A stretch of 64,000 nt of DNA from an uncultured Massilia sp. (GTDB taxonomy: Bacteria > Pseudomonadota > Gammaproteobacteria > Burkholderiales > Burkholderiaceae_D), in assembly GCF_913773735.1 (NCBI RefSeq), contig NZ_CAJYEB010000014.1, positions 1-64,000 on the forward strand, read 5' to 3'. The notes under the pieces were generated by a model, which was given only the letters and a program-made list of their open reading frames with translations, was not told the origin of the DNA and did not search any database. The position numbers and the translations under genes are program-made. Shown here piece by piece: positions 1 to 64,000 of the stretch. Within the stretch, counting starts at the first letter, position 1. The number at the start of each line of letters is the position of its first letter.

Positions 1-127
1 TGACTATATCGAGATGTTCTACAATCCAAAGCGGCGGCACAGCTTCAGCAATGACCTGTCGCCGGTCGAGTATGAGAAGCAGTATTTTCAGCGGCTGTCG
101 AGTGTCTAGAAAACTCGTGGCGATTCA
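1..127 (+). mobile_element. Right end of an IS3-family insertion sequence (element continues beyond the window start)
   Basis: The first 109 bases encode the tail of an IS3-family transposase. The 25 bases at 103-127 begin TGTCTAGAAAAC and end in TTCA, which has the form of an IS3-group right terminal inverted repeat and overlaps the transposase stop codon, as is usual in this family. The left end and the main part of the element lie outside the window, so the subgroup and completeness cannot be judged. The element stops 28 bases before the first visible CRISPR repeat, so it sits inside or at the edge of the array. Confidence 0.8.
2..109 (+). CDS. IS3-family transposase (OrfB), C-terminal fragment
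   Basis: Only the last 35 residues are in the window. They contain IEMFYNPKRRHSFSNDLSP followed by VEYEKQY, the conserved C-terminal end of the IS3/IS150-type DDE integrase domain; the glutamate of IEMFYN belongs to the region near the last catalytic acid. The frame is open from base 2 and stops at TAG 107-109 inside the terminal inverted repeat. Nothing indicates a broken gene here, but the start and the first two catalytic residues are not visible. It would act as the recombinase that moves the element now lodged next to the CRISPR array. Confidence 0.85.
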   Translation, partial: DYIEMFYNPKRRHSFSNDLSPVEYEKQYFQRLSSV

Positions 128-155
128 GGAAAAGGTCTCGATGGCGAGGCGCAGG

Positions 156-303
156 GTTCACTGCCGTGTAGGCAGATCAGAAAAGGAATACGTCGATGTT
201 CGTCGCGACTCGTTTGTTCACTGCCGTGTAGGCAGCTCAGAAAAGAGATAACGGGAGATCCCCCATGCAACGAGCGTTCACTGCCGTGTAGGCAGCTCAG
301 AAA
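156..303 (+). CRISPR. Type I-F CRISPR array, leader-distal end, 3 repeats and 2 spacers visible
   Basis: Three 28-bp repeats start at 156, 216 and 276 with an exact 60-bp period, so both spacers (184-215 and 244-275) are 32 bp. The repeat begins GTTCACTGCCGTGTAGGCAG and ends CTCAGAAA, which differs little from the classic type I-F (Ypest) repeat; its inner stem CTGCC/GGCAG is intact. The repeat at 156 has A instead of C at its position 21. No repeat follows 303, so this is the end of the array. By type I-F convention the leader and the cas genes would lie upstream, beyond the insertion sequence. The 28 bases at 128-155 look like the remainder of a further spacer. No cas gene is in the window. 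Confidence 0.95.
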
Positions 304-439
304 AGCAGCCTCCGCTACATTACTGAAATAGACCCGACTTTCGCCGGTACTGGCGCAGCGCTCAAACGTGCAAGCGCTGATGCGACTCGTGCATTGACTG
401 ATCGCGCGCCCCTAACACACTACCGTACAATCAGCCGCT
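304..439. other. Leader-distal flank of the CRISPR array
   Basis: This stretch separates the last repeat from the stop codon of the hydrolase gene on the other strand. It has no AT-rich leader character and no further degenerate repeat. A plus-strand frame stays open across most of it but has no start codon of its own and no recognisable family, so I do not call a gene. Confidence 0.5.
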
Positions 440-1504
440 TTATTTGCACTCGCCAACCCGCTCCTTGAGCAAGCGATACTGCGCCGCCAGCATCGGCACA
501 TTCGGATCGTGCCCGGTCCGCTCGACCAGCACGAATTCCTTCCGGGGCGCCTTGATCGTATCGAAGTAGCGCTTCGCCTGCGCCGGCATGGTCACCAGAT
601 CCTGCGCCCCCTGCACCATGTACACGGGCATCGCAAAGTCCGGTCCCAGTTTGTACAGGTCGAGTTTCGACGCCATGCCGTCGCCGTGCATGCCCACGAA
701 CTGCAGCCACGAATAATCCTCGCCGGCCTCGTACGCTTTCTCGTAGGACGGGGTCGCGTACACCGGTGACGGCGTCCACCACGACTTCGGCGCCGGCTCC
801 GTGCTCATCGCCTCGTACTTGCGCGTCACGCGGCGCAGGATGCCCGGGTTGCGCGGGTCGGTCCAGGGCGGCGGGCCCAGCTTCTCGAGTTTCTCGACCG
901 CGTCCTTGTCGCCGGCCGCGCGCGCCTGCGAGAGCGTGGCGTCGTAGCTGTCGCGCTGGGCGAAACCCTGCACCAGCTGGCCGGTCGTGACGAAGGCGCA
1001 GTACGACGCCGGGCTGCCCTTGGCCATGTGGACGCCCAGCGCCGACGACCACGAGCCGCCCATCAGGATCACCTGGCGCTTGCCGAAGCGCCCGGCGGCG
1101 TAGCGCGTGACGGCGATGCCGTCGTCGCGCAAGAGGTCGATCGTCAGCGGGGTGTCCTCGTCGATCGGCTTGCGTTCCCAGGTCTTGCCGGCGCCGCGCT
1201 GGTCCCATTGCACGATCGTGAAGTCCTGTTCCCAGGCCTTGTAGATGTTGTCGGCGTAGGGCGTCAATGGATTGCCGGGACCGCCATGCACCAGCAGCAG
1301 GACGGGGTTGGCGCAGCTCGCGCCCTTGATGCGCACCCATTGCTCGATGCCGCCGATGGTCACGTAGCCCTGTTCGTCGACGGGCTTGCCGGGCGTGGTG
1401 CAGACGGTGTCGGCGAGGTCGTCGGCGGCCCGGACGGCGCCATGGGCCAGCAGGAGGCAGCTCAGGGAGAGCAACGGGGACAGCAGGCGGGACTGGCGTG
1501 GCAC
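440..1504 (-). CDS. Exported alpha/beta hydrolase, proline iminopeptidase-like
   Basis: The product (354 residues) starts with a hydrophobic signal peptide ending near HGAVRA, so it is probably periplasmic or secreted. HGGPG at about 73-77 is the oxyanion-hole motif of the S33/proline iminopeptidase branch. GGSWS at about 149-153 supplies the nucleophile Ser151 (the usual last Gly is Ser), with an acid in GAQD and a histidine in TGHDPN near the C-terminus. It should cleave an ester or an N-terminal residue from a peptide; the substrate is unknown. I chose the GTG at 1504 because AAAGGAG sits five bases upstream and it places the signal peptide at the N-terminus; an ATG 30 bases further upstream would put that ribosome site inside the gene. 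It is divergent from the M64 peptidase gene. Confidence 0.85.
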   Translation of the reverse strand: MPRQSRLLSPLLSLSCLLLAHGAVRAADDLADTVCTTPGKPVDEQGYVTIGGIEQWVRIKGASCANPVLLLVHGGPGNPLTPYADNIYKAWEQDFTIVQWDQRGAGKTWERKPIDEDTPLTIDLLRDDGIAVTRYAAGRFGKRQVILMGGSWSSALGVHMAKGSPASYCAFVTTGQLVQGFAQRDSYDATLSQARAAGDKDAVEKLEKLGPPPWTDPRNPGILRRVTRKYEAMSTEPAPKSWWTPSPVYATPSYEKAYEAGEDYSWLQFVGMHGDGMASKLDLYKLGPDFAMPVYMVQGAQDLVTMPAQAKRYFDTIKAPRKEFVLVERTGHDPNVPMLAAQYRLLKERVGECK

Positions 1505-1637
1505 GGTGACTCCTTTGCATGCGTAATCCACCATCGTACCGATTGCCAGGAAGATAAGTCAATGCATATTGCATCATCCGGTCCAGGCGCCAGCGCCGGG
1601 GCTACAATGCCGGCTTACTCATCTCCCGAGGAGCGCC

Positions 1638-3068
1638 ATGACCCCGCTGTTCCGCCGCCTGCCGGCCGCCGCGCCGCTGCTGGCCCTTGCCGTCCACGCC
1701 TGGGCCGCATCGCCGCAGCCCGCCACCATCCGCCTCGACTACGTCCACAGCGGCAACGCCCTGGACGAGCAGTACGCGATCGACCGCGTGCTGGTCGAGC
1801 CGCTCCCCTGGCCCGGCAGCATGGCGCGGACGCTCGACGACACCAACCGCGGCAACAACCGCGTCGAGGTCGTGGATGCGAAGACGGGCGCACTGCTGTA
1901 TTCGCGCGACTTTTCCACCATCTTCGGCGAATGGAAGACGACGGAAGAGGCCGGCAAGGTCAGCCGTGCCTTCCACGAGTCCGTGCGCTTTCCGAAACCC
2001 GAGCGCCCGGTGCGCGTGCGCATCCTCAGGCGCGACGAGCGCAACCAGTTCTCGGTGGCGTGGAGCGTCGACGTCGATACCGATGCGCCGGACGTCGTGC
2101 GCAAGCAGCCGCCCGGCCTCGCCAGGCCGATCCCGGTCAAGGTGAGCGGCGCCTCGCCGGACAAGGTCGATCTCCTGATCCTGGGCGACGGCTACACGCA
2201 GGCCGACATGAAGAAGTTCGAGCAGGATGCGCGCCGCCTGGCCGGCCACCTGTTCGCCGTGTCGCCGTTCAAGGAACGCGCCGACGATTTCAACGTCTGG
2301 GCGATGGCGGTGCCGACCCAGGAATCGGGCGTGTCGCGGCCCTCCACCGGCGTGCATCACGCGTCGGCGCTGGGGACGCGCTACGACATCTTCGGCAGCG
2401 AGCGCTACGTGCTGGCGCTGGACAACCGCGCGCTGCGCGACATCGCCCAGCATGCGCCCTATGAATTCATCGAAATCCTGGTCAACAACGACACCTATGG
2501 CGGCGGCGGCATCTTCGGGCAGTTCAGCACCGCGGCGGCGAGCAACGACTGGGCCGATTACCTGTTCGTGCACGAGTTCGGCCACCACTTCGCCGGCCTC
2601 GCCGACGAGTACTACACCTCGCCCGTCGCCTACCAGTCGAGCGCGGCGCGCATGGAGCCGTGGGAGCCGAACGTGACGGCGCTGCGCGATCCGGCCAGGC
2701 TGAAGTGGAAGCAGCACGTCCGGGCCGGCACGCCGCTGCCCACGCCGTGGCCCAAGCAGGAATACGAGACGCATTCGCGCGCCTACCAGACGCAGCGCGC
2801 GGCGCTGCGCGCGGCCAACCGGCCGGAAGCCGAGATGAGCGCACTGTTCCGGCAGGACCTGGCGACGACCAATGCCCTGTTCGCCAGGGCGTCCTACCGC
2901 GAGGCCGTCGGCGCCTTCGAAGGGGCGAACTACGAGGCCAGCGGCTATTACCGTCCGGCGATGCAGTGCATCATGTTCGACCGCAGCGAGCGGTTCTGCC
3001 CGGTCTGCCGGGACGGCATCGGCGACATCATCGACCTGTACGCCGGGAAGCCCGGAAACACCCGGTAA
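1638..3068 (+). CDS. Exported zinc metallopeptidase, peptidase family M64 (IgA peptidase M64-like)
   Basis: This 476-residue protein has a signal peptide ending near AWAAS. An N-terminal beta-rich M64 domain spans roughly residues 30-160 and the catalytic domain follows from about 175 (LLILGDGYT is typical of M64). The zinc site is HEFGHHFAGLADEY at about 312-325: His312 and His316 bind zinc, Glu313 is catalytic and Asp323 is in place for the third ligand. CIMFDRSERFCPVC near the end has three cysteines, as in relatives. The ATG at 1638 follows GAGGAG. The enzyme likely degrades protein outside the cytoplasm; the true substrate cannot be read from sequence. Its promoter region is shared with the divergent hydrolase gene. 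Confidence 0.88.
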   Translation: MTPLFRRLPAAAPLLALAVHAWAASPQPATIRLDYVHSGNALDEQYAIDRVLVEPLPWPGSMARTLDDTNRGNNRVEVVDAKTGALLYSRDFSTIFGEWKTTEEAGKVSRAFHESVRFPKPERPVRVRILRRDERNQFSVAWSVDVDTDAPDVVRKQPPGLARPIPVKVSGASPDKVDLLILGDGYTQADMKKFEQDARRLAGHLFAVSPFKERADDFNVWAMAVPTQESGVSRPSTGVHHASALGTRYDIFGSERYVLALDNRALRDIAQHAPYEFIEILVNNDTYGGGGIFGQFSTAAASNDWADYLFVHEFGHHFAGLADEYYTSPVAYQSSAARMEPWEPNVTALRDPARLKWKQHVRAGTPLPTPWPKQEYETHSRAYQTQRAALRAANRPEAEMSALFRQDLATTNALFARASYREAVGAFEGANYEASGYYRPAMQCIMFDRSERFCPVCRDGIGDIIDLYAGKPGNTR

Positions 3069-3185
3069 CAAACGCGTGGCGGCGGCGCACCCCAGGGTGC
3101 GTTGTCGTACAGATTGCCAGGGGGCGGCAGTCTTATCCTCTTTCCAACATCTATGAGAACAGATTGGACTGGAAAGGGAATCACC

Positions 3186-3743
3186 ATGAACAAGCTCCTC
3201 GCAACCCTCCTCTGCGGCCTGCTGGCCTCCGGCGCCTACGCCCAGACCAAGGACAACGACAAACGCTCGGCCACCTCGGCGCCGATCGGCCAGGCCGTCT
3301 CCGGCCACCACACCACCGCCGCCGGCGTCTCGGGCACCGGCCTGAACACCGATGGCAGCGCGAACACGGGTTCGGCGCATGCCGAAACCGGCCAGACGGC
3401 CGCCGGCATCGACGCCAAGGGCAAGGTCACCAGCAAGAGCACGGCCGTGATCGGCGTGGCGCCGGGCAAGGCGGACAACGTCAACGCCCAGGCGACCAAT
3501 ACCACCGCGCCGAACTCGCGCGAGGCCGACGCGCCGGCCACGGGCGGCCGCGGCAAGGCCGGCACCAAGGCCGAGCAGGAAATCATCGACGCCAATTCCA
3601 CCGCCGTGAAAGAGCCGGCAGGCAGCCGCGTGAAGACCGCCGAATCGGCGCAGGCCGCCAGGGAAAAGCGCGCGCAGGTGAAGGAGAAAACCGAGCGCAA
3701 GATGGACGCGCGCGCCAACGGCAGCGACGGCGGCAACCGCTGA
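3186..3743 (+). CDS. Small exported low-complexity protein, paralogue of the next gene by signal peptide
   Basis: The 185-residue product starts [20 protein letters not shown], a clear signal peptide nearly identical to that of the next gene. The mature part is rich in Ala, Thr, Gly, Asp and Asn up to about residue 150 and then becomes Lys/Arg/Glu-rich and probably helical (KTAESAQAAREKRAQVKEK). No catalytic motif is visible. The ATG at 3186 follows AAAGGGAATCACC. Proteins of this kind in related bacteria are often labelled cell-envelope proteins, but I cannot assign a function. It may bind the envelope or polyanions through its basic tail. Confidence 0.7.
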   Translation: MNKLLATLLCGLLASGAYAQTKDNDKRSATSAPIGQAVSGHHTTAAGVSGTGLNTDGSANTGSAHAETGQTAAGIDAKGKVTSKSTAVIGVAPGKADNVNAQATNTTAPNSREADAPATGGRGKAGTKAEQEIIDANSTAVKEPAGSRVKTAESAQAAREKRAQVKEKTERKMDARANGSDGGNR

Positions 3744-3889
3744 AAAATTTTGTCACAACTTTAACAAAAGCCGGTATCGCTAAGTGAGTTGCCGAACAGA
3801 GATAAAACGGCCCCACGCCTAATCTGTCAGTACAGAAACAACAAAACGGCGCCCGGCGCCACCCACCATAAACGTCAAGGAGAACCACC

Positions 3890-4402
3890 ATGAACAAACT
3901 GCTCGCTACCCTGATCGCCGGCCTGTTCGCTACCTCGGTCTATGCCCAGACCCAGCCGCAAGTGTCCACCGCCGCCGGCATGAGCGCCACCGGCACCACC
4001 GCATCGTCGACCACCGGCAACGCCGATGCCGACAAGGACATCGCCAAGGCCGACCAGAAGGAAGCCAAGGAAATGGCGAAGCAGGACGAGAAGATCAACA
4101 AGGCCAGCGCCAAGGCTTCGGAGAAGAAGGCCGACGCACAGGCGAAGGCCGACAAGAAGATCGCCAAGGCGAACGAGAAGGTCGCCGACGCCGATCCGGA
4201 AGACCGCGCCAAGGCTGCGGCGAAGGCCGAGAAGAAAACCGCCGACGCTACCTACGACGCCCAGAAGACCATGATCAAGGCCGACGAAAAGGCCCAGAAG
4301 AAGATCGCCGACGCCAACGCCGACAAGGCCAAGGCCCACGCCAAGGGCAACGAGAAGCGCGCCGAAGCCGTGGCCGAAGCCCACAAGGACGCCGCCAAGT
4401 AA
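3890..4402 (+). CDS. Small exported Lys/Ala-rich coiled-coil protein
   Basis: The 170-residue product begins [20 protein letters not shown], a signal peptide shared with the preceding gene. From about residue 45 the mature protein is almost wholly Lys, Ala, Glu and Asp in heptad-like blocks such as [20 protein letters not shown], which predicts a long charged alpha-helix resembling the middle domain of TolA without membrane anchor or C-terminal domain. Automatic labels such as TolA-like envelope protein would rest on composition only. AAGGAG lies eight bases before the ATG. A 146-bp gap separates it from the upstream paralogue and a strong intrinsic terminator follows, so it probably has its own transcript. 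Function unknown. Confidence 0.75.
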
Positions 4403-4422
4403 GCAGCACGCAGCGCAAAAAA

Positions 4423-4448
4423 ACGGACCCGCGGGTCCGTTTTTTTTT
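4423..4448. terminator. Bidirectional intrinsic terminator between the coiled-coil gene and parC
   Basis: A perfect stem ACGGACCC/GGGTCCGT at 4423-4440 is flanked by an A-run on the left and a T-run (4440-4448) on the right, so it can end transcription from both sides. It lies 21 bases after the coiled-coil gene and 48 bases after the parC stop on the other strand. Confidence 0.9.
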
Positions 4449-4456
4449 GCGCGCAG

Positions 4457-4477
4457 GGTGCGCACCCCGTGCGCACC
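4457..4477. repeat. REP-like palindrome, family A
   Basis: GGTGCGCAC-CCC-GTGCGCACC is a perfect 9-bp-arm hairpin between the terminator and parC. The same kind of unit, with GGTGGGCAC or GGTGCGCAC arms, recurs in gaps near 6.87, 6.97, 17.4, 17.47 and 36.37 kb. Confidence 0.75.
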
Positions 4478-4495
4478 AGCGATCCGCCCGTAACG

Positions 4496-6826
<2,331 letters not shown>

Positions 6827-6862
6827 GGTGGTATGTGTTCGTATTCGGTCGGGCGTGCAGTT

Positions 6863-6981
6863 GGTGGGCACGGGGTGCCCACCCTACGGGCTTGTCGTCG
6901 CGGCCTCAAAACCGTCGCCCCGGCGGAGGCCGGGGCCCAATGTCACGTCTTGGTGCAGTTGGTGGGCACCCCGTGCCCACC
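6863..6981. repeat. REP-like cluster between parE and parC (families A-B-A)
   Basis: Two family A hairpins (6863-6883 and 6961-6981, arms GGTGGGCAC/GTGCCCACC) flank a family B hairpin (6917-6936, arms GCCCCGG/CCGGGGC). They lie in what would be the parE-parC transcript and may affect its stability or termination. The two A units differ in loop base (GGG against CCC), meaning they are inverted relative to one another. Confidence 0.75.
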
Positions 6982-6994
6982 ATCACCAGCCGGA

Positions 6995-8992
<1,998 letters not shown>

Positions 8993-9099
8993 GCTGTTAT
9001 CTAGGTAATTCGGAGGCGAATGCCTGCGCATTCTATCTTGTCGCGCGGAAAATAAGGGACCGCATGCATGCGGGAGACGGCACGATCTTGAACAATAAA

Positions 9100-9115
9100 C
9101 TGTATGGAAATACAG
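9100..9115. promoter_or_regulatory. LexA-type SOS operator between parE and the amidotransferase gene
   Basis: CTGTATGGAAATACAG is a perfect CTGT-N8-ACAG palindrome whose inner bases also fit the CTGTATATATATACAG consensus (TAT on the left, ATA on the right). It lies 108 bp upstream of parE and 160 bp upstream of the divergent gene, in an AT-rich stretch suited to promoters. Which gene it controls cannot be told from sequence. Confidence 0.65.
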
Positions 9116-9275
9116 TATTTTTGCCTGCCTGACGCAAGTTTGCAAGCGATATGAGGATCGTGGCGCCCGCCCGCAAATCCGGTTTGCTGCCGAGCAGCGA
9201 CAGGTGGCCGTGCCAAAACGACATTTTTTACACATCCGAATCGTGCGCGGCCGTGGGCGAGGATATATTGGAATC

Positions 9276-10253
9276 ATGGCAGAGGACAATGACAAGCGCG
9301 ATACTGCCGGCCCGCCGCTGGACGGCCATTCAGGCCCTCCGCGGGTGCCGGACCGGCGTGCCAATGGAGGTGCATCGCGCTACCTCCGCTCCGGCGACAC
9401 GCCCCTGAACCTGGCGGGACGGGTACTGCGGTCGCGCTGGCGCGCGCTGTCCGAGCGCTTCAGCCGCGACTTCATGCGGCGCACGCTGCGCATCGGCGTG
9501 TCGGCGCGCATCTTCCACCCGGAGTCGGGCTCGACGGGCCTGCGCAGCAAGAACCTGCAATACCTCGAAGAGTCGATCGCCCAGTGGGTCATGTCGCGCG
9601 ACGTGCTGGTGTTCATGGTCCCGACCGTGAATACCAACGGCCTGCTCCATCCCAGCAACATCACGATGCGCCACTACGCGCGCCACCTGGACGGCCTTGT
9701 GCTGCAGGGCGGCGCCGACGTCTCGCCGATGACCTATTCGGAGTCGCCCACCCGCCCCGAGTGGAACGGCGACCGCGCGCGCGACGTCTACGAGCTGGAA
9801 CTGCTGCACGAGTTCGTCGATGCCGGCAAGCCGGTGCTGGGCATCTGTCGCGGCTGCCAGTTGATCAACGTGGCCTTCGGCGGCAGCCTGTACCAGGACG
9901 TGGCGACCAACCTGCCGGGCTCGCAGCCGCACGTGCACGACATCTACGATGCGCACCGCCACGACATCGTGTTCCCGCCCGGCTCGTCGCTGGGCAAGAT
10001 GTTCCCCAACGTGTCGCGCGCGGTCGTCAATTCGATCCACCACCAGGCGGTCAAGGAACTCGGCCGCGACATCCACATCGAAGCGATGTCGGAACCCGAC
10101 GGCGTCGTCGAGGCGATCCGCTACCAGCGCGCGCCCTTCGTGATGGGCCTGCAGTGGCACCCGGAATTCCACCGCGCCACCGGCGGCGACCTGCTCGACT
10201 GCACGCCGGTGCTCGACGAATTCCTGCGCGCGGCGCGCGAGACGCGGCTCTGA
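9276..10253 (+). CDS. Gamma-glutamyl-GABA hydrolase-like class I glutamine amidotransferase (PuuD family, C26)
   Basis: The 325-residue product has a variable N-terminus of about 80 residues and then a class I amidotransferase-like domain. The nucleophile elbow is GICRGCQLINVAFGG (Cys nucleophile), and the His-Glu pair is in MGLQWHPEF near the C-terminus, so the catalytic triad is complete. FGGSLYQD and HHQAVKELG are typical of the PuuD/peptidase C26 branch, which cleaves gamma-glutamyl bonds such as gamma-glutamyl-GABA in polyamine breakdown. No other puu gene is nearby, so the substrate is open. The ATG at 9276 is chosen because upstream residues are Arg/Gly-rich non-conserved sequence. It is divergent from parE across a LexA-type site. 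Confidence 0.87.
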   Translation: MAEDNDKRDTAGPPLDGHSGPPRVPDRRANGGASRYLRSGDTPLNLAGRVLRSRWRALSERFSRDFMRRTLRIGVSARIFHPESGSTGLRSKNLQYLEESIAQWVMSRDVLVFMVPTVNTNGLLHPSNITMRHYARHLDGLVLQGGADVSPMTYSESPTRPEWNGDRARDVYELELLHEFVDAGKPVLGICRGCQLINVAFGGSLYQDVATNLPGSQPHVHDIYDAHRHDIVFPPGSSLGKMFPNVSRAVVNSIHHQAVKELGRDIHIEAMSEPDGVVEAIRYQRAPFVMGLQWHPEFHRATGGDLLDCTPVLDEFLRAARETRL

Positions 10254-10320
10254 TTCCAGTCGGCAAGCGTGCTTCACCGGTGGGCTTGTTCCTTTACATT
10301 CGAATGGAAAGGAGACCACG

Positions 10321-10812
10321 ATGAACCACGCCCCGGATCGGCAGGAAACCCGTATGCCCGCGATGAAGTACAGCACGTTCGGCTGGATGATACTGGCCGG
10401 CACCGTCATCATGTATGGTCTGATGTACCTGAACGTCTATGCGGCGGACCACATCTTCTTCAGCCAGACGCGCGCATGGATGGCCCTGATCATGGGCGCC
10501 ACGATGGCCGTGGTGATGTTGGCATTCATGTGGAACATGTATCCGAACAAGGCCGCGAACGTCGGCATCCTGCTCGCCAGCGCGGCCGTGTTCGGCGCAT
10601 CTCTGTGGCTCGTGCGCAGCCAGGCGACCGTCGACGACGTCGCCTACATGAAGGCGATGATTCCGCATCATTCGATCGCCATCCTGACCAGCGAACGCGC
10701 CGGCATCCGCGACCCGCGCGTGCGCCGGCTGGCCGACGGCATCGATGCGACGCAGAAGAAGGAAATCGCCGAAATGAAGTTCCTCATCCAGGACATCGAG
10801 CGCCGCCACTGA
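10321..10812 (+). CDS. DUF305 membrane protein
   Basis: The 163-residue product has three hydrophobic segments in its first 100 residues (about 20-42, 50-72 and 78-95) and then a short DUF305 region with the hallmark MKAMIPHHSIAILTSERA followed by a C-terminal helix. DUF305 proteins are ferritin-like helical domains often found with metal-handling genes; the biochemical role is not established. The start is well supported by AAAGGAG just upstream. It stands alone, with a Fur box and a small unknown gene downstream on the same strand. Confidence 0.85.
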   Translation: MNHAPDRQETRMPAMKYSTFGWMILAGTVIMYGLMYLNVYAADHIFFSQTRAWMALIMGATMAVVMLAFMWNMYPNKAANVGILLASAAVFGASLWLVRSQATVDDVAYMKAMIPHHSIAILTSERAGIRDPRVRRLADGIDATQKKEIAEMKFLIQDIERRH

Positions 10813-10867
10813 GACAGCCTCGCACGGCTGAAATGCGCTTGCATCGGCCTTGATCTCCGGTCATAAT

Positions 10868-10886
10868 CGTAATGAGAATCATTATC
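10868..10886. promoter_or_regulatory. Fur box upstream of the 122-residue gene
   Basis: CGTAATGAGAATCATTATC matches the 19-bp Fur consensus GATAATGATAATCATTATC at 16 positions, with a perfect right half. It is 41 bp upstream of the next start codon, where it would cover the promoter. Iron-replete repression of that gene is therefore likely. Confidence 0.85.
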
Positions 10887-10926
10887 AATTATTGGCCGTC
10901 GAGATCAACCCAGCCAAGGAGGTGAT

Positions 10927-11295
10927 ATGGACGACGATTTTCTGGATGAATTACGCCTGCCCGCCACGCCCGGCTCCCGGCATGCGCTGATGGTGGCGTC
11001 GCTGCTGCACCTGATGTCCCACTACACCGTCAACAGCGCCGCCGGCCAGGCGCGCGACGGCGGCCCCTGCGTCAGGCTGGCCTCCGTCATCGAGCGCCAC
11101 CTGCACGCGCTGGCGCGCCTGCCGGACGCCGACCCGGTGCTGCGCGCCACCTGCGAGCAACTGAGCGCGCAATGGGCCGCGCTGGTCGACAGCGGCCTGC
11201 CGGCGCCCGTTCCCAAGCGCCCGCTGCTGGCGCGCATCCTGCGGCCGGTGGCGCGCAAGACCGAGGCGGGCGCGGCCCCCGCTTTTGTCGGCTGA
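10927..11295 (+). CDS. Unknown small protein, predicted Fur-regulated
   Basis: The 122-residue product has no signal peptide and no family that I recognise with confidence. Residues 18-60 (HALMVASLLHLMSHYTVNSA) look helical, followed by a second helical part and a Pro-rich basic tail (PVPKRPLLARILRPVARK). The start is strong: AAGGAGGTGAT runs up to the ATG. The Fur box 41 bp upstream makes iron starvation the likely inducing condition. It could be related to small Fur-associated proteins found next to iron-sparing enzymes in other proteobacteria, but that is a guess from context, not from a motif. No transporter or enzyme of iron metabolism is adjacent. Confidence 0.75.
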   Translation: MDDDFLDELRLPATPGSRHALMVASLLHLMSHYTVNSAAGQARDGGPCVRLASVIERHLHALARLPDADPVLRATCEQLSAQWAALVDSGLPAPVPKRPLLARILRPVARKTEAGAAPAFVG

Positions 11296-11383
11296 ACATC
11301 GGCGCAGGATCGACGCCATATCGACGCCATGCCGGCCGAATGGCCGGCGGCGGCGTTGCGCCTTGCGGCCGGGGCAAGATCGT

Positions 11384-12934
11384 TCATCGCCCGGAACGGG
11401 CCTCGAGCCTGGCGATCGCCTGCCTGGCTTCCGCCTGGTCGGGCCAGAACCCCAGCACGCGCCGGTATGCCTCGAGCGCCAGCACGTCATCGTGTTTCTT
11501 GTCGTAGGTCAGCGCAAGGTAGAACACCGCGCGCCCGCTGTCCGGATAAAGGCTGGTCGCGAGCTGGTAGATGTCGGTCGCTTCGGCATACCGTCCCGCC
11601 TCCAGGAACTTTTCGCCCCACGCGATCAGGGCCCGCTCGTCGGGCTTGAAGCCGGGAGCGCGTTCGTGCATGCCGCGGTACAGCGTCGCCAGGTCCCGGT
11701 ATCCCTGGCGGGCGTAGTGCGTGGCCATCGTCGCCAGCGTCGCCGGTTCGCCTTCGGCACGGTGCACGTCCACTGCCAGCAGGTGCGCGGGCACCGCATT
11801 GGCCGCGGGCTTGTTGGCCAGGAAGGCCAGGCCGGAGGCATCGCCACGCAGGTAGGCGTCCAGGAAAGCGCGCACATAGCGTCCCATCCAGCCGTGGGCG
11901 AGCAAGGCGTCTTCGCGTGAATATTCGCCGAAGCGCTCCTCGGGGCCCAGCCGCAGCGACTCGCCCTGGAAAGCCGCGTGCTCCATCGTGTACATGGTGA
12001 CGTTGTACAGGTCCGAATACCTCATCTGGTTCATCAGGCTATAGCTTGCCGCCACTTCCTTCGCCCGGTTCATGGCTTCCGCATTGGACGGCTTGCCGCC
12101 CAGGTAGAGCATCGGCAGCGCCAGTCGTTCTGGCGTTGCATACGTGGCCTGTTTCACGATGGAAGGGAAGTAACGAACTGAACCATCGAGCGAAACCAGC
12201 GCGGAAATGCGGTCGTCGCGCGCCGCGGCCAGCACATTGGCCAGGCCGCCGAAGCTGTAGCCCATCGCCGCGACATGGCGAATATCGGCCTGCGGCAGGG
12301 TTTCGGCATAACCCAGCAGGAATGCGATGTCGCGTGCCTGCGACTCGGCGGAATCGAGGTCGAGGTCGATGCTGCGCGTGTGCGTTCCGAGGCTGGGACT
12401 GGCGATGACGATGTAGCCGTGGCTGGCAAGGTATTCGCACAGGTCGGCATTTTCGTGCGCGGACATGCTTGACCCTGGCGCATAGATCACGATCGGAAAT
12501 TTCCCGGCAGCGGGCCGGGCGTCGCGCCGGGCCAGCATGGGTTGCGCCAGCGCGGCCTTGTTTTGCCCGGCATCGAGGATGGGATAATTGTCTTGCATGT
12601 AGGTGAGCACGAAACGATCGACCGCGGCGGCCTCCAGCCCGAAATGTTCTTCGGTGGCGGCCGTGCGCACGTAGTCCGCGTAGCGCAGGGCCGTACCCGT
12701 GCCGCGCCGCGCCGGATACCACGTCAGCGCCTGGATCGGGCGCCACCGTTCGCCCTGCGTGGGCGCGCCGGTCAGGAGGTCGATCTTTCCAGGGTAGGCG
12801 CGCGACCGGTCCTGGAACTGCACGAGGCGCAGGCCGACGTCATATTCTCCTGGACCGCCCGGAAAGACCGGAGTGGCCGCGATCGCGACACCGGAAACCA
12901 GACCCGATATGATCAAAAGTAATAATTTGCGCAT
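11384..12934 (-). CDS. Exported dienelactone hydrolase-type alpha/beta hydrolase with C-terminal TPR-like region
   Basis: The 516-residue product begins with a signal peptide (MRKLLLLIISGLVSGVAIAA). The central domain has IVIYAPGSSMSAHENADLCE as oxyanion region and GYSFGG as nucleophile elbow, with HGW and HLL histidines further on; the layout resembles the platelet-activating-factor acetylhydrolase/dienelactone hydrolase group. From about residue 420 it changes to helical repeats (RYAEATDIYQLATSLYP, YLALTYDKKHDDVLALEAY) that look like TPR units. It is probably a periplasmic esterase with a protein-binding tail; the substrate is unknown. It is divergent from the citrate synthase-like gene. 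Confidence 0.8.
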   Translation of the reverse strand: MRKLLLLIISGLVSGVAIAATPVFPGGPGEYDVGLRLVQFQDRSRAYPGKIDLLTGAPTQGERWRPIQALTWYPARRGTGTALRYADYVRTAATEEHFGLEAAAVDRFVLTYMQDNYPILDAGQNKAALAQPMLARRDARPAAGKFPIVIYAPGSSMSAHENADLCEYLASHGYIVIASPSLGTHTRSIDLDLDSAESQARDIAFLLGYAETLPQADIRHVAAMGYSFGGLANVLAAARDDRISALVSLDGSVRYFPSIVKQATYATPERLALPMLYLGGKPSNAEAMNRAKEVAASYSLMNQMRYSDLYNVTMYTMEHAAFQGESLRLGPEERFGEYSREDALLAHGWMGRYVRAFLDAYLRGDASGLAFLANKPAANAVPAHLLAVDVHRAEGEPATLATMATHYARQGYRDLATLYRGMHERAPGFKPDERALIAWGEKFLEAGRYAEATDIYQLATSLYPDSGRAVFYLALTYDKKHDDVLALEAYRRVLGFWPDQAEARQAIARLEARSGR

Positions 12935-13049
12935 CTATGCTTTTCCATCCTCGACAGGCATCATTCGACAACGACGAGTCTAGGGACAAGGGTTTTATCG
13001 GGTCAATCTTGATTCCGGAAATCGATATGAAGATAAATCCATTTGCACG

Positions 13050-14246
13050 ATGAATGACGATCTGTCGGCGCCGGAAGCCGCCGCCATCCTGGGCATCAGC
13101 GTGGCAACCCTGTACTCCTATGTGAGCCGCGGCCTGCTGACGGCCGTCGGCCCGGCGGGCGCGCGCGGCAAGCGTTACCCGCGGGAGCCGGTGCTCCGCC
13201 TCGCCGCGCGCAAGGCCGATGGCAAACGCGGCGGCCACCTCGCCGAAGCCTCGATGCATTGGGGCGTGCCGGTGCTGGAAACCTGCATTTCCCGTATCGA
13301 CGAGGGGCGGCTCTACTATCGTGGCCACGAGGTCGTCGTGCTGGCCGCCGAAGCGAGCCTGGAAGACGTCGCGTGCCTGCTCTGGAATCATGCCCGGCAC
13401 GACTATTTCGGCGATACCTCCCCGGCATTGCCGACCGGACCGTTCGACAGCCTGCGCGCCGTGACGGGCGCCATCGGTCCCCTGGAGCGCGCCATGGCAT
13501 GGTTGCCTGTGCTGGGACATGGCCTGGCGACGCCCACGCACGACGTCGACGCCATCTTGCGCCAGGGGCCGGTGCTGATGCGCCTGCTGGCAGGTGCCTT
13601 GCTGGGCACGACATTGTCGTCGTTGCCACTGCACCAGCAGATCGGGCGGGCATGGGATGCAACGCCGGCCGAATGCGATCTGATCCGCGCCGCGCTGGTC
13701 ATTCTGGCAGAGCACGAACTCAATGCATCCACCTTCACCGTGCGCTGCGCCGCCTCGACGGGCGCGAGTCTGGCGGCAACGCTGGGCGCCGGTCTGGCCG
13801 CGTTATCCGGACCCAAGCACGGCGGCAGCATCCAGTCGGTCAAGGCAATGCTCGACACCGCGCTGGCCGCACCATCGCCCGCGCAGGTCGTTGCCGGTCA
13901 TTTTCCGGCGGACGGTTCCGCTCCGAACGGCTACACGCATCCGCTGTACCCCGACGGCGATCCGCGCGCCAGCTTCCTGCTTGAACGCTTGTCGCCGCTC
14001 TCGTCCACCGTGCCGGAGGCGAGTGCAATCATTGCGCTCGGCATCGATGAAGGTGCGCGACGCGGCATGTCGCCCAACCTGGACCTGGCGCTGTCGGCGA
14101 TGCAACTGGTATTCGGTTGGCCGGACGCGGCACCCCTGATCCTGTTCGCATTGGCGCGTTCGGCCGGCTGGATTGCCCACGCGGCCGAGCAGATCGCCGA
14201 AGATGCGTTGATCAGGCCGCGCGCCCGTTATGTGGGCCGCTTCTGA
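13050..14246 (+). CDS. Citrate synthase-family protein with N-terminal helix-turn-helix
   Basis: The 398-residue product joins a MerR/excisionase-like helix-turn-helix (about 7-40, SAPEAAAILGISVATLYSYV) to a citrate synthase fold. The three catalytic residues of citrate synthase are all present: His in GPKHGG, His in GYTHPLY and Asp in SPNLDLALSA. The protein may thus still condense an acyl-CoA with oxaloacetate or a related acid, or it may have turned into a sensor-regulator; the family is annotated only as citrate synthase-like. The large-domain N-terminal part is shorter than in housekeeping citrate synthase. It stands alone, with no TCA or methylcitrate gene beside it. Confidence 0.85.
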   Translation: MNDDLSAPEAAAILGISVATLYSYVSRGLLTAVGPAGARGKRYPREPVLRLAARKADGKRGGHLAEASMHWGVPVLETCISRIDEGRLYYRGHEVVVLAAEASLEDVACLLWNHARHDYFGDTSPALPTGPFDSLRAVTGAIGPLERAMAWLPVLGHGLATPTHDVDAILRQGPVLMRLLAGALLGTTLSSLPLHQQIGRAWDATPAECDLIRAALVILAEHELNASTFTVRCAASTGASLAATLGAGLAALSGPKHGGSIQSVKAMLDTALAAPSPAQVVAGHFPADGSAPNGYTHPLYPDGDPRASFLLERLSPLSSTVPEASAIIALGIDEGARRGMSPNLDLALSAMQLVFGWPDAAPLILFALARSAGWIAHAAEQIAEDALIRPRARYVGRF

Positions 14247-14273
14247 CGCGCAGGCGCTGTCCACCATGAAGAC

Positions 14274-15416
14274 TCACACCGTGCGCCGCTCCCCCCGGAA
14301 GCGCCGGATCGCCGCATTCACCATGCCCTCGGCGCTGCCCTGGCGCTCGACCTGGCCGCGCAGGAAGCTGGCGTCGTTGCCGTCCGTGGCCGCCGCGGCG
14401 ATGTGCGCGAGCGCGTCCATGCCGCCCAGCGCCTCGGCGTCGGGCGCGACGAGGTTGGCGGTGGCGAGGATGTCGTCGCGGATCGCGATCGCCTCGTAGG
14501 TCCTGGGGTGCGTGATCACGCCGTCCAGGCCGAAGCGGCTGGCCTGGAAGCGGTTGTAGTTGTAGACCAGGTAGTCGTCCTCGCACGGCGCCTCGCCGGC
14601 GCCCGTGTCGCGGCGCGCCAGCAGGTGGCGGCAGATCGCCTGCAGGTAGGCGGCCAGCGCCGCCGCCCGCTCCACGCTCAAGGGCGTGTCGCACACGCGC
14701 AGCTCGATGGTGCCGTACTCGGGCTTGGGCCGCAGGTCCCAGTAGAAATCCTTCATGCTGCGGATGATGTTGGTGCGCTCCATCTTGGCGAAGTAGACGT
14801 TGGCGAAGTCGTCCCAGCGCAGGGTGAACGGCGCCCGCCCGCTCATCGGGAAGGCGAACACGGAGTTCAGGCGCGCCGAGTCGAAGCCGCTGTCGTGGCC
14901 CTGCACGAACGGCGACGAGGCCGACAGCGCGATGAAGTGCGGGATGTAGCGCGACAGCGCATGCAGCAGGTACAGCGCGTCGTCGCCGCTGGCGCAGCCG
15001 ATGTGCACGTGCTGGCCGAACACGGTGAACTGCTTGGCCAGGTAGCCGTACAGCGACGACAGTTCCTGGAAGCGCTGCTTGGACGAGATGCGCTGCTCCG
15101 ACCAGTGCTGGAACGGGTGCGTGCCGCCGCCGGCGATGCCGATGTTGAGCACGTCGCTGGCGGCGACCAGCGTGTCGCGGATCTCGAGCAGCTCGGCCAG
15201 CAGCGGGCCGTAGGACGTGTGCACGCTCGAATTGATCTCGATCATGCTCTCCGTGATCTCGGGCGTGACGTTGCCCGGGAACGGCTTGCGCCGCAGCAGG
15301 TGCAGCAAGTCCGTGCTGGCGGGCGTCAGGTCGAAGTCGGACAGGCTGACGAGCTGCAGTTCCAGCTCGACCCCGAAGGTCAGTGCCTGCGAGCTGGCGA
15401 AGGCTTCAAGCGGCAT
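14274..15416 (-). CDS. ybdK: Putative glutamate-cysteine ligase 2 (YbdK-type carboxylate-amine ligase)
   Basis: The 380-residue product belongs to the GCS2/YbdK family of ATP-dependent carboxylate-amine ligases. Family signatures are [10 protein letters not shown] near the start, [33 protein letters not shown] and [13 protein letters not shown]. coli YbdK has only weak gamma-glutamylcysteine synthetase activity, so the natural substrate pair is uncertain. The start codon lies inside the end of the upstream antiporter gene (11-bp overlap), so the two are translationally coupled and likely serve one function. Confidence 0.9.
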
Positions 15417-16602
15417 GGCGGTCCTCCGTTTCCGGCGCCTCGCGCGCCCATACCAGCGCGCGCTGCAGCAGGATGGGGCCGAACACCTCGAGCAGCATGG
15501 TGACGGCGGCGACGGCGCGCAATTCCTCGACCACCTGGATGCCGGCCAGGCGCGCGTGCTCGAGCAGCATGACGACGAACACCGACAGCGGCACCAGCGC
15601 CACGCCGGTGAGCGCGCCCTTGCGCCACGAGATGCCGGACAGGTGGGCGAAGGCCATCACGCCCAGCGTCTTGGCCGCCAGGCGCGCCACGACCAGGGCC
15701 AGCGCCAGCGCGCCGCCGGCCCAGACCTTTTGCCAGTCGAGGGTCGAGGCGGCGAACACGAACAGCACCACGGTCAGCAGTTCGCCGAGCGCGCCGAAAT
15801 TGCGCTGCGCCTGGCTGAAGGCGACGCGGCGGTGGCGCGCCATCAGGCCGAACGCCAGCGCCGCCACCACCGGCGACAGGCCCAGCGTGAAGGTGATCGA
15901 CACCAGCAGGATCACGGCCAGCGCGAACGCCACGGTCGCATCCTGGGCCAGCTTGCCGAGCAGGCGCAGCACGGCCGGCACGACCAGGCCGAACACGACG
16001 CCCGTGAACGCCGACACGCCCAGCACGACCAAGCTGTTCCACAGGGCTTCGCCGACGTCCTCGAAGGTGCGGAAGATCCACAGGCCGACGGTGGCGTTGA
16101 AGGCGAACACGGCCAGCACGCAGTTCAGCGCGCACAGGTGCATGGCGCGCTCGGTCACCTGGCCCGAGCTGCGCTGCTCGTTGATCACGCGCACCAGCGT
16201 CGCCGGCGACGTCGCCATCGACAGCGAGGCCAGCATCAGCGCATTGATGTCGGAGGCGCCGAACCCGTCCGCGACCAGGTAGACCACGACGAAGGTCAAT
16301 AGCGCCTCGGCCAGGCCGGCCACGCCGATCCAGGGATTGTTGCGCAGCCAGCGCAGGTTGATGCGGTAGCCCAGTTCGAACAGCACGAGGCCGAACGCCA
16401 CGTCGGCCAGCAGCAGCATCGGACCGACGCCCGGCGGCGGCAGCACGCCCACCTGGGGCGCCGCCAGCACGAAGCCCACGAGGCCGTAGAAACTGATGCG
16501 CGGCAGTCCGGTCCAGCGCTGGCCGAATTCGCCCACCAGCCAGGCGACGGTGATGGCGAACGGCCAGGCAAGACTGGTCAGGATGGCCAGCAATTCAGGC
16601 AT
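15406..16602 (-). CDS. Cation:proton antiporter, CPA2 (KefB/GerN-type) membrane domain only
   Basis: The 398-residue product is an integral membrane protein with about 11-12 hydrophobic segments. [18 protein letters not shown] and [13 protein letters not shown] are typical of the sodium/hydrogen exchanger fold of the CPA2 branch. The TrkA-N nucleotide-binding domain of KefB/KefC is absent, which explains the short length. It overlaps the ybdK start by 11 bp. KefB-type systems respond to glutathione adducts and YbdK is a glutamate-cysteine ligase relative, so a shared role in thiol or electrophile response is an attractive inference, but no direct evidence exists here. Confidence 0.85.
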
Positions 16603-16756
16603 GCCTTTCCCCTCTCGTATTTGTCAAAAATGCATGTTCGGTGTCCGAGCCGATTCTACAAGAGGGGGCCGTGCGCACGATTGCGTGTAGGAATGGCGGA
16701 AGAGGGCGGCTTGCGCTCGGCTAAAATGACGGGTTTTACGACGCCGGATCGCCTTC

Positions 16757-17359
16757 ATGAACAAGCCCGCACCGCCCCCCGCCGCCCCTTCCACGCGCCC
16801 GCAGATCGGGCTGACCGCGCAACTGCTGACCGGCCTGGGCATGTGCGTCGTCGCCGCGCCCTTCATCTGGCTGCAGAAGGACCCGAAGGCCGTGTTCACG
16901 GGACCGGTGCCGATCCTGTCGCAACTGCTGGTGGGGCACGTGCTGGCGCTGGTCGCGGCGCTCGCGTCCTACGCGCTGTTCCGCCTGACGAAGGAGTCGG
17001 CCTCGACGGCGCGCACGGTCGAGACCTATGCGCGCCTGGACCTGCGCGGCCTGAATCCGCTGTGGATCAGCATCGCTGCGGCGGTCGGCGAGGAGATGCT
17101 GTTCCGCGCCGCGCTGCAGCCGTTCGTGGGCGTGTGGATCGCGTCGCTGCTGTTCGTCGCGACGCACGTGCCGGTGTACCGCTTCCGCAAGCTGGACCGG
17201 GCCACGCTGGTGCAGGCGGGCGGGATCTTCTTGTGCAGCGTGGTGCTCGGCTTCGTGTTCGCGCGCGTGGGGCTGGTGGCGGCGATGCTGGTGCACCTGT
17301 GGATCGACGTGGTGGGGCTGCTCGCCGTGCGCAGCATGCTCCAGCGGCGCGCCATTTGA
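16757..17359 (+). CDS. CPBP-family intramembrane glutamic endopeptidase
   Basis: The 200-residue product has about five membrane segments and the three motifs of the CAAX-protease/bacteriocin-processing family: EEMLFR (112-117), FVATH (133-137) and HLWID (180-184). The paired Glu and the His residues form the intramembrane active site. In bacteria such proteins act in processing, immunity or regulated proteolysis; the target here is unknown. The gene is isolated between an antiporter gene read away from it and a REP-like cluster. Confidence 0.88.
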   Translation: MNKPAPPPAAPSTRPQIGLTAQLLTGLGMCVVAAPFIWLQKDPKAVFTGPVPILSQLLVGHVLALVAALASYALFRLTKESASTARTVETYARLDLRGLNPLWISIAAAVGEEMLFRAALQPFVGVWIASLLFVATHVPVYRFRKLDRATLVQAGGIFLCSVVLGFVFARVGLVAAMLVHLWIDVVGLLAVRSMLQRRAI

Positions 17360-17367
17360 TCCGGCAT

Positions 17368-17479
17368 GGTGCGCACGGGGTGGGCACCCTACGGAGGGGG
17401 CAGCGTCCGGTTTTGTTTTTCAACGGGCTCTGCCCCCGGTGTTTGCCGGAGCCCGTAGGGTGCGCACCCCGTGCGCACC
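17368..17479. repeat. Composite REP-like element (A-C-A, outer units inverted)
   Basis: The outer parts at 17368-17394 and 17454-17479 are inverted copies of the family A unit (GGTGCGCACGGGGT... against CCCCGTGCGCACC), each with a CCTACGG or CCGTAGG edge. Between them, 17424-17455 forms a hairpin with CGGGCTC/GAGCCCG arms that resembles family C. It lies between two convergent genes and can end transcription from both. Confidence 0.75.
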
Positions 17480-17500
17480 AGATGCATGCAGGCCAGCGGC

Positions 17501-18670
17501 CTATTTGCTCAATAAACGCATCGCCCGCTCCAACCCGTCCAGGGTCACCGGAAACATGCGCCCGCCCACGATCTGCCGGACGATCGACACCGATTGCCGG
17601 TACTGCCACAGGTGTTCCGGCTCGGGATTGAGCCAGGCGAACTTCGGGAACGCCGCGCAGCAGCGCGCCAGCCATTCGGCGCCGGCCTCGTCGTTGTCGT
17701 ACTCGACCGACCCGTGCGGGGCCAGGATCTCGTAGGGGCTCATGGTGGCGTCGCCGACGAAGATCAGGCGCGTGTCGGGCGGGTAGGTGCGCAGCACGTC
17801 CCAGGTCGGGAAGCGCTCGGCGTGGCGGCGGCGGTTGTTCTTCCACAGGTAGTCGTAGACGCAGTTGTGGAAGTAGAAGAAGTCCATGTGCCTGAACTCG
17901 CTCTTCGCCGCCGAGAACAGTTCCTCGGTGCGCTCGACGTGGTCGTCCATGCTGCCGCCCACGTCCAGCAGCATCAGCACCTTGATGCGGTTGCGCCGCT
18001 CCGGCTGCATGCGGATGTCGAGCCAGCCGGCGTTGTTCGCGGTCGAGCGGATCGTCTCGTCCAGCGCCAGCTCATCAAGGGCGCCGTGGCGCGCGAAGCG
18101 GCGCAGGCGGCGCAGCGCCACCTTGACGTTGCGGATGCCCAGCTCGCGCTCGCCGTCGTAGTCGCGGTAGCTGCGCTGCTCCCACACCTTGACCGCGCTG
18201 CGCCGGCCGCCCTGGCCGCCGATGCGGATGCCTTCCGGATTGGCCCCGCCATTGCCGAACGCCGACGTGCCGCCGGTGCCGATCCACTTGCTGCCGCCTT
18301 CGTGGCGCTCCTTCTGTTCTTCCAGCAGTTCCCGCAGGCGCGCCATCAGCTTGTCGTAGCCGAGCTTGTGCAGCTGCGCCTTCTGCTCCGGCGTCAGCTC
18401 GCGTTCCAGGCGTTTCAGCAACCAGTCGAGCGGGATCTCGGCCCTGGTATCGAACACCGCGTCGATGCCCTTGAAATAGGCGCCGAACGCGCGGTCGAAC
18501 TTGTCGAAATGGGCTTCGTCCTTCACCAGCACCAGGCGCGCCAGGTGGTAGAACTCGTCCAGCGAGGGGGCGATCACCTGCCGTTCGAGCGCCTCGAGCA
18601 GGGTCAGGAACTCCTTGATCGAGACCGGGACCTTCGCGTCGCGCAGCGTGAAGAAGAAGTCGATCAGCAT
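17501..18670 (-). CDS. VWA-domain protein, CoxE-like
   Basis: The 389-residue product has an N-terminal helical region, a Gly-rich linker (about 125-160) and a von Willebrand A domain with the MIDAS motif DVGGSMDD (236-243) plus SRxxVYDYLW-like downstream elements. This is the CoxE-like VWA partner of MoxR ATPases. MoxR-VWA pairs usually insert metals or remodel protein complexes. It is third in a minus-strand cluster after moxR and a GNAT gene, 12 bp behind the latter, so one operon is likely. Confidence 0.9.
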   Translation of the reverse strand: MLIDFFFTLRDAKVPVSIKEFLTLLEALERQVIAPSLDEFYHLARLVLVKDEAHFDKFDRAFGAYFKGIDAVFDTRAEIPLDWLLKRLERELTPEQKAQLHKLGYDKLMARLRELLEEQKERHEGGSKWIGTGGTSAFGNGGANPEGIRIGGQGGRRSAVKVWEQRSYRDYDGERELGIRNVKVALRRLRRFARHGALDELALDETIRSTANNAGWLDIRMQPERRNRIKVLMLLDVGGSMDDHVERTEELFSAAKSEFRHMDFFYFHNCVYDYLWKNNRRRHAERFPTWDVLRTYPPDTRLIFVGDATMSPYEILAPHGSVEYDNDEAGAEWLARCCAAFPKFAWLNPEPEHLWQYRQSVSIVRQIVGGRMFPVTLDGLERAMRLLSK

Positions 18671-18682
18671 CGCGGCATCCCG

Positions 18683-19276
18683 TCACGCCGCGCGGGCGTG
18701 GCGTTCCAGGCGGTCGTGCAGGTGCGACTTGATCTCGGGCCACTCGCCGCGCACGATGCTGTACATGACGGTGTCGCGCACGGTGCCGTCGCGGCGCAGG
18801 GCCGAATGGCGGATCGTGCCGTCCTTCTTCGCGCCCAGGCGCTCGATCGCGGCCTGCGAGGCGCGATTGAAATTGTCGGTGCGCAGGCCGACGACGGCGC
18901 AGCCCAGCGTGTCGAAGGCGTGCGACAGCAGCAGCAGTTTGCAGCTGGTGTTGACGTGGCTGCGCTGGCGGCTCCTGGCGTACCAGGTCCAGCCGATCTC
19001 GACGCGGTCGACCGCGGGCACGATGTCGTGGTAGCTGGTGCTGCCGACCACGGCGTCGCTGGCGGCGTCGACGACGGCGAAGGCCAGCCGGTCCGGCATC
19101 TCGAGCGCCTTGCGGATGTAGGCATCGACGTTGTCCGGCTCCGGCACCGAGGTCACGCGCAGGTTCCACAGTTCGCCGTCGCAGGCGGCCGCGCGCAGGC
19201 CGTCGGCGTGGTGCGGGCCGAGCGGCTCCAGGCGGATGCCGTTGAACTCCAGGGTGACCGGGTCGACGCGGATCAT
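18683..19276 (-). CDS. GNAT-family N-acetyltransferase
   Basis: The 197-residue product resembles the RimJ/RimL group: LRVTSVPEPDNVDAYIRKAL, then VVGSTSYHDIVPAVDRVEIG, then the acetyl-CoA site and ALDTLGC-like AFDTLGCAVVGLRTDNFNRAS. It should move an acetyl group from acetyl-CoA to a protein N-terminus or small amine. Its ATG overlaps the moxR stop codon (ATGA), so translation is coupled to moxR. An acetyltransferase inside a moxR-VWA pair is not the usual order. Confidence 0.85.
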   Translation of the reverse strand: MIRVDPVTLEFNGIRLEPLGPHHADGLRAAACDGELWNLRVTSVPEPDNVDAYIRKALEMPDRLAFAVVDAASDAVVGSTSYHDIVPAVDRVEIGWTWYARSRQRSHVNTSCKLLLLSHAFDTLGCAVVGLRTDNFNRASQAAIERLGAKKDGTIRHSALRRDGTVRDTVMYSIVRGEWPEIKSHLHDRLERHARAA

Positions 19277-20136
19277 CGGTTGTGCCTCGCCATCGCCACC
19301 AGGCGTTCGAACAGGCCGACGTCCTGTTCGTTCTTGAGCAGGGCGCCGTGCAGCGGCGGGACCACGGCGCGGGCGTCCTGGCTGCGCAGGGCCTCGGCCG
19401 GGATGTCCTCGGCCAGCAGGAGCTTGAGCCAGTCGAGGAATTCCGAGGTCGACGGCTTCTTCTTCAGGCCCGGCACCTCGCGCAGTTCGTAAAAGCTCTG
19501 CAGCGCCGCGGCCAGCAGGTCCTGCTTCAGGTGCGGGAAGTGCACCTTGACGATGTCGCCCATCGTGTCGCGGTCCGGGAACCTGATGTAGTGGAAGAAG
19601 CAGCGGCGCAGGAAGGCGTCCGGCAGGTCCTTCTCGTTGTTCGAGGTGATGATGACCAGCGGCCGGTGCCTGGCCACGACCATCTCGCGCGTCTCGTAGA
19701 CGTAGAACTCCATGCGGTCCAGTTCGCGCAGCAGGTCGTTGGGGAATTCGATGTCGGCCTTGTCGATCTCGTCGATCAGCAGCACCACCGGCGCGGGGGC
19801 CGTGAAGGCCTGCCACAGCACGCCCTTGACGATGTAGTTGTGGATGTCGCGCACGCGCTCGTCGCCGAGCTGGGAATCGCGCAGGCGCGAGACGGCGTCG
19901 TATTCGTACAGGCCCTGCTGGGCCTTGGTGGTCGACTTGACGTGCCACTGCAGCAGCGGCATGCCCAGCGCGGCCGCGACTTCCTCGGCCAGCATCGTCT
20001 TGCCGGTGCCGGGCTCGCCCTTGATCAGCAGTGGCCGCGCCAGCGCGAGGGCGGCGTTGACCGCCAGTTTCAGGTCGTCGGTGGCGACGTAGTGGTCGCT
20101 GCCTGCGAAGCGTGGTGCGGCGTTCGGGGCGGTCAT
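19273..20136 (-). CDS. MoxR-family AAA+ ATPase
   Basis: The 287-residue product is a compact MoxR ATPase: Walker A GEPGTGKT (40-47), Walker B VLLIDEIDKAD near 120, sensor I in VIITSNNEKDLP and an arginine finger in DAFLRRCFF. MoxR ATPases work with VWA proteins as chaperones that mature enzyme complexes or metal centres. Here the VWA partner is two genes downstream. No obvious client enzyme is in the cluster. Confidence 0.93.
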   Translation of the reverse strand: MTAPNAAPRFAGSDHYVATDDLKLAVNAALALARPLLIKGEPGTGKTMLAEEVAAALGMPLLQWHVKSTTKAQQGLYEYDAVSRLRDSQLGDERVRDIHNYIVKGVLWQAFTAPAPVVLLIDEIDKADIEFPNDLLRELDRMEFYVYETREMVVARHRPLVIITSNNEKDLPDAFLRRCFFHYIRFPDRDTMGDIVKVHFPHLKQDLLAAALQSFYELREVPGLKKKPSTSEFLDWLKLLLAEDIPAEALRSQDARAVVPPLHGALLKNEQDVGLFERLVAMARHNR

Positions 20137-20321
20137 GGGTCGGCGCGGTAGTGGGAAAATGCCATCGAGTATATGCCAAACGCCCGGCGCCGCGCCCGCG
20201 GGCGGGAGATTGTTGCTTTGTAGACTGTGCCATGGTTCTCATATAGAATCGGCCAGTCGTAGTACAAATGCTAAGTTTTTGTGCAGTTGCGGTATTCGAA
20301 CCACCCTAACGATTGCCAACC

Positions 20322-20666
20322 ATGAAAAATTCTTTAGCAGTACTCGCGTTCGGCGCCGCCCTCACCGGCGCCGGCGCAGCGGACGCGGCGGACATCGTCG
20401 CCAATCCGAAGGCGGCGCCGAACAAGATCGAGCAATGCATCGGCTGCCACGGCATTCCCGGTTACAAGGCGACGTTCCCCGAGGTCTACCAGGTTCCCAT
20501 GATCGGCGGCCAGTCCGCCAAGTACATCGAAGCAGCGCTGAACGCCTACAAGAAGGGCGACCGCCGCCATCCGTCGATGCAGGGCATCGCCGCCAGCCTG
20601 TCCGACCAGGACATCGCCGACATCGCCGCCTATTATTCGCAGCAGACCCCGGCCAGCCCGAAATAA
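20322..20666 (+). CDS. Periplasmic c-type cytochrome (class I)
   Basis: The 114-residue product has a signal peptide (MKNSLAVLAFGAALTGAGAADA) and one haem-binding CIGCH, with a distal Met likely in HPSMQGIAA. It is a small electron carrier of the cytochrome c4/c5 half-size kind. The ATG at 20322 puts the signal peptide at the very start. It is followed after 20 bp by a second similar gene, so the two form a pair that may work as a di-haem unit or with a shared oxidase. Confidence 0.88.
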   Translation: MKNSLAVLAFGAALTGAGAADAADIVANPKAAPNKIEQCIGCHGIPGYKATFPEVYQVPMIGGQSAKYIEAALNAYKKGDRRHPSMQGIAASLSDQDIADIAAYYSQQTPASPK

Positions 20667-20686
20667 GAATGCGAGGAGGAGACGCC

Positions 20687-21034
20687 ATGAAGAACACGAT
20701 GCTCGCGCTGGCTTTCGGAGCGCTGTCCATGAACGCCGTCGCGGCGTCCGGCGATGTCGCCAACGGCGAAGCGCTGGCCAAGAAATACAATTGCGCGTCC
20801 TGCCACGGCGCCGACTACAAGACCCCGATCGACCCCACCTACCCGAAGCTGGCCGGCCAGCACGCCGACTACCTCAAGCACGCGCTGGCCGCTTACAAGC
20901 GCGGCGGCAAGGTGATCAACGGCCGCAACAACGCCATCATGGCCGGCATGGCCCAGCCGCTGTCCGACAAGGACATGGCGGACATCGCGGCCTACCTGCA
21001 CGGCCTGCCGGGGCCGCTGGTGGTGCGGCGCTAA
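20687..21034 (+). CDS. Periplasmic c-type cytochrome (class I), second of pair
   Basis: The 115-residue product has a signal peptide (MKNTMLALAFGALSMNAVAA), a haem site CASCHG and a probable axial Met in MAGMAQPLS. GAGGAGG-like GAGGAGGAG bases lie directly upstream of the ATG. It shares the layout YPKLAGQHADYLKHALAAYK with the cytochrome before it (GGQSAKYIEAALNAYKKG), so the two arose by duplication. The pair probably moves electrons between the bc1 complex and a terminal enzyme outside the window. Confidence 0.9.
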   Translation: MKNTMLALAFGALSMNAVAASGDVANGEALAKKYNCASCHGADYKTPIDPTYPKLAGQHADYLKHALAAYKRGGKVINGRNNAIMAGMAQPLSDKDMADIAAYLHGLPGPLVVRR

Positions 21035-21041
21035 GCAGCCA

Positions 21042-21117
21042 CGTCGCCCCGGCGCAGGCCGGGGTCCAAGTTCGTGGCGTGCCTGCAGATTGGGTCCCGG
21101 CCTGCGCCGGGACGACG
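21042..21117. repeat. REP-like inverted pair, family B
   Basis: Two units face each other: 21042-21068 (CGTCGCCCCGGCGCAGGCCG followed by GGGTCCAA) and 21090-21117 (the reverse, starting TTGGGTCCCGGCCTGCGCCG). They lie between the convergent ends of the second cytochrome gene and the DUF1841 gene and probably end transcription from both. Confidence 0.8.
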
Positions 21118-21120
21118 CCG

Positions 21121-21546
21121 TCAGCGCACCCGCTTGCGCACGCACTCCACATAGCCCTGGGCATCCGGCGGCAGGCCGCTGCGCTGCGAGGCCCAGATCA
21201 TCTCGCCCAGGCATTCCATGATCTCGTGGTGCGCATCGTGTTCGCCGATGCGCGCGGCCAGCGCCTCGAAGGCGGCGCGGATGCCGTGCGGCTGGTCGAT
21301 CGACAGCTGCTCGGCGATCGACAGGTGCATCGACAGGTGCAGGAAGGGGTTGGCGCGGCCGCCCTCGACCGAATAGTCGCGCGCCACCGCTTCCTCGGCA
21401 TCGGCCAGCTCCTCGTGGTATTCGGGGTGCTGGTCGATCCAGTCGGCCGCGATCGCGTCCATCGGGGTCAGGATCTCGCCGGCGCGGCGCTTGCGCAGGG
21501 CGTCGCAGAAGAAGCGGCGCACGTCGTGGGATGAAGGGGTGAACAT
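21121..21546 (-). CDS. DUF1841 protein
   Basis: The 141-residue product matches the DUF1841 family of beta- and gammaproteobacteria: FTPSSHDVRRFF at the start, then HPEYHEELADAEEA, NPFLHLSMHLSIAEQLSIDQP and HEIMECLGEMIWASQR. The conserved His residues suggest a metal or ligand site, but no function is known. The ATG at 21546 gives the usual N-terminus. It is a soluble cytoplasmic protein with no coupled gene. Confidence 0.88.
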   Translation of the reverse strand: MFTPSSHDVRRFFCDALRKRRAGEILTPMDAIAADWIDQHPEYHEELADAEEAVARDYSVEGGRANPFLHLSMHLSIAEQLSIDQPHGIRAAFEALAARIGEHDAHHEIMECLGEMIWASQRSGLPPDAQGYVECVRKRVR

Positions 21547-21625
21547 GGCGGGGGCACTGGAATACGGGGGAAGGGCGTCATTGTAGCGCGATGGCGCCGT
21601 CCCCGCCGGTCGTGCCAGTGGCGAC

Positions 21626-23191
21626 TCATGGCGCCTTGTCCGCATCCTCCGCCCTGGGGGCCGGCGCGGCCGGCGCCGCGCGCGCGCCGCACTGCGCGCG
21701 CACCGTGGCCAGCAGCGCCGCGCTTTGCGCCTGGTCGCCGCCCGCCGCATACCACTCGGCCATGTAGCCGTTGGCCTGGCAGCTGCGCTGCGCGGCGAAC
21801 TGCCGGTCCCGGCCGGCTTCGTCGAGCAGGCGCGCGGCGTCGATCTTGCCGAGGTAGAAGCGCGCCAGCGGCTGCGGCCAGTCGTCCTGGTGCTGCTTGT
21901 CGAGCGCGGTCGCGAGTTCCTTGCGCGCCAGCTCGGGTTCGCCGTTGCGCACGCGCGCGTTGTACAGCCACAGCGGACCGAAGCCCTCGGCGGGCAACTG
22001 GTCGAGGGCCTTGCGCAGCAGCGGGATGGCGTCGGCCGGATGGCCGGCCAGCAGGCGCTGGCGTCCCAGCGCCAGGTTGGCGTGCGGCTGGCCGGCGGCC
22101 GCGGCTTTTTCCAGCCAGGACCTGGCCAGCTGCGGATCGCGCGGCGCGCCGCGTCCGGCGCCGTACATCATGGCCAGCGTGTACTGGGCGTCGGGGTTGC
22201 CGTTGTCCGCCTCTTCCTGCATCCACGGCTCGAGCGAGGTCCCGCGCGTGAACACGTCGCCGCCCAGGTAGGCGATGTAGAGCTTGCGCTGGCTCATCGC
22301 GAACAGGACGCGGTGGCTGCGCAGGAAATCCTGGCCCAGGTACAGGTCGGCATCGTCCACGCCCTGCGCATCGACGACGTGCAGCTCGGCGTCGCGGACG
22401 GTCTCGTCGCCGATTTCCACCGCGTCGACCCTGGCCGCCCAGCTGGCCGCGCGCCCGGCGCCCACGCCGCCGCTGTCGCCCAGGCGCGTCACGCCGGGGC
22501 CGCCGGCGTCGACGTCGATGCCGATGCGCCTGGCGGCGCGCCGGGTCATCAGGCTGCGGTGGGCGCCCGTGTCGATCAGCGCTTCCAGTTCCTTGCCGTT
22601 GACCTTGACCGTGAAGTGCGGGTTCGGGCTGTTCGACAGGCTGCGCACGAACGGCACCGCGAACGTGTGCTCCGGCCATACCTTGAGCGGCACGCCGGAA
22701 CAGTCCCTGGGACGGAAGAAGCGCAGCTGGCGCGCGCGCAGGTCGACCTCGAAGTCGGCCTGCAGCAGGAAGGGCGCGCCGACGATCCCGTCGTAGCTGG
22801 GCGGCGAGGTCATCTCGTAGACGACGCCCACGTTGACGCTGCGGCGGCTCTGCACCGGACCGATGGCGAACTGCTCCAGCCGCGTCGAATACAGCCGCGT
22901 CAGGCCGCCGAAGCCCTCGGCATGGCGGCCGGTCATCAGCAGCACCAGGTCGCGCCGCGCCACGCCGGTCATCGTCAGGACGGTGTCGAAGGCGCCGGTA
23001 TCGACCAGCATGGTGGCCGGCGTGCCGTCGATGCTGCCGTCGACGGCCGGCGCCAGGCCCAGGCCGACGTAGCGCACCGGCAGCCTGGCCAGCTCGACAT
23101 AGATGCAGCCGGTCGGCTCGGCCGCCAGGGCGGAAAACGGCAGGGCGGGGAACAGCAGGGTGGCCAGCAGCAGGGGCAGGCGTCGTTTCAC
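21626..23191 (-). CDS. Exported retropepsin-like aspartic protease, two domains, with Sel1/TPR tail
   Basis: The 521-residue product has a signal peptide and two aspartyl motifs, VDTGAFDT (Asp64) and IDTGAHRS (Asp207). These mark two retropepsin-like halves in one chain, where retroviral-type enzymes dimerise. From about residue 335 it has Sel1/TPR-like repeats (DAQYTLAMMYGAGRGAPRDP, ANLALGRQRLLAG). It is probably a periplasmic endopeptidase with a scaffold tail. I use the GTG at 23191, which has GAAGGA upstream and begins directly at the signal peptide; an ATG 72 bases further upstream would bury it. Confidence 0.8.
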   Translation of the reverse strand: MKRRLPLLLATLLFPALPFSALAAEPTGCIYVELARLPVRYVGLGLAPAVDGSIDGTPATMLVDTGAFDTVLTMTGVARRDLVLLMTGRHAEGFGGLTRLYSTRLEQFAIGPVQSRRSVNVGVVYEMTSPPSYDGIVGAPFLLQADFEVDLRARQLRFFRPRDCSGVPLKVWPEHTFAVPFVRSLSNSPNPHFTVKVNGKELEALIDTGAHRSLMTRRAARRIGIDVDAGGPGVTRLGDSGGVGAGRAASWAARVDAVEIGDETVRDAELHVVDAQGVDDADLYLGQDFLRSHRVLFAMSQRKLYIAYLGGDVFTRGTSLEPWMQEEADNGNPDAQYTLAMMYGAGRGAPRDPQLARSWLEKAAAAGQPHANLALGRQRLLAGHPADAIPLLRKALDQLPAEGFGPLWLYNARVRNGEPELARKELATALDKQHQDDWPQPLARFYLGKIDAARLLDEAGRDRQFAAQRSCQANGYMAEWYAAGGDQAQSAALLATVRAQCGARAAPAAPAPRAEDADKAP

Positions 23192-23306
23192 GGCAGGTGT
23201 CCTTCGATGGGTGACTCGCTCGAGGACGATTCTATCGAGCGCGAGCGCGAAAAGTCTCTTCAAATGTCACAATGCCGCGCAGCGAAGAGGAATTGCCAAT
23301 TGGAAA

Positions 23307-23346
23307 TAAAAAAGGCAAGCGCCGTCACTCCCGTGACGGGCTTGCC
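23307..23346 (-). terminator. Intrinsic terminator of rppH
   Basis: Stem GGCAAGC/GCTTGCC (23314-23320 with 23340-23346), extended by GCCGTCAC/GTGACGG inside, is followed on the minus strand by a run of T (A at 23307-23313). It lies about 30 bp after the rppH stop. Confidence 0.88.
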
Positions 23347-23373
23347 TGTCCATCGCGTCGCCGTCGCGCGGCG

Positions 23374-24006
23374 TCAATCCTTGCCGCGTGCCAGCTCCAG
23401 CTTCGCGCTGACGGCGGCGTCGGCGATGACCTTGCTGGCCGCCACCACCACCTTGCTGCCGCCACCCTGGCCGCGCCGCTCGTGCGGCTGGCGCAGGTAG
23501 CGCGATCCCTGGCGCCGTTCCTGGCCGTTGGGCGGCCAGGTCAGGAAGCGCGACAGTTCCTGCAGCGCGCGCTGGTAGACGTCGCGCTTGAACTCGATGA
23601 CCACGTCCAGCGGCACCCAGTAGTCGTGCCAGCGCCAGGCATCGAATTCGGGATGGTCGGTCAGGCGCAGGTTGACGTCGTTGTCGCGCGCGACCATGCG
23701 CAGCAGGAACCAGATCTGCTTCTGGCCGCGGTAGTGACCGCGCACTTCGCGCTTGATGAAGTGGTCGGGCACTTCGTAGCGCAACCAGTCGCGGGTCCGT
23801 CCCACGATCCTGACGTGCTCCTGGCGCAAGCCGATTTCTTCCTCGAGCTCGCGGTACATCGCCTGCTCCGGCGTCTCGCCGTATTTGATACCTCCTTGCG
23901 GAAATTGCCATGAGTGCTCGCGCACCCGCTTGCCCCACCAAACTTCGTTGTTGGCATTCAGCAGGATGATGCCGACGTTGGGGCGAAACCCTTCACGATC
24001 GAGCAT
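23374..24006 (-). CDS. rppH: RNA pyrophosphohydrolase
   Basis: The 210-residue product removes pyrophosphate from the 5' end of triphosphorylated mRNA and so opens it to RNase E decay. The Nudix box is complete at 38-60 ([20 protein letters not shown]), and [15 protein letters not shown] and SWQFPQGG are typical of RppH. The C-terminal extension beyond about 165 is basic ([20 protein letters not shown]), as in other betaproteobacterial RppH. Divergence from proS is common in this group. Confidence 0.95.
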
Positions 24007-24330
24007 GATTCACCTCGAAACTTTCTGCCGGCCTTGCTCTTGTATTTCTACTTATAAATCCATCGGGCCTTGCCAAACCTGCTACGCGTTGCATTTCCGG
24101 CCTGCGATGCTCGCCGTACGGTCGTACGGCTGCGCTTCTCGGCCGGAACTGCTGCCGCTCGCTACGGTTTTTCAAGGCCCGCCTGGGTACCTCTGCCGTT
24201 TACCCGCACAGGAACAACGGCATGCACCCCTGTTTCGGACCCATTTGTATAAAGATTGGATGCATCGGCCGGCTAATCCTTTAAAATTAGGTCGATTATA
24301 ACCCTCTCTTTTTAAAAAGAATTCATCGAT
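24007..24330. other. rppH-proS intergenic region with a large dyad
   Basis: This 324-bp gap carries both divergent promoters. At 24097-24146 there is an ordered structure: CCGGCC, ten bases, GCCGTACG, GT, CGTACGGC, ten bases, GGCCGG. The inner arms form a perfect 18-bp palindrome (24113-24130). The last 60 bp before proS are AT-rich (TTTAAAATTAGGTCGATTAT), likely the proS promoter. I see no RNA gene or T-box. Confidence 0.55.
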
Positions 24331-26064
24331 ATGCGCGCCTCACGATTTTTTATTTCAACGCTCAAGGAAGCCCCGTCCGACGCCGAGATCGTCAGCCACA
24401 AGCTGATGATGCGCGCCGGGATGATCAAGCGCATCGGCTCGGGTATCTATACCTACATGCCGATGGGCCTGCGCGTCATCCGCAAGGTGGAAGCCATCAT
24501 CCGCGAAGAAATGAACGAGGCGGGCGCCATCGAGCTGCTGATGCCGCTGGTACAGCCGGCCGAACTGTGGCAGGAAACGGGCCGCTGGGACAAGATGGGG
24601 GCCGAACTGCTGCGCCTCAAGGATCGCCATGGCCGTGACTTCGCGCTGCAGCCGACCTCCGAGGAAGTCGTCACCGACGTGGTGCGCAGCGAGATCAAGT
24701 CGTATCGCCAGCTGCCGGTCAACTTCTACCACATCCAGACCAAGTTCCGCGACGAGCGCCGCCCGCGCTTCGGCCTGATGCGCGGCCGCGAGTTCACCAT
24801 GAAGGACGCCTATTCCTTCGACCGCGACGTGGCGGGCATGCAGGTGTCGTACCAGACCATGTTCGACGCCTACGTGAAGATCTTCACCCGCTTCGGCCTG
24901 AAGTTCCGCGCCGTCGCCGCCGACAACGGCGCCATCGGCGGCACCGGCTCGCACGAGTTCCACGTGATCGCCGGCACCGGCGAGGACGCGCTGGTGTACT
25001 GCCCGACCTCCGACTACGCCGCCAACATGGAAGCGGCGGAAGCGCCGGCGCTGTCGGCCGCGCGCGGCGCCGCCACGCAGGCACTGGCCAAGGTGTCGAC
25101 CCCGGGCACCACCAAGTGCGAGGCCGTCGCCAAGCTGCTGGGCATCGGCCTGGACAAGACCGTCAAGTCGATCGCGCTGACGGCCGAGAAGGAAGTCGAC
25201 GGCAAGGTGGTCAAGGAAAACTGGCTGCTGCTGCTGCGCGGCGACCACGAGCTGAACGAAGTCAAGGTCTCGAAGATCCCCGGCCTGGGCGCGTTCCGCT
25301 TCGCCACCGAAGCCGAGATCCTGGAAGCCTACGGCAGCGTGCCGGGCTACCTGGGCCCGATCGGCGCGCAGCAACCGGTCACCGTGGTGGCCGACCGCAC
25401 CGTCGCCAACATGGCCGATTTCGTGTGCGGCGCCAACGCGGCCGACTACCACTACACCGGCGCCAACTGGGGCCGCGACCTGCCGGAGCCCGTCGTCGCC
25501 GACCTGCGCAACGTGGTCGAGGGCGACGCTGCGCCGGACGGCAAGGGCGTGCTGGCGATCGAGCGCGGCATCGAGGTGGGCCACGTGTTCCAGCTCGGCA
25601 CCGCGTATTCGGCCGCGATGAACGCCGTTTACCTGGACGAGAAGGGCCAGCCGGCCCCGATGCAGATGGGCTGCTACGGCATCGGCGTGACCCGCATCCT
25701 GGGCGCCGCCATCGAGCAGAACTTCGACGACAAGGGCATCGTCTGGCCGGACGCCATCGCGCCGTTCGAACTGGTGCTGTGCCCGATGGGCTACGACCGC
25801 AGCGAGCTGGTGAAGGCGGAAACCGACCGCCTGTACGCCGCGCTGCTGGCGGCGGGCGTCGACGTCATCGTCGACGACCGCGGCCTGCGTCCGGGCGCCA
25901 TGTTCGCCGACTGGGAACTGGTGGGCGTGCCGCACCGCGTCGTCATCGGCGAGCGCGGCCTCAAGGAAGGCAACCTGGAATACCAGGGCCGCCGCGATGC
26001 CGAGGCCACGGCCGTCCCGGCCGCCGACATGGTGGCATTCGTCAAAGGCAAGCTGGGCAAGTAA
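24331..26064 (+). CDS. proS: Prolyl-tRNA synthetase, bacterial type with editing domain
   Basis: The 577-residue product charges tRNA-Pro. Class II motif 1 and 2 lie in [20 protein letters not shown] and [17 protein letters not shown], and motif 3 in [18 protein letters not shown]. Between them (about 225-400) is the inserted YbaK-like domain that edits Ala-tRNA-Pro, which marks the bacterial form. The C-terminal anticodon-binding domain follows. Its stop codon overlaps the next gene's ATG by one base (TAATG). Confidence 0.98.
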
Positions 26065-26726
26065 TGGCCGCGCAGTCGATCCGCCGGGCCTGCGCCCGGC
26101 TCGGCCCGGCGTTGCTGGCCGCCGCATTGATGAGCGGCGGCGCGGCCCACGCCGGCAACCAGAAAGAGGAGGCGATGGCCGACTCGGTGCGGCTGGCGCT
26201 GGAGCGCGCCATCAACGACGGTCGTCCGCCGCAACCGGTGTTCCGCGACGAGACCGCGCGCGCGCGCTACCGCCAATGGTTCGACGCGATGTCGGCGCGC
26301 CTCAAGCGCCGCCTGCCGGACGAGCAGACGCGCACCGAGTTCCTCGAGTCGGCCTGGTACGAGGCCACGCGCGCGGGACTCGATCCGGGCCTGGTGCTGG
26401 GCCTGATCCAGGTCGAATCGGCCTACCGCAAGTACGCGGTGTCGGTCGCCGGCGCGCGCGGCTACATGCAGGTGATGCCGTTCTGGACCCGGGTGATCGG
26501 CGACGCCAACCGGCGCGCGCTGTTCGACATGCAGACCAACCTGCGCTACGGCTGCTCGATCCTGCGCATGTACATCGACATGGAAGGCGGCAACCTGTAC
26601 CTGGCCCTGGGCCGCTACAACGGCAGCCGCGGCAAGCCCGATTATCCGAACGCGGTGCTGGCGGCGTGGCGCAACTGGGAATTCAAGGCGCAGCAAGGCG
26701 CGACCAGCGCGGTCGCGTCGCGGTAG
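26064..26726 (+). CDS. Lytic transglycosylase, SLT family
   Basis: The 220-residue product has a signal peptide ending near GGAAHA and an SLT domain with catalytic Glu118 in LIQVESAYRKYAVS, then GYMQVMPFW and NLRYGCSILRMYI. It cleaves the MurNAc-GlcNAc bond of peptidoglycan, leaving anhydro ends. Its start overlaps the proS stop codon, so translation is coupled; this order is common in betaproteobacteria and has no known functional reason. REP-like family C repeats and a terminator follow. Confidence 0.92.
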   Translation: MAAQSIRRACARLGPALLAAALMSGGAAHAGNQKEEAMADSVRLALERAINDGRPPQPVFRDETARARYRQWFDAMSARLKRRLPDEQTRTEFLESAWYEATRAGLDPGLVLGLIQVESAYRKYAVSVAGARGYMQVMPFWTRVIGDANRRALFDMQTNLRYGCSILRMYIDMEGGNLYLALGRYNGSRGKPDYPNAVLAAWRNWEFKAQQGATSAVASR

Positions 26727-26731
26727 CGCCA

Positions 26732-26772
26732 GGGGTCAGAGCCCGGTGTTGATTTCCAGGGGCTCTGACCCC
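26732..26772. repeat. REP-like inverted pair, family C
   Basis: GGGGTCAGAGCCC (26732-26744) faces GGGGCTCTGACCCC (26759-26772) across a short loop. The same GGGGTCAGAGCC core occurs near 59.3 and 61 kb. Confidence 0.8.
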
Positions 26773-26822
26773 GGTTTCCATTGTTGGCGCATGCACATCG
26801 TGCGCGCCCCCACCGCCAAAAC

Positions 26823-26849
26823 AAAAAACCCCGGCAATCCGGGGTTTTT
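26823..26849. terminator. Bidirectional intrinsic terminator
   Basis: Stem CCCCGG-CAAT-CCGGGG (26829-26844) is flanked by an A-run and a T-run. It separates the transglycosylase and SWIB genes, which are convergent. Confidence 0.88.
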
Positions 26850-26888
26850 CGTCACTTGGCCAGCGGGGCAGCCGGTCGTTCTTGCTTG

Positions 26889-27290
26889 TTATTTGAGGTG
26901 ATCGGAGATCAGCTTGGTCATCTCGAACATCGACACCTGGGCCTTGCCGCCGAAGACCGCCTTCAGCTTGTCGTCGGCATTGATCATGCGCTTGTTGGCC
27001 GCGTCCTGCAGGTTCTGCTTCTTGATGTACTCCCAGACTTTCTTGGTCACTTCGGTGCGCGGCAGCGGCTTCGCGCCGACCACTTCGGCCAGCGTCGCCG
27101 ACGGGGTCATTTCCTTCATGAAGGCGGCGTTCGGCTTGCGGGCCGCTGCCGGTTTTGCCGCTGCTGCTGCTTTCGGTGCTGCTGCTTTGGCAGGAGCTGC
27201 TGCCTTTTTTGCGGCAGGCTTCGCCGCCGCTGCCGGCTTGGCAGCGGCCTTCTTTGCCGGCGCTGCGGTGGTTTTTTTGGCTGTTGCCAT
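26889..27290 (-). CDS. SWIB/MDM2-domain protein with H1-like Lys/Ala tail
   Basis: The 133-residue product has an N-terminal half made of Ala/Lys/Pro repeats like histone H1 tails (about 1-55) and a C-terminal SWIB domain (about 60-133, PLPRTEVTKKVWEYIKKQNL, then MFEMTKLISDHLK). In eukaryotes SWIB belongs to chromatin remodelling; in chlamydiae and many proteobacteria it stands alone or with topoisomerase. A basic tail plus SWIB suggests a nucleoid protein. GGAGG lies just before the ATG at 27290. Confidence 0.9.
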   Translation of the reverse strand: MATAKKTTAAPAKKAAAKPAAAAKPAAKKAAAPAKAAAPKAAAAAKPAAARKPNAAFMKEMTPSATLAEVVGAKPLPRTEVTKKVWEYIKKQNLQDAANKRMINADDKLKAVFGGKAQVSMFEMTKLISDHLK

Positions 27291-27480
27291 ATTCGAGCCT
27301 CCTAAACGGAACACATTGAAAATTGCGCTATGAATCGCACGGCCTATATTGGTAGGGATTTAGTGTTCGTGCAAGTCTTTTTCGAAACTTTTTCACTCTG
27401 ATACGGAGGAAATCCGTGGAATGTGTTAACCACGCCGCGCAAGAGGGAAAAACCGCCATTTTCGCGGCCGCGCGCCCATG

Positions 27481-27512
27481 AAAAAAGCCGCGCGGGCATG
27501 GCCTCGCGCGGC
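27481..27512 (-). terminator. Intrinsic terminator of ffh
   Basis: Stem GCCGCGCG/CGCGCGGC (27487-27494 with 27505-27512) is followed on the minus strand by six T (A at 27481-27486). It lies 22 bp past the ffh stop. Confidence 0.88.
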
Positions 27513-27533
27513 TTTCGCGGAGCGCTGCGACAA

Positions 27534-28901
27534 TCAGCGCAGGCCGGGCATCATGCCCTTCATCCCGCGCATCATCTTCATCAGGCCGCCGCCCTTGAGC
27601 TTCTTCATCATGGTGTTCATCTGGTCGTACTGGTTCAGCATGCGGTTCACTTCCTGCACCTGCACGCCGGCGCCGGCCGCGATGCGGCGCTTGCGGTTGG
27701 CCTTGATCAGTTCCGGCTTGGCGCGCTCCTGCGGCGTCATCGAGTCGATGATGCCGCACATGCGGCGCACCTGCTTCTCGGCCTGGTCCATGTTGGCGCC
27801 GCTGGCGGCTTGCTGGAACTGCGCCGGCAGCTTGTCGAGCAGGCCGGCCATGCCGCCCATCTTCTTCATCTGCGTGAGCTGGGCCTTGAAGTCGTTCATG
27901 TCGAACTTCCCGCCCGACTTGATCTTGTTGGCCATGTCGGTCGCGGCCTGCATGTCCACACCCTTGCGCGCCTCTTCGACCAGCGCCAGGATGTCGCCCA
28001 TGCCCAGCACGCGGTTGGCCATCCGGGCCGGATCGAAGGCCTCGAGGCCGTCGAGCTTCTCGGACACGCCGGCGAACTTGATCGGCTTGCCGGTCACGTG
28101 GCGCACCGACAGCGCCGCGCCGCCGCGCGAGTCGCCATCGAGCTTGGTCAGCACGACGCCGGTCAGCGGCAGCGCGTCGTTGAAGGCCTTGGCCGTGTTG
28201 ATGGCGTCCTGGCCGACCATGGCGTCGACGACGAACAGGGTCTCGACCGGATTGACGGCCGCGTGCACGGCGGCGATTTCCTGCATCATCGCGTCGTCGA
28301 TGGCCAGGCGGCCGGCGGTGTCGATGATCAGGACGTCGTGGTAGTGCTTCTTCGCCCAGTCCAGCGCATTGCGGGCGATGTCGACCGGCTTGTCGCTGGC
28401 GGTGGACGGGAAGAAGTCGGCGCCGACCTGCTTCGTCACCGATTCCAGCTGCGCGATCGCGGCGGGGCGGTAGACGTCGGCGGAGACGGTCAGCACCTTT
28501 TTCTTCTTCTGCTCCTTCAGGTACTTGGCCAGCTTGCCGGTGGTGGTGGTCTTGCCGACACCCTGCAGGCCCGCCATCAGGATGATCGCCGGCGGCTGCT
28601 GGGCGAACGAGAGCTGGGTGGCGTCGGGGCCGAGGTCGGCGCCCATCAGGGCGGCCAGCTCCTTCTGCACCACGCCCACCAGGGCCTGGCCGGGGGAGAG
28701 CGAGCCGATGACTTCTTCGCCCAGCGCTTTTGCCTTGACGTTGGCGATGAATTCGCGCACGGCCGGCAGCGCCACGTCGGCCTCGAGCAGGGCCAGGCGC
28801 ACTTCGCGCAGCATCTCGGCGGTGTTCGCTTCGGTCAGGCGCGCCTCGCCGCGCATCGTCTTGACGACCTTGGCAAGGCGTTGGGTCAGGTTATCCAGCA
28901 T
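27534..28901 (-). CDS. ffh: Signal recognition particle protein (SRP54)
   Basis: The 455-residue product binds 4.5S RNA and signal sequences of nascent membrane proteins and docks with FtsY. The N domain is followed by the G domain with GLQGVGKTTTTGKLA, DTAGR and TKLDGDSRGG. The Met-rich M domain ends in KMMRGMKGMMPGLR. Size and order are normal. In related genomes ffh is divergent from the ypjD gene; here a transporter operon lies between them. Confidence 0.98.
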   Translation of the reverse strand: MLDNLTQRLAKVVKTMRGEARLTEANTAEMLREVRLALLEADVALPAVREFIANVKAKALGEEVIGSLSPGQALVGVVQKELAALMGADLGPDATQLSFAQQPPAIILMAGLQGVGKTTTTGKLAKYLKEQKKKKVLTVSADVYRPAAIAQLESVTKQVGADFFPSTASDKPVDIARNALDWAKKHYHDVLIIDTAGRLAIDDAMMQEIAAVHAAVNPVETLFVVDAMVGQDAINTAKAFNDALPLTGVVLTKLDGDSRGGAALSVRHVTGKPIKFAGVSEKLDGLEAFDPARMANRVLGMGDILALVEEARKGVDMQAATDMANKIKSGGKFDMNDFKAQLTQMKKMGGMAGLLDKLPAQFQQAASGANMDQAEKQVRRMCGIIDSMTPQERAKPELIKANRKRRIAAGAGVQVQEVNRMLNQYDQMNTMMKKLKGGGLMKMMRGMKGMMPGLR

Positions 28902-29208
28902 GTTTTACCTTTGACACTGTAAATGGGAGTGCATACGAAACGGGCATTCTACCCCATGTTGGGCCGCCATTTTGCGGGGCAAGGCCTGGATTCGGCGGTT
29001 TGCAACCGTCCTGCGCAAGCACCGTATTTGAGAAGGGCCAAGCCAACGTACGGACAGTTTGACAATGTGTTGCTTCACGTTATACCTTTCCCTGGCATCA
29101 CGCCGCGGCGAACCCGCACCACGACACGCCCAGGGCCACACCCCGTTTCGCCGCACCTCGACACCGCAGCAGTTCATTCAAGTAGAACCATCACGGAGAG
29201 ACAGGCAA
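28902..29208. other. ffh-transporter intergenic region
   Basis: This 307-bp gap holds the ffh start region at its left side and, at 29059-29086, a strong promoter for the transporter operon. The leader after it (about 115 nt) is GC-rich and shows no riboswitch that I recognise. Confidence 0.6.
29059..29086 (+). promoter_or_regulatory. Sigma-70 promoter of the ABC transporter operon
   Basis: TTGACA (29059-29064) and TATACC (29081-29086) are separated by 16 bp, giving a perfect -35 and a fair -10 element. The predicted start of transcription near 29093 leaves a leader of about 115 nt. Confidence 0.6.
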
Positions 29209-30186
29209 ATGAAAGCAGCAAACGTGTTCGTCAAGACCCTCGCCATTGCCGCCCTGCTGGCCGCAGGCGGCGCCCAGGCCCAGGACGTGGTCAGGCTCGG
29301 CAACCTCAAGTTCGCGCACTACGGCGCGGTGTCGTACATCAAGGAGATCGCGCCCAAGTGCGGGATCAAGGTCGAGGAGCGGGTGTTCGCCAAGGGCCTG
29401 GACGTGATGCAGGCCATCATCGCCGGCGAACTGGACGTCGGCACCACGGCGTCCGAGGCGGCGATCTCGGGCCGCGCCGGCGGCGCCCCGATCTACGTGG
29501 TGGCCGGTTTCGCCAAGGGTGGCGCGCGCCTGGTCGCGGGGGCCGACACCAACATCAAGTCGGTCAAGGACCTGAAGGGCAAGAAGGTCGGCGTGACGCG
29601 CGGCGGCATCCAGGAAGTGCTCCTGCTGGCCGAACTGCAGAAGGCCGGCCTGTCGTCGGCGCCGAACCCGGGCAAGGACGTGCAACTGGTATTCCTCGCC
29701 TACGCCGACCTGAACCAGGCGCTGCTGGGCAAGAACATCGACGCGATGATGCAGTCGGAGCCGCAGTCCTCGCAGGCGATCAACAAGGGCTTCGGCGTCG
29801 AGGTCATCAAGCCCTACGACACCCCGATCGGCGAGCCGGTGCGCACCATGGTGATGACCGAGAGCTTCTACAACGGCAAGCGCCCGCTCGCCGAGAAATT
29901 CATGCGCTGCTTCGTGCAGGCCACCAGCGCCTTCATCAGCGACCGCGCGCTGGCCGAGAAGTACGTGCGCGAGGTCGTGTTCAAGGGCCAGATCACGAAG
30001 GACGACTTCGACGACGCGATCAGCAATTCGCCCTACAGCTACGACATCACGCCCGAGCACATCCAGGTCACGACCGACATCATGGCCAGGACCGGCGTGG
30101 GGCGCATGGCCAAGCCGCCGGTGGCGAAGGAGTGGGTCAGGACCGACCTGCTCGACGCCGCCAAGAAAAGCCTGAACGTCAAGTAG
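29209..30186 (+). CDS. ABC transporter substrate-binding protein, NitT/TauT family
   Basis: The 325-residue product has a signal peptide (MKAANVFVKTLAIAALLAAG to AQAQ) and a SsuA/THI5-like binding fold: VRLGNLKFAHYGAVSYIKEI, then GELDVGTTASEAAISGRAGG, then DLKGKKVGVTRGGIQEVLL. It captures a small substrate in the periplasm for the permease and ATPase that follow. Family members bind nitrate, taurine, alkanesulfonates, aromatic acids or thiamine precursors; no motif decides between them and no catabolic gene is adjacent. Confidence 0.9.
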   Translation: MKAANVFVKTLAIAALLAAGGAQAQDVVRLGNLKFAHYGAVSYIKEIAPKCGIKVEERVFAKGLDVMQAIIAGELDVGTTASEAAISGRAGGAPIYVVAGFAKGGARLVAGADTNIKSVKDLKGKKVGVTRGGIQEVLLLAELQKAGLSSAPNPGKDVQLVFLAYADLNQALLGKNIDAMMQSEPQSSQAINKGFGVEVIKPYDTPIGEPVRTMVMTESFYNGKRPLAEKFMRCFVQATSAFISDRALAEKYVREVVFKGQITKDDFDDAISNSPYSYDITPEHIQVTTDIMARTGVGRMAKPPVAKEWVRTDLLDAAKKSLNVK

Positions 30187-30199
30187 GCAGGGGGCCGCG

Positions 30200-31033
30200 A
30201 TGGCGAAGCGTACATGGCGGGACGCCGCGGTCGGCCTGGTGGTGCCGGTCGCCGCGCTGCTGGTGTGGCAGGGCGTGGCGATGCTGGGGTGGGTCAACCC
30301 GAACGTGCTGCCGTCGCCGCTGGCGGTGTGGCGGAAGTGGGTCGAGTACCTGCTGCCGCTGCAGGACTATGCGATGTTCCAGGAAAACGGCGGGGGCGGG
30401 CGGCTGGCCTGGATGTTGTCGGGAGAGCTGATCCACGACACGCTCGGCAGCCTGTACCGGGTCGTCGTCGGCTTCGCCGTCGGCGCCGGCCTGGCGCTGC
30501 CGCTCGGCCTGGCCATGGGCGCGAGCCGGGTCGTGTATGCCTGGCTGAACCCGCTGGTGCAGCTGCTGCGGCCGATCCCGCCGATCGCCTACATCCCGCT
30601 GTCGATCCTGTGGTTCGGGCTGGGCAATCCACCGGCCGTGTTCCTGATCGCGCTGGGCGCCTTCTTCCCGGTGCTGATGAACACCATCGCCGGCGTGCGC
30701 CAGGTCGACGGCATCTACCTGCGCGCGGCGCGCAACCTGGGCGCCGGCGGCGCCACCATGTTCCTGCGCGTGATCCTGCCGGCCGCGGTCCCGTACATCC
30801 TGGCCGGCGTGCGCATCGGCATCGGCACCGCCTTCATCGTCGTCATCGTGTCCGAGATGATCGCCGTGAACAACGGCCTGGGCTTTCGCATCCTGGAAGC
30901 GCGCGAGTACTTCTGGTCCGACAAGATCATCGCCGGCATGATCACCATCGGCCTCCTGGGCCTGGCCATCGACGTCGGCATGAACCGCCTCAACAACTAC
31001 CTGCTGCGCTGGCACCGCGGCCTGGAGCAATGA
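30200..31033 (+). CDS. ABC transporter permease, NitT/TauT family
   Basis: The 277-residue product has about six membrane segments and the EAA loop of BPD-type permeases (AARNLGAGGATMFLRVILPA). It starts 13 bp after the binding-protein gene with AGGGGGCCGCG upstream of the ATG. It forms the channel of the importer together with the ATPase 1 bp downstream. Confidence 0.92.
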   Translation: MAKRTWRDAAVGLVVPVAALLVWQGVAMLGWVNPNVLPSPLAVWRKWVEYLLPLQDYAMFQENGGGGRLAWMLSGELIHDTLGSLYRVVVGFAVGAGLALPLGLAMGASRVVYAWLNPLVQLLRPIPPIAYIPLSILWFGLGNPPAVFLIALGAFFPVLMNTIAGVRQVDGIYLRAARNLGAGGATMFLRVILPAAVPYILAGVRIGIGTAFIVVIVSEMIAVNNGLGFRILEAREYFWSDKIIAGMITIGLLGLAIDVGMNRLNNYLLRWHRGLEQ

Positions 31034-31034
31034 C

Positions 31035-31832
31035 ATGGCAGACGCCCACATCCTGGTCGAGAACGTGAGCAAGGTGTTTTCCGCCGGCGGCCGCGACGTG
31101 GCCGCGCTGCTGGACATCGACCTGGCCATCCCGCCGGGGCAGTTCGTCTGCCTGCTCGGGCCGTCCGGCTGCGGCAAGTCGACGCTGCTCAACGCCATCG
31201 CCGGCTTCGCGCCGCCCACCCGCGGACGCGTGCTGGCCGGCGGCGTGCCGGTGGCGGGACCGGGGCCGGAGCGCGGCATGGTGTTCCAGGAATACGCGCT
31301 GTTCCCGTGGATGACGGTCGCGCAGAACATCGGCTTCGGACTGGAGATCAAGGGCATGGCGCGCGGCCAGGTCGCGGCGCGCGTGGCCGGGCTGCTGGAA
31401 CTCCTGGCGCTGGAGGATTTCGCGCGGCGCTATCCGAAGGACCTGTCCGGCGGGATGCGCCAGCGCGTGGCGATCGCCCGGGTGCTGGCGCTGGACTCCC
31501 CCGTGCTGCTGATGGACGAGCCGTTCGGGGCGCTCGACGCGCTCACGCGGCGCAACCTGCAGGACGAACTGCTGCGCATCTGGGCCGCATGGAAGAAGAC
31601 CGTCGTCTTCGTCACCCACAGCATCGAGGAGGCGATCTACCTGGCCGACCGCATCGTCGTGATGACCTACCGGCCGGGGACGGTCAAGCGCGACATGCGG
31701 GTCGATTTGCCGCGCCTGCGCGACCCGGCGGCGCCGGAATTCAACGCCCTCAAGCGCGAACTGGGCATGCTGGTGATGGAGGAGCAGCAGCGCCACCACG
31801 CTGCCGAGATGCGGGCCGCGGCGGTGGACTGA
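31035..31832 (+). CDS. ABC transporter ATP-binding protein, NitT/TauT family
   Basis: The 265-residue product has Walker A GPSGCGKST, Q-loop EYALFPW, signature LSGGMRQR, Walker B VLLMDEP and the switch His in VTHSIEEA, the last being typical of the SsuB/TauB branch. It energises the importer. The start lies one base after the permease stop, so the three genes form one operon. Confidence 0.94.
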   Translation: MADAHILVENVSKVFSAGGRDVAALLDIDLAIPPGQFVCLLGPSGCGKSTLLNAIAGFAPPTRGRVLAGGVPVAGPGPERGMVFQEYALFPWMTVAQNIGFGLEIKGMARGQVAARVAGLLELLALEDFARRYPKDLSGGMRQRVAIARVLALDSPVLLMDEPFGALDALTRRNLQDELLRIWAAWKKTVVFVTHSIEEAIYLADRIVVMTYRPGTVKRDMRVDLPRLRDPAAPEFNALKRELGMLVMEEQQRHHAAEMRAAAVD

Positions 31833-31833
31833 C

Positions 31834-31960
31834 ACCGTCGCCCCGGCGCAGGAGGCTGTCGCAAAAGGTCCATCGTCGCCCCGGCGGAGGGCGGGGCCCA
31901 ATCATGCATGCGTTGTCGCACTGCATGCGCATTGGGTCCCGGCCTCCGCCGGGACGACGG
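31834..31960. repeat. REP-like cluster, family B (partial, direct, inverted)
   Basis: A truncated unit (31834-31851), a full unit (31872-31901, CCCCGGCGGAGGGCGGGG) and an inverted unit (31932-31960, GGGTCCCGGCCTCCGCCGGG) follow the transporter operon. The truncated copy joined to GAGGCTGTCGCAAAAGG suggests a past rearrangement at this point. Confidence 0.75.
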
Positions 31961-32062
31961 TTTTGCGGCCAGTGATCCTGTTTTAGTCAAATGGACCCTG
32001 GTTCGGCATTTCCCTTCCGGCAAGCTGTGCTCGACCAATCCGGATGGTGTAGACTCGCCGGT

Positions 32063-32869
32063 ATGCAAACCACCTTGTTCATTGCCGCGGCCATCCTGTA
32101 CGCGGTATGCGCCCTGCTGCCGTCGCGGCGGGGCGCGCTCGTATCCGGCGTCACGGCGGCCGCCTGGGTACTGCACGGCCTGGGCCTGTGGCCGGACCTG
32201 CTGGGCGGCGGCACGCTGCGCATCGGCTTCGCCTTCATGCTGTCGGCGGCGCTGTGGATCTCGGTGGCCGCCTACTGGGTCGAGAACCGCAATTTCGCGC
32301 TGGACGGCATGCGCCGCATGGTGATGCCGTGCGCGGCCGTCGCCGCGGTGCTGCCGTCGCTGTTCCCCGGCAGCCTGATGCCGGTACAGGCGCAGACGCC
32401 CGCCTTCGGCTGGCACGTCGCCGTGGCCGTGCTGGCCTACAGCACGCTCACCATCGCCGCCTTCCACGCCGTGCTGATGGCGTTGCAGGAGGCGCGCCTG
32501 CACACCCGCAGCGCCAACAAGAAGGGCTTCCTGGGCGCCGCGATCGACCAGCTGCCGGCGCTGCTGACCATGGAAAAACTGTTGTTCCGCATGATCTGGA
32601 TCGGCTTCGTCCTGCTGACCCTGACCGTGCTGTCCGGCCTGGTGTTCTCCGAACAGCTGTTCGGCAAGGCGCTGCGCTGGGACCACAAGAATGTGTTCGC
32701 CCTGCTGTCGTGGCTGCTGTTCGCCGCGCTGCTGGCCGGACGCCGCTGGCGCGGCTGGCGCGGCAAGACCGCGCTGCGCTTCACGCTGGCGGGATTCGCC
32801 ACGCTGGCGCTGGCCTATGTCGGCAGCCGTTTCGTTTTTGAAGTCGTTCTGCACCGGGGGTTCGTATGA
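32063..32869 (+). CDS. ypjD: Cytochrome c assembly-type membrane protein (CcsA/YpjD)
   Basis: The 268-residue product is an integral membrane protein with about eight segments and the HemX/CcsA pattern; the tail includes WDHKNVFALLSWLLFAALLA, equivalent to the conserved WDxK region, and histidines that may bind haem. YpjD-type proteins stand apart from the cytochrome c maturation operon and their exact role is unknown. The ATG at 32063 follows a gap and no strong ribosome site. Its last four bases overlap the next gene. Confidence 0.88.
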   Translation: MQTTLFIAAAILYAVCALLPSRRGALVSGVTAAAWVLHGLGLWPDLLGGGTLRIGFAFMLSAALWISVAAYWVENRNFALDGMRRMVMPCAAVAAVLPSLFPGSLMPVQAQTPAFGWHVAVAVLAYSTLTIAAFHAVLMALQEARLHTRSANKKGFLGAAIDQLPALLTMEKLLFRMIWIGFVLLTLTVLSGLVFSEQLFGKALRWDHKNVFALLSWLLFAALLAGRRWRGWRGKTALRFTLAGFATLALAYVGSRFVFEVVLHRGFV

Positions 32870-33150
32870 CGCGACTGCTTTTCTGGATTGCGCTCGTCAT
32901 CCTCGTGGTGATGGCCGTGCGCAGCAAGGTGCGCGCCGCGATGGCGCGCGCACAGGCCCAGGCCCAGGGGCCTGCGCATGCCGGCGGCGCCGGCGGGCCG
33001 GGCGCGGGGCCGTGGCGCCGCGTCGAGGACGACACCGAGACCATGTCCAACTGCGCCCACTGCGGCATCTACTTCCCGTCCTCGGAGGCGGTGCGGGCGA
33101 ACGGGCGCGACTACTGCAGCCCGGCGCACGCCCAGCTGCCGCCCAAGTAA
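32866..33150 (+). CDS. PP0621-family small membrane protein with zinc-ribbon-like cysteines
   Basis: The 94-residue product has one N-terminal membrane segment (MTRLLFWIALVILVVMAV), a Gln/Ala/Gly-rich linker and a small cytoplasmic C-terminal part with CAHCGIYFPSSEAV and YCSPAH, which could bind zinc through three Cys and a His. This matches the PP0621 family found between ypjD and pilS in betaproteobacteria. Its ATG overlaps the ypjD stop (ATGA). Function unknown. Confidence 0.85.
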   Translation: MTRLLFWIALVILVVMAVRSKVRAAMARAQAQAQGPAHAGGAGGPGAGPWRRVEDDTETMSNCAHCGIYFPSSEAVRANGRDYCSPAHAQLPPK

Positions 33151-33172
33151 GCCGGCGTCCGGCCCGCTACGC

Positions 33173-34849
33173 ATGGCGCCCTGGCAGTCCCTTTCCGCCG
33201 CGTCGCGGGCGACCTTCTGGCGCTCGCTGCAGACGTTCACCGTCAGCCGCATCGTCATCGCGCTGGTGCTGCTGCTGTACCTGAGCGTGGACAGCCGCCG
33301 CAGCCACCTGCCCGGCGCGGCCGACGCCGAGACCTGCGTGGCCTACCTGGCGCTGGCGCTGGGATTCGCCGTGGTCGCCTATCGCTGGCGCCGGCGCTTC
33401 CTGCTGCAGCTGTGCATCCAGGTGCTGGCCGACCTGGTGGCGATCTCGCTGCTGTACGCGTCCGCGGGCGGCCTGCGCAGCGGGCTGGCGCTGCTGTACC
33501 TGTTCCCGCTGGCCGGCGCCGCCATGCTGGCGCCGCTGCTGCTGGCGCTGTTCTCGGCGGCGCTGGCGACGCTGTTCGTGCTGGCCGAGGGCGTGTGGCA
33601 GATCTTCGTGCGCTTCGAGGAGCCGCCGCTGATGCAGACCGGCCTGGCCGGCGCCGCCTTCTTCGCGCTGGTGCTGGTGGTGAACCGGCTGGCCGCGCGC
33701 CTGATCGGCCAGGAAGAACTGGCGGCGCGGCGCGGCGCCGACCTGCGCATCCAGCAGGCCGTGTACCGGATCGTGGTCGAGGACGTCGGCGACGGCATCC
33801 TGGTGCTGGGTCGCGACGGCCTGGTCTTCGGCGGCAATCCGGCGGCGCGCCGCATGCTCGGCCTGGAGGCGGGGCCGGCGGGCGAGATCGGCGGCTTTCG
33901 CCTGGGCGACGTGCCCGCCTTCGAGCCGCTGGCGCACAGCCACGCGGCCTGGATCGGCTGCTGCATCAACGCGCTGCCGGCGCCGCCGGCCGACTACGTG
34001 ACGGTCAAGCGCTGGCAGGAGGAGGGGGCCGAGGGCCTGGTGCGCGGCCGCCTCGACCAGCCGGTGCACCTGCGCCTGCGCTTCGCCCTGGTCGACGCGC
34101 CGCACGACGGGGCCGAGCGCAGCGTGATCTTCCTGCAGGACGTGAGCGCCATCGAGAACCAGGCGCAGCAACTGAAGCTGGCGTCGATGGGACGCCTGAC
34201 GGCCAGCATCGCGCACGAGGTGAGGAATCCGCTGTCGGCGATCGGCCACGCGACCGCGCTGCTGGCCGAGGACCTGCACGGCCCCGCCGAGCAGCGCCTG
34301 CTGCGCATCGTGAACGACAACGTGGTACGCGTGAACCGCATGGTCGAGGACATCCTGAAGCTGTCGCGCAAGGTGCAGCCGAACGGCGAGCCGGTGGCGC
34401 TGGCCGCCTTCCTGGCCGAGGTGCACGCCGAATTCACGGAAACCCAGGGCGTGCGCGGTGATATAGTGTGGCTCGGCGCGGCGCACGGCCTGCAGGTGCG
34501 CTTCGACGGCCTGCACCTGCGCGAGGTGCTGGTCAACCTGCTGGGCAATGCGGTGCGCTACGCCAGCGCCGAACCCGCGAGCATCCGCGTGTTCCCCGTG
34601 CTCGACGCGACCGGCCGGGTCGAGCTGCACGTGCAGGACGACGGGCCGGGCATCACGCCGGAAGTGCGCGCCCACCTGTTCGAGCCGTTCTACACCACGT
34701 CGAGCAAGGGCACCGGCCTGGGCCTGTACCTGGCGCGCGAGCTGTGCCTGAACAACGGCGCCATGCTCGACTACGAACACCGGCCCGACGCGGGCGGCGG
34801 CGGCCGCGCCGGCGGCCGCTTCGTGATCACGTTCGCGGCGTCGGCCTGA
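33173..34849 (+). CDS. pilS: Sensor histidine kinase for type IV pili
   Basis: The 558-residue product has six membrane helices in about residues 20-190, a PAS-like part (QAVYRIVVEDVGDGILVLGR) and a HisKA/HATPase core with H-box IAHEVRNPLSAIGH and N/G boxes NLLGNAVRYAS, DDGPGITPE and GTGLGLYLA. The layout and the pilR gene 40 bp downstream identify PilS, which senses major pilin in the membrane and controls pilA transcription through PilR. The ATG at 33173 is taken, 22 bp after the previous stop; in-frame ATGs upstream lie inside that gene. Confidence 0.93.
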   Translation: MAPWQSLSAASRATFWRSLQTFTVSRIVIALVLLLYLSVDSRRSHLPGAADAETCVAYLALALGFAVVAYRWRRRFLLQLCIQVLADLVAISLLYASAGGLRSGLALLYLFPLAGAAMLAPLLLALFSAALATLFVLAEGVWQIFVRFEEPPLMQTGLAGAAFFALVLVVNRLAARLIGQEELAARRGADLRIQQAVYRIVVEDVGDGILVLGRDGLVFGGNPAARRMLGLEAGPAGEIGGFRLGDVPAFEPLAHSHAAWIGCCINALPAPPADYVTVKRWQEEGAEGLVRGRLDQPVHLRLRFALVDAPHDGAERSVIFLQDVSAIENQAQQLKLASMGRLTASIAHEVRNPLSAIGHATALLAEDLHGPAEQRLLRIVNDNVVRVNRMVEDILKLSRKVQPNGEPVALAAFLAEVHAEFTETQGVRGDIVWLGAAHGLQVRFDGLHLREVLVNLLGNAVRYASAEPASIRVFPVLDATGRVELHVQDDGPGITPEVRAHLFEPFYTTSSKGTGLGLYLARELCLNNGAMLDYEHRPDAGGGGRAGGRFVITFAASA

Positions 34850-34889
34850 CGCGCCCCGCACACTATATATAGAGGAACACGAAACAAGC

Positions 34890-36335
34890 ATGAGCTCCCC
34901 CCGCATCCTGGTGGTCGACGACGAAGCCGACCTGCGCGAGCTGCTCGAGATCACCCTGCTCAAGATGGGCCTGGACGTGGACAGCGCCGCCACCGTGCGC
35001 GAGGCGCGCGGCCTGCTCGGCCGCCAGGACTACGCGCTGGTGCTGACCGACATGCGCCTGCCCGACGGCCTCGGGCTGGAACTGGTGCGCGAGATCGCGG
35101 CCAACCACCGCGACACCCCGGTCGCCGTGATCACCGCCTACGGCAGCGCCGAGAACGCGGTGGTCGCCCTGAAGGCGGGCGCGTTCGACTACGTGTCCAA
35201 GCCGGTGGTGCTGGACGACCTGCGCACGATGGTGCGCGCGGCGCTGAAGCTGTCGGATCCGGCCGCCGCCGCGGCCGCGGCCACGGCGGCGGCGGGGGAG
35301 GACGCGCCGGCGGCGCCGGACTCGCGCCTGGTCGGCACGTCGCCGGCGATGCAGGCGCTGCGCGCCCAGATCGCGCGGCTGGCGCGCTCGCAGGCGCCGA
35401 TCGCCATCAACGGCGAGTCGGGCAGCGGCAAGGAACTGGCCGCGCGCGAGATCCATGCCCGCAGCGCGCGCGCCGGCAAGCCCTTCGTGGCGGTGAACTG
35501 CGGCGCCATTCCCGAGGCGCTGATGGAGGCCGAGTTCTTCGGCTACCGCAAGGGCGCCTTCACCGGCGCCGTCGACGAGCGCGACGGCTTCTTCCAGGCC
35601 GCCAACGGCGGCACCCTGATGCTGGACGAGGTGGCCGACCTGCCGCTGGCGATGCAGGTCAAGCTGCTGCGCGCGATCCAGGAACGGCGCGTGCGCAGGA
35701 TCGGCGCCACCGCCGAGGAGCCGGTCGACGTGCGCATCGTCAGCGCCACCCACAAGGACCTGGCGCGCTGCGTCGCCGACGGCCTGTTCCGCCAGGACCT
35801 GTTCTACCGCCTGAACGTGATCGAGCTCACGCTGCCGCCGCTGCGCGAGCGCCTCGACGACCTGCCGCTGCTGGTCGACGCCATCCTGGCGCGCCTGGCC
35901 GGCCCCGGCCAGCCGCCGGCGCGCCTGGGCCCGGGCGTGGCGCAGGCGCTGCGCGCCTATCCGTTCCCGGGCAATGTGCGCGAGCTGGAGAACGTGCTGG
36001 AACGGGCGCTGGCCTTCGCCGACGACGGCACGATCGAGGTCGGCGACCTGCTGCTCAAGGGCGCGCGCGCGGGGGAGGCGGCGCCCGGCGCGCCGGCCGC
36101 CGCGCCGGCCGTGGCGGCGGAACCGGCGCCCGCCCCTGCGCCGGCGGCGGCGGCGCCGGACGCGCTGCCCAGCAACCTGCCCGACTACCTGAGCCAGGTC
36201 GAGCGCGACATCATCCAGCGCGCGCTGGCCCGGACCCAGTTCAACCGCACCCAGGCCGCCGCCCTGCTCGGCATCAGCGTGCGCCAGTTGCGCTACCAGA
36301 TGCAGAAGCTCGGGATCCACGCGCCCGAACCCTGA
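34890..36335 (+). CDS. pilR: Sigma-54-dependent response regulator for type IV pili
   Basis: The 481-residue product has a receiver domain with phosphoacceptor Asp54, an AAA+ sigma-54 activator domain with Walker A GESGSGKE (175-182) and GAFTGA (222-227), an Ala/Pro-rich linker (about 390-430) and a Fis-type helix-turn-helix (RTQFNRTQAAALLGISVRQL). It activates pilA from a sigma-54 promoter when phosphorylated by PilS. pilA is not in the window. The start follows a short AGAGGAACACG leader. Confidence 0.95.
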   Translation: MSSPRILVVDDEADLRELLEITLLKMGLDVDSAATVREARGLLGRQDYALVLTDMRLPDGLGLELVREIAANHRDTPVAVITAYGSAENAVVALKAGAFDYVSKPVVLDDLRTMVRAALKLSDPAAAAAAATAAAGEDAPAAPDSRLVGTSPAMQALRAQIARLARSQAPIAINGESGSGKELAAREIHARSARAGKPFVAVNCGAIPEALMEAEFFGYRKGAFTGAVDERDGFFQAANGGTLMLDEVADLPLAMQVKLLRAIQERRVRRIGATAEEPVDVRIVSATHKDLARCVADGLFRQDLFYRLNVIELTLPPLRERLDDLPLLVDAILARLAGPGQPPARLGPGVAQALRAYPFPGNVRELENVLERALAFADDGTIEVGDLLLKGARAGEAAPGAPAAAPAVAAEPAPAPAPAAAAPDALPSNLPDYLSQVERDIIQRALARTQFNRTQAAALLGISVRQLRYQMQKLGIHAPEP

Positions 36336-36542
36336 CCGATGCTGCGACGTAGCGACGCAGGGTGGACACGGGGTGCCCACCCTGCGCATTGCCCTTCTTC
36401 CTGGCAACTGTGGCGGTCTGCGCCGCACCATGGACGGGCCCTCCAAACGGCATGTTAGTGCTCACTATCGAGGAGGGCTTGAGCTGGCTTGCTTTAACAA
36501 ATGTCAAGGCGAGCGCCACAAAAAAATCCTCGGCTTTGGTCC
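36336..36542. other. Gap between pilR and the nrdA promoter, with a REP-like unit
   Basis: A family A palindrome (36358-36384, CAGGGTGGACACGGGGTGCC then CACCCTG) follows pilR and may end its transcript. The rest of the 475-bp pilR-nrdA gap falls to a lower GC content and includes the nrdA promoter and leader described separately. I see no gene. Confidence 0.6.
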
Positions 36543-36570
36543 TTTGATCTTGCCGAATATCGACTACAAT
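36543..36570 (+). promoter_or_regulatory. Sigma-70 promoter of nrdA
   Basis: TTTGAT (36543-36548) and TACAAT (36565-36570) have a 16-bp spacer. The -10 element lies within the upstream NrdR-like site. Transcription would start near 36577 and give a leader of about 235 nt. Confidence 0.6.
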
Positions 36571-36606
36571 TAGGTCTATAACGCAGTAACGCACTAGATG
36601 TAGTGG
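36561..36606. promoter_or_regulatory. Tandem NrdR boxes over the nrdA promoter
   Basis: GCACTAGATGTAGTGG (36591-36606) keeps both perfect half-sites (CACTA, TAGTG) of the NrdR consensus ACACTATATATAGTGT. A degenerate copy at 36561-36576 (CGACTACAATTAGGTC) shares ACTA and TAG. Their centres are 30 bp apart, about three helical turns, as usual for NrdR pairs. The upstream box covers the -10 element, which fits repression. Confidence 0.75.
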
Positions 36607-36632
36607 TCTGACTCAACAGGCCAAACAGCAGC

Positions 36633-36675
36633 AGAGGGGCCCCATGCAAGCGGTTTCCACACATGGCTCCCCTCT
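36633..36675 (+). other. Hairpin in the nrdA leader
   Basis: AGAGGGG (36633-36639) pairs with CCCCTCT (36669-36675), and after a two-base internal loop CCATG pairs with CATGG, around a 15-nt loop. It is followed by TTATTATTT, not a clean T-run, so it may be a leader structure rather than a terminator. Confidence 0.5.
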
Positions 36676-36810
36676 TTATTATTTGCTGGAAGTTAATAGG
36701 TTGCCAATTTTAACGAGTTGGCAGCATTCTTTTGTAACCCTTGCTGGGGCCGTATCGCGGTCCCGAACATGTCGGCGGGCGTGACGAACGCCATCCTGGG
36801 AGGCTCCTCA

Positions 36811-39732
<2,922 letters not shown>

Positions 39733-39744
39733 CTCAAGCACATC

Positions 39745-39764
39745 GTCCCCGCGCAGGCGGGGAC
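39745..39764. repeat. REP-like hairpin between nrdA and nrdB
   Basis: GTCCCCGC-GCAG-GCGGGGAC is a perfect 8-bp stem in the 65-bp gap. It could modulate the ratio of nrdA to nrdB mRNA. Confidence 0.75.
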
Positions 39765-39797
39765 GGCGGTCAGCAAATAATATTAGAAGGAAACATC

Positions 39798-40901
39798 ATG
39801 GCTCTCTCCTGGGACGATGAACCGGCCGCCGTGCCGGCCCCGGCAACCGCCACCAATCCCGAGGCTTCCGCGGTCGACGTCGCCAAGCGCGTGAACGCGG
39901 ACGACAAGCGCATCATCAACGGCAAGACCGACGTCAACCAGCTGGTGCCGTTCAAGTACAAATGGGCCTGGGACAAGTACCTGGCCGGCTGCGCCAACCA
40001 CTGGATGCCGCAGGAAGTGAACATGCAGCGCGACATCGAGCTGTGGAAGAACCCCAACGGTCTCACTGAAGACGAGCGCCGCATCGTCAAGCGCAACCTG
40101 GGCTTCTTCGTGACCGCCGACTCGCTGGCCGCCAACAACATCGTGCTGGGCACCTACCGCCACATCACGGCGCCGGAATGCCGCCAGTACCTGCTGCGCC
40201 AGGCGTTCGAGGAAGCGATCCACACCCACGCCTACCAGTACATCGTGGAATCGCTGGGCCTGGACGAGAAGGAAATCTTCAACGCCTACAACGAGATCGA
40301 CTCGATCCGCAACAAGGACCAGTTCCTGATCCCGTTCATCGAGACGCTGACCGATCCGGAATTCAAGACGGGCACGCTGGAAGCCGACCAGAAGCTGCTG
40401 AAGTCGATCATCGTGTTCGCCTGCCTGATGGAAGGCCTGTTCTTCTACGTCGGCTTCACCCAGATCCTGGCGCTGGGCCGCCAGAACAAGATGGTGGGCG
40501 CCGCCGAGCAGTACCAGTACATCCTGCGCGACGAATCGATGCACTGCAACTTCGGCATCGACCTGATCAACTCGATCAAGATGGAAAACCCGCAGCTGTG
40601 GACCGCCGAGTTCCGCGAGGAACTGAAAGTGCTGTTCACCAAGGCCGTGGAACTGGAATACGCCTACGCCGAAGACACCATGCCGCGTGGCGTGCTGGGC
40701 CTGAACGCCGCCATGTTCAAGGGCTACCTACGCTTCATCGCCAACCGCCGCGCCGTGCAGATCGGCCTGGACGCGCTGTTCCCGAACGAGGAAAACCCGT
40801 TCCCGTGGATGAGCGAGATGATCGACCTGAAGAAGGAGCGCAACTTCTTCGAGACGCGCGTCACCGAGTACCAGACGGGTGGGGCGTTGAGCTGGGATTG
40901 A
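39798..40901 (+). CDS. nrdB: Class Ia ribonucleotide reductase, beta subunit
   Basis: The 367-residue product holds the di-iron centre and tyrosyl radical. Ligands can be placed at Asp108, Glu139 and His142 (EEAIHTHAY), with the radical Tyr at 146, a Glu in CLMEGLFFY and Glu/His in RDESMHCNF. The presence of the tyrosine argues against a metal-only (class Ic) form. AGAAGG stands before the ATG. It is co-transcribed with nrdA. Confidence 0.97.
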
Positions 40902-40927
40902 TCCCGCTTCACCCCGCGTAGCACCAC

Positions 40928-40956
40928 CATCGCCCCTGCCTTGCGCAGGGGCGATG
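40928..40956. terminator. Terminator-like hairpin after nrdB
   Basis: CATCGCCCCTGC-CTTGC-GCAGGGGCGATG is a perfect 12-bp stem followed by TCGTTTT. It likely ends the nrdAB transcript and also resembles the REP-like repeats. Confidence 0.65.
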
Positions 40957-41015
40957 TCGTTTTGGCGTGCCGCCCGGTCGCACCCGTGTCACGCAAAAGA
41001 CGGATAATCGGCGCC

Positions 41016-41711
41016 ATGCTCACCGTCCCCCTGCTCGATTCCCCCGCCATCGTCCACGCCTTCGGCACCCGCCACGACGACATGGCCGCGCTGCTGCCCG
41101 GCTACTGGGCGCGCCGTCCCGTGCAGCACGAACGCCACGGCACCCGCATCGCCGTGGTCACCGCACCGAACGAGGATTGCGGCGAGGCCGACGGCATGCT
41201 CACCGACCGGCCCGGCCTGCTGCTCGCGATCGCCACCGCCGACTGCGTGCCGGTGCTGCTGGCGCGCGCGGACGGGCGCGAGGTGGCGGCGCTGCATGCC
41301 GGCTGGCGCGGCGCGCAGGCCGGCATCGTCGATGCGTTCGCCGACCTGGTGCGTGCGCGCGGCGGCGATCCCGGCGACTGGCTGGCGGCGATCGGGCCGG
41401 CCGCGCATCCATGCTGCTACGAAGTCGGGGACGAGGTGATCGATGGCTTCGTCGCGGGCCGCGGCCATGCCCGCGCGCTGGTCGCGCCGCGGCCGCGCAG
41501 GCTCGACCTGCCCGCCATCGTGCGGCGCCAGCTCGAAGACATCGGCGTGCGCGCCGTGGCCGCCAGGGACGAATGCACGATGTGCCACGTGCGCGCCGAC
41601 GGACGCTGCGCCTTCCACAGCTACCGCCGCGACCGCGCGACGCGCACGCCGGTGGTCGACGTGAACTGGTCGGTCATCGCGCTGGCGGCGCCGCATCCGC
41701 CTTGTAGATAA
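41016..41711 (+). CDS. yfiH: YfiH/LACC1-family purine nucleoside phosphorylase (polyphenol oxidase-like)
   Basis: The 231-residue product is a YfiH/DUF152 protein. Zinc ligands are visible in ALHAGWRG (His), CTMCHVRADGRCAFHSYRRD (Cys, His). Members act on adenosine, inosine or methylthioadenosine as phosphorylases or deaminases and older annotation calls them laccases. The ATG at 41016 yields MLTVPLLDSPAIVHAFGTRH, the normal start. The gene stands between nrdB and a glycosyltransferase gene without coupling. Confidence 0.9.
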   Translation: MLTVPLLDSPAIVHAFGTRHDDMAALLPGYWARRPVQHERHGTRIAVVTAPNEDCGEADGMLTDRPGLLLAIATADCVPVLLARADGREVAALHAGWRGAQAGIVDAFADLVRARGGDPGDWLAAIGPAAHPCCYEVGDEVIDGFVAGRGHARALVAPRPRRLDLPAIVRRQLEDIGVRAVAARDECTMCHVRADGRCAFHSYRRDRATRTPVVDVNWSVIALAAPHPPCR

Positions 41712-41891
41712 AGGCGCCGTGCGCTGCGCCGGGGTCGTGCGCGCGGCGCTTTCGTGGCGCCGGCGGCACGCCGCATGCGGGTGCCGATGCGATTTTTGTG
41801 CGTGCCACGCGCCACGCGTGCAAGTCTGGGGCTATCATGCGCTCAATTCGAGCCCTGAACGAACTGCGAGACCATCGAGCGCGCCGCCACC

Positions 41892-43157
41892 ATGACCCGA
41901 GTCCTCTTCATCCACCAGAACCTGCCCGGCCAGTTCCGCCGGCTGATCCGGTACCTGCAGACCCGGTCCGACTTCGACCTCGTCGCGATCGGTGAAGAGA
42001 CGGCCGTGCGGCGCGAGCATCCGGGACCGCGCGTGCGCGTCATCGGCTATCCGGTGCCGGACGGCGCCGGCGAGAAGACCCATCACTACCTGAAGCACTT
42101 CGAGGCCTGCGTGCGGCGCGGCCAGTCGGTCGCGCGCGTCTGCGTCGAACTGCAGAAGCAGGGCTGGACGCCGGACGTCGTCGTCTGCCATCCGGGCTGG
42201 GGCGAGGCGCTGTTCGTCAAGGACGTGTTCCCGCAGGCGCGCCTGGTGGTGTTCTGCGAGTTCTGGTGGTCGGCCGAAGGCAGCGACGTCGGCTTCGATC
42301 CCGAGTACCCGGCCAGCTTCGACGACCGGCTGCGCCTGCGCATCAAGAACTCCGTGCTGATGCAGTCGCTGCTGGCGGCCGACGACGGCGTCGCGCCGAC
42401 GCGCTGGCAGCGCGACGTGCATCCGCCCGAGCTGCGCGGCAAGATCCGCGAGATCCACGAAGGCATCGACACGACGCTCCTCGGCCCCGACCCGCAGGCG
42501 CGCCTGGCGCTGCCGGACGGCCGCGTGCTCACGCGCGCGCAGCCGGTGCTGACCTACGTGGCGCGCAACCTCGAACCCTACCGCGGCTTCCACGTCTTCA
42601 TGCGCAGCCTGCCGCGCCTGCTGGCCGGGAACCCGGCGCTGCAGGTCGTCGTCATCGGCGGCGACGGCGTCAGCTACGGACGCAAGCCGCCGCAGGGCTT
42701 CGACGGCTACCGCGCCGCGCTGGTGGACGAACTCGACAAGGCCGGCACGCAGGTGGACTGGTCGCGCGTGCACTTCCTCGGCAAGGTGCCCTATGGCGTC
42801 TACCGCAGCGCGCTGCAGGTCGCGAGCCTGCACGTGTACCTCACGTATCCGTTCGTGCTGTCGTGGTCGATGCTGGAAGCGATGGCGAGCGGCACGCCGG
42901 TGCTGGCGTCGGATACGGCGCCCGTGCGCGAGGTGATCCGCGATGGCGAGAACGGTTTCCTGGTGCCGTTCTTCGACGTCGAGGCATGGGCGGCGCGCGT
43001 GCTCGACCTGGTCGCGCGGCGCGACGAGATCGCAGCGGTGGGCATGGCCGGACGCGCCACGGTGCAGCGCCGCTTCGACTTCGGGACGGTCGGCTTGCCG
43101 GCCTATCTCGAGCTGCTCACGCCGCTCGCGCGGCCGCAGCCGCGCGCGGCCGCGTGA
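41892..43157 (+). CDS. GT4-type glycosyltransferase
   Basis: The 421-residue product has a GT-B fold. The N-terminal part starts MTRVLFIHQNLPGQFRRLIR, and the C-terminal part contains PYRGFHVFMRSLPRL, HFLGKVPYGVYRSAL and YPFVLSWSMLEAMASGTPVL, whose EAMASG resembles the EX7E nucleotide-sugar site. It should transfer a sugar to a glycan or lipid at the inner face of the membrane. No other polysaccharide gene is adjacent, so the product is unknown. Confidence 0.88.
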   Translation: MTRVLFIHQNLPGQFRRLIRYLQTRSDFDLVAIGEETAVRREHPGPRVRVIGYPVPDGAGEKTHHYLKHFEACVRRGQSVARVCVELQKQGWTPDVVVCHPGWGEALFVKDVFPQARLVVFCEFWWSAEGSDVGFDPEYPASFDDRLRLRIKNSVLMQSLLAADDGVAPTRWQRDVHPPELRGKIREIHEGIDTTLLGPDPQARLALPDGRVLTRAQPVLTYVARNLEPYRGFHVFMRSLPRLLAGNPALQVVVIGGDGVSYGRKPPQGFDGYRAALVDELDKAGTQVDWSRVHFLGKVPYGVYRSALQVASLHVYLTYPFVLSWSMLEAMASGTPVLASDTAPVREVIRDGENGFLVPFFDVEAWAARVLDLVARRDEIAAVGMAGRATVQRRFDFGTVGLPAYLELLTPLARPQPRAAA

Positions 43158-43532
43158 GTCGCCGCAACGACGCTGGAAACGCAGAAGCCCCGTAGATAAA
43201 GGCCGTATGCGAAGCAGGATGGAATGCGCAGCACGATGTGCGCTTGTTTTTGGAGACCGAGCAGAACGCGTAAGAATCAACTGTCGTCGCGACGATCGAA
43301 GGAAAGTCCGGAGGCCCTGGTTCTCCCTCGTGAAAAGGCATGAAAAATACCGTGCGCGGGTTGCGCACTGACAAGGTTTTCGTGTACTTTACGTGATTGA
43401 ATTTGTCAAAACGTGAAGAGTGCGATTAGAGCAAGCATTTTCTGCCCGAATCCGCGCACCGAACGCAGCGCAAATCCGATCAAAAATGGGACGCTGATTC
43501 ATTCAGATGCGCATGAGCTTAGCGAAAAGAAC
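43158..43532. other. Gene-free, AT-richer stretch before a terminator (possible small RNA)
   Basis: No convincing coding frame lies here: short frames lack ribosome sites and conserved character. Base composition is clearly lower in GC than the neighbours from about 43370. A terminator at 43533-43579 has no gene before it on the plus strand for 375 bp, which leaves a small RNA starting somewhere around 43390-43450 as a possibility. Confidence 0.4.
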
Positions 43533-43579
43533 AAGCCGCATTGCCTGAATAAGTTTCGGGCATGGCGGCTTTTTCTTTT
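43533..43579 (+). terminator. Intrinsic terminator without an upstream gene
   Basis: AAGCCGC (43533-43539) pairs with GCGGCTT (43565-43571), extended by TTGCC/GGCAT-type pairs, and is followed by TTTTCTTTT. It is a standard plus-strand terminator. Confidence 0.75.
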
Positions 43580-43713
43580 CGCCTCATGGGGCAGCGATGG
43601 ACGGCGCAGACGAACCATCGAACTCTAGTCGTTTCGGTCGTCGGCGACGACGATAGCTGAAGCGCTGCAGACTTGAGGAGTTGCAGCAGTTCAGCTGGTG
43701 CCGGATTCATTGA

Positions 43714-43732
43714 CGCAAACACCGCGTTTGCG
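43714..43732. promoter_or_regulatory. Inverted repeat upstream of the H1-like gene
   Basis: CGCAAAC-ACCGC-GTTTGCG is a perfect 7-bp dyad about 92 bp before the start codon. Its left arm overlaps a possible -35 element TTGACG (43710-43715). It could be an operator; no known regulator is implied. Confidence 0.35.
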
Positions 43733-43823
43733 CCGATGAATAATTCGCCCGACCAAGCAGACCGGGTTGGACGGGTTCAAACCTTGTAGCGTATTTTCTC
43801 ATCGCAGAGAAGGAGAACTTAAA

Positions 43824-45032
43824 ATGGCAACAGCCGCCAAGAAACCCGCAGCAAAAGCTGCCGCCAAATCGGCCGCAAAGCCGGCCGCCAAGGCCGCCGC
43901 AGAAAAACCCGTCGCGAAGAAAGCCGCCGCCGTGAAGTCGGCCGCCAAACCGGCCGCCAAGCCGGTCGCGAAGAAGGCCGCCGCCACCAAGGCGCCGGCG
44001 AAGGCCGCCGCGACCAAGACCACCGCGACCAAGGCAGCCGCAAGCAAGACCACCACGGCCGCCAAGCCGGCAGCCAGGAAGACCGCCGCCGCCAAGCCGG
44101 TCGCCACCAAGGCCGCAGCAAGCAAGACCGCCGCCAAGTCGACCGCGACCAAGGCAGCAGCGACCAAGACCGCCGCCAAGTCGACCGCCAAGTCGACCGC
44201 CACCAAGGCCACCGCCAAGCCGGCAGCGAAGAAGACCACCGCCGCCAAGTCGACCACGACCAAGGCAGCAGCAGGCAAGACCGCCGCCAAGTCGACCACC
44301 AAGGCAGCAGCGACCAAGACCGCCGCCAAGTCGACCGCCACCAAGGCAGCAGCGACCAAGACCGCCGCCAAGTCGACCACCAAGGCAGCAGCGACCAAGA
44401 CCGCCGCCAAGCCGGCCGCGACCAAGGCCGCCGCCACCAAGGCCACCGCCACCAAGTCGCCCGCCGCCAAGTCGACCACCAAGGCAGCAGCGACCAAGAC
44501 CGCCGCCAAGCCGGCTGCGAAGGCCACGGCCACCAAGACCGCCGCCAAGCCTGCCACCACCAAGGCCGCCACCACCAAGGCCGCCACCACCAAGGCCGCT
44601 GCCGCCAAGCCTGCCGCTGCGACCAAGACCGCCGCCGCCAAGCCTGCCGCTGCGACCAAGACCGCGACCAAGGCTGCGTCCACCAAGACCGCCGCCAAGC
44701 CGGCCGCGACCAAGACCGCCAGCGCCAAGGCCGCCGCTCCTGCCGCTCCCGCTGCTGCCCCTGCCGCCAAGGTAGAAGCCAAGACCGAGGCCGCCGCCCC
44801 GGCCGCCAAGAAGCCGGCCGCGAAGAAGGCCGCCGCGCCGAAGGCCGCGAAGACCGAAGCGAAGGCCGACGCCAAGCCGGAAGCCAAGGCCGACACCAAG
44901 GCGGAAGCCAAGGCCGAAGCGAAAACCGACGGCAAGACGGACAACGCCGTTGCCCAGCCGGCCGCCGCGTCGGCACCGAAGTCGGTGATCGCGCCGGCAG
45001 CCTGGCCGTTCCCGACCAGCAGCCGTCCGTAA
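43824..45032 (+). CDS. Histone H1-like Lys/Ala repeat protein
   Basis: The 402-residue product is nearly all Ala, Lys, Thr and Pro from residue 5 to about 310, in units such as AATKTAAKSTTKA. It then has an Ala/Glu/Lys/Asp-rich part and a distinct end, SVIAPAAWPFPTSSRP. This is the AlgP/Hc1-like type of DNA-binding tail protein. It probably coats DNA or, as with PhaF-like proteins, polyhydroxybutyrate granules, but no phasin domain is visible. AAGGAG stands before the ATG. The repeats in the DNA itself invite length changes by slippage. Confidence 0.85.
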   Translation: MATAAKKPAAKAAAKSAAKPAAKAAAEKPVAKKAAAVKSAAKPAAKPVAKKAAATKAPAKAAATKTTATKAAASKTTTAAKPAARKTAAAKPVATKAAASKTAAKSTATKAAATKTAAKSTAKSTATKATAKPAAKKTTAAKSTTTKAAAGKTAAKSTTKAAATKTAAKSTATKAAATKTAAKSTTKAAATKTAAKPAATKAAATKATATKSPAAKSTTKAAATKTAAKPAAKATATKTAAKPATTKAATTKAATTKAAAAKPAAATKTAAAKPAAATKTATKAASTKTAAKPAATKTASAKAAAPAAPAAAPAAKVEAKTEAAAPAAKKPAAKKAAAPKAAKTEAKADAKPEAKADTKAEAKAEAKTDGKTDNAVAQPAAASAPKSVIAPAAWPFPTSSRP

Positions 45033-45082
45033 GACGCCTGCAGCCGCGCCATTTGCCTCGCTTTTCGCGGATGAGGCAAAAT

Positions 45083-45126
45083 ACCGCTGTGTGAGCCTGT
45101 CGGGCCTCGCACGGCGGTTTTTTTTT
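45083..45126 (+). terminator. Intrinsic terminator after the H1-like gene
   Basis: ACCGCTGTG pairs with CACGGCGGT around a GC-rich loop (45083-45118) and is followed by nine T. Confidence 0.85.
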
Positions 45127-45140
45127 GAAAAGGAGTCCTC

Positions 45141-45674
45141 GTGCTGCCCATTCTTCAGTTGATCGTCGATACCGCGGCCAGCGTCCTCGGCGGCGTCTTG
45201 CTGCTGCGCTTCTGGATGCAGGTGATCCGCGTTCGCCCGCCGTCCTCGATCGCGCAATTCACCTTTACCCTGTCGGACTGGCTGGTGCGCCCGCTGCGCC
45301 GCGTCGTCCCGGGCATGGGCGGATACGACTGGGCCAGCCTCATCGGCGCCTTCCTGGTGGTGCTGCTGGCCAGCTCGGTCATGCTGCTCAACCCCGCCGT
45401 CGACGGCCAGACCGTCGCGCTGTTCGCGGTCTACCGCTTCCTCAGCTGGATCCTGTACGGCTTCATGGGCCTGCTCATCATCGAGGTGGTCTTCAGCTGG
45501 ATCAATCCGCACGCGCCGCTGGCGCCCTTCGTCCGCGCCCTCAACGAGCCGCTGCTGCGCCCCCTGCGCCGCGTGGTGCCGCCGGTCGGCGGGCTCGACC
45601 TGTCGGTGCTGGTCGCCTTCATCCTGATCCAGATCGCGCAGTACGTGCTGCGCCAGCTGTTCCTGTTCCACTGA
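45141..45674 (+). CDS. YggT-family integral membrane protein
   Basis: The 177-residue product has two copies of the YggT domain, each with two membrane segments and the motif LVRPLRRVVPGMGGYDWASL or LLRPLRRVVPPVGGLDLSVL. The family is linked to osmotic or potassium tolerance in some bacteria and to cell division or plastid function elsewhere. The start is GTG at 45141, seven bases after AAGGAG; no ATG gives a complete first helix. Confidence 0.88.
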   Translation: MLPILQLIVDTAASVLGGVLLLRFWMQVIRVRPPSSIAQFTFTLSDWLVRPLRRVVPGMGGYDWASLIGAFLVVLLASSVMLLNPAVDGQTVALFAVYRFLSWILYGFMGLLIIEVVFSWINPHAPLAPFVRALNEPLLRPLRRVVPPVGGLDLSVLVAFILIQIAQYVLRQLFLFH

Positions 45675-45684
45675 CCGTCCGCGC

Positions 45685-45717
45685 AAAAAAAGCGCGCGCC
45701 CCGCAAAGGGCGCGCGC
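45685..45717 (-). terminator. Intrinsic terminator of the PfkB kinase gene
   Basis: GCGCGCGCC pairs with GGCGCGCGC (45692-45700 with 45709-45717), followed on the minus strand by seven T (A at 45685-45691). It lies between the convergent YggT and kinase genes. Confidence 0.8.
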
Positions 45718-45761
45718 CTGTGCGCTGTCGTCGGCCGCGCCGGTCCGGCGCGGCGCCGCCG

Positions 45762-46700
45762 TCAGAAGCGGTAGCCGAAGGCCGCCTCGAAGCGGTCGGC
45801 GATCTCCTGCGCCGTGAACGCGTGGTTCTGCGCGCCCTGGTGGGCGATCTTGATCGCGCCCAGGATGCTGGCCAGGCGGCCGGTGGTCGGCCAGTCCAGG
45901 CCGTTGGCGATGCCGAACAGCAGGCCGGCGCGATAGGCGTCGCCGCAACCGGTCGGGTCGACCACGGCGTCGGCCGGCACCGCCGGGATCTTGTGGTGCT
46001 CGCCGCCGGCGTGGATGTCCGAACCCTGTTCGCCGCGCGTGATCACCAGCGCGTCCAGGCGCGCCGCGATGTCGGCCAGCGACAGGCCGGTGCGGTCCAG
46101 CACCATCTCGAATTCATAGTCGTTGCAGGCCAGGTAGGTGGCCTGGTCGATGAAGGTCAGCAGTTCCTCGCCGCTGAACATCGGCAGCTGCTGGCCCGGG
46201 TCGAAGATGAACGGCACGCCGCGCTGCGCGCAGTCGCGCGCGTGCTGGATCATGCCGTCGCGGCCGTCCGGCGCGACGATCGCCACGCGCAGCGGCAGGT
46301 AGTCGGCCATGCTGTTCTCGTGCGAGAACTGCATCGCGCCCGGGTGGAAGGCGTTGATCTGGTTGTTGTCCAGGTCGGCCGTGACGAAGCACTGCGCCGT
46401 GTAGGCATCGGCGATCGTGCGGATCGCATTGGTCGCCAGGCCCTGTTGTTCCATGCGGTCGAGGTAGTCGCTGCCATCCTGGCCGATGGTGCCCATGATC
46501 AGCGGATCGCCGCCCAGCATCTTGAGGTTGTAGGCGATGTTCACGGCGCAGCCGCCGTATTCGGTGCGCAGCGTCGGCACCAGGAAGGACACGTTCACGC
46601 GGTGCAGCTGGTCGGCCAGCAGGGTTTCGCCGAAACGGCCGTGGTATTGCATGATCTTGTCGAAGGCGATCGAGCCGCAGATCAGCGAGGTCTTGGTCAT
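45762..46700 (-). CDS. PfkB-family sugar kinase, adenosine kinase-like
   Basis: The 312-residue product has a ribokinase fold: GGCAVNIAYNLKMLGG near 50, and DPTGCGDAYRAGLLFG near 250 with the catalytic Asp and anion hole (GAGD variant as GCGD). The N-terminal ICGSIAFDKIM and length fit the adenosine kinase-like group found after the DUF3426 gene in betaproteobacteria. It would phosphorylate adenosine or a related sugar at the 5' position. It is 8 bp from the preceding gene, so same operon. Confidence 0.88.
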   Translation of the reverse strand: MTKTSLICGSIAFDKIMQYHGRFGETLLADQLHRVNVSFLVPTLRTEYGGCAVNIAYNLKMLGGDPLIMGTIGQDGSDYLDRMEQQGLATNAIRTIADAYTAQCFVTADLDNNQINAFHPGAMQFSHENSMADYLPLRVAIVAPDGRDGMIQHARDCAQRGVPFIFDPGQQLPMFSGEELLTFIDQATYLACNDYEFEMVLDRTGLSLADIAARLDALVITRGEQGSDIHAGGEHHKIPAVPADAVVDPTGCGDAYRAGLLFGIANGLDWPTTGRLASILGAIKIAHQGAQNHAFTAQEIADRFEAAFGYRF

Positions 46701-46708
46701 GGTGTCCC

Positions 46709-48565
46709 TTATGGATAGAAGACGAAGAGGTGATAGTCGGAGGGCTGGATGTCGGCCAGCGCGAAATGCAGCCGGACCGGTTGTTCCGAGCGCGGCGCGA
46801 AGCCGGCGGCCGCCGGCACGCCTGGCGGCAGGTACTCGGCGGGCGCGAACACGCGGCGCAGTACTGGCTTGTTGGCGGCGTCGGTCAGCTCCAGTTCGAT
46901 GCTGGGCCAGGCCTGCACCAGGTTGCCCTGGTTGCGCAGCAGCGTGTTGAGCGAGTAGGTGCCCGGCCCCAGCGTCGCCAGTTCGCCGGTCTCGATGGCG
47001 AGGCTGTCGGCCTGGGCCGGCAGGTCGATGCGGCAGCCGAGCGCGGCGCACAGCCCCTGCAGCGCGGGCTTCAGGCCCGGATGGCGCGCCGCCAGCGTCG
47101 TGCGGAACTGGTACGCGGCCTGCACGGCCAGCGCCAGCGCCAGCACGACGCTGCCCGCGCCCATCAGCATGCGCCGGGTGCGGCCGCTGCGCTCCTGCCG
47201 GCGGCTGCGCTTGACGAATTCCGGCTCGTCGACGTCGTCGTGCGGCAGGCGCAGGCGCGGCGCCTCGATCCGGGTCGGCTTCAGGCTCGAGCGGCGCGTG
47301 CGCGCGTCGAGGGCGCGCGAGCGCGCCGACTTGGCGGCGGCGGACGCCAGCGGCGCATGGGACGCGTCGGCCGCCGATGCGCGCAGCGGCAGGGCGGCGG
47401 TCGCAATGCCGTCGTCGGCCGCGGCCATCACGGCCGGTACCGCAGCGGGGGCGGTTTCCGGCGCGTCCGGCGGCGCCGCGGACGGCGCCATGCCCTGGTC
47501 CGGAGCCGGCGCGCGCGCGTCGCCATGGTCGGCGCCGTGGTGGTGGTCGTCGTGGTCGTCGTGGTGGTCGTCGTCGTACGGCAGCGCCTGGGCGACGATT
47601 TCCTCGTCCACCGGCAGGTCGAAGGTGGGTTCGATGCGTTGCGCCGGACCGTCGGGCACGGTTGCCGGGGCGGATCCGGACTCGTGCACGGCCGGCTGGG
47701 GCACGACGCGCGCGCGCGGCGCGAACGCCGAGGCGGGCGGGGCCGGCGTCGGCGCGGTGTCGCCAGGCGGCGCGGCGCCTGGGGCGGCAGCGGCATCGGT
47801 ATCGGCAGCGGCGTCCGGCGCGGCCCCGTGCAGCGGCTCCAGGCGCGGTTCGATGCGGCCGGCGGGCGCGTAGGTCGGCGGGGTGTCGGTGGCGGCCTGC
47901 GCGGCCTCGTTGGCCTCGGTTGCCTGCTGGGGGACGTCGGCGGCCGCCGCCACCAGGGTGTCCGGCTGGACGGCGGCGATGGCGGCGGCGGCGGGGTCGG
48001 GCGCGCCGGTGCCGGCATCCGCGCCACGGCTCGCATCAACGTCCGCGTCCCCATCCACAGCCCCGCCCACGTCCCCGTCCAGGTCCGCGTGCGCCTGCTC
48101 CGGCCGGCGGCGCGCCGCCGTGCGCCATACCTGCGGGCCGCTGTGCGTGAACGGCGTGGCGGGCGCCGTCATCGGGTGCGATGCCAGCGGCGCCGGCGCG
48201 GGGGCGGGCGCCGGTTGCGGTGCAGGATCGGTTTCGGTTTCGGCTTCGGGTGCGGCTTCGGCTTGCGGCACGACGTCCGGCAGGATGCCGAGCGGATCGA
48301 GCGCATGGTCGACGTCGATGGCGTAGACCGGCTGCGCCTCCCCGGACGGGGAGGGCGGCGGGGTCACGTCGGGAACCGCCGGGGCGGCGGGCGCCGGAGG
48401 GGCGGGCCGGGCGGCCGTCGCGGCCGCCAGGTCGACCAAGTGCGCGTTGCCGTCAAAGACCTGCTGGCAGGCGCCGCAGCGGACGATGCCGCCGCGGAGC
48501 TTGAGCTGGTCCGCGGCGACCCGGAAGGTGGTGTGGCAATGCGGGCACTGGGTGGCGAGCGCCAT
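46709..48565 (-). CDS. Zinc-ribbon/DUF3426 membrane protein with long disordered middle
   Basis: The 618-residue product starts with an MJ0042-type zinc ribbon (QCPHCHTTFRVAADQLKLRG, then CGACQQVF). A very long Ala/Pro/Asp-rich disordered part follows (about 55-460), with the acidic His cluster DDDHHDDHDDHHHGADHGD near 328-346. One membrane helix near residue 480 (LMGAGSVVLALALAVQAAYQ) precedes the C-terminal DUF3426 domain. The gene lies 8 bp after prmA. Function is unknown; the position suggests a conserved envelope role. Confidence 0.88.
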   Translation of the reverse strand: MALATQCPHCHTTFRVAADQLKLRGGIVRCGACQQVFDGNAHLVDLAAATAARPAPPAPAAPAVPDVTPPPSPSGEAQPVYAIDVDHALDPLGILPDVVPQAEAAPEAETETDPAPQPAPAPAPAPLASHPMTAPATPFTHSGPQVWRTAARRRPEQAHADLDGDVGGAVDGDADVDASRGADAGTGAPDPAAAAIAAVQPDTLVAAAADVPQQATEANEAAQAATDTPPTYAPAGRIEPRLEPLHGAAPDAAADTDAAAAPGAAPPGDTAPTPAPPASAFAPRARVVPQPAVHESGSAPATVPDGPAQRIEPTFDLPVDEEIVAQALPYDDDHHDDHDDHHHGADHGDARAPAPDQGMAPSAAPPDAPETAPAAVPAVMAAADDGIATAALPLRASAADASHAPLASAAAKSARSRALDARTRRSSLKPTRIEAPRLRLPHDDVDEPEFVKRSRRQERSGRTRRMLMGAGSVVLALALAVQAAYQFRTTLAARHPGLKPALQGLCAALGCRIDLPAQADSLAIETGELATLGPGTYSLNTLLRNQGNLVQAWPSIELELTDAANKPVLRRVFAPAEYLPPGVPAAAGFAPRSEQPVRLHFALADIQPSDYHLFVFYP

Positions 48566-48572
48566 GCCTTGC

Positions 48573-49520
48573 TTACTGCTCGCCGGTGGAGCGCGGCTCC
48601 GGTGCGGTGTCCGCGCCGAGCCGCCCGTGCAGGGCGACCCAGCCATCGAGCTCGGCCCAGACGCCCAGCTTGATGAAGGGCGCGTAGGCGGCGGCCACTT
48701 CCTCGGCCTGGCGCGCCAGCACGCCCGACAGGATCAGCGACCCGCCCTCGGCCACGCGGCCCGAGAGCATCGGCGCCATCAGCTTCAGGGGGCTGGACAG
48801 GATGTTGGCCACGACGATGTCGAAGCGCTGGCCGCCGTGCGCCGAGGCGCCGAACGCGTCCGGCACGTAGAAGTCGATCGCGCAGCGGTTGCGCTCCGCG
48901 TTCAGCTTCGCCGATTCGATGGCCTGCTCGTCGATGTCGACGCCGGCCACGTCGGCCGCGCCGAGCTTCTTGGCGACCATCGCCAGGATGCCCGAGCCGC
49001 AGCCGTAGTCCAGCACCGACTTGCCCGGCGCCGGGTGGGCTTCCAGCCATTCCATGCACAGGCGCGTGGTCGGGTGGCTGCCGGTGCCGAAGGCGAGGCC
49101 CGGGTCCACTTCGAGGATCAGGGCGTCCGGATCCGGCGCCTCGTGCCAGCTCGGCACGACCCAGATGTTCTTGCCGATGTGGATCGGTTCGAACTGCGAT
49201 TGCGTCAGGCGCACCCAGTCGGCGTCCGCCACGGCGCGCGTGGCGAAGCGGGGCGCCTGCGCCAGGCCGATGGCGGCCGCGGCGTCGGCGACGATGGCAG
49301 CCTGGTCGGCGTCTTCATCGGTCAGCGCCACCACGCGGCTATGGTCCCAGGCGGCCTGCTCGGGCACCATGCCCGGCTCGCCGAACAGCGGCTTCTCGGC
49401 ATCGGTGCCTTCGTCGGCGTCCTCGACGGACACCGACAGCGCGCCCGCCTCCATCAGGGCATCGGACAGCCCCTCGGCGTGTTCGCGCGCGATTTCGATG
49501 ACGACTTCGGTCCAGCTCAT
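48573..49520 (-). CDS. prmA: Ribosomal protein L11 methyltransferase
   Basis: The 315-residue product trimethylates ribosomal protein L11 using SAM. The N-terminal L11-binding part is followed by the SAM domain with [31 protein letters not shown] and [12 protein letters not shown] (NPPY-like NILS). Its ATG overlaps the accC stop by 4 bp. An acc-prmA order is conserved in proteobacteria. Confidence 0.96.
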
Positions 49521-50932
49521 TGTTCGGCCTTTGCGTCTGCAGCCTTCGCTTCGGTCTTGGCGCCCAGCGCGCCATCCTTCGGCAGGTCCGGCTTGTGGGC
49601 CAGCTTCTGCTCCAGGTAATGGATGTTGGTGCCGCCTTCGATGAAGCGGGCGTCGACCATCAGTTCGCGGTGCAGCGGGATGTTGGTGAGGATACCCTCG
49701 ACGACCATTTCCGACAACGCGATCTGCATGCGGCGGATCGCCTGGTCGCGGGTGGCGCCGTAGGCGATGACCTTGCCGACCATCGAATCGTAGTGCGGCG
49801 GCACGTAGTAGCCGGCGTAGGCATGCGAATCGACGCGGATGCCGGGGCCGCCCGGCGGATGCCAGCCGGTGATGCGGCCCGGCGACGGGGTGAACTTGAA
49901 CGGGTCTTCCGCATTGATGCGGCACTCGATCGCGTGGCCCGACAGCATGATGTCGCGCTGGCGGAAGCGCAGCTTCTCGCCGCAGGCGATGCGGATCTGT
50001 TCCTGCACGATGTCGATGCCGGTGATCATCTCGGTGACCGGGTGTTCGACCTGCACGCGGGTGTTCATCTCGATGAAGTAGAACTCGCCGTTCTCGTACA
50101 GGAATTCGAAGGTGCCGGCGCCGCGGTAGCCGATCTTGCGGCAGGCTTCGGCGCAGCGGTCGCCGATGCGCTCGATCAGCTTGCGCGGGATGCCCGGCGC
50201 CGGCGCTTCCTCGATCACCTTCTGGTGGCGGCGCTGCATCGAGCAGTCGCGCTCGCCCAGCCAGACGGCCTGCTTGTGCTCGTCGGCCAGCACCTGGATT
50301 TCCACGTGGCGCGGATTCTCCAGGTATTTCTCCATATAGACTTCCGGATTGCCGAAGGCGGTGCCGGCTTCCGTCTTGGTCATGGCCACGGCGTTCAGCA
50401 GCGCGGCTTCGGTGTGCACGACGCGCATGCCGCGTCCGCCGCCGCCGCCGGCCGCCTTGATGATGACCGGATAGCCGATCTTGCGCGCGATGGTGACGAT
50501 TTCCTTCGGGTCGTCCGGCAGGGCGCCGTCCGAGCCGGGCACGCAGGGCACGCCGGCGCGGATCATGGCCTGCTTGGCCGAGACCTTGTCGCCCATCAGG
50601 CGGATCGATTCCGGACGCGGGCCGATGAACACGAATCCCGATTTTTCGACGCGTTCGGCGAAGTCGGCGTTTTCCGACAGGAAGCCGTAGCCCGGGTGGA
50701 TCGCTTCCGCGTCGGTCACTTCAGCCGCGCTGATGATCGCCGGCATGCTCAGGTAGCTTTGCGCCGATTGCGCCGGGCCGATACAGACGGACTCGTCGGC
50801 CAGCTTCACGTACTTGGCGTCCTTGTCGGCCTCGGAGTGCACGACGACCGTCTTGATGCCCATTTCGCGGCAGGCGCGCTGGATACGCAACGCGATTTCA
50901 CCACGGTTGGCGATGAGGATTTTTTCAAACAT
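49517..50932 (-). CDS. accC: Acetyl-CoA carboxylase, biotin carboxylase subunit
   Basis: The 471-residue product carboxylates biotin on AccB with ATP and bicarbonate, the first step of fatty acid synthesis. The ATP-grasp domain has [11 protein letters not shown] and [14 protein letters not shown], with [15 protein letters not shown] before it. The last 20 residues ([14 protein letters not shown]) extend past the usual end. ATG at 50932 starts [14 protein letters not shown] as in all AccC. Confidence 0.98.
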
Positions 50933-50956
50933 GGTAAGTTCGGTGTTTCTGTGAGT

Positions 50957-51050
50957 GCCCGGCGGATTGCCGGGAAACGACATGGAATCGGTGGGCCGAA
51001 GGACAGAAGTCCGGAGACTTCCGTCCGGAAGGCTCCGGACTTCTCTGTCC
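50957..51050 (-). other. Paired hairpins in the accB-accC gap
   Basis: The gap of 135 bp contains CCCGGC-GGATT-GCCGGG (50958-50974) and a longer structure, GGACAGAAGTCCGGAG (51001-51016) against CTCCGGACTTCTCTGTCC (51033-51050), with a small inner palindrome CTTCCG-TC-CGGAAG. No T-run follows, so these may set mRNA processing or the AccB:AccC ratio. Confidence 0.6.
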
Positions 51051-51067
51051 GTAGACGATTGGGTGTC

Positions 51068-51535
51068 TTAACCGATCACGAACAGCGGTTGGCCGAATTC
51101 GACGGGCTGGCCATTTTCCACCAGGATCTTGGTGACGGTGCCGGAGAGGTCGGCATCGATTTCGTTGAGGAGCTTCATCGCTTCGATGATGCACAGGGTG
51201 TCGCCTTCCTTGACGGTGGCGCCGACTTCGACGAAGGCCGGGGCGCCCGGTGCCGAGGAACGGTAGAAGGTGCCGACCATCGGCGACTTGACCACGTGGC
51301 CGGTCGGCTCGGCGGGGGCGGCCGGCGCGGCCGCGGCCGGTGCCGGCGCGGCGGCCTGGACTGCCGGCGCCGAGAATTGCTGGACGCCCTGCTGCGGCAC
51401 CATCATCATTTGATTCTGCGGGATTGCCGAGGATTTGACGATGCGAACCTTGCTTTCGCCTTCGGTAACTTCGAGCTCAGCGATGTCCGATTCGGCGACG
51501 AGGTCGATCAATGTCTTGAGTTTTCTTAGATCCAT
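51068..51535 (-). CDS. accB: Acetyl-CoA carboxylase, biotin carboxyl carrier protein
   Basis: The 155-residue product carries biotin on Lys121 in EAMKL. The N-terminal 35 residues ([20 protein letters not shown]) and a Pro/Ala linker (about 55-75) precede the biotinyl domain that begins [11 protein letters not shown]. It works with AccC and the AccAD transferase, which is outside the window. aroQ lies upstream on the same strand across an 84-bp gap. Confidence 0.98.
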
Positions 51536-51619
51536 GTGAAACCCCTTGGAATTATTTGTTGTTGAGCATGTGTGGCGTCAGAGCGCACATCCTCACAGAA
51601 TGCGTGAAGTTGACGTAGA

Positions 51620-52057
51620 TTAACGCTGTTTCAGTGCAAAGTCGATGGCAAAGCGATATCCATCAGCGCCCAGCCCGCAGATCGTGCCAAGCGCGATCGC
51701 GGACAAAAACGAGTGCTGCCGAAACTCCTCACGCTTGTGAATATTGGAGATATGGACTTCCACAAATGGAATGTCGACCCCCGCCAGCGCATCGCGCAGC
51801 GCCACGCTGGTATGGGTCAGTCCGCCCGGGTTGATGACGATCGCGTCCACGCCCTCCGTCCTTGCTGCGTGGATACGATCGATCAGCGCTCCTTCATGGT
51901 TGCTCTGGAAGCAATCGAGACTGCCGCCTGCCGCCGCCGCCTGGTCACGGGCAGCCTGTTCGATGTCGGCCAACGTCGTTGCGCCATACACCGCAGGCTC
52001 GCGCGTCCCCAGCAGATTCAGGTTGGGGCCGTTGAGCAGCAGTAGCTTTTTCGCCAT
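51620..52057 (-). CDS. aroQ: Type II 3-dehydroquinate dehydratase
   Basis: The 145-residue product dehydrates 3-dehydroquinate to 3-dehydroshikimate. The signature [17 protein letters not shown] holds catalytic Arg19 and Tyr24; [16 protein letters not shown] and [18 protein letters not shown] complete the active site. The size is normal for the dodecameric type II enzyme. The ATG at 52057 is the conserved start. It is the first gene of the aroQ-accB-accC-prmA run. Confidence 0.97.
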
Positions 52058-52181
52058 GTTGGAACCGTCTGTTTGCCCGAAAGACAGGCATTTTGCCGCC
52101 AACGTTACGGGTTGGCAAGCGATATGAGGAAGTCCGGAACGAAGTGAACGACCGTTCGCCGGACGCCCCGGCAACCTGCCA

Positions 52182-52742
52182 TCAACCTTTCAGGGCCGCC
52201 AGGTCCGCGCGCAGCTGGTCGAACTTCAGGCGGCCCAGGTAGGTCTTGCGTACCTGCCCATCTGCGCCGATCAGGACGGTATAAGGCAGGCCGCCGTTCG
52301 CATTGCCCAGGCCGCGCGCCAGGTCGGTCGCGCCCAGGCCGCCCACGTAGAGCGGATAGGAAATCTTGATCTTCTTCGCGAATTCGGCGAGGTTGGTCGG
52401 CGAATCGATGCCGATGCCGATCACATGGAACGTCTTGCCGCCATCCCTGGCCGCCAGTTCGGACAGTTCCGGCATCTCCTGCACGCAGGGCGCGCACCAG
52501 GATGCCCAGAAATTCACCAGGAGCGGCTTGCCCTTCCACTGCGCCAGCGACTGCGGCTTGCCGGCCAGGTCGTTGAGCGACTGGGCGTACAGGTTCGCCG
52601 CCGCCGTGTGGGCGCGGCTGTCGGTCGGCGCGTAGCTGGTGGTGACGGGGCCCTTGGCGTCCTGGCGCACGCCGGCGATGGCGCCCAGGACCGTGAAGGC
52701 GGTGGCGAGGATGGCGTAACCCGCCAAATGTTTCTTGTTCAT
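52182..52742 (-). CDS. TlpA-like membrane-anchored thiol:disulfide oxidoreductase
   Basis: The 186-residue product has an N-terminal membrane anchor or uncleaved signal (about 8-25) and a thioredoxin fold with WCAPC (Cys83, Cys86), FWASW before it and [12 protein letters not shown] as the cis-Pro region. It probably reduces cytochrome c apoproteins or other periplasmic disulfides (ResA/TlpA group). It lies 2 bp downstream of the unknown gene that follows on the map, so the two are coupled. Confidence 0.9.
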
Positions 52743-52744
52743 CG

Positions 52745-53368
52745 TTATTGCGGCTTGTCTTCGTTGATCATCAGGGCGCGCAGGCCGGCGGCGTCGACGC
52801 GCTGCAGGCGGCCGTCGGCGCGCGGCTTGAGCGCCCCGCGCAGGTCGTTCATTTCGTACAGTTCGGCGTGCACGGTTTCCTTTTGCCAGCCGAAGCTCAC
52901 CGTCTCGACCGCGTCGTGGCGGCCGCCCCGGAAATGCGGCGTTTCCGAGATGTCGATGTCGACGCCGCGGCCCAGCAGCCAGATCTCGACTTCCTTGGCG
53001 CTGTCGACGAACAGTTGCAGGTGGATGTCGTCATGCTCGCCGGCGGTGCCGTTGAGCACGGCGCCCGTGAGGTAGGGACGGAAGTCGGCCAGCTGCTCCA
53101 TCACTTCCAGCGCCGCCTGGCGCAGGCGCTTCAGGCGCGCGGCCTGGGCCGGGCCGTGGAACAGCGCCTGGTAGCGGCGTACCTCGTCCTCGACCTGGAT
53201 ATTATCGGGAAGATAATTGGGCGAAGGGCGGTCCACGCCCAGCACCTGGCGCGCCGCCTTGGCCTTGGCGGTGCCGTAGTCTGCCCCATCCTGGGCGATC
53301 ATGCGCGCCGCCGTTGCTGCGATGCGTGCGCGCAAGGTTTGGAGGTCATCATTTGGATTAGGCATCAT
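52745..53368 (-). CDS. Unknown conserved-type protein upstream of the tlpA-like gene
   Basis: The 207-residue product (start at MMPNPNDDLQ; the next ATG 3 bp later or one at 53380 are also possible) has a helical N-terminus with basic patches and a C-terminal part with HDDIHLQLFVDSAKEVEIWL and DISETPHFRGGRHDAVETVS. The DDIHLQLF stretch recalls a nucleotidyltransferase Asp-x-Asp strand, but the preceding Gly-Ser motif is missing, so I do not assign it. It is divergent from mpl and coupled to the tlpA-like gene. Confidence 0.7.
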   Translation of the reverse strand: MMPNPNDDLQTLRARIAATAARMIAQDGADYGTAKAKAARQVLGVDRPSPNYLPDNIQVEDEVRRYQALFHGPAQAARLKRLRQAALEVMEQLADFRPYLTGAVLNGTAGEHDDIHLQLFVDSAKEVEIWLLGRGVDIDISETPHFRGGRHDAVETVSFGWQKETVHAELYEMNDLRGALKPRADGRLQRVDAAGLRALMINEDKPQ

Positions 53369-53453
53369 GTCCGAGATCATACTCTTGAACGGAAAATGGC
53401 ATCGTGTCGGGTAGAATCGCGTATTCGTCTTTTCCCGTTGGACTCCAGACTTC

Positions 53454-54848
53454 ATGCACATCCATATCCTCGGCATCTGCGGCACCTTCATGGGCGGGCT
53501 CGCCGTCCTGGCCAAGGAGGCCGGCCACCGCGTCACCGGCTGCGACGCCAACGTCTATCCCCCGATGAGCACCCAGCTCGAGGCCCAGGGCATCGAACTG
53601 ATCCAGGGCTACGGCCCGGAACAGGTCAGCCTGAACCCGGACCTGTACGTGATCGGCAACGTGATGACTCGCGGCAATCCGCTGGTCGAGGAAATCCTGA
53701 ACCGCGGCCTGCGCTACGTGTCCGGCCCGCAGTGGATCGGCGACCATATTTTGCGCGACAAGTGGGTGCTGGCCGTGGCCGGCACGCACGGCAAGACCAC
53801 GACGACCTCGATGCTGGCCTGGATCCTGGAAGACGCGGACTATGCGCCGGGCTTCCTGATCGGCGGCGTGCCGATGAACTTCGGCGTCTCCGCGCGCCTG
53901 CATGGCGACAAGCCGTCCGACTTCTTCGTCATCGAGGCCGACGAGTACGACACGGCGTTCTTCGACAAGCGCTCGAAGTTCGTGCACTACCACGCCAAGA
54001 CCGCCGTGTTGAACAACCTGGAGTACGACCACGCCGACATCTTCCCGGACATCGGCGCCATCGAGACCCAGTTCCACCACCTGGTGCGCACGGTGCCGGG
54101 CGTGGGCCGGCTGGTGGTGAACGGCGACGAGGCCTCGCTCGGGCGCGTGCTCAAGCGCGGTTGCTGGAGCGACAAGGAAAGCTTCGGCGCGGCCGAGGGG
54201 ACCGACTGGAGCCTGGTCGAGCATCCGGGCGGCGCCAGCTTCGACGTGCTGTTCAAGGGCGAGGCCCAGGGCACCGTGCACTGGGAACTGAGCGGCAAGC
54301 ACAACCGCAGCAACGCCCTGGCCGCCATCGCCGCCGCGCGCCACGTCGGCGTGCCGCCGGCCCAGGCCATCGCATCGCTGGCGCGCTTCCAGAGCGTCAA
54401 GCGGCGCATGGAAGTGCGCGGCACCGTGGGCGGCGTGACCGTCTACGACGACTTCGCCCACCACCCGACGGCGATCGCCACCACCGTCGGCGGCCTGCGC
54501 CAGAAGATCGGCACCGGCGAAAACGGCAAAGCCGGCCGCATCCTGGCCGTGCTGGAGCCGCGTTCGAACACGATGAAGCTGGGCGCGATGAAGGATGCGC
54601 TGCCGGGCAGCCTGAAGGATGCCGACCTGGTGTTCGGCTTCGGCAGCCAGCAGGCGCTGGGCTGGTCGCTGGGCGACGCGCTCAAGCCGCTGGGCGCGAT
54701 CGCGCACAGCTTCGACCAGCTGGACTACCTGGTGCAGGCCGTCGTGCAGGCCGCGCAGCCGGGCGACCACGTGCTGGTGATGAGCAACGGCGGTTTCGGC
54801 GGCGTGCACCAGAAGCTGCTGGACGCGCTGGCGGCCCGCGGCGCATGA
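53454..54848 (+). CDS. mpl: UDP-MurNAc:L-alanyl-gamma-D-glutamyl-meso-DAP ligase
   Basis: The 464-residue product recycles cell-wall tripeptide by joining it to UDP-MurNAc. It has a Mur ligase build: N-terminal Rossmann-like ILGICGTFMGGLAVLAKEAG, ATP site GTHGKTTTT (110-118), then KHNRSNALAAIAAA and DDFAHHPTAI. The ICGTFMGG start separates Mpl from MurC. Its end overlaps the yqiA start by 4 bp. Confidence 0.95.
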   Translation: MHIHILGICGTFMGGLAVLAKEAGHRVTGCDANVYPPMSTQLEAQGIELIQGYGPEQVSLNPDLYVIGNVMTRGNPLVEEILNRGLRYVSGPQWIGDHILRDKWVLAVAGTHGKTTTTSMLAWILEDADYAPGFLIGGVPMNFGVSARLHGDKPSDFFVIEADEYDTAFFDKRSKFVHYHAKTAVLNNLEYDHADIFPDIGAIETQFHHLVRTVPGVGRLVVNGDEASLGRVLKRGCWSDKESFGAAEGTDWSLVEHPGGASFDVLFKGEAQGTVHWELSGKHNRSNALAAIAAARHVGVPPAQAIASLARFQSVKRRMEVRGTVGGVTVYDDFAHHPTAIATTVGGLRQKIGTGENGKAGRILAVLEPRSNTMKLGAMKDALPGSLKDADLVFGFGSQQALGWSLGDALKPLGAIAHSFDQLDYLVQAVVQAAQPGDHVLVMSNGGFGGVHQKLLDALAARGA

Positions 54849-55522
54849 ACGACCTGTCGTGCGCGGCGCCGGCCGGCCGCATCCTGTACCTGCACGGCTT
54901 CCGCTCGTCGCCGCGCTCGTTCAAGGCGCGCGTGGTGCAGGAGCGCATGACGCGCCTGCAGCGCGCCGGCGACCTGTTCTGCCCGCAGCTGCCGGCCTCG
55001 CCGCGGGCGGCGATGGACCTGGTGCTGGGCCTGGTCGAGCGCTACGCGGACGAACTGGCCATCATCGGTTCCTCGCTGGGCGGCTTCTACGCGACCTGGC
55101 TGGCGGAACGGCTGGGCTGCCGCGCCGTCGTCGTCAACCCGGCCGTCGACCCCTTGTCCCGGCTGGAACAGCACGTCGGTACGACGACGGCCTGGCACTC
55201 GGACGCGCCGTTCGAGTTTCGCCGCGAATACATCGACGAACTGGCCGCGCTGAAGGTGGAGCGGATCACCCGGCCGGAACGCTATTTCCTGCTGGCCGCC
55301 ACCGGCGACGAGGTGCTCGACTACCGCGAGATGGTGGCGCACTACGCGGGCGGGCGCCAGCACGTGATCGACGGCAGCGACCATGCGATCCCGGAGTTCG
55401 GGGACCATGTCGACGAGGTGCTGGCGTTCTGCGGCATCGTCGACCGGCAGGGCGACGGCAAGGACAAGGGCGAGGAGAAAGGCAAGGACAAGGGCGCGAC
55501 CGGATCGGACCCGGCGCGTTGA
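54845..55522 (+). CDS. YqiA-family esterase
   Basis: The 225-residue product is a small alpha/beta hydrolase: ILYLHGFRSSPRSFKA, then GSSLGG with Ser77 as nucleophile, and DHAIPEFGDH for the His. YqiA has short-chain acyl-CoA or palmitoyl-CoA hydrolase activity in E. coli. The end has a charged tail (GKDKGEEKGKDKGATG) beyond the normal length, perhaps an extension caused by a lost stop. Start ATG overlaps the mpl stop (ATGA). Confidence 0.88.
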   Translation: MNDLSCAAPAGRILYLHGFRSSPRSFKARVVQERMTRLQRAGDLFCPQLPASPRAAMDLVLGLVERYADELAIIGSSLGGFYATWLAERLGCRAVVVNPAVDPLSRLEQHVGTTTAWHSDAPFEFRREYIDELAALKVERITRPERYFLLAATGDEVLDYREMVAHYAGGRQHVIDGSDHAIPEFGDHVDEVLAFCGIVDRQGDGKDKGEEKGKDKGATGSDPAR

Positions 55523-56112
55523 GGCCGGCATCGCTGCGCCGCGCCCGCTGGCTGGCGCATCCGGACGGCGTGCGCGCGCCGGCCGCCATGCGCGACTGGC
55601 TGGCGACGCCCGGTTCGCTGACCGCGCGCCTGGTGGCGCACAGCCGCCAGTTCCGCGTGCAGAAGCTGCGCCAGGCCGGCAATGCCTGCCTGGCCGACGA
55701 GGCGCAGGCAGTCGGCCTGCCGCGCGCGCGGCGCGTGCTGGAGCGCGAGGTGCTGCTGCGCTGCGACGGCGTGCCGGTGGTGTATGGCCACACGGTCGTG
55801 CCGCTGGCGGCGACGGCCAGCGACTGGCCGCTGTTTTCCGCGCTGGGCGAACGCTCGCTCGGCACGACGCTGTTTTACGATCCGCTGGTGCGGCGCGGTC
55901 GACTGGAATTCGCCCGGATCCGTCCGGGGCATCCGCTGCTGGCGCGCGTGCGCGCGGCGCTGGCGGCGAACGGCGTGCCGTTCGCCGCGGATGCCACCTG
56001 TTTTGCGCGGCGCTGCGTCTATCGTCGCCGTCAAGGCCTGCTGCTGGTCACCGAGGTATTCTTGCCGGCGGTGCTGACGCTGCCGGCCACACCCATCAAG
56101 AACACGAAATAA
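55519..56112 (+). CDS. ubiC: Chorismate pyruvate-lyase
   Basis: The 197-residue product converts chorismate to 4-hydroxybenzoate, the ring of ubiquinone. MRDWLATPGSLTARLVAHSR near the start, LEREVLLRCDGVPVVYGHTV and ALGERSLGTTLF are typical of UbiC, and the C-terminal Glu of TEVFLP is in place. I use the TTG at 55519, which overlaps the yqiA stop and keeps the N-terminal part seen in the family; ATG at 55588 would lose it. Start uncertain. Confidence 0.85.
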   Translation: MRPASLRRARWLAHPDGVRAPAAMRDWLATPGSLTARLVAHSRQFRVQKLRQAGNACLADEAQAVGLPRARRVLEREVLLRCDGVPVVYGHTVVPLAATASDWPLFSALGERSLGTTLFYDPLVRRGRLEFARIRPGHPLLARVRAALAANGVPFAADATCFARRCVYRRRQGLLLVTEVFLPAVLTLPATPIKNTK

Positions 56113-56116
56113 CATC

Positions 56117-58195
56117 ATGAACGTATTTTTCGAAGAATCCGGCGACTTCAAGGTCGGCACCGTGTTGTCGCAGGCCGGCGAGGCCTACCAGGTCGAGATG
56201 CCCAGCGGGAAGCGCACCAAGGTCAAGGCGCGCGACGTGATGCTGCAGTTCGACAAGCCTGACCCGGCCACGCTGCTGGAGCAGGCCAAGGGCGTCGCGC
56301 TCGAGGTCGACCTGGAGTTCCTGTGGGAAGTCGCGGGCGAGGAAGAATTCGGCTTCGCCGAGCTGGGCGCCGAGTACTTCGGCCACGCGCCGCTGCCGTT
56401 CGAGGCGGCCGGCCTGGTGCTGGCGCTGCACAATGCCCCGATCTACTTCTATAAAAAGGGGCGCGGCCGCTACAAGGCGGCGCCCGAGCAGTCGCTGCGC
56501 GCGGCGCTGGCCGGCATCGAAAAGAAGAAGCAGCAGGCCATCGTGCAGGCATCCTACGTCGAGGAACTCAAGGCGGGCCGGCTGCCGGCCGCGCTGCAGC
56601 CGCTGGTGCAGCAGTTGCTGTTCAAGCCCGACAAGAACAGCATCGAGTTCAAGGCGCTGGACACCGCGGCCAGCGAGCTGCAGACCACGGCGCAGCGCCT
56701 GATGCTGACCACCGGCGGCATCGCCTCGGCCAAGGAACTGCACATGGCGCGCTTCCTGTTCGAGCACTTCCCGCGCGGCGCCGGCTTCGCGCCGGTCGCG
56801 GTGCCGGCGGCGCCGGCCGACCTGCCGCTGGCCAGCGTGGCCGCGTTCTCGATCGACGACGTGACCACCACCGAGATCGACGATGCCTTCTCGGTCGAGC
56901 GGCTGGACGACGGCACCGTGCGCGTGGGCATCCACATCGCCGCGCCGGGCCTGGGCATCCGCCCGGACGACGCCATCGACAAGATCGCGCGCGCGCGCAT
57001 GTCGACCGTCTACATGCCGGGCGACAAGATCACGATGCTGCCGGACGAGGTCGTCGACGCGTTCACGCTGGCCGAGGGCAAGGATTGCCCGGCGCTGTCG
57101 CTGTACGCGACGCTCGATCCCAACGACTGGTCGGTGCTGTCGACCGAGACGCGCGCCGAGCGCGTGCCGATCCAGGACAACCTGCGCCACAACGACCTCG
57201 ACGAGCTGGTCAACGAGGACACCCTGGCCAGCGGGGCCGGCGACTATCCGCACAAGGAAGCGATGGGCCTGCTGTGGCAGTGGGCGCTCAAGCTGGAAGC
57301 GGGCCGCATGCAGAAGCGCGAAGCCTTCGGCCTGAAGCCCGAGCAGGCCAACCGGGTCGACTTCAATTTCTACGTCGAGGACGACGTCGTCACCATCCTG
57401 CGCCGCAAGCGCGGCGCGCCGCTGGACAAGATCGTGGCCGAGCTGATGATCTTCGCCAACAGCACCTGGGGCAAGCTGCTGCACGACTGCGGCGTGCCGG
57501 GCATCTACCGCTCGCAGGGGCCGGGCGCCGGCGGCTGGGCCGCCAAGATGCAGGTGCGCATGGTCACGCACGCGGCGCCGCACCAGGGCCTGGGCGTCGA
57601 CCAGTACGCCTGGAGCACCTCGCCGCTGCGCCGCTACACCGACCTGGTCAACCAGTGGCAGATCCTGGCCTGCGCCAGCCATGGCGTGACGGCCCCGCTG
57701 GTGGCGCCGTTCAAGCACCGCGACGCGACGCTGTTCTCGATCGTCTCGGCGTTCGACGCCGCCTACGGCGCCTACAACGACTTCCAGCAGAACATGGAAC
57801 GTTACTGGTGCCTGCGCTGGCTGGGCCAGGAACACGCGCGCCAGGTCGACGCCGTGGTGCTGAAGGACGAGGTGCTGCGCCTGGTCGAGATCCCGCTGGT
57901 GATCCGCCTGCCGGGCATGCCGCAGGCCGCGCGCGGCGCCCAGGTGCGCCTGGACATCGTGCGCTGGGACGAGGTCGACCTGACGCTGGAGGCGCGCCTG
58001 CTCGAGGTGGCCGCGGCGGCGCCGGAAGGCGCGGAGCTGGGCCTGGACGAGGACGAGGCCGAGGAGGCGGGCGCCGACACCGGCGAAGCCGCGGCCGCCG
58101 AGGGCGCGGAAGCGGAGGGCAGCGTCACCGTGGTCGACCCGGAGACGCAGACCGACGTGGCGGCGGAGCCGGCGGATCCGCATACTGCCGCTTGA
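56117..58195 (+). CDS. RNB-domain exoribonuclease (RNase II-like)
   Basis: The 692-residue product degrades RNA 3' to 5'. The RNB core has FSIDDVTTTEIDDAFSVE with the metal-binding Asp residues and VGIHIAAPGLGI, and TSPLRRYTDLVNQWQ as the end of the active site. The N-terminal region differs from E. coli RNase II. The C-terminal 40 residues are strongly acidic (LDEDEAEEAGADTGEAAAAE). It starts 4 bp after ubiC. Confidence 0.92.
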   Translation: MNVFFEESGDFKVGTVLSQAGEAYQVEMPSGKRTKVKARDVMLQFDKPDPATLLEQAKGVALEVDLEFLWEVAGEEEFGFAELGAEYFGHAPLPFEAAGLVLALHNAPIYFYKKGRGRYKAAPEQSLRAALAGIEKKKQQAIVQASYVEELKAGRLPAALQPLVQQLLFKPDKNSIEFKALDTAASELQTTAQRLMLTTGGIASAKELHMARFLFEHFPRGAGFAPVAVPAAPADLPLASVAAFSIDDVTTTEIDDAFSVERLDDGTVRVGIHIAAPGLGIRPDDAIDKIARARMSTVYMPGDKITMLPDEVVDAFTLAEGKDCPALSLYATLDPNDWSVLSTETRAERVPIQDNLRHNDLDELVNEDTLASGAGDYPHKEAMGLLWQWALKLEAGRMQKREAFGLKPEQANRVDFNFYVEDDVVTILRRKRGAPLDKIVAELMIFANSTWGKLLHDCGVPGIYRSQGPGAGGWAAKMQVRMVTHAAPHQGLGVDQYAWSTSPLRRYTDLVNQWQILACASHGVTAPLVAPFKHRDATLFSIVSAFDAAYGAYNDFQQNMERYWCLRWLGQEHARQVDAVVLKDEVLRLVEIPLVIRLPGMPQAARGAQVRLDIVRWDEVDLTLEARLLEVAAAAPEGAELGLDEDEAEEAGADTGEAAAAEGAEAEGSVTVVDPETQTDVAAEPADPHTAA

Positions 58196-58406
58196 GCCAT
58201 GGCGTCGTCTGGTGGGCCCCCGTGCCCGCCAGGCGTGCCGAGCGCCGGCCCATGCCCACGCATTGCCACCCGGTCAACCGGTCTTGAAACGGCGACAATC
58301 CCCTGTTGCTTGCAAGACCGATACTTTCCTCCGATCCTCGCAAAGACGCCGCGCCGCACGGTAGAATGGGGAGTTCCATGACACCAACCGTCCCACCCCG
58401 CAGCGC

Positions 58407-59291
58407 GTGAACACCCTTCGCCACAACCGTCCCCTGATGATCGCCATCGCCTGTTCGGTGCTGGCGCATGCCTGCCTGCTGGCGGTCCGCTTCGCGGCGC
58501 CGGACGCGTTCCGGCTGCAGCCGGCCGATCCGGGACTGGAAGTCATCCTCGTCAACGCCAAGCACCAGCGCGCGCCCCTGAAGGCCGAGGCGCTGGCCCA
58601 GGCCAACCTGGACGGCGGCGGCAACGCCGAGTCCGGGCGCGCCCAGTCGCCGCTGCCGGACCTGCGCAAGGTCGAGGACGGCGACAGCATCAAGGGCCTG
58701 CAGCGCCGCATCGCCGAGCTGGAGCAGCAGCAGAAGAACATCCTGACGCAGACCCGGGCGTCGCGCTTGAACGCCGCGCCGGTGGCCGAGCGCGCCAAGC
58801 CGGACCCGACCCGCAACGGCGCCGACGACGTCGACAGCACCCACGCGATCGCGCGCATGACGGCCGAGATCACCCAGCGCATTTCGGACGAGAACAAGCG
58901 CCCGCGCAAGACCTTCATCAGCCCCAGCACGCGCGAGGCCGGCTACGCCATGTACTACAAGGCGATGCAGAAGCGGGTCGAGGAAACCGGCACGCTGAAC
59001 TTCCCGCAGCAGGACGGGCGCAAGCTGTACGGCGAGCTGATCGTCTACATCCCGATCTTCCAGGACGGCGCCATCTACGAGAAGGAGGGCGGTCCGCGCA
59101 TCGAGCGCAGCTCCGGCAACCCGGCGCTGGACCGCGCCGCGCTGGCCATCGTGCGCCGCGCGGCGCCGTTCGGCAAGTTCCCGGCGAACATGCGTTCCTC
59201 GGACAAGGACGACCTGTGGATCGTGATCACCCGCTTCCGCTTCACGCGCGAGGAAAAGCTGCAGGCGGAACTGCGCGGCGATGGCGCGTAA
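58407..59291 (+). CDS. TonB C-terminal-type envelope protein
   Basis: The 294-residue product has a short N-terminal membrane anchor (about 10-28, MIAIACSVLAHACLLAVRF), a coiled-coil stretch (GLQRRIAELEQQQKNI), a Ser/Thr linker and a TonB-like C-terminal domain (ELIVYIPIFQDGAIYEKEGG to AALAIVRRAAPFGKFP). Lack of exbB/exbD nearby and the Gln-rich middle resemble TonB-like proteins of betaproteobacteria rather than energising TonB. Start is GTG at 58407. It lies in the mpl-aroE cluster. Confidence 0.85.
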   Translation: MNTLRHNRPLMIAIACSVLAHACLLAVRFAAPDAFRLQPADPGLEVILVNAKHQRAPLKAEALAQANLDGGGNAESGRAQSPLPDLRKVEDGDSIKGLQRRIAELEQQQKNILTQTRASRLNAAPVAERAKPDPTRNGADDVDSTHAIARMTAEITQRISDENKRPRKTFISPSTREAGYAMYYKAMQKRVEETGTLNFPQQDGRKLYGELIVYIPIFQDGAIYEKEGGPRIERSSGNPALDRAALAIVRRAAPFGKFPANMRSSDKDDLWIVITRFRFTREEKLQAELRGDGA

Positions 59292-59304
59292 AAAAAAATT
59301 TCCC

Positions 59305-59340
59305 AAAACCGGGCTCTGACCCCGGCTCTGACCCCGGTTT
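59305..59340. repeat. REP-like unit, family C
   Basis: AAAACCGGGCTCTGACCCCG followed by GCTCTGACCCCGGTTT holds two overlapping GGCTCTGACCCC units. It fills the gap between the tonB-like gene and aroE. Confidence 0.8.
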
Positions 59341-59357
59341 GATGTATTCGAGGTGCC

Positions 59358-60188
59358 ATGACAGATAAATATTGCGTGATCGGGAACCCGATCGCCCACA
59401 GCAAATCGCCCGAGATCCATGCCGCTTTTGCGCGCGAGACCGGCCAGGACATCGCCTACGAACGCCGGCTGGCGCCGCTCGACGGCTTTGCCGATACCGT
59501 GCGCGCCCTGGTGGCGCAGGGCTACCGCGGCGCCAACGTCACCGTGCCGTTCAAGCTGGAGGCCGCCGCCATCGCCACCCGGCTGGAGGAGCGGGCGCGC
59601 CTGGCGGGGGCGGTGAACACGCTGCGCTTCGACGGCATCGAGATCGTCGGCGACAACACGGACGGGGCGGGCCTGGTGGCCGACATCGTGCGCAATGCCG
59701 GCGTGGCGCTGGCGGGCCGGCGCGTGCTGCTGCTGGGCGCGGGCGGCGCGGCGCGCGGCGTCGTGCTGCCGTTCCTGCAGCAGGGACCGGCCGCCATCGT
59801 CATCGCCAACCGCACGCGCGCCACGGCCGACGCGCTGGCCGCGCAGTTCGCCGGCCACGCCGCGCCCGGCCAGGTCGTCGCCTGCGGCTTCGAGGACATC
59901 GCGGGGAGCGGCGCGCCGTTCGACGTGGTCGTCAACGCGACGTCGGCGAGCCTGTCCGCGGCCATGCCGCCGGTGCCGGCCGCGGCGTTTTGCCAAGGCA
60001 CGCTGGCATTGGATATGATGTACGGAAAATTGCCGAGTCCGTTCATGGCATTCGCCGCCCGCCACGGCGCGGCGACCCGCGACGGCCTGGGCATGCTGGT
60101 CGAACAGGCCGCCGAAGCCTTCTTCGGCTGGCGCGGCGTGCGGCCGGCGACGTCGGCGGTCCTGGAACGGATGCGCTCCACCCTATAA
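59358..60188 (+). CDS. aroE: Shikimate dehydrogenase
   Basis: The 276-residue product reduces 3-dehydroshikimate with NADPH. YCVIGNPIAHSKSPEIHAAF and NVTVPFKLEA (Lys catalytic) mark the shikimate site, and GAGGAARGVVLPF with NRTR marks the NADP site; the C-terminal LDMMYGK is typical. Its ATG is 18 bp after the REP-like unit. mtgA follows after 18 bp. Confidence 0.97.
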   Translation: MTDKYCVIGNPIAHSKSPEIHAAFARETGQDIAYERRLAPLDGFADTVRALVAQGYRGANVTVPFKLEAAAIATRLEERARLAGAVNTLRFDGIEIVGDNTDGAGLVADIVRNAGVALAGRRVLLLGAGGAARGVVLPFLQQGPAAIVIANRTRATADALAAQFAGHAAPGQVVACGFEDIAGSGAPFDVVVNATSASLSAAMPPVPAAAFCQGTLALDMMYGKLPSPFMAFAARHGAATRDGLGMLVEQAAEAFFGWRGVRPATSAVLERMRSTL

Positions 60189-60206
60189 GACGACAAGAAG
60201 ACCACC

Positions 60207-60959
60207 ATGCTCGATGCGCTCAAGGCCGGAACGGCCGCCCGGCCGAAGAAAGCGAAGAAGGCGCAGTCCGGGGGCCGGCGCTGGCTGAAATGGATATTCC
60301 TCGGTCCGCTGCTGGCCGTGCTGCTGGTGCAGCTGTACTTCTTCCTGATGATCTGCTGGTGGACGCAGTTCGATCCCTCGTCGACCAGCATGATGCGCCA
60401 GCAACTGTCGGCGCTGCGCGCGACCAATCCGGATGCGAAGCTGGAACAGGTGTGGGTGCCGTACGAGCGCATCTCGAACAACCTCAAGCGCGCCGTGATC
60501 GCTTCCGAGGACGCCAACTTCGTCGATCACGATGGCGTCGACTGGGATGCGCTGGAAAAGGCCTACGAGCGCAACAACAAGCGCCACAAGGTGGTCGGCG
60601 GCGGTTCCACCATCACCCAGCAGCTGGCCAAGAACCTGTTCCTGTCCGGCTCGCGCAACTACCTGCGCAAGGGCCAGGAACTGGTCATCGCCTACATGCT
60701 GGAAATGGTGATGAGCAAGCAGCGCATCCTGGAAATCTACCTGAACGTGGTGGAGTTCGGCCGCGGCGTGTTCGGCGCCGAAGCCGCCGCGCGCCACTAC
60801 TACCGCACCTCGGCCGCCAGCCTGAACGCCACCCAGTCCGCGCGCCTGGCCGTGATGCTGCCGAACCCGCGCTACTACGACCGCCACCGCGACACCAGCT
60901 ACCTGACCCGCCGCACCGGCATCGTCCTGCGCCGCATGCGCGCCGCCGACCTGCCCTAA
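60207..60959 (+). CDS. mtgA: Monofunctional biosynthetic peptidoglycan transglycosylase
   Basis: The 250-residue product polymerises lipid II glycan strands without a transpeptidase domain. One membrane helix (about 30-50) precedes the GT51 domain with catalytic Glu in ASEDANFVDHDGVDW and GGSTITQQLAKNLFL. Size is normal. It is the last gene of the mpl-to-mtgA cluster; a REP-like pair follows. Confidence 0.96.
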   Translation: MLDALKAGTAARPKKAKKAQSGGRRWLKWIFLGPLLAVLLVQLYFFLMICWWTQFDPSSTSMMRQQLSALRATNPDAKLEQVWVPYERISNNLKRAVIASEDANFVDHDGVDWDALEKAYERNNKRHKVVGGGSTITQQLAKNLFLSGSRNYLRKGQELVIAYMLEMVMSKQRILEIYLNVVEFGRGVFGAEAAARHYYRTSAASLNATQSARLAVMLPNPRYYDRHRDTSYLTRRTGIVLRRMRAADLP

Positions 60960-60962
60960 ATC

Positions 60963-61091
60963 AAACCGGGGTCAGAGCCGGGGTCAGAGCCCGAATTTTG
61001 GCAATTTCCTGAAAGTACAAAAAACGGTCGGAGCTTTGGTCACCGGACATTTCCAAAAACCGGGCTCTGACCCCGGCTCTGACCCCGGTTT
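60963..61091. repeat. REP-like long inverted pair, family C
   Basis: AAACCGGGGTCAGAGCCGGG (first part of 60963-60993) and its reverse (61060-61091, CGGGCTCTGACCCCGGCTCT onward) lie 66 bp apart. Each arm has two GGGGTCAGAGCC units. The inner sequence has no gene. The size and symmetry suggest a mobile-type repeat like those moved by RAYT transposases. Confidence 0.8.
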
Positions 61092-61103
61092 GAGAGAACG
61101 TAA

Positions 61104-61865
61104 ATGGATAAATTGGTTTCGGAATTAACAAGGTTGTATTTGATGCCCGGCAGGGCGGTGCCGCAGGGGGAGGGGTGCGTGGCTGTCGATCTGGCAGGGG
61201 CGGATGGGATGGTGCGTGCCATCGCGCTGCCGTTCCGTCCGGTGGCCGGGGCGGACATGGGACACTGGGAGCGCCTGTGTGCGCTCGCCAATGCGCTGCA
61301 GGACGAGCTCGGCCTGCCGGCGCCGGCCGTCAGCGTGGCCAGCGCCGGTGGTTATGTGCTGTGGCTGTCGCTGGAACAGCCGGTCGCGGCGGCCGAGGCG
61401 CGTCGCTTCGTGGACTTGCTGGCGCTGGCCCATCCGGCGCTGGCCCTGCCCGTCGATGCGATCGGCGCGCCGGTCGCGCTGCCGCCCTGCCTGGATCCCG
61501 CCACCGGCAAGTGGGCCGCGTTCATCCATCCCGGCATGGGCGCCTCGTTCGCCGACGAGTCCGGCCTCGACATGGCGCCGCCAGCGGCCGGGCAGGTCGG
61601 TTTCCTGGAAGGCCTGCAGTCCATCGATGCGGCGCAGTGGCACGCCGCCTTCGACCGCTTGCAGCCTGCCGCGCCGACGCAGGCGCCGTCGCCGCCGCCC
61701 GCGCCCGCAGCGGCGCCGGCGCCATCGCCCCGCCCGTCGCCCCGCCTGCCCGGGGCGCTCCCGGAGGACCTGCTGTTGAAGGACGCGACGCTGGAAGACA
61801 TCGTGCGTTTCCTGCACGCCAGAAACATCGAGCCGACGTTCCGCCACCTCCTTCCGCCGGCCTGA
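61104..61865 (+). CDS. Unknown soluble protein with Pro-rich linker
   Basis: The 253-residue product has no signal peptide. Residues 1-185 look like a folded alpha/beta domain (VSELTRLYLMPGR to GQVGFLEGLQSIDAAQWHAA), followed by a Pro/Ala linker (about 190-215) and a C-terminal helix-like part (LPEDLLLKDATLEDIVRFLH) that may be a protein-binding tail. I recognise no family. Its first codon follows the REP-like pair; no strong ribosome site is seen before ATG 61104. It is not coupled to the next gene. Confidence 0.7.
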   Translation: MDKLVSELTRLYLMPGRAVPQGEGCVAVDLAGADGMVRAIALPFRPVAGADMGHWERLCALANALQDELGLPAPAVSVASAGGYVLWLSLEQPVAAAEARRFVDLLALAHPALALPVDAIGAPVALPPCLDPATGKWAAFIHPGMGASFADESGLDMAPPAAGQVGFLEGLQSIDAAQWHAAFDRLQPAAPTQAPSPPPAPAAAPAPSPRPSPRLPGALPEDLLLKDATLEDIVRFLHARNIEPTFRHLLPPA

Positions 61866-61977
61866 GCCACGGCCCGGGGCGCCTTGTTTGCCGGGCGAAA
61901 TGTTGTTTTGGGGTGGCCGGTCTCTGGCCTTACGGGTACACTTGCGCTGTTTCCGAATCCGGCCCAAGAAAGAGCGC

Positions 61978-62943
61978 ATGATCAACGTATTTGTCCTACA
62001 AAATGGCCGACTGAACCAGGTGCCGATCGCCTCGCGCGCCGACCTGGAGAACGTTGAGGCGGTCTGGGTCGACCTGAACGATCCCACCGACGAGGAACGC
62101 GCCTGGGTCAAGGCCAAGTACGACGTGGTGCTACCGGGCGAGGACGAAGTATCGGATATCGAAGCCTCCGCGCGCTATTACGAGGGCGAGAACGGCGACC
62201 TGCACCTGCGCACCGATTTCCTGCGCGAGGAAGAGGACGGGCCGTCGCGCATCGTCACCGTCGCCTTCATCCTGTCCAAGAAAGTCCTGTTCTCGGTCCA
62301 CGTCGACGACTTGCCGGTGTTCCGCCTGGTGCGCCTGCGCGCGCGCTCGCGTCCCGGCTCGATCGAGGATTACATGGACGTGCTGCTCGACCTGTACGCC
62401 ACCGACGCCGAGTACTCGGCCGATGCGCTGGAAGGCATCTACGAAAGCCTGGAGGCGGTCAGCCAGCGCGTGCTGCAGAAGGAATTCACCGACCAGGACG
62501 CGGCCGCCGCGCTGAATGCGATCGCCCACGAGGAAGACTTGAACGGCCGCATCCGCCGCAACATGATGGATACCCGGCGCGCCGTCAGCTTCCTGATGCG
62601 CGGCCGCCTGCTGAACTCGGAACAGTTCGAGGAGGCGCGCCAGATCCTGCGCGACATCGAGTCGCTGGACGGCCATACCTCGTTCCTGTTCGATAAGGTG
62701 AACTTCCTGATGGACGCCACCGTCGGCTTCATCAACATCAACCAGAACAAGATCATCAAGATCTTCTCGGTGGCGTCGGTCGCCTTCCTGCCGCCGACGC
62801 TGATCGCCAGCATCTACGGCATGAACTTCGAATTCCTGCCGGAGCTGCACTGGAAGTTCGGCTACGGCTGGTCGTTGTCCCTGATGGTCGTCAGCGCCAT
62901 CGCGCCATTCCTGTATTTCCGCCACCGCGGCTGGCTCAAGTAA
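61978..62943 (+). CDS. corA: Magnesium/cobalt transport protein CorA
   Basis: The 321-residue product is a pentameric divalent metal channel with a large cytoplasmic N-terminal funnel (alpha-beta part) and two C-terminal membrane helices. The signature YGMN (near 280) at the mouth of the pore is intact, followed by FEFLPELHWKFGYGWS. Start at 61978 gives MINVFVLQNG. The 112-bp gap upstream shows no Mg-sensing leader I recognise. Confidence 0.94.
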   Translation: MINVFVLQNGRLNQVPIASRADLENVEAVWVDLNDPTDEERAWVKAKYDVVLPGEDEVSDIEASARYYEGENGDLHLRTDFLREEEDGPSRIVTVAFILSKKVLFSVHVDDLPVFRLVRLRARSRPGSIEDYMDVLLDLYATDAEYSADALEGIYESLEAVSQRVLQKEFTDQDAAAALNAIAHEEDLNGRIRRNMMDTRRAVSFLMRGRLLNSEQFEEARQILRDIESLDGHTSFLFDKVNFLMDATVGFININQNKIIKIFSVASVAFLPPTLIASIYGMNFEFLPELHWKFGYGWSLSLMVVSAIAPFLYFRHRGWLK

Positions 62944-63042
62944 CGTCACGCCCCGCCCGCATGGGCATGCATTTCCGCTGCATGCCCGCTCTCCCTCGAT
63001 ACGTTCGCGCATGGCAAGAATGTTCAAGCATGTTGACATGTG

Positions 63043-63061
63043 AATGAGAATTGTTATCATT
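63043..63061. promoter_or_regulatory. Fur box upstream of the TonB-dependent receptor
   Basis: AATGAGAATTGTTATCATT is a good Fur site (repeated NAT-A/T-AT hexamers, near-palindromic). It lies 75 bp before the receptor start codon, at a place suited to promoter repression by Fe-Fur. Confidence 0.85.
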
Positions 63062-63135
63062 CGTGTTTTCAATACGCTGCCTGCATGATACAGGAACAGC
63101 GTGTCCTCATTCACACACGACGAACTGGAACATCG

Positions 63136-64000
63136 ATGAACAAGCACGCGCACGCCTGCCGGCGCCTCAATCTCGACCGCCTTGCCCTCCTGGTCAGCCT
63201 CGCCGCCCCGCTGGCGGCGCAGGCCGCGGGGCCGGACGAGGCGCCGGACGCGCCGGGGCCGGTCCAGCAGGTCAGGGTGAGCGGCGTGAAGGACGGCGCG
63301 GGCGCCTACCTGGCCGGCAAGGACAGCACCGCCGTCCCGCTGGACCTGACGCTGCGCGAGACGCCGCAGTCGGTGACGATCGTGACGCGCCAGCGCATGG
63401 ACGACCAGCTGATGATGTCGGTGACCGACGTCGTCAACAACGCCACCGGCGTCTCGGTCAACCAGTACGAGACCAACCGCGCCGGCTTCACGGCGCGCGG
63501 CTTCGACATCGACAACCTGCAGATCGACGGCATCCCGACCACCTGGGAGCAGCAGTGGAGCGGCGGCGAAGTGGCGAGCAGCCTGGCGATCTACGACCGC
63601 GTCGACGTCGTGCGCGGCGCGACCGGCCTGATGACCGGCGCCGGCAACCCGTCGGCGGCGATCAACCTGGTGCGCAAGCGCGCCACCAGCAAGACCCTGG
63701 CCGCCACGGTGGAGGCGGGCATCGGCCGCTGGAACGAGCGGCGCGTGATGGGCGACGTGTCCTCGCCGCTGAACACGTCCGGCTCGGTGCGCCTGCGCGT
63801 GGTCGGCGAGCACACCGGGGGCGATACCTGGGTCGACCTGGCGAAGAAGGAAAGCAATACCCTGTACGCGACGGTCGACGCCGACCTGGGCCGCGCCACC
63901 ACGCTGTCGGCCGGCTTCGGCCGCCAGGAAAACCGGCAGGACAGCCCGATGTGGGGCGGCCTGCCGTACTGGTACACCGACGGCGGCAAGATCGACTGGG
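63136..64000 (+). CDS. TonB-dependent siderophore receptor, N-terminal part (cut by window end)
   Basis: The first 288 residues are visible. A signal peptide ending near AAQAAG is followed by the plug domain: TVPLDLTLRETPQSVTIVTR-like AVPLDLTLRETPQSVTIVTR, then ARGFDIDNLQIDGIP and DVVRGATGLMTGAGNPSAAI, which are typical of ferric-siderophore receptors of the FpvA/FhuE kind. No N-terminal signalling domain is seen, so it is not a sigma-factor-coupled type. The beta-barrel continues beyond 64000. With the Fur box upstream, it is induced under iron lack. The substrate cannot be named. Confidence 0.92.
   Translation, partial: MNKHAHACRRLNLDRLALLVSLAAPLAAQAAGPDEAPDAPGPVQQVRVSGVKDGAGAYLAGKDSTAVPLDLTLRETPQSVTIVTRQRMDDQLMMSVTDVVNNATGVSVNQYETNRAGFTARGFDIDNLQIDGIPTTWEQQWSGGEVASSLAIYDRVDVVRGATGLMTGAGNPSAAINLVRKRATSKTLAATVEAGIGRWNERRVMGDVSSPLNTSGSVRLRVVGEHTGGDTWVDLAKKESNTLYATVDADLGRATTLSAGFGRQENRQDSPMWGGLPYWYTDGGKIDW

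What the first reader, a model, noticed from the sequence alone, without database searches (positions are those of the whole stretch)
103..303. IS3-family element next to, and probably inside, a type I-F CRISPR array
The IS right end stops at 127 and the next repeat starts at 156. The 28 bases between are 4 short of the fixed 32-bp spacer, which fits insertion near the start of a spacer. The element would cut these last two spacers off from the leader-proximal array and from any leader promoter, leaving them silent unless the IS end drives transcription.
Basis: partly seen in the sequence, partly recalled or inferred. Interest (0 to 1): 0.5.

Follow-up and report, generated by a model that had tools for sequence, protein, structure and literature searches.

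The report
IS-truncated second CRISPR array remnant
A jumping gene has replaced most of the control region and the front end of a bacterium's second CRISPR immune-memory array and left a small, probably silent stub; this is a known kind of decay, here reconstructed across a break in the genome assembly.

Summary
The window starts at a contig end with the last 127 bp of an IS3-family element, then 28 bp, then three 28-bp type I-F repeats with two 32-bp spacers. The rest lies on contig C2: cas3 and csy1-4 of full length, a frameshifted cas1, a 28-repeat array and, at its start, the left end of the same IS upstream of cas1. Two of three IS copies pair by 3-bp target duplications; the left-over ends are C2 and C14 (the window's contig), with none. 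In 7 of 10 same-genus loci fetched, the outer flanks of C2 and C14 are neighbours. So C2-IS-C14 is one locus: cas genes between two divergent arrays. Against the IS, on the cas1 side, lies GACCCTTTTTT, which marks the outer start of I-F leaders (129-133 bp before the first repeat in 58 of 75 array starts); no repeat lies there. The IS thus sits at a deletion from inside the leader to inside a spacer. The stub cannot gain spacers; only IS read-through could express it. IS-disrupted arrays, and this idea, are in print (PMC2886076). Interest is low.

The parts
1..127 (+). Right end of an IS3-family element, cut by the contig start; orfB C-terminus 2-109 with stop 107-109; terminal inverted repeat about 115-127 (TGAATCGCCACGA on the - strand)
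   Evidence: Same end on contigs C21 and C34; inverted repeat matches the left ends on C1, C2 and C42; rve_2 match of the orfB tail; a full-length relative is 1229 bp with HTH_Tnp_1 and rve domains
128..155 (+). 28-bp remainder of a truncated spacer (4 bases short of the usual 32)
   Evidence: Length against 31-33 bp in the main array
156..183 (+). Type I-F CRISPR repeat 1, one substitution at repeat position 21
184..215 (+). Intact spacer, 32 bp, no protospacer found
216..243 (+). Type I-F CRISPR repeat 2, consensus
244..275 (+). Intact spacer, 32 bp, no protospacer found
276..303 (+). Type I-F CRISPR repeat 3, consensus, last repeat of the remnant
   Evidence: no further repeat in C14 within 3 mismatches
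304..445 (.). Non-repeat end of the CRISPR island; homology to same-genus genomes without the island resumes at 445-479 in the 7 syntenic loci
   Evidence: a degenerate terminal repeat here is not supported
440..1534 (-). Alpha/beta hydrolase gene bordering the CRISPR island (chromosomal backbone)
   Evidence: syntenic in relatives

Best explanation
The window start is the leader-distal stub of a second, cas1-side CRISPR array of a probably horizontally acquired type I-F locus. An IS3-family element lies at a deletion that runs from about 31 bp inside the leader to 4 bases inside a spacer (an adjacent deletion made by the IS, or recombination between two IS copies). It removed about 100 bp of leader and all leader-proximal repeats. 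Shown: the repeats, the IS ends, the neighbouring contig, the leader-start motif next to the IS, and the lack of repeats and of a target duplication. Inferred: the deletion event and its extent. The stub is frozen, because it has no leader next to a repeat for spacer addition and cas1 is frameshifted. At most two crRNAs could be made from it, by Csy4 from the intact effector operon, and only if transcription starting in the co-oriented transposase genes reads through. I think it is mostly silent.
For: Three I-F repeats with I-F-sized spacers. Cas3f and Csy1-4 above NCBIfam cut-offs on C2. C2:1-127 is the left end of the same IS, upstream of cas1. Exact left ends C1, C2, C42 and right ends C14, C21, C34; C42-C21 share TCG and C1-C34 share AAG, leaving C2 (TCT) and C14 (GGA). 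In 7 of the 10 same-genus loci that I fetched (of 30 loci returned), the C2 outer flank lies next to the C14 outer flank. GACCCTTTTTT (up to 1 substitution) lies 129-133 bp before the first repeat in 58 of 75 array starts of relatives, against 4 of 1500 shuffles; it is exact at -131 in the main array and exact, in the right orientation, 31 bp before the IS on the cas1 side. Among 31-base windows of 80 kb of own sequence, both strands, only these two score that high against the relatives' leader profile. Divergent arrays upstream of cas1 occur in 4 of 80 Cas1f loci, 3 of them with this motif.
Against: A missing duplication alone proves little: of 4 copies of this IS in relatives with both ends found (three of 1229 bp, one of 1183), 2 lack a 3-bp duplication. 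Beyond the 11-base motif the 20 retained bases resemble the relatives' leaders only weakly (181 of 5000 shuffles score as high), and my first, plain alignment of the stretch with the main leader region was not significant (7 of 100 shuffles). A short contig lying between two IS copies could have been dropped from the assembly.
Confidence: 0.82

Rival explanations
1. Two insertions with the array front still present: C2 leader start - IS copy A - the rest of the leader and some repeats, missing from the assembly - IS copy B - C14. The stub is then separated, not orphaned by deletion.
For: Draft of 52 contigs in which IS copies collapse; C2 and C14 flanks carry different trinucleotides, as two separate insertions would.
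Against: No other repeat of this type within 3 mismatches in any of the 52 contigs; exact IS ends are balanced 3 to 3; genome 99.84% complete. The missing piece would have to be short enough to have been dropped; the assembly's smallest contig size was not checked.
Confidence: 0.12
2. The array never extended further: a leaderless mini-array beside which the IS happened to land, so that the 28 bp is plain flanking DNA.
For: No repeat beyond the IS; the last repeat is perfect, not degenerate as at the end of the main array; only 8 of 80 relatives have any array of this repeat upstream of cas1.
Against: The leader-start motif stands against the IS on the other side, in the right orientation; 28 bp is just under the 31-33 bp spacer range.
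Confidence: 0.03
3. The stub is the old end of the main array, moved to the other side of the cas genes by an IS-mediated inversion.
For: Same repeat in both arrays.
Against: The main array keeps its own degenerate terminal repeat at C2:10700 and meets conserved backbone at 10757-10795 with no IS end found there. No spacer is shared between the arrays. A second leader start exists.
Confidence: 0.02

Closest known systems
E. coli ATCC 8739 CRISPR2 disrupted by an IS element (Touchon and Rocha 2010, PMC2886076; passages seen)
   Same: An IS inside a CRISPR array separates distal spacers from the leader; the paper already suggests that the IS may provide signals that enhance transcription of the distal spacers.
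   Different: There the array is described as disrupted, with 32 repeats; here a three-repeat stub remains and the leader-side repeats are gone. The repeats here are of type I-F.
Haloquadratum walsbyi HBSQ001 CRISPR remnant with a MITE inserted in a spacer (PMC3119063; passages seen)
   Same: A mobile element inside a spacer of a decaying CRISPR remnant.
   Different: There the leader is kept and the cas genes are lost; here most of the leader is lost and the effector cas genes are kept.
Type I-F locus of Pseudomonas aeruginosa PcyII-10, CRISPR1 and CRISPR2 separated by six cas genes (PMC7344871; passages seen)
   Different: Here the cas1-side array is reduced to three repeats next to an IS, and cas1 is frameshifted.

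Membership tests
Type I-F CRISPR-Cas | 28-bp I-F repeat with hairpin and spacers near 32 bp | tested here: met
   Rfam CRISPR-DR4, spacing, 5-bp-stem hairpin in each of the three repeats
Type I-F CRISPR-Cas | Cas3f (Cas2-3) and Csy1-4 | tested here: met
   All five above NCBIfam cut-offs, on contig C2
Type I-F CRISPR-Cas | Intact Cas1 | tested here: not met
   cas1_YPEST matches in two frames, C2:520-1140 and 1131-1436; could be an assembly error
Type I-F CRISPR-Cas | Complete leader next to the array (for this array) | tested here: not met
   IS at 127; only the outer start of a leader remains across the IS. The main array has a complete leader.
IS3 family insertion sequence | OrfA (HTH_Tnp_1) and OrfB (rve integrase core) | tested here: met
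   In a full-length relative, L203; the orfB tail in the window matches rve_2
IS3 family insertion sequence | Terminal inverted repeats and short target duplication | tested here: met
   Inverted repeats on the six ends; 3-bp duplication at two other copies in this genome; absent at the copy in the finding

The most novel reading that the evidence does not exclude
The IS has taken over from the lost leader: transposase transcription runs through the right end and makes crRNAs from the two stranded spacers, so that old immune memories are expressed in step with IS activity while the array itself can no longer grow.
Probability: 0.12. Interest if true: 0.4.

Novelty: new member of a known kind. 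Interest (0 to 1): 0.2.

Why it matters
It is a clear case of how an IS erodes one array of a two-array I-F locus while the effector genes stay intact. It also shows that a CRISPR fragment at a contig end can be placed by target-duplication pairing, synteny in island-free relatives and a conserved leader-start motif. It does not change how CRISPR or IS elements are understood.

Tried and rejected
Degenerate terminal repeat after 303: rejected; the best alignment score is reached by 517 of 1000 shuffles, and 339-366 folds no better than shuffles.

Leader remnant between IS and cas1: a plain local alignment with C2:8601-9078 (which includes the end of csy4) scored 24, reached by 7 of 100 shuffles, and the other strand 17, reached by 85 of 100; blastn found nothing convincing in the 90 loci compared (80 Cas1f loci and 10 same-genus loci; best E 0.46). 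I first dismissed it on that ground. A second copy of the inner main leader (C2:8940-9078) was not found elsewhere in the genome, apart from a 17-base match with E 4.6. A 53-aa frame in the stretch has no Pfam match.

Protospacers: none found. Exact 20-22-base parts of the three spacers: no match in viral contigs for any of the 3. Whole spacers (the truncated one as 28 bases) with up to 3 mismatches in 392 genomes of the family: only the array itself, for each of the three. Phage records: for the first full spacer 5 records, best 72% of the query at 91% with E 0.9; for the second none; the truncated spacer was not tried there. The main array gave only weak phage matches, best E 0.5, so there was no positive control. 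Plasmid search with 128-335: 38 records with a match, none covering 80% of the query; in the 15 shown the matches span query positions 22-181, which hold the repeats; not inspected further.

Outward promoter at the IS right end: no sigma-70-like site on the + strand in 1-500; one weak site on the - strand; three terminator-like sites, all on the - strand. Only the last 127 bp of this IS copy are in the window, so its transposase promoter could not be read here.

Spacer sharing between the two arrays: none seen. Paper searches; passages seen in PMC8148099, PMC3119063, PMC7344871, PMC2886076 and PMC6360697; no paper was read whole.

Full report
What is in the window. The window is the start of contig C14 of a 5.88-Mb draft genome in 52 contigs. 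Bases 1-127 are the right end of an IS: the same bases open contig C21 and, less the first, C34, and the sequences part exactly after 127. The frame 2-109 ends in an IS3-type OrfB tail (stop 107-109; Pfam rve_2). A full-length relative in a same-genus genome is 1229 bp long and encodes HTH_Tnp_1 and rve domains. Then come 28 bp, and three repeats at 156, 216 and 276 that pass the Rfam CRISPR-DR4 threshold. No further repeat within 3 mismatches follows on C14.

The rest of the system. The repeat, within 3 mismatches, occurs 30 times in the genome: 3 on C14 and 27 on C2 at 9079-10667; a degenerate 28th on C2 lies at 10700. C2 also carries cas1, cas3, csy1, csy2, csy3 and csy4 upstream of that array; cas3 and csy1-4 score above the NCBIfam I-F cut-offs. 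cas1 matches its family in two overlapping pieces in different frames, so spacer acquisition is probably dead unless this is an assembly error. Of 62 genomes of the genus searched only this one has a type I-F cas1, so the locus was probably acquired horizontally.

Where the other side of the IS is. C2 begins with 127 bp of the left end of the same IS, pointing away from cas1. Exact left ends open C1, C2 and C42, and exact right ends C14, C21 and C34. A fourth left end, one mismatch off, lies inside C22 at 12964-12988 and belongs to a cut-off copy; diverged ends open C22 (right) and C35 (left), and their flanks do not match each other. For the exact copies the flanking bases pair C42 with C21 (TCG) and C1 with C34 (AAG), leaving C2 (TCT) and C14 (GGA). 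By my own arithmetic, with equal base frequencies, two such matches among nine possible pairs arise by chance about 4 times in 1000; I did not test those two pairs by synteny. For C2 and C14 synteny is independent proof. I fetched 10 of the 30 loci returned for the hydrolase flank. In 7 of them C2 sequence from 10757-10795 on lies beside C14 sequence from 445-479 on, with about 50 bp to 7.4 kb between; in the other 3 only the hydrolase gene matched. So the I-F island sits between a cyanophycinase-like gene (named by eye) and an alpha/beta hydrolase gene, and C2, IS and C14 are consecutive.

The leader. In the 80 best Cas1f loci (of 576 found), 75 array starts have 250 bp upstream. In 58 of the 75 the word GACCCTTTTTT, with at most one substitution, begins 129-133 bp before the first repeat; in shuffled upstreams it occurs in 4 of 1500. 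After csy4 it overlaps that gene's end, but it also stands before 3 of the 4 divergent cas1-side arrays (L127, L131, L137; not L165), so it belongs to the leader. In the own main array it is exact at -131. On the cas1 side of the IS it is exact too, in the orientation of a leader reading away from cas1, and begins 31 bp before the IS. In 525,402 bases (both strands) of own and same-genus sequence it occurs 3 times, these two included. Scored as 31-base leader starts, these two are the only windows at that level in 80 kb of own sequence on both strands. The 20 bases after the motif add little (181 of 5000 shuffles score as high). The motif lies 361 bp from Cas1 codon 13; in L127, L131 and L137 the distance is 108, 107 and 1030.

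What that implies. In chromosomal order the locus reads: main array (transcribed outward) - csy4 to cas1 - first 31 bp of a leader - IS - 28 bp of a spacer - two more spacers - hydrolase gene. About 100 bp of leader and every repeat before the cut spacer are gone, and no repeat of this type lies elsewhere in the assembly besides C2's own array. The simplest account is a deletion with the IS at its edge. The missing target duplication agrees but is weak alone, since 2 of 4 comparable copies in relatives lack one. Divergent upstream arrays are in the minority: 4 of 80 loci, with 4 more in the other orientation and 65 with repeats downstream of cas1 (only repeats within 6 mismatches were counted, and some contigs end early).

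How it works now. Inferred: without a leader beside a repeat and without an intact Cas1 the stub cannot grow. Csy4 could cut its repeats, since all three keep the hairpin; the substitution in repeat 1 is at position 21, just after the hairpin, where by recalled knowledge the crRNA 5' handle begins. The truncated spacer has lost its upstream repeat and can give no proper crRNA. Transcription could only come from the IS, whose transposase genes read toward the stub; no promoter-like site was seen on the + strand in 1-500. No target of any of the three spacers was found.

What is known. An IS inside an array, and the idea that it may drive distal spacers, is described for E. coli ATCC 8739 (PMC2886076, passages); a MITE inside a spacer of a CRISPR remnant for Haloquadratum walsbyi (PMC3119063, passages); two arrays around I-F cas genes for P. 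aeruginosa (PMC7344871, passages). My searches showed no account of this very locus. It is a new example of a known kind and deserves a low score.

Noticed in passing
L047 (C2) 484-1436: cas1 of the type I-F locus is split into two overlapping pieces in different frames, while cas3 and csy1-4 are of full length; spacer acquisition is probably lost in the whole locus.
   Followed up: partly
L047 (C2) 8948; C2 - strand 31 bp before the IS; array starts in L121-L200: A word GACCCTTTTTT marks the outer start of type I-F leaders at 129-133 bp before the first repeat in 58 of 75 array starts. Whether this is described was not searched.
   Followed up: partly
L047 (C2) 10400-10727: The main array decays towards its trailer end: repeats at 10400, 10461, 10521 and 10580 carry 1-2 substitutions and the one at 10700 is degenerate, whereas the last repeat of the stub in the window is perfect.
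   Followed up: no
C2:10757 / C14:445 junction; L105-L108, L112-L114: The island's insertion site is variable in the genus: the gap between the two conserved genes ranges from about 50 bp to 7.4 kb. By eye the inserts in L105 and L113, the only two read, look like ordinary regulatory, transport and enzyme genes.
   Followed up: partly
L203 1545-2675: In relative G042 a copy of the same IS lies next to a reverse transcriptase frame that looks like a group II intron protein (by eye).
   Followed up: no
G000 C22:1-127, C22:12964-12988 and C35:1-127: Diverged ends of a related IS open contigs C22 (81% identical right end) and C35 (left end); a lone left end of a cut-off copy lies at 12.98 kb on C22.
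   Followed up: no
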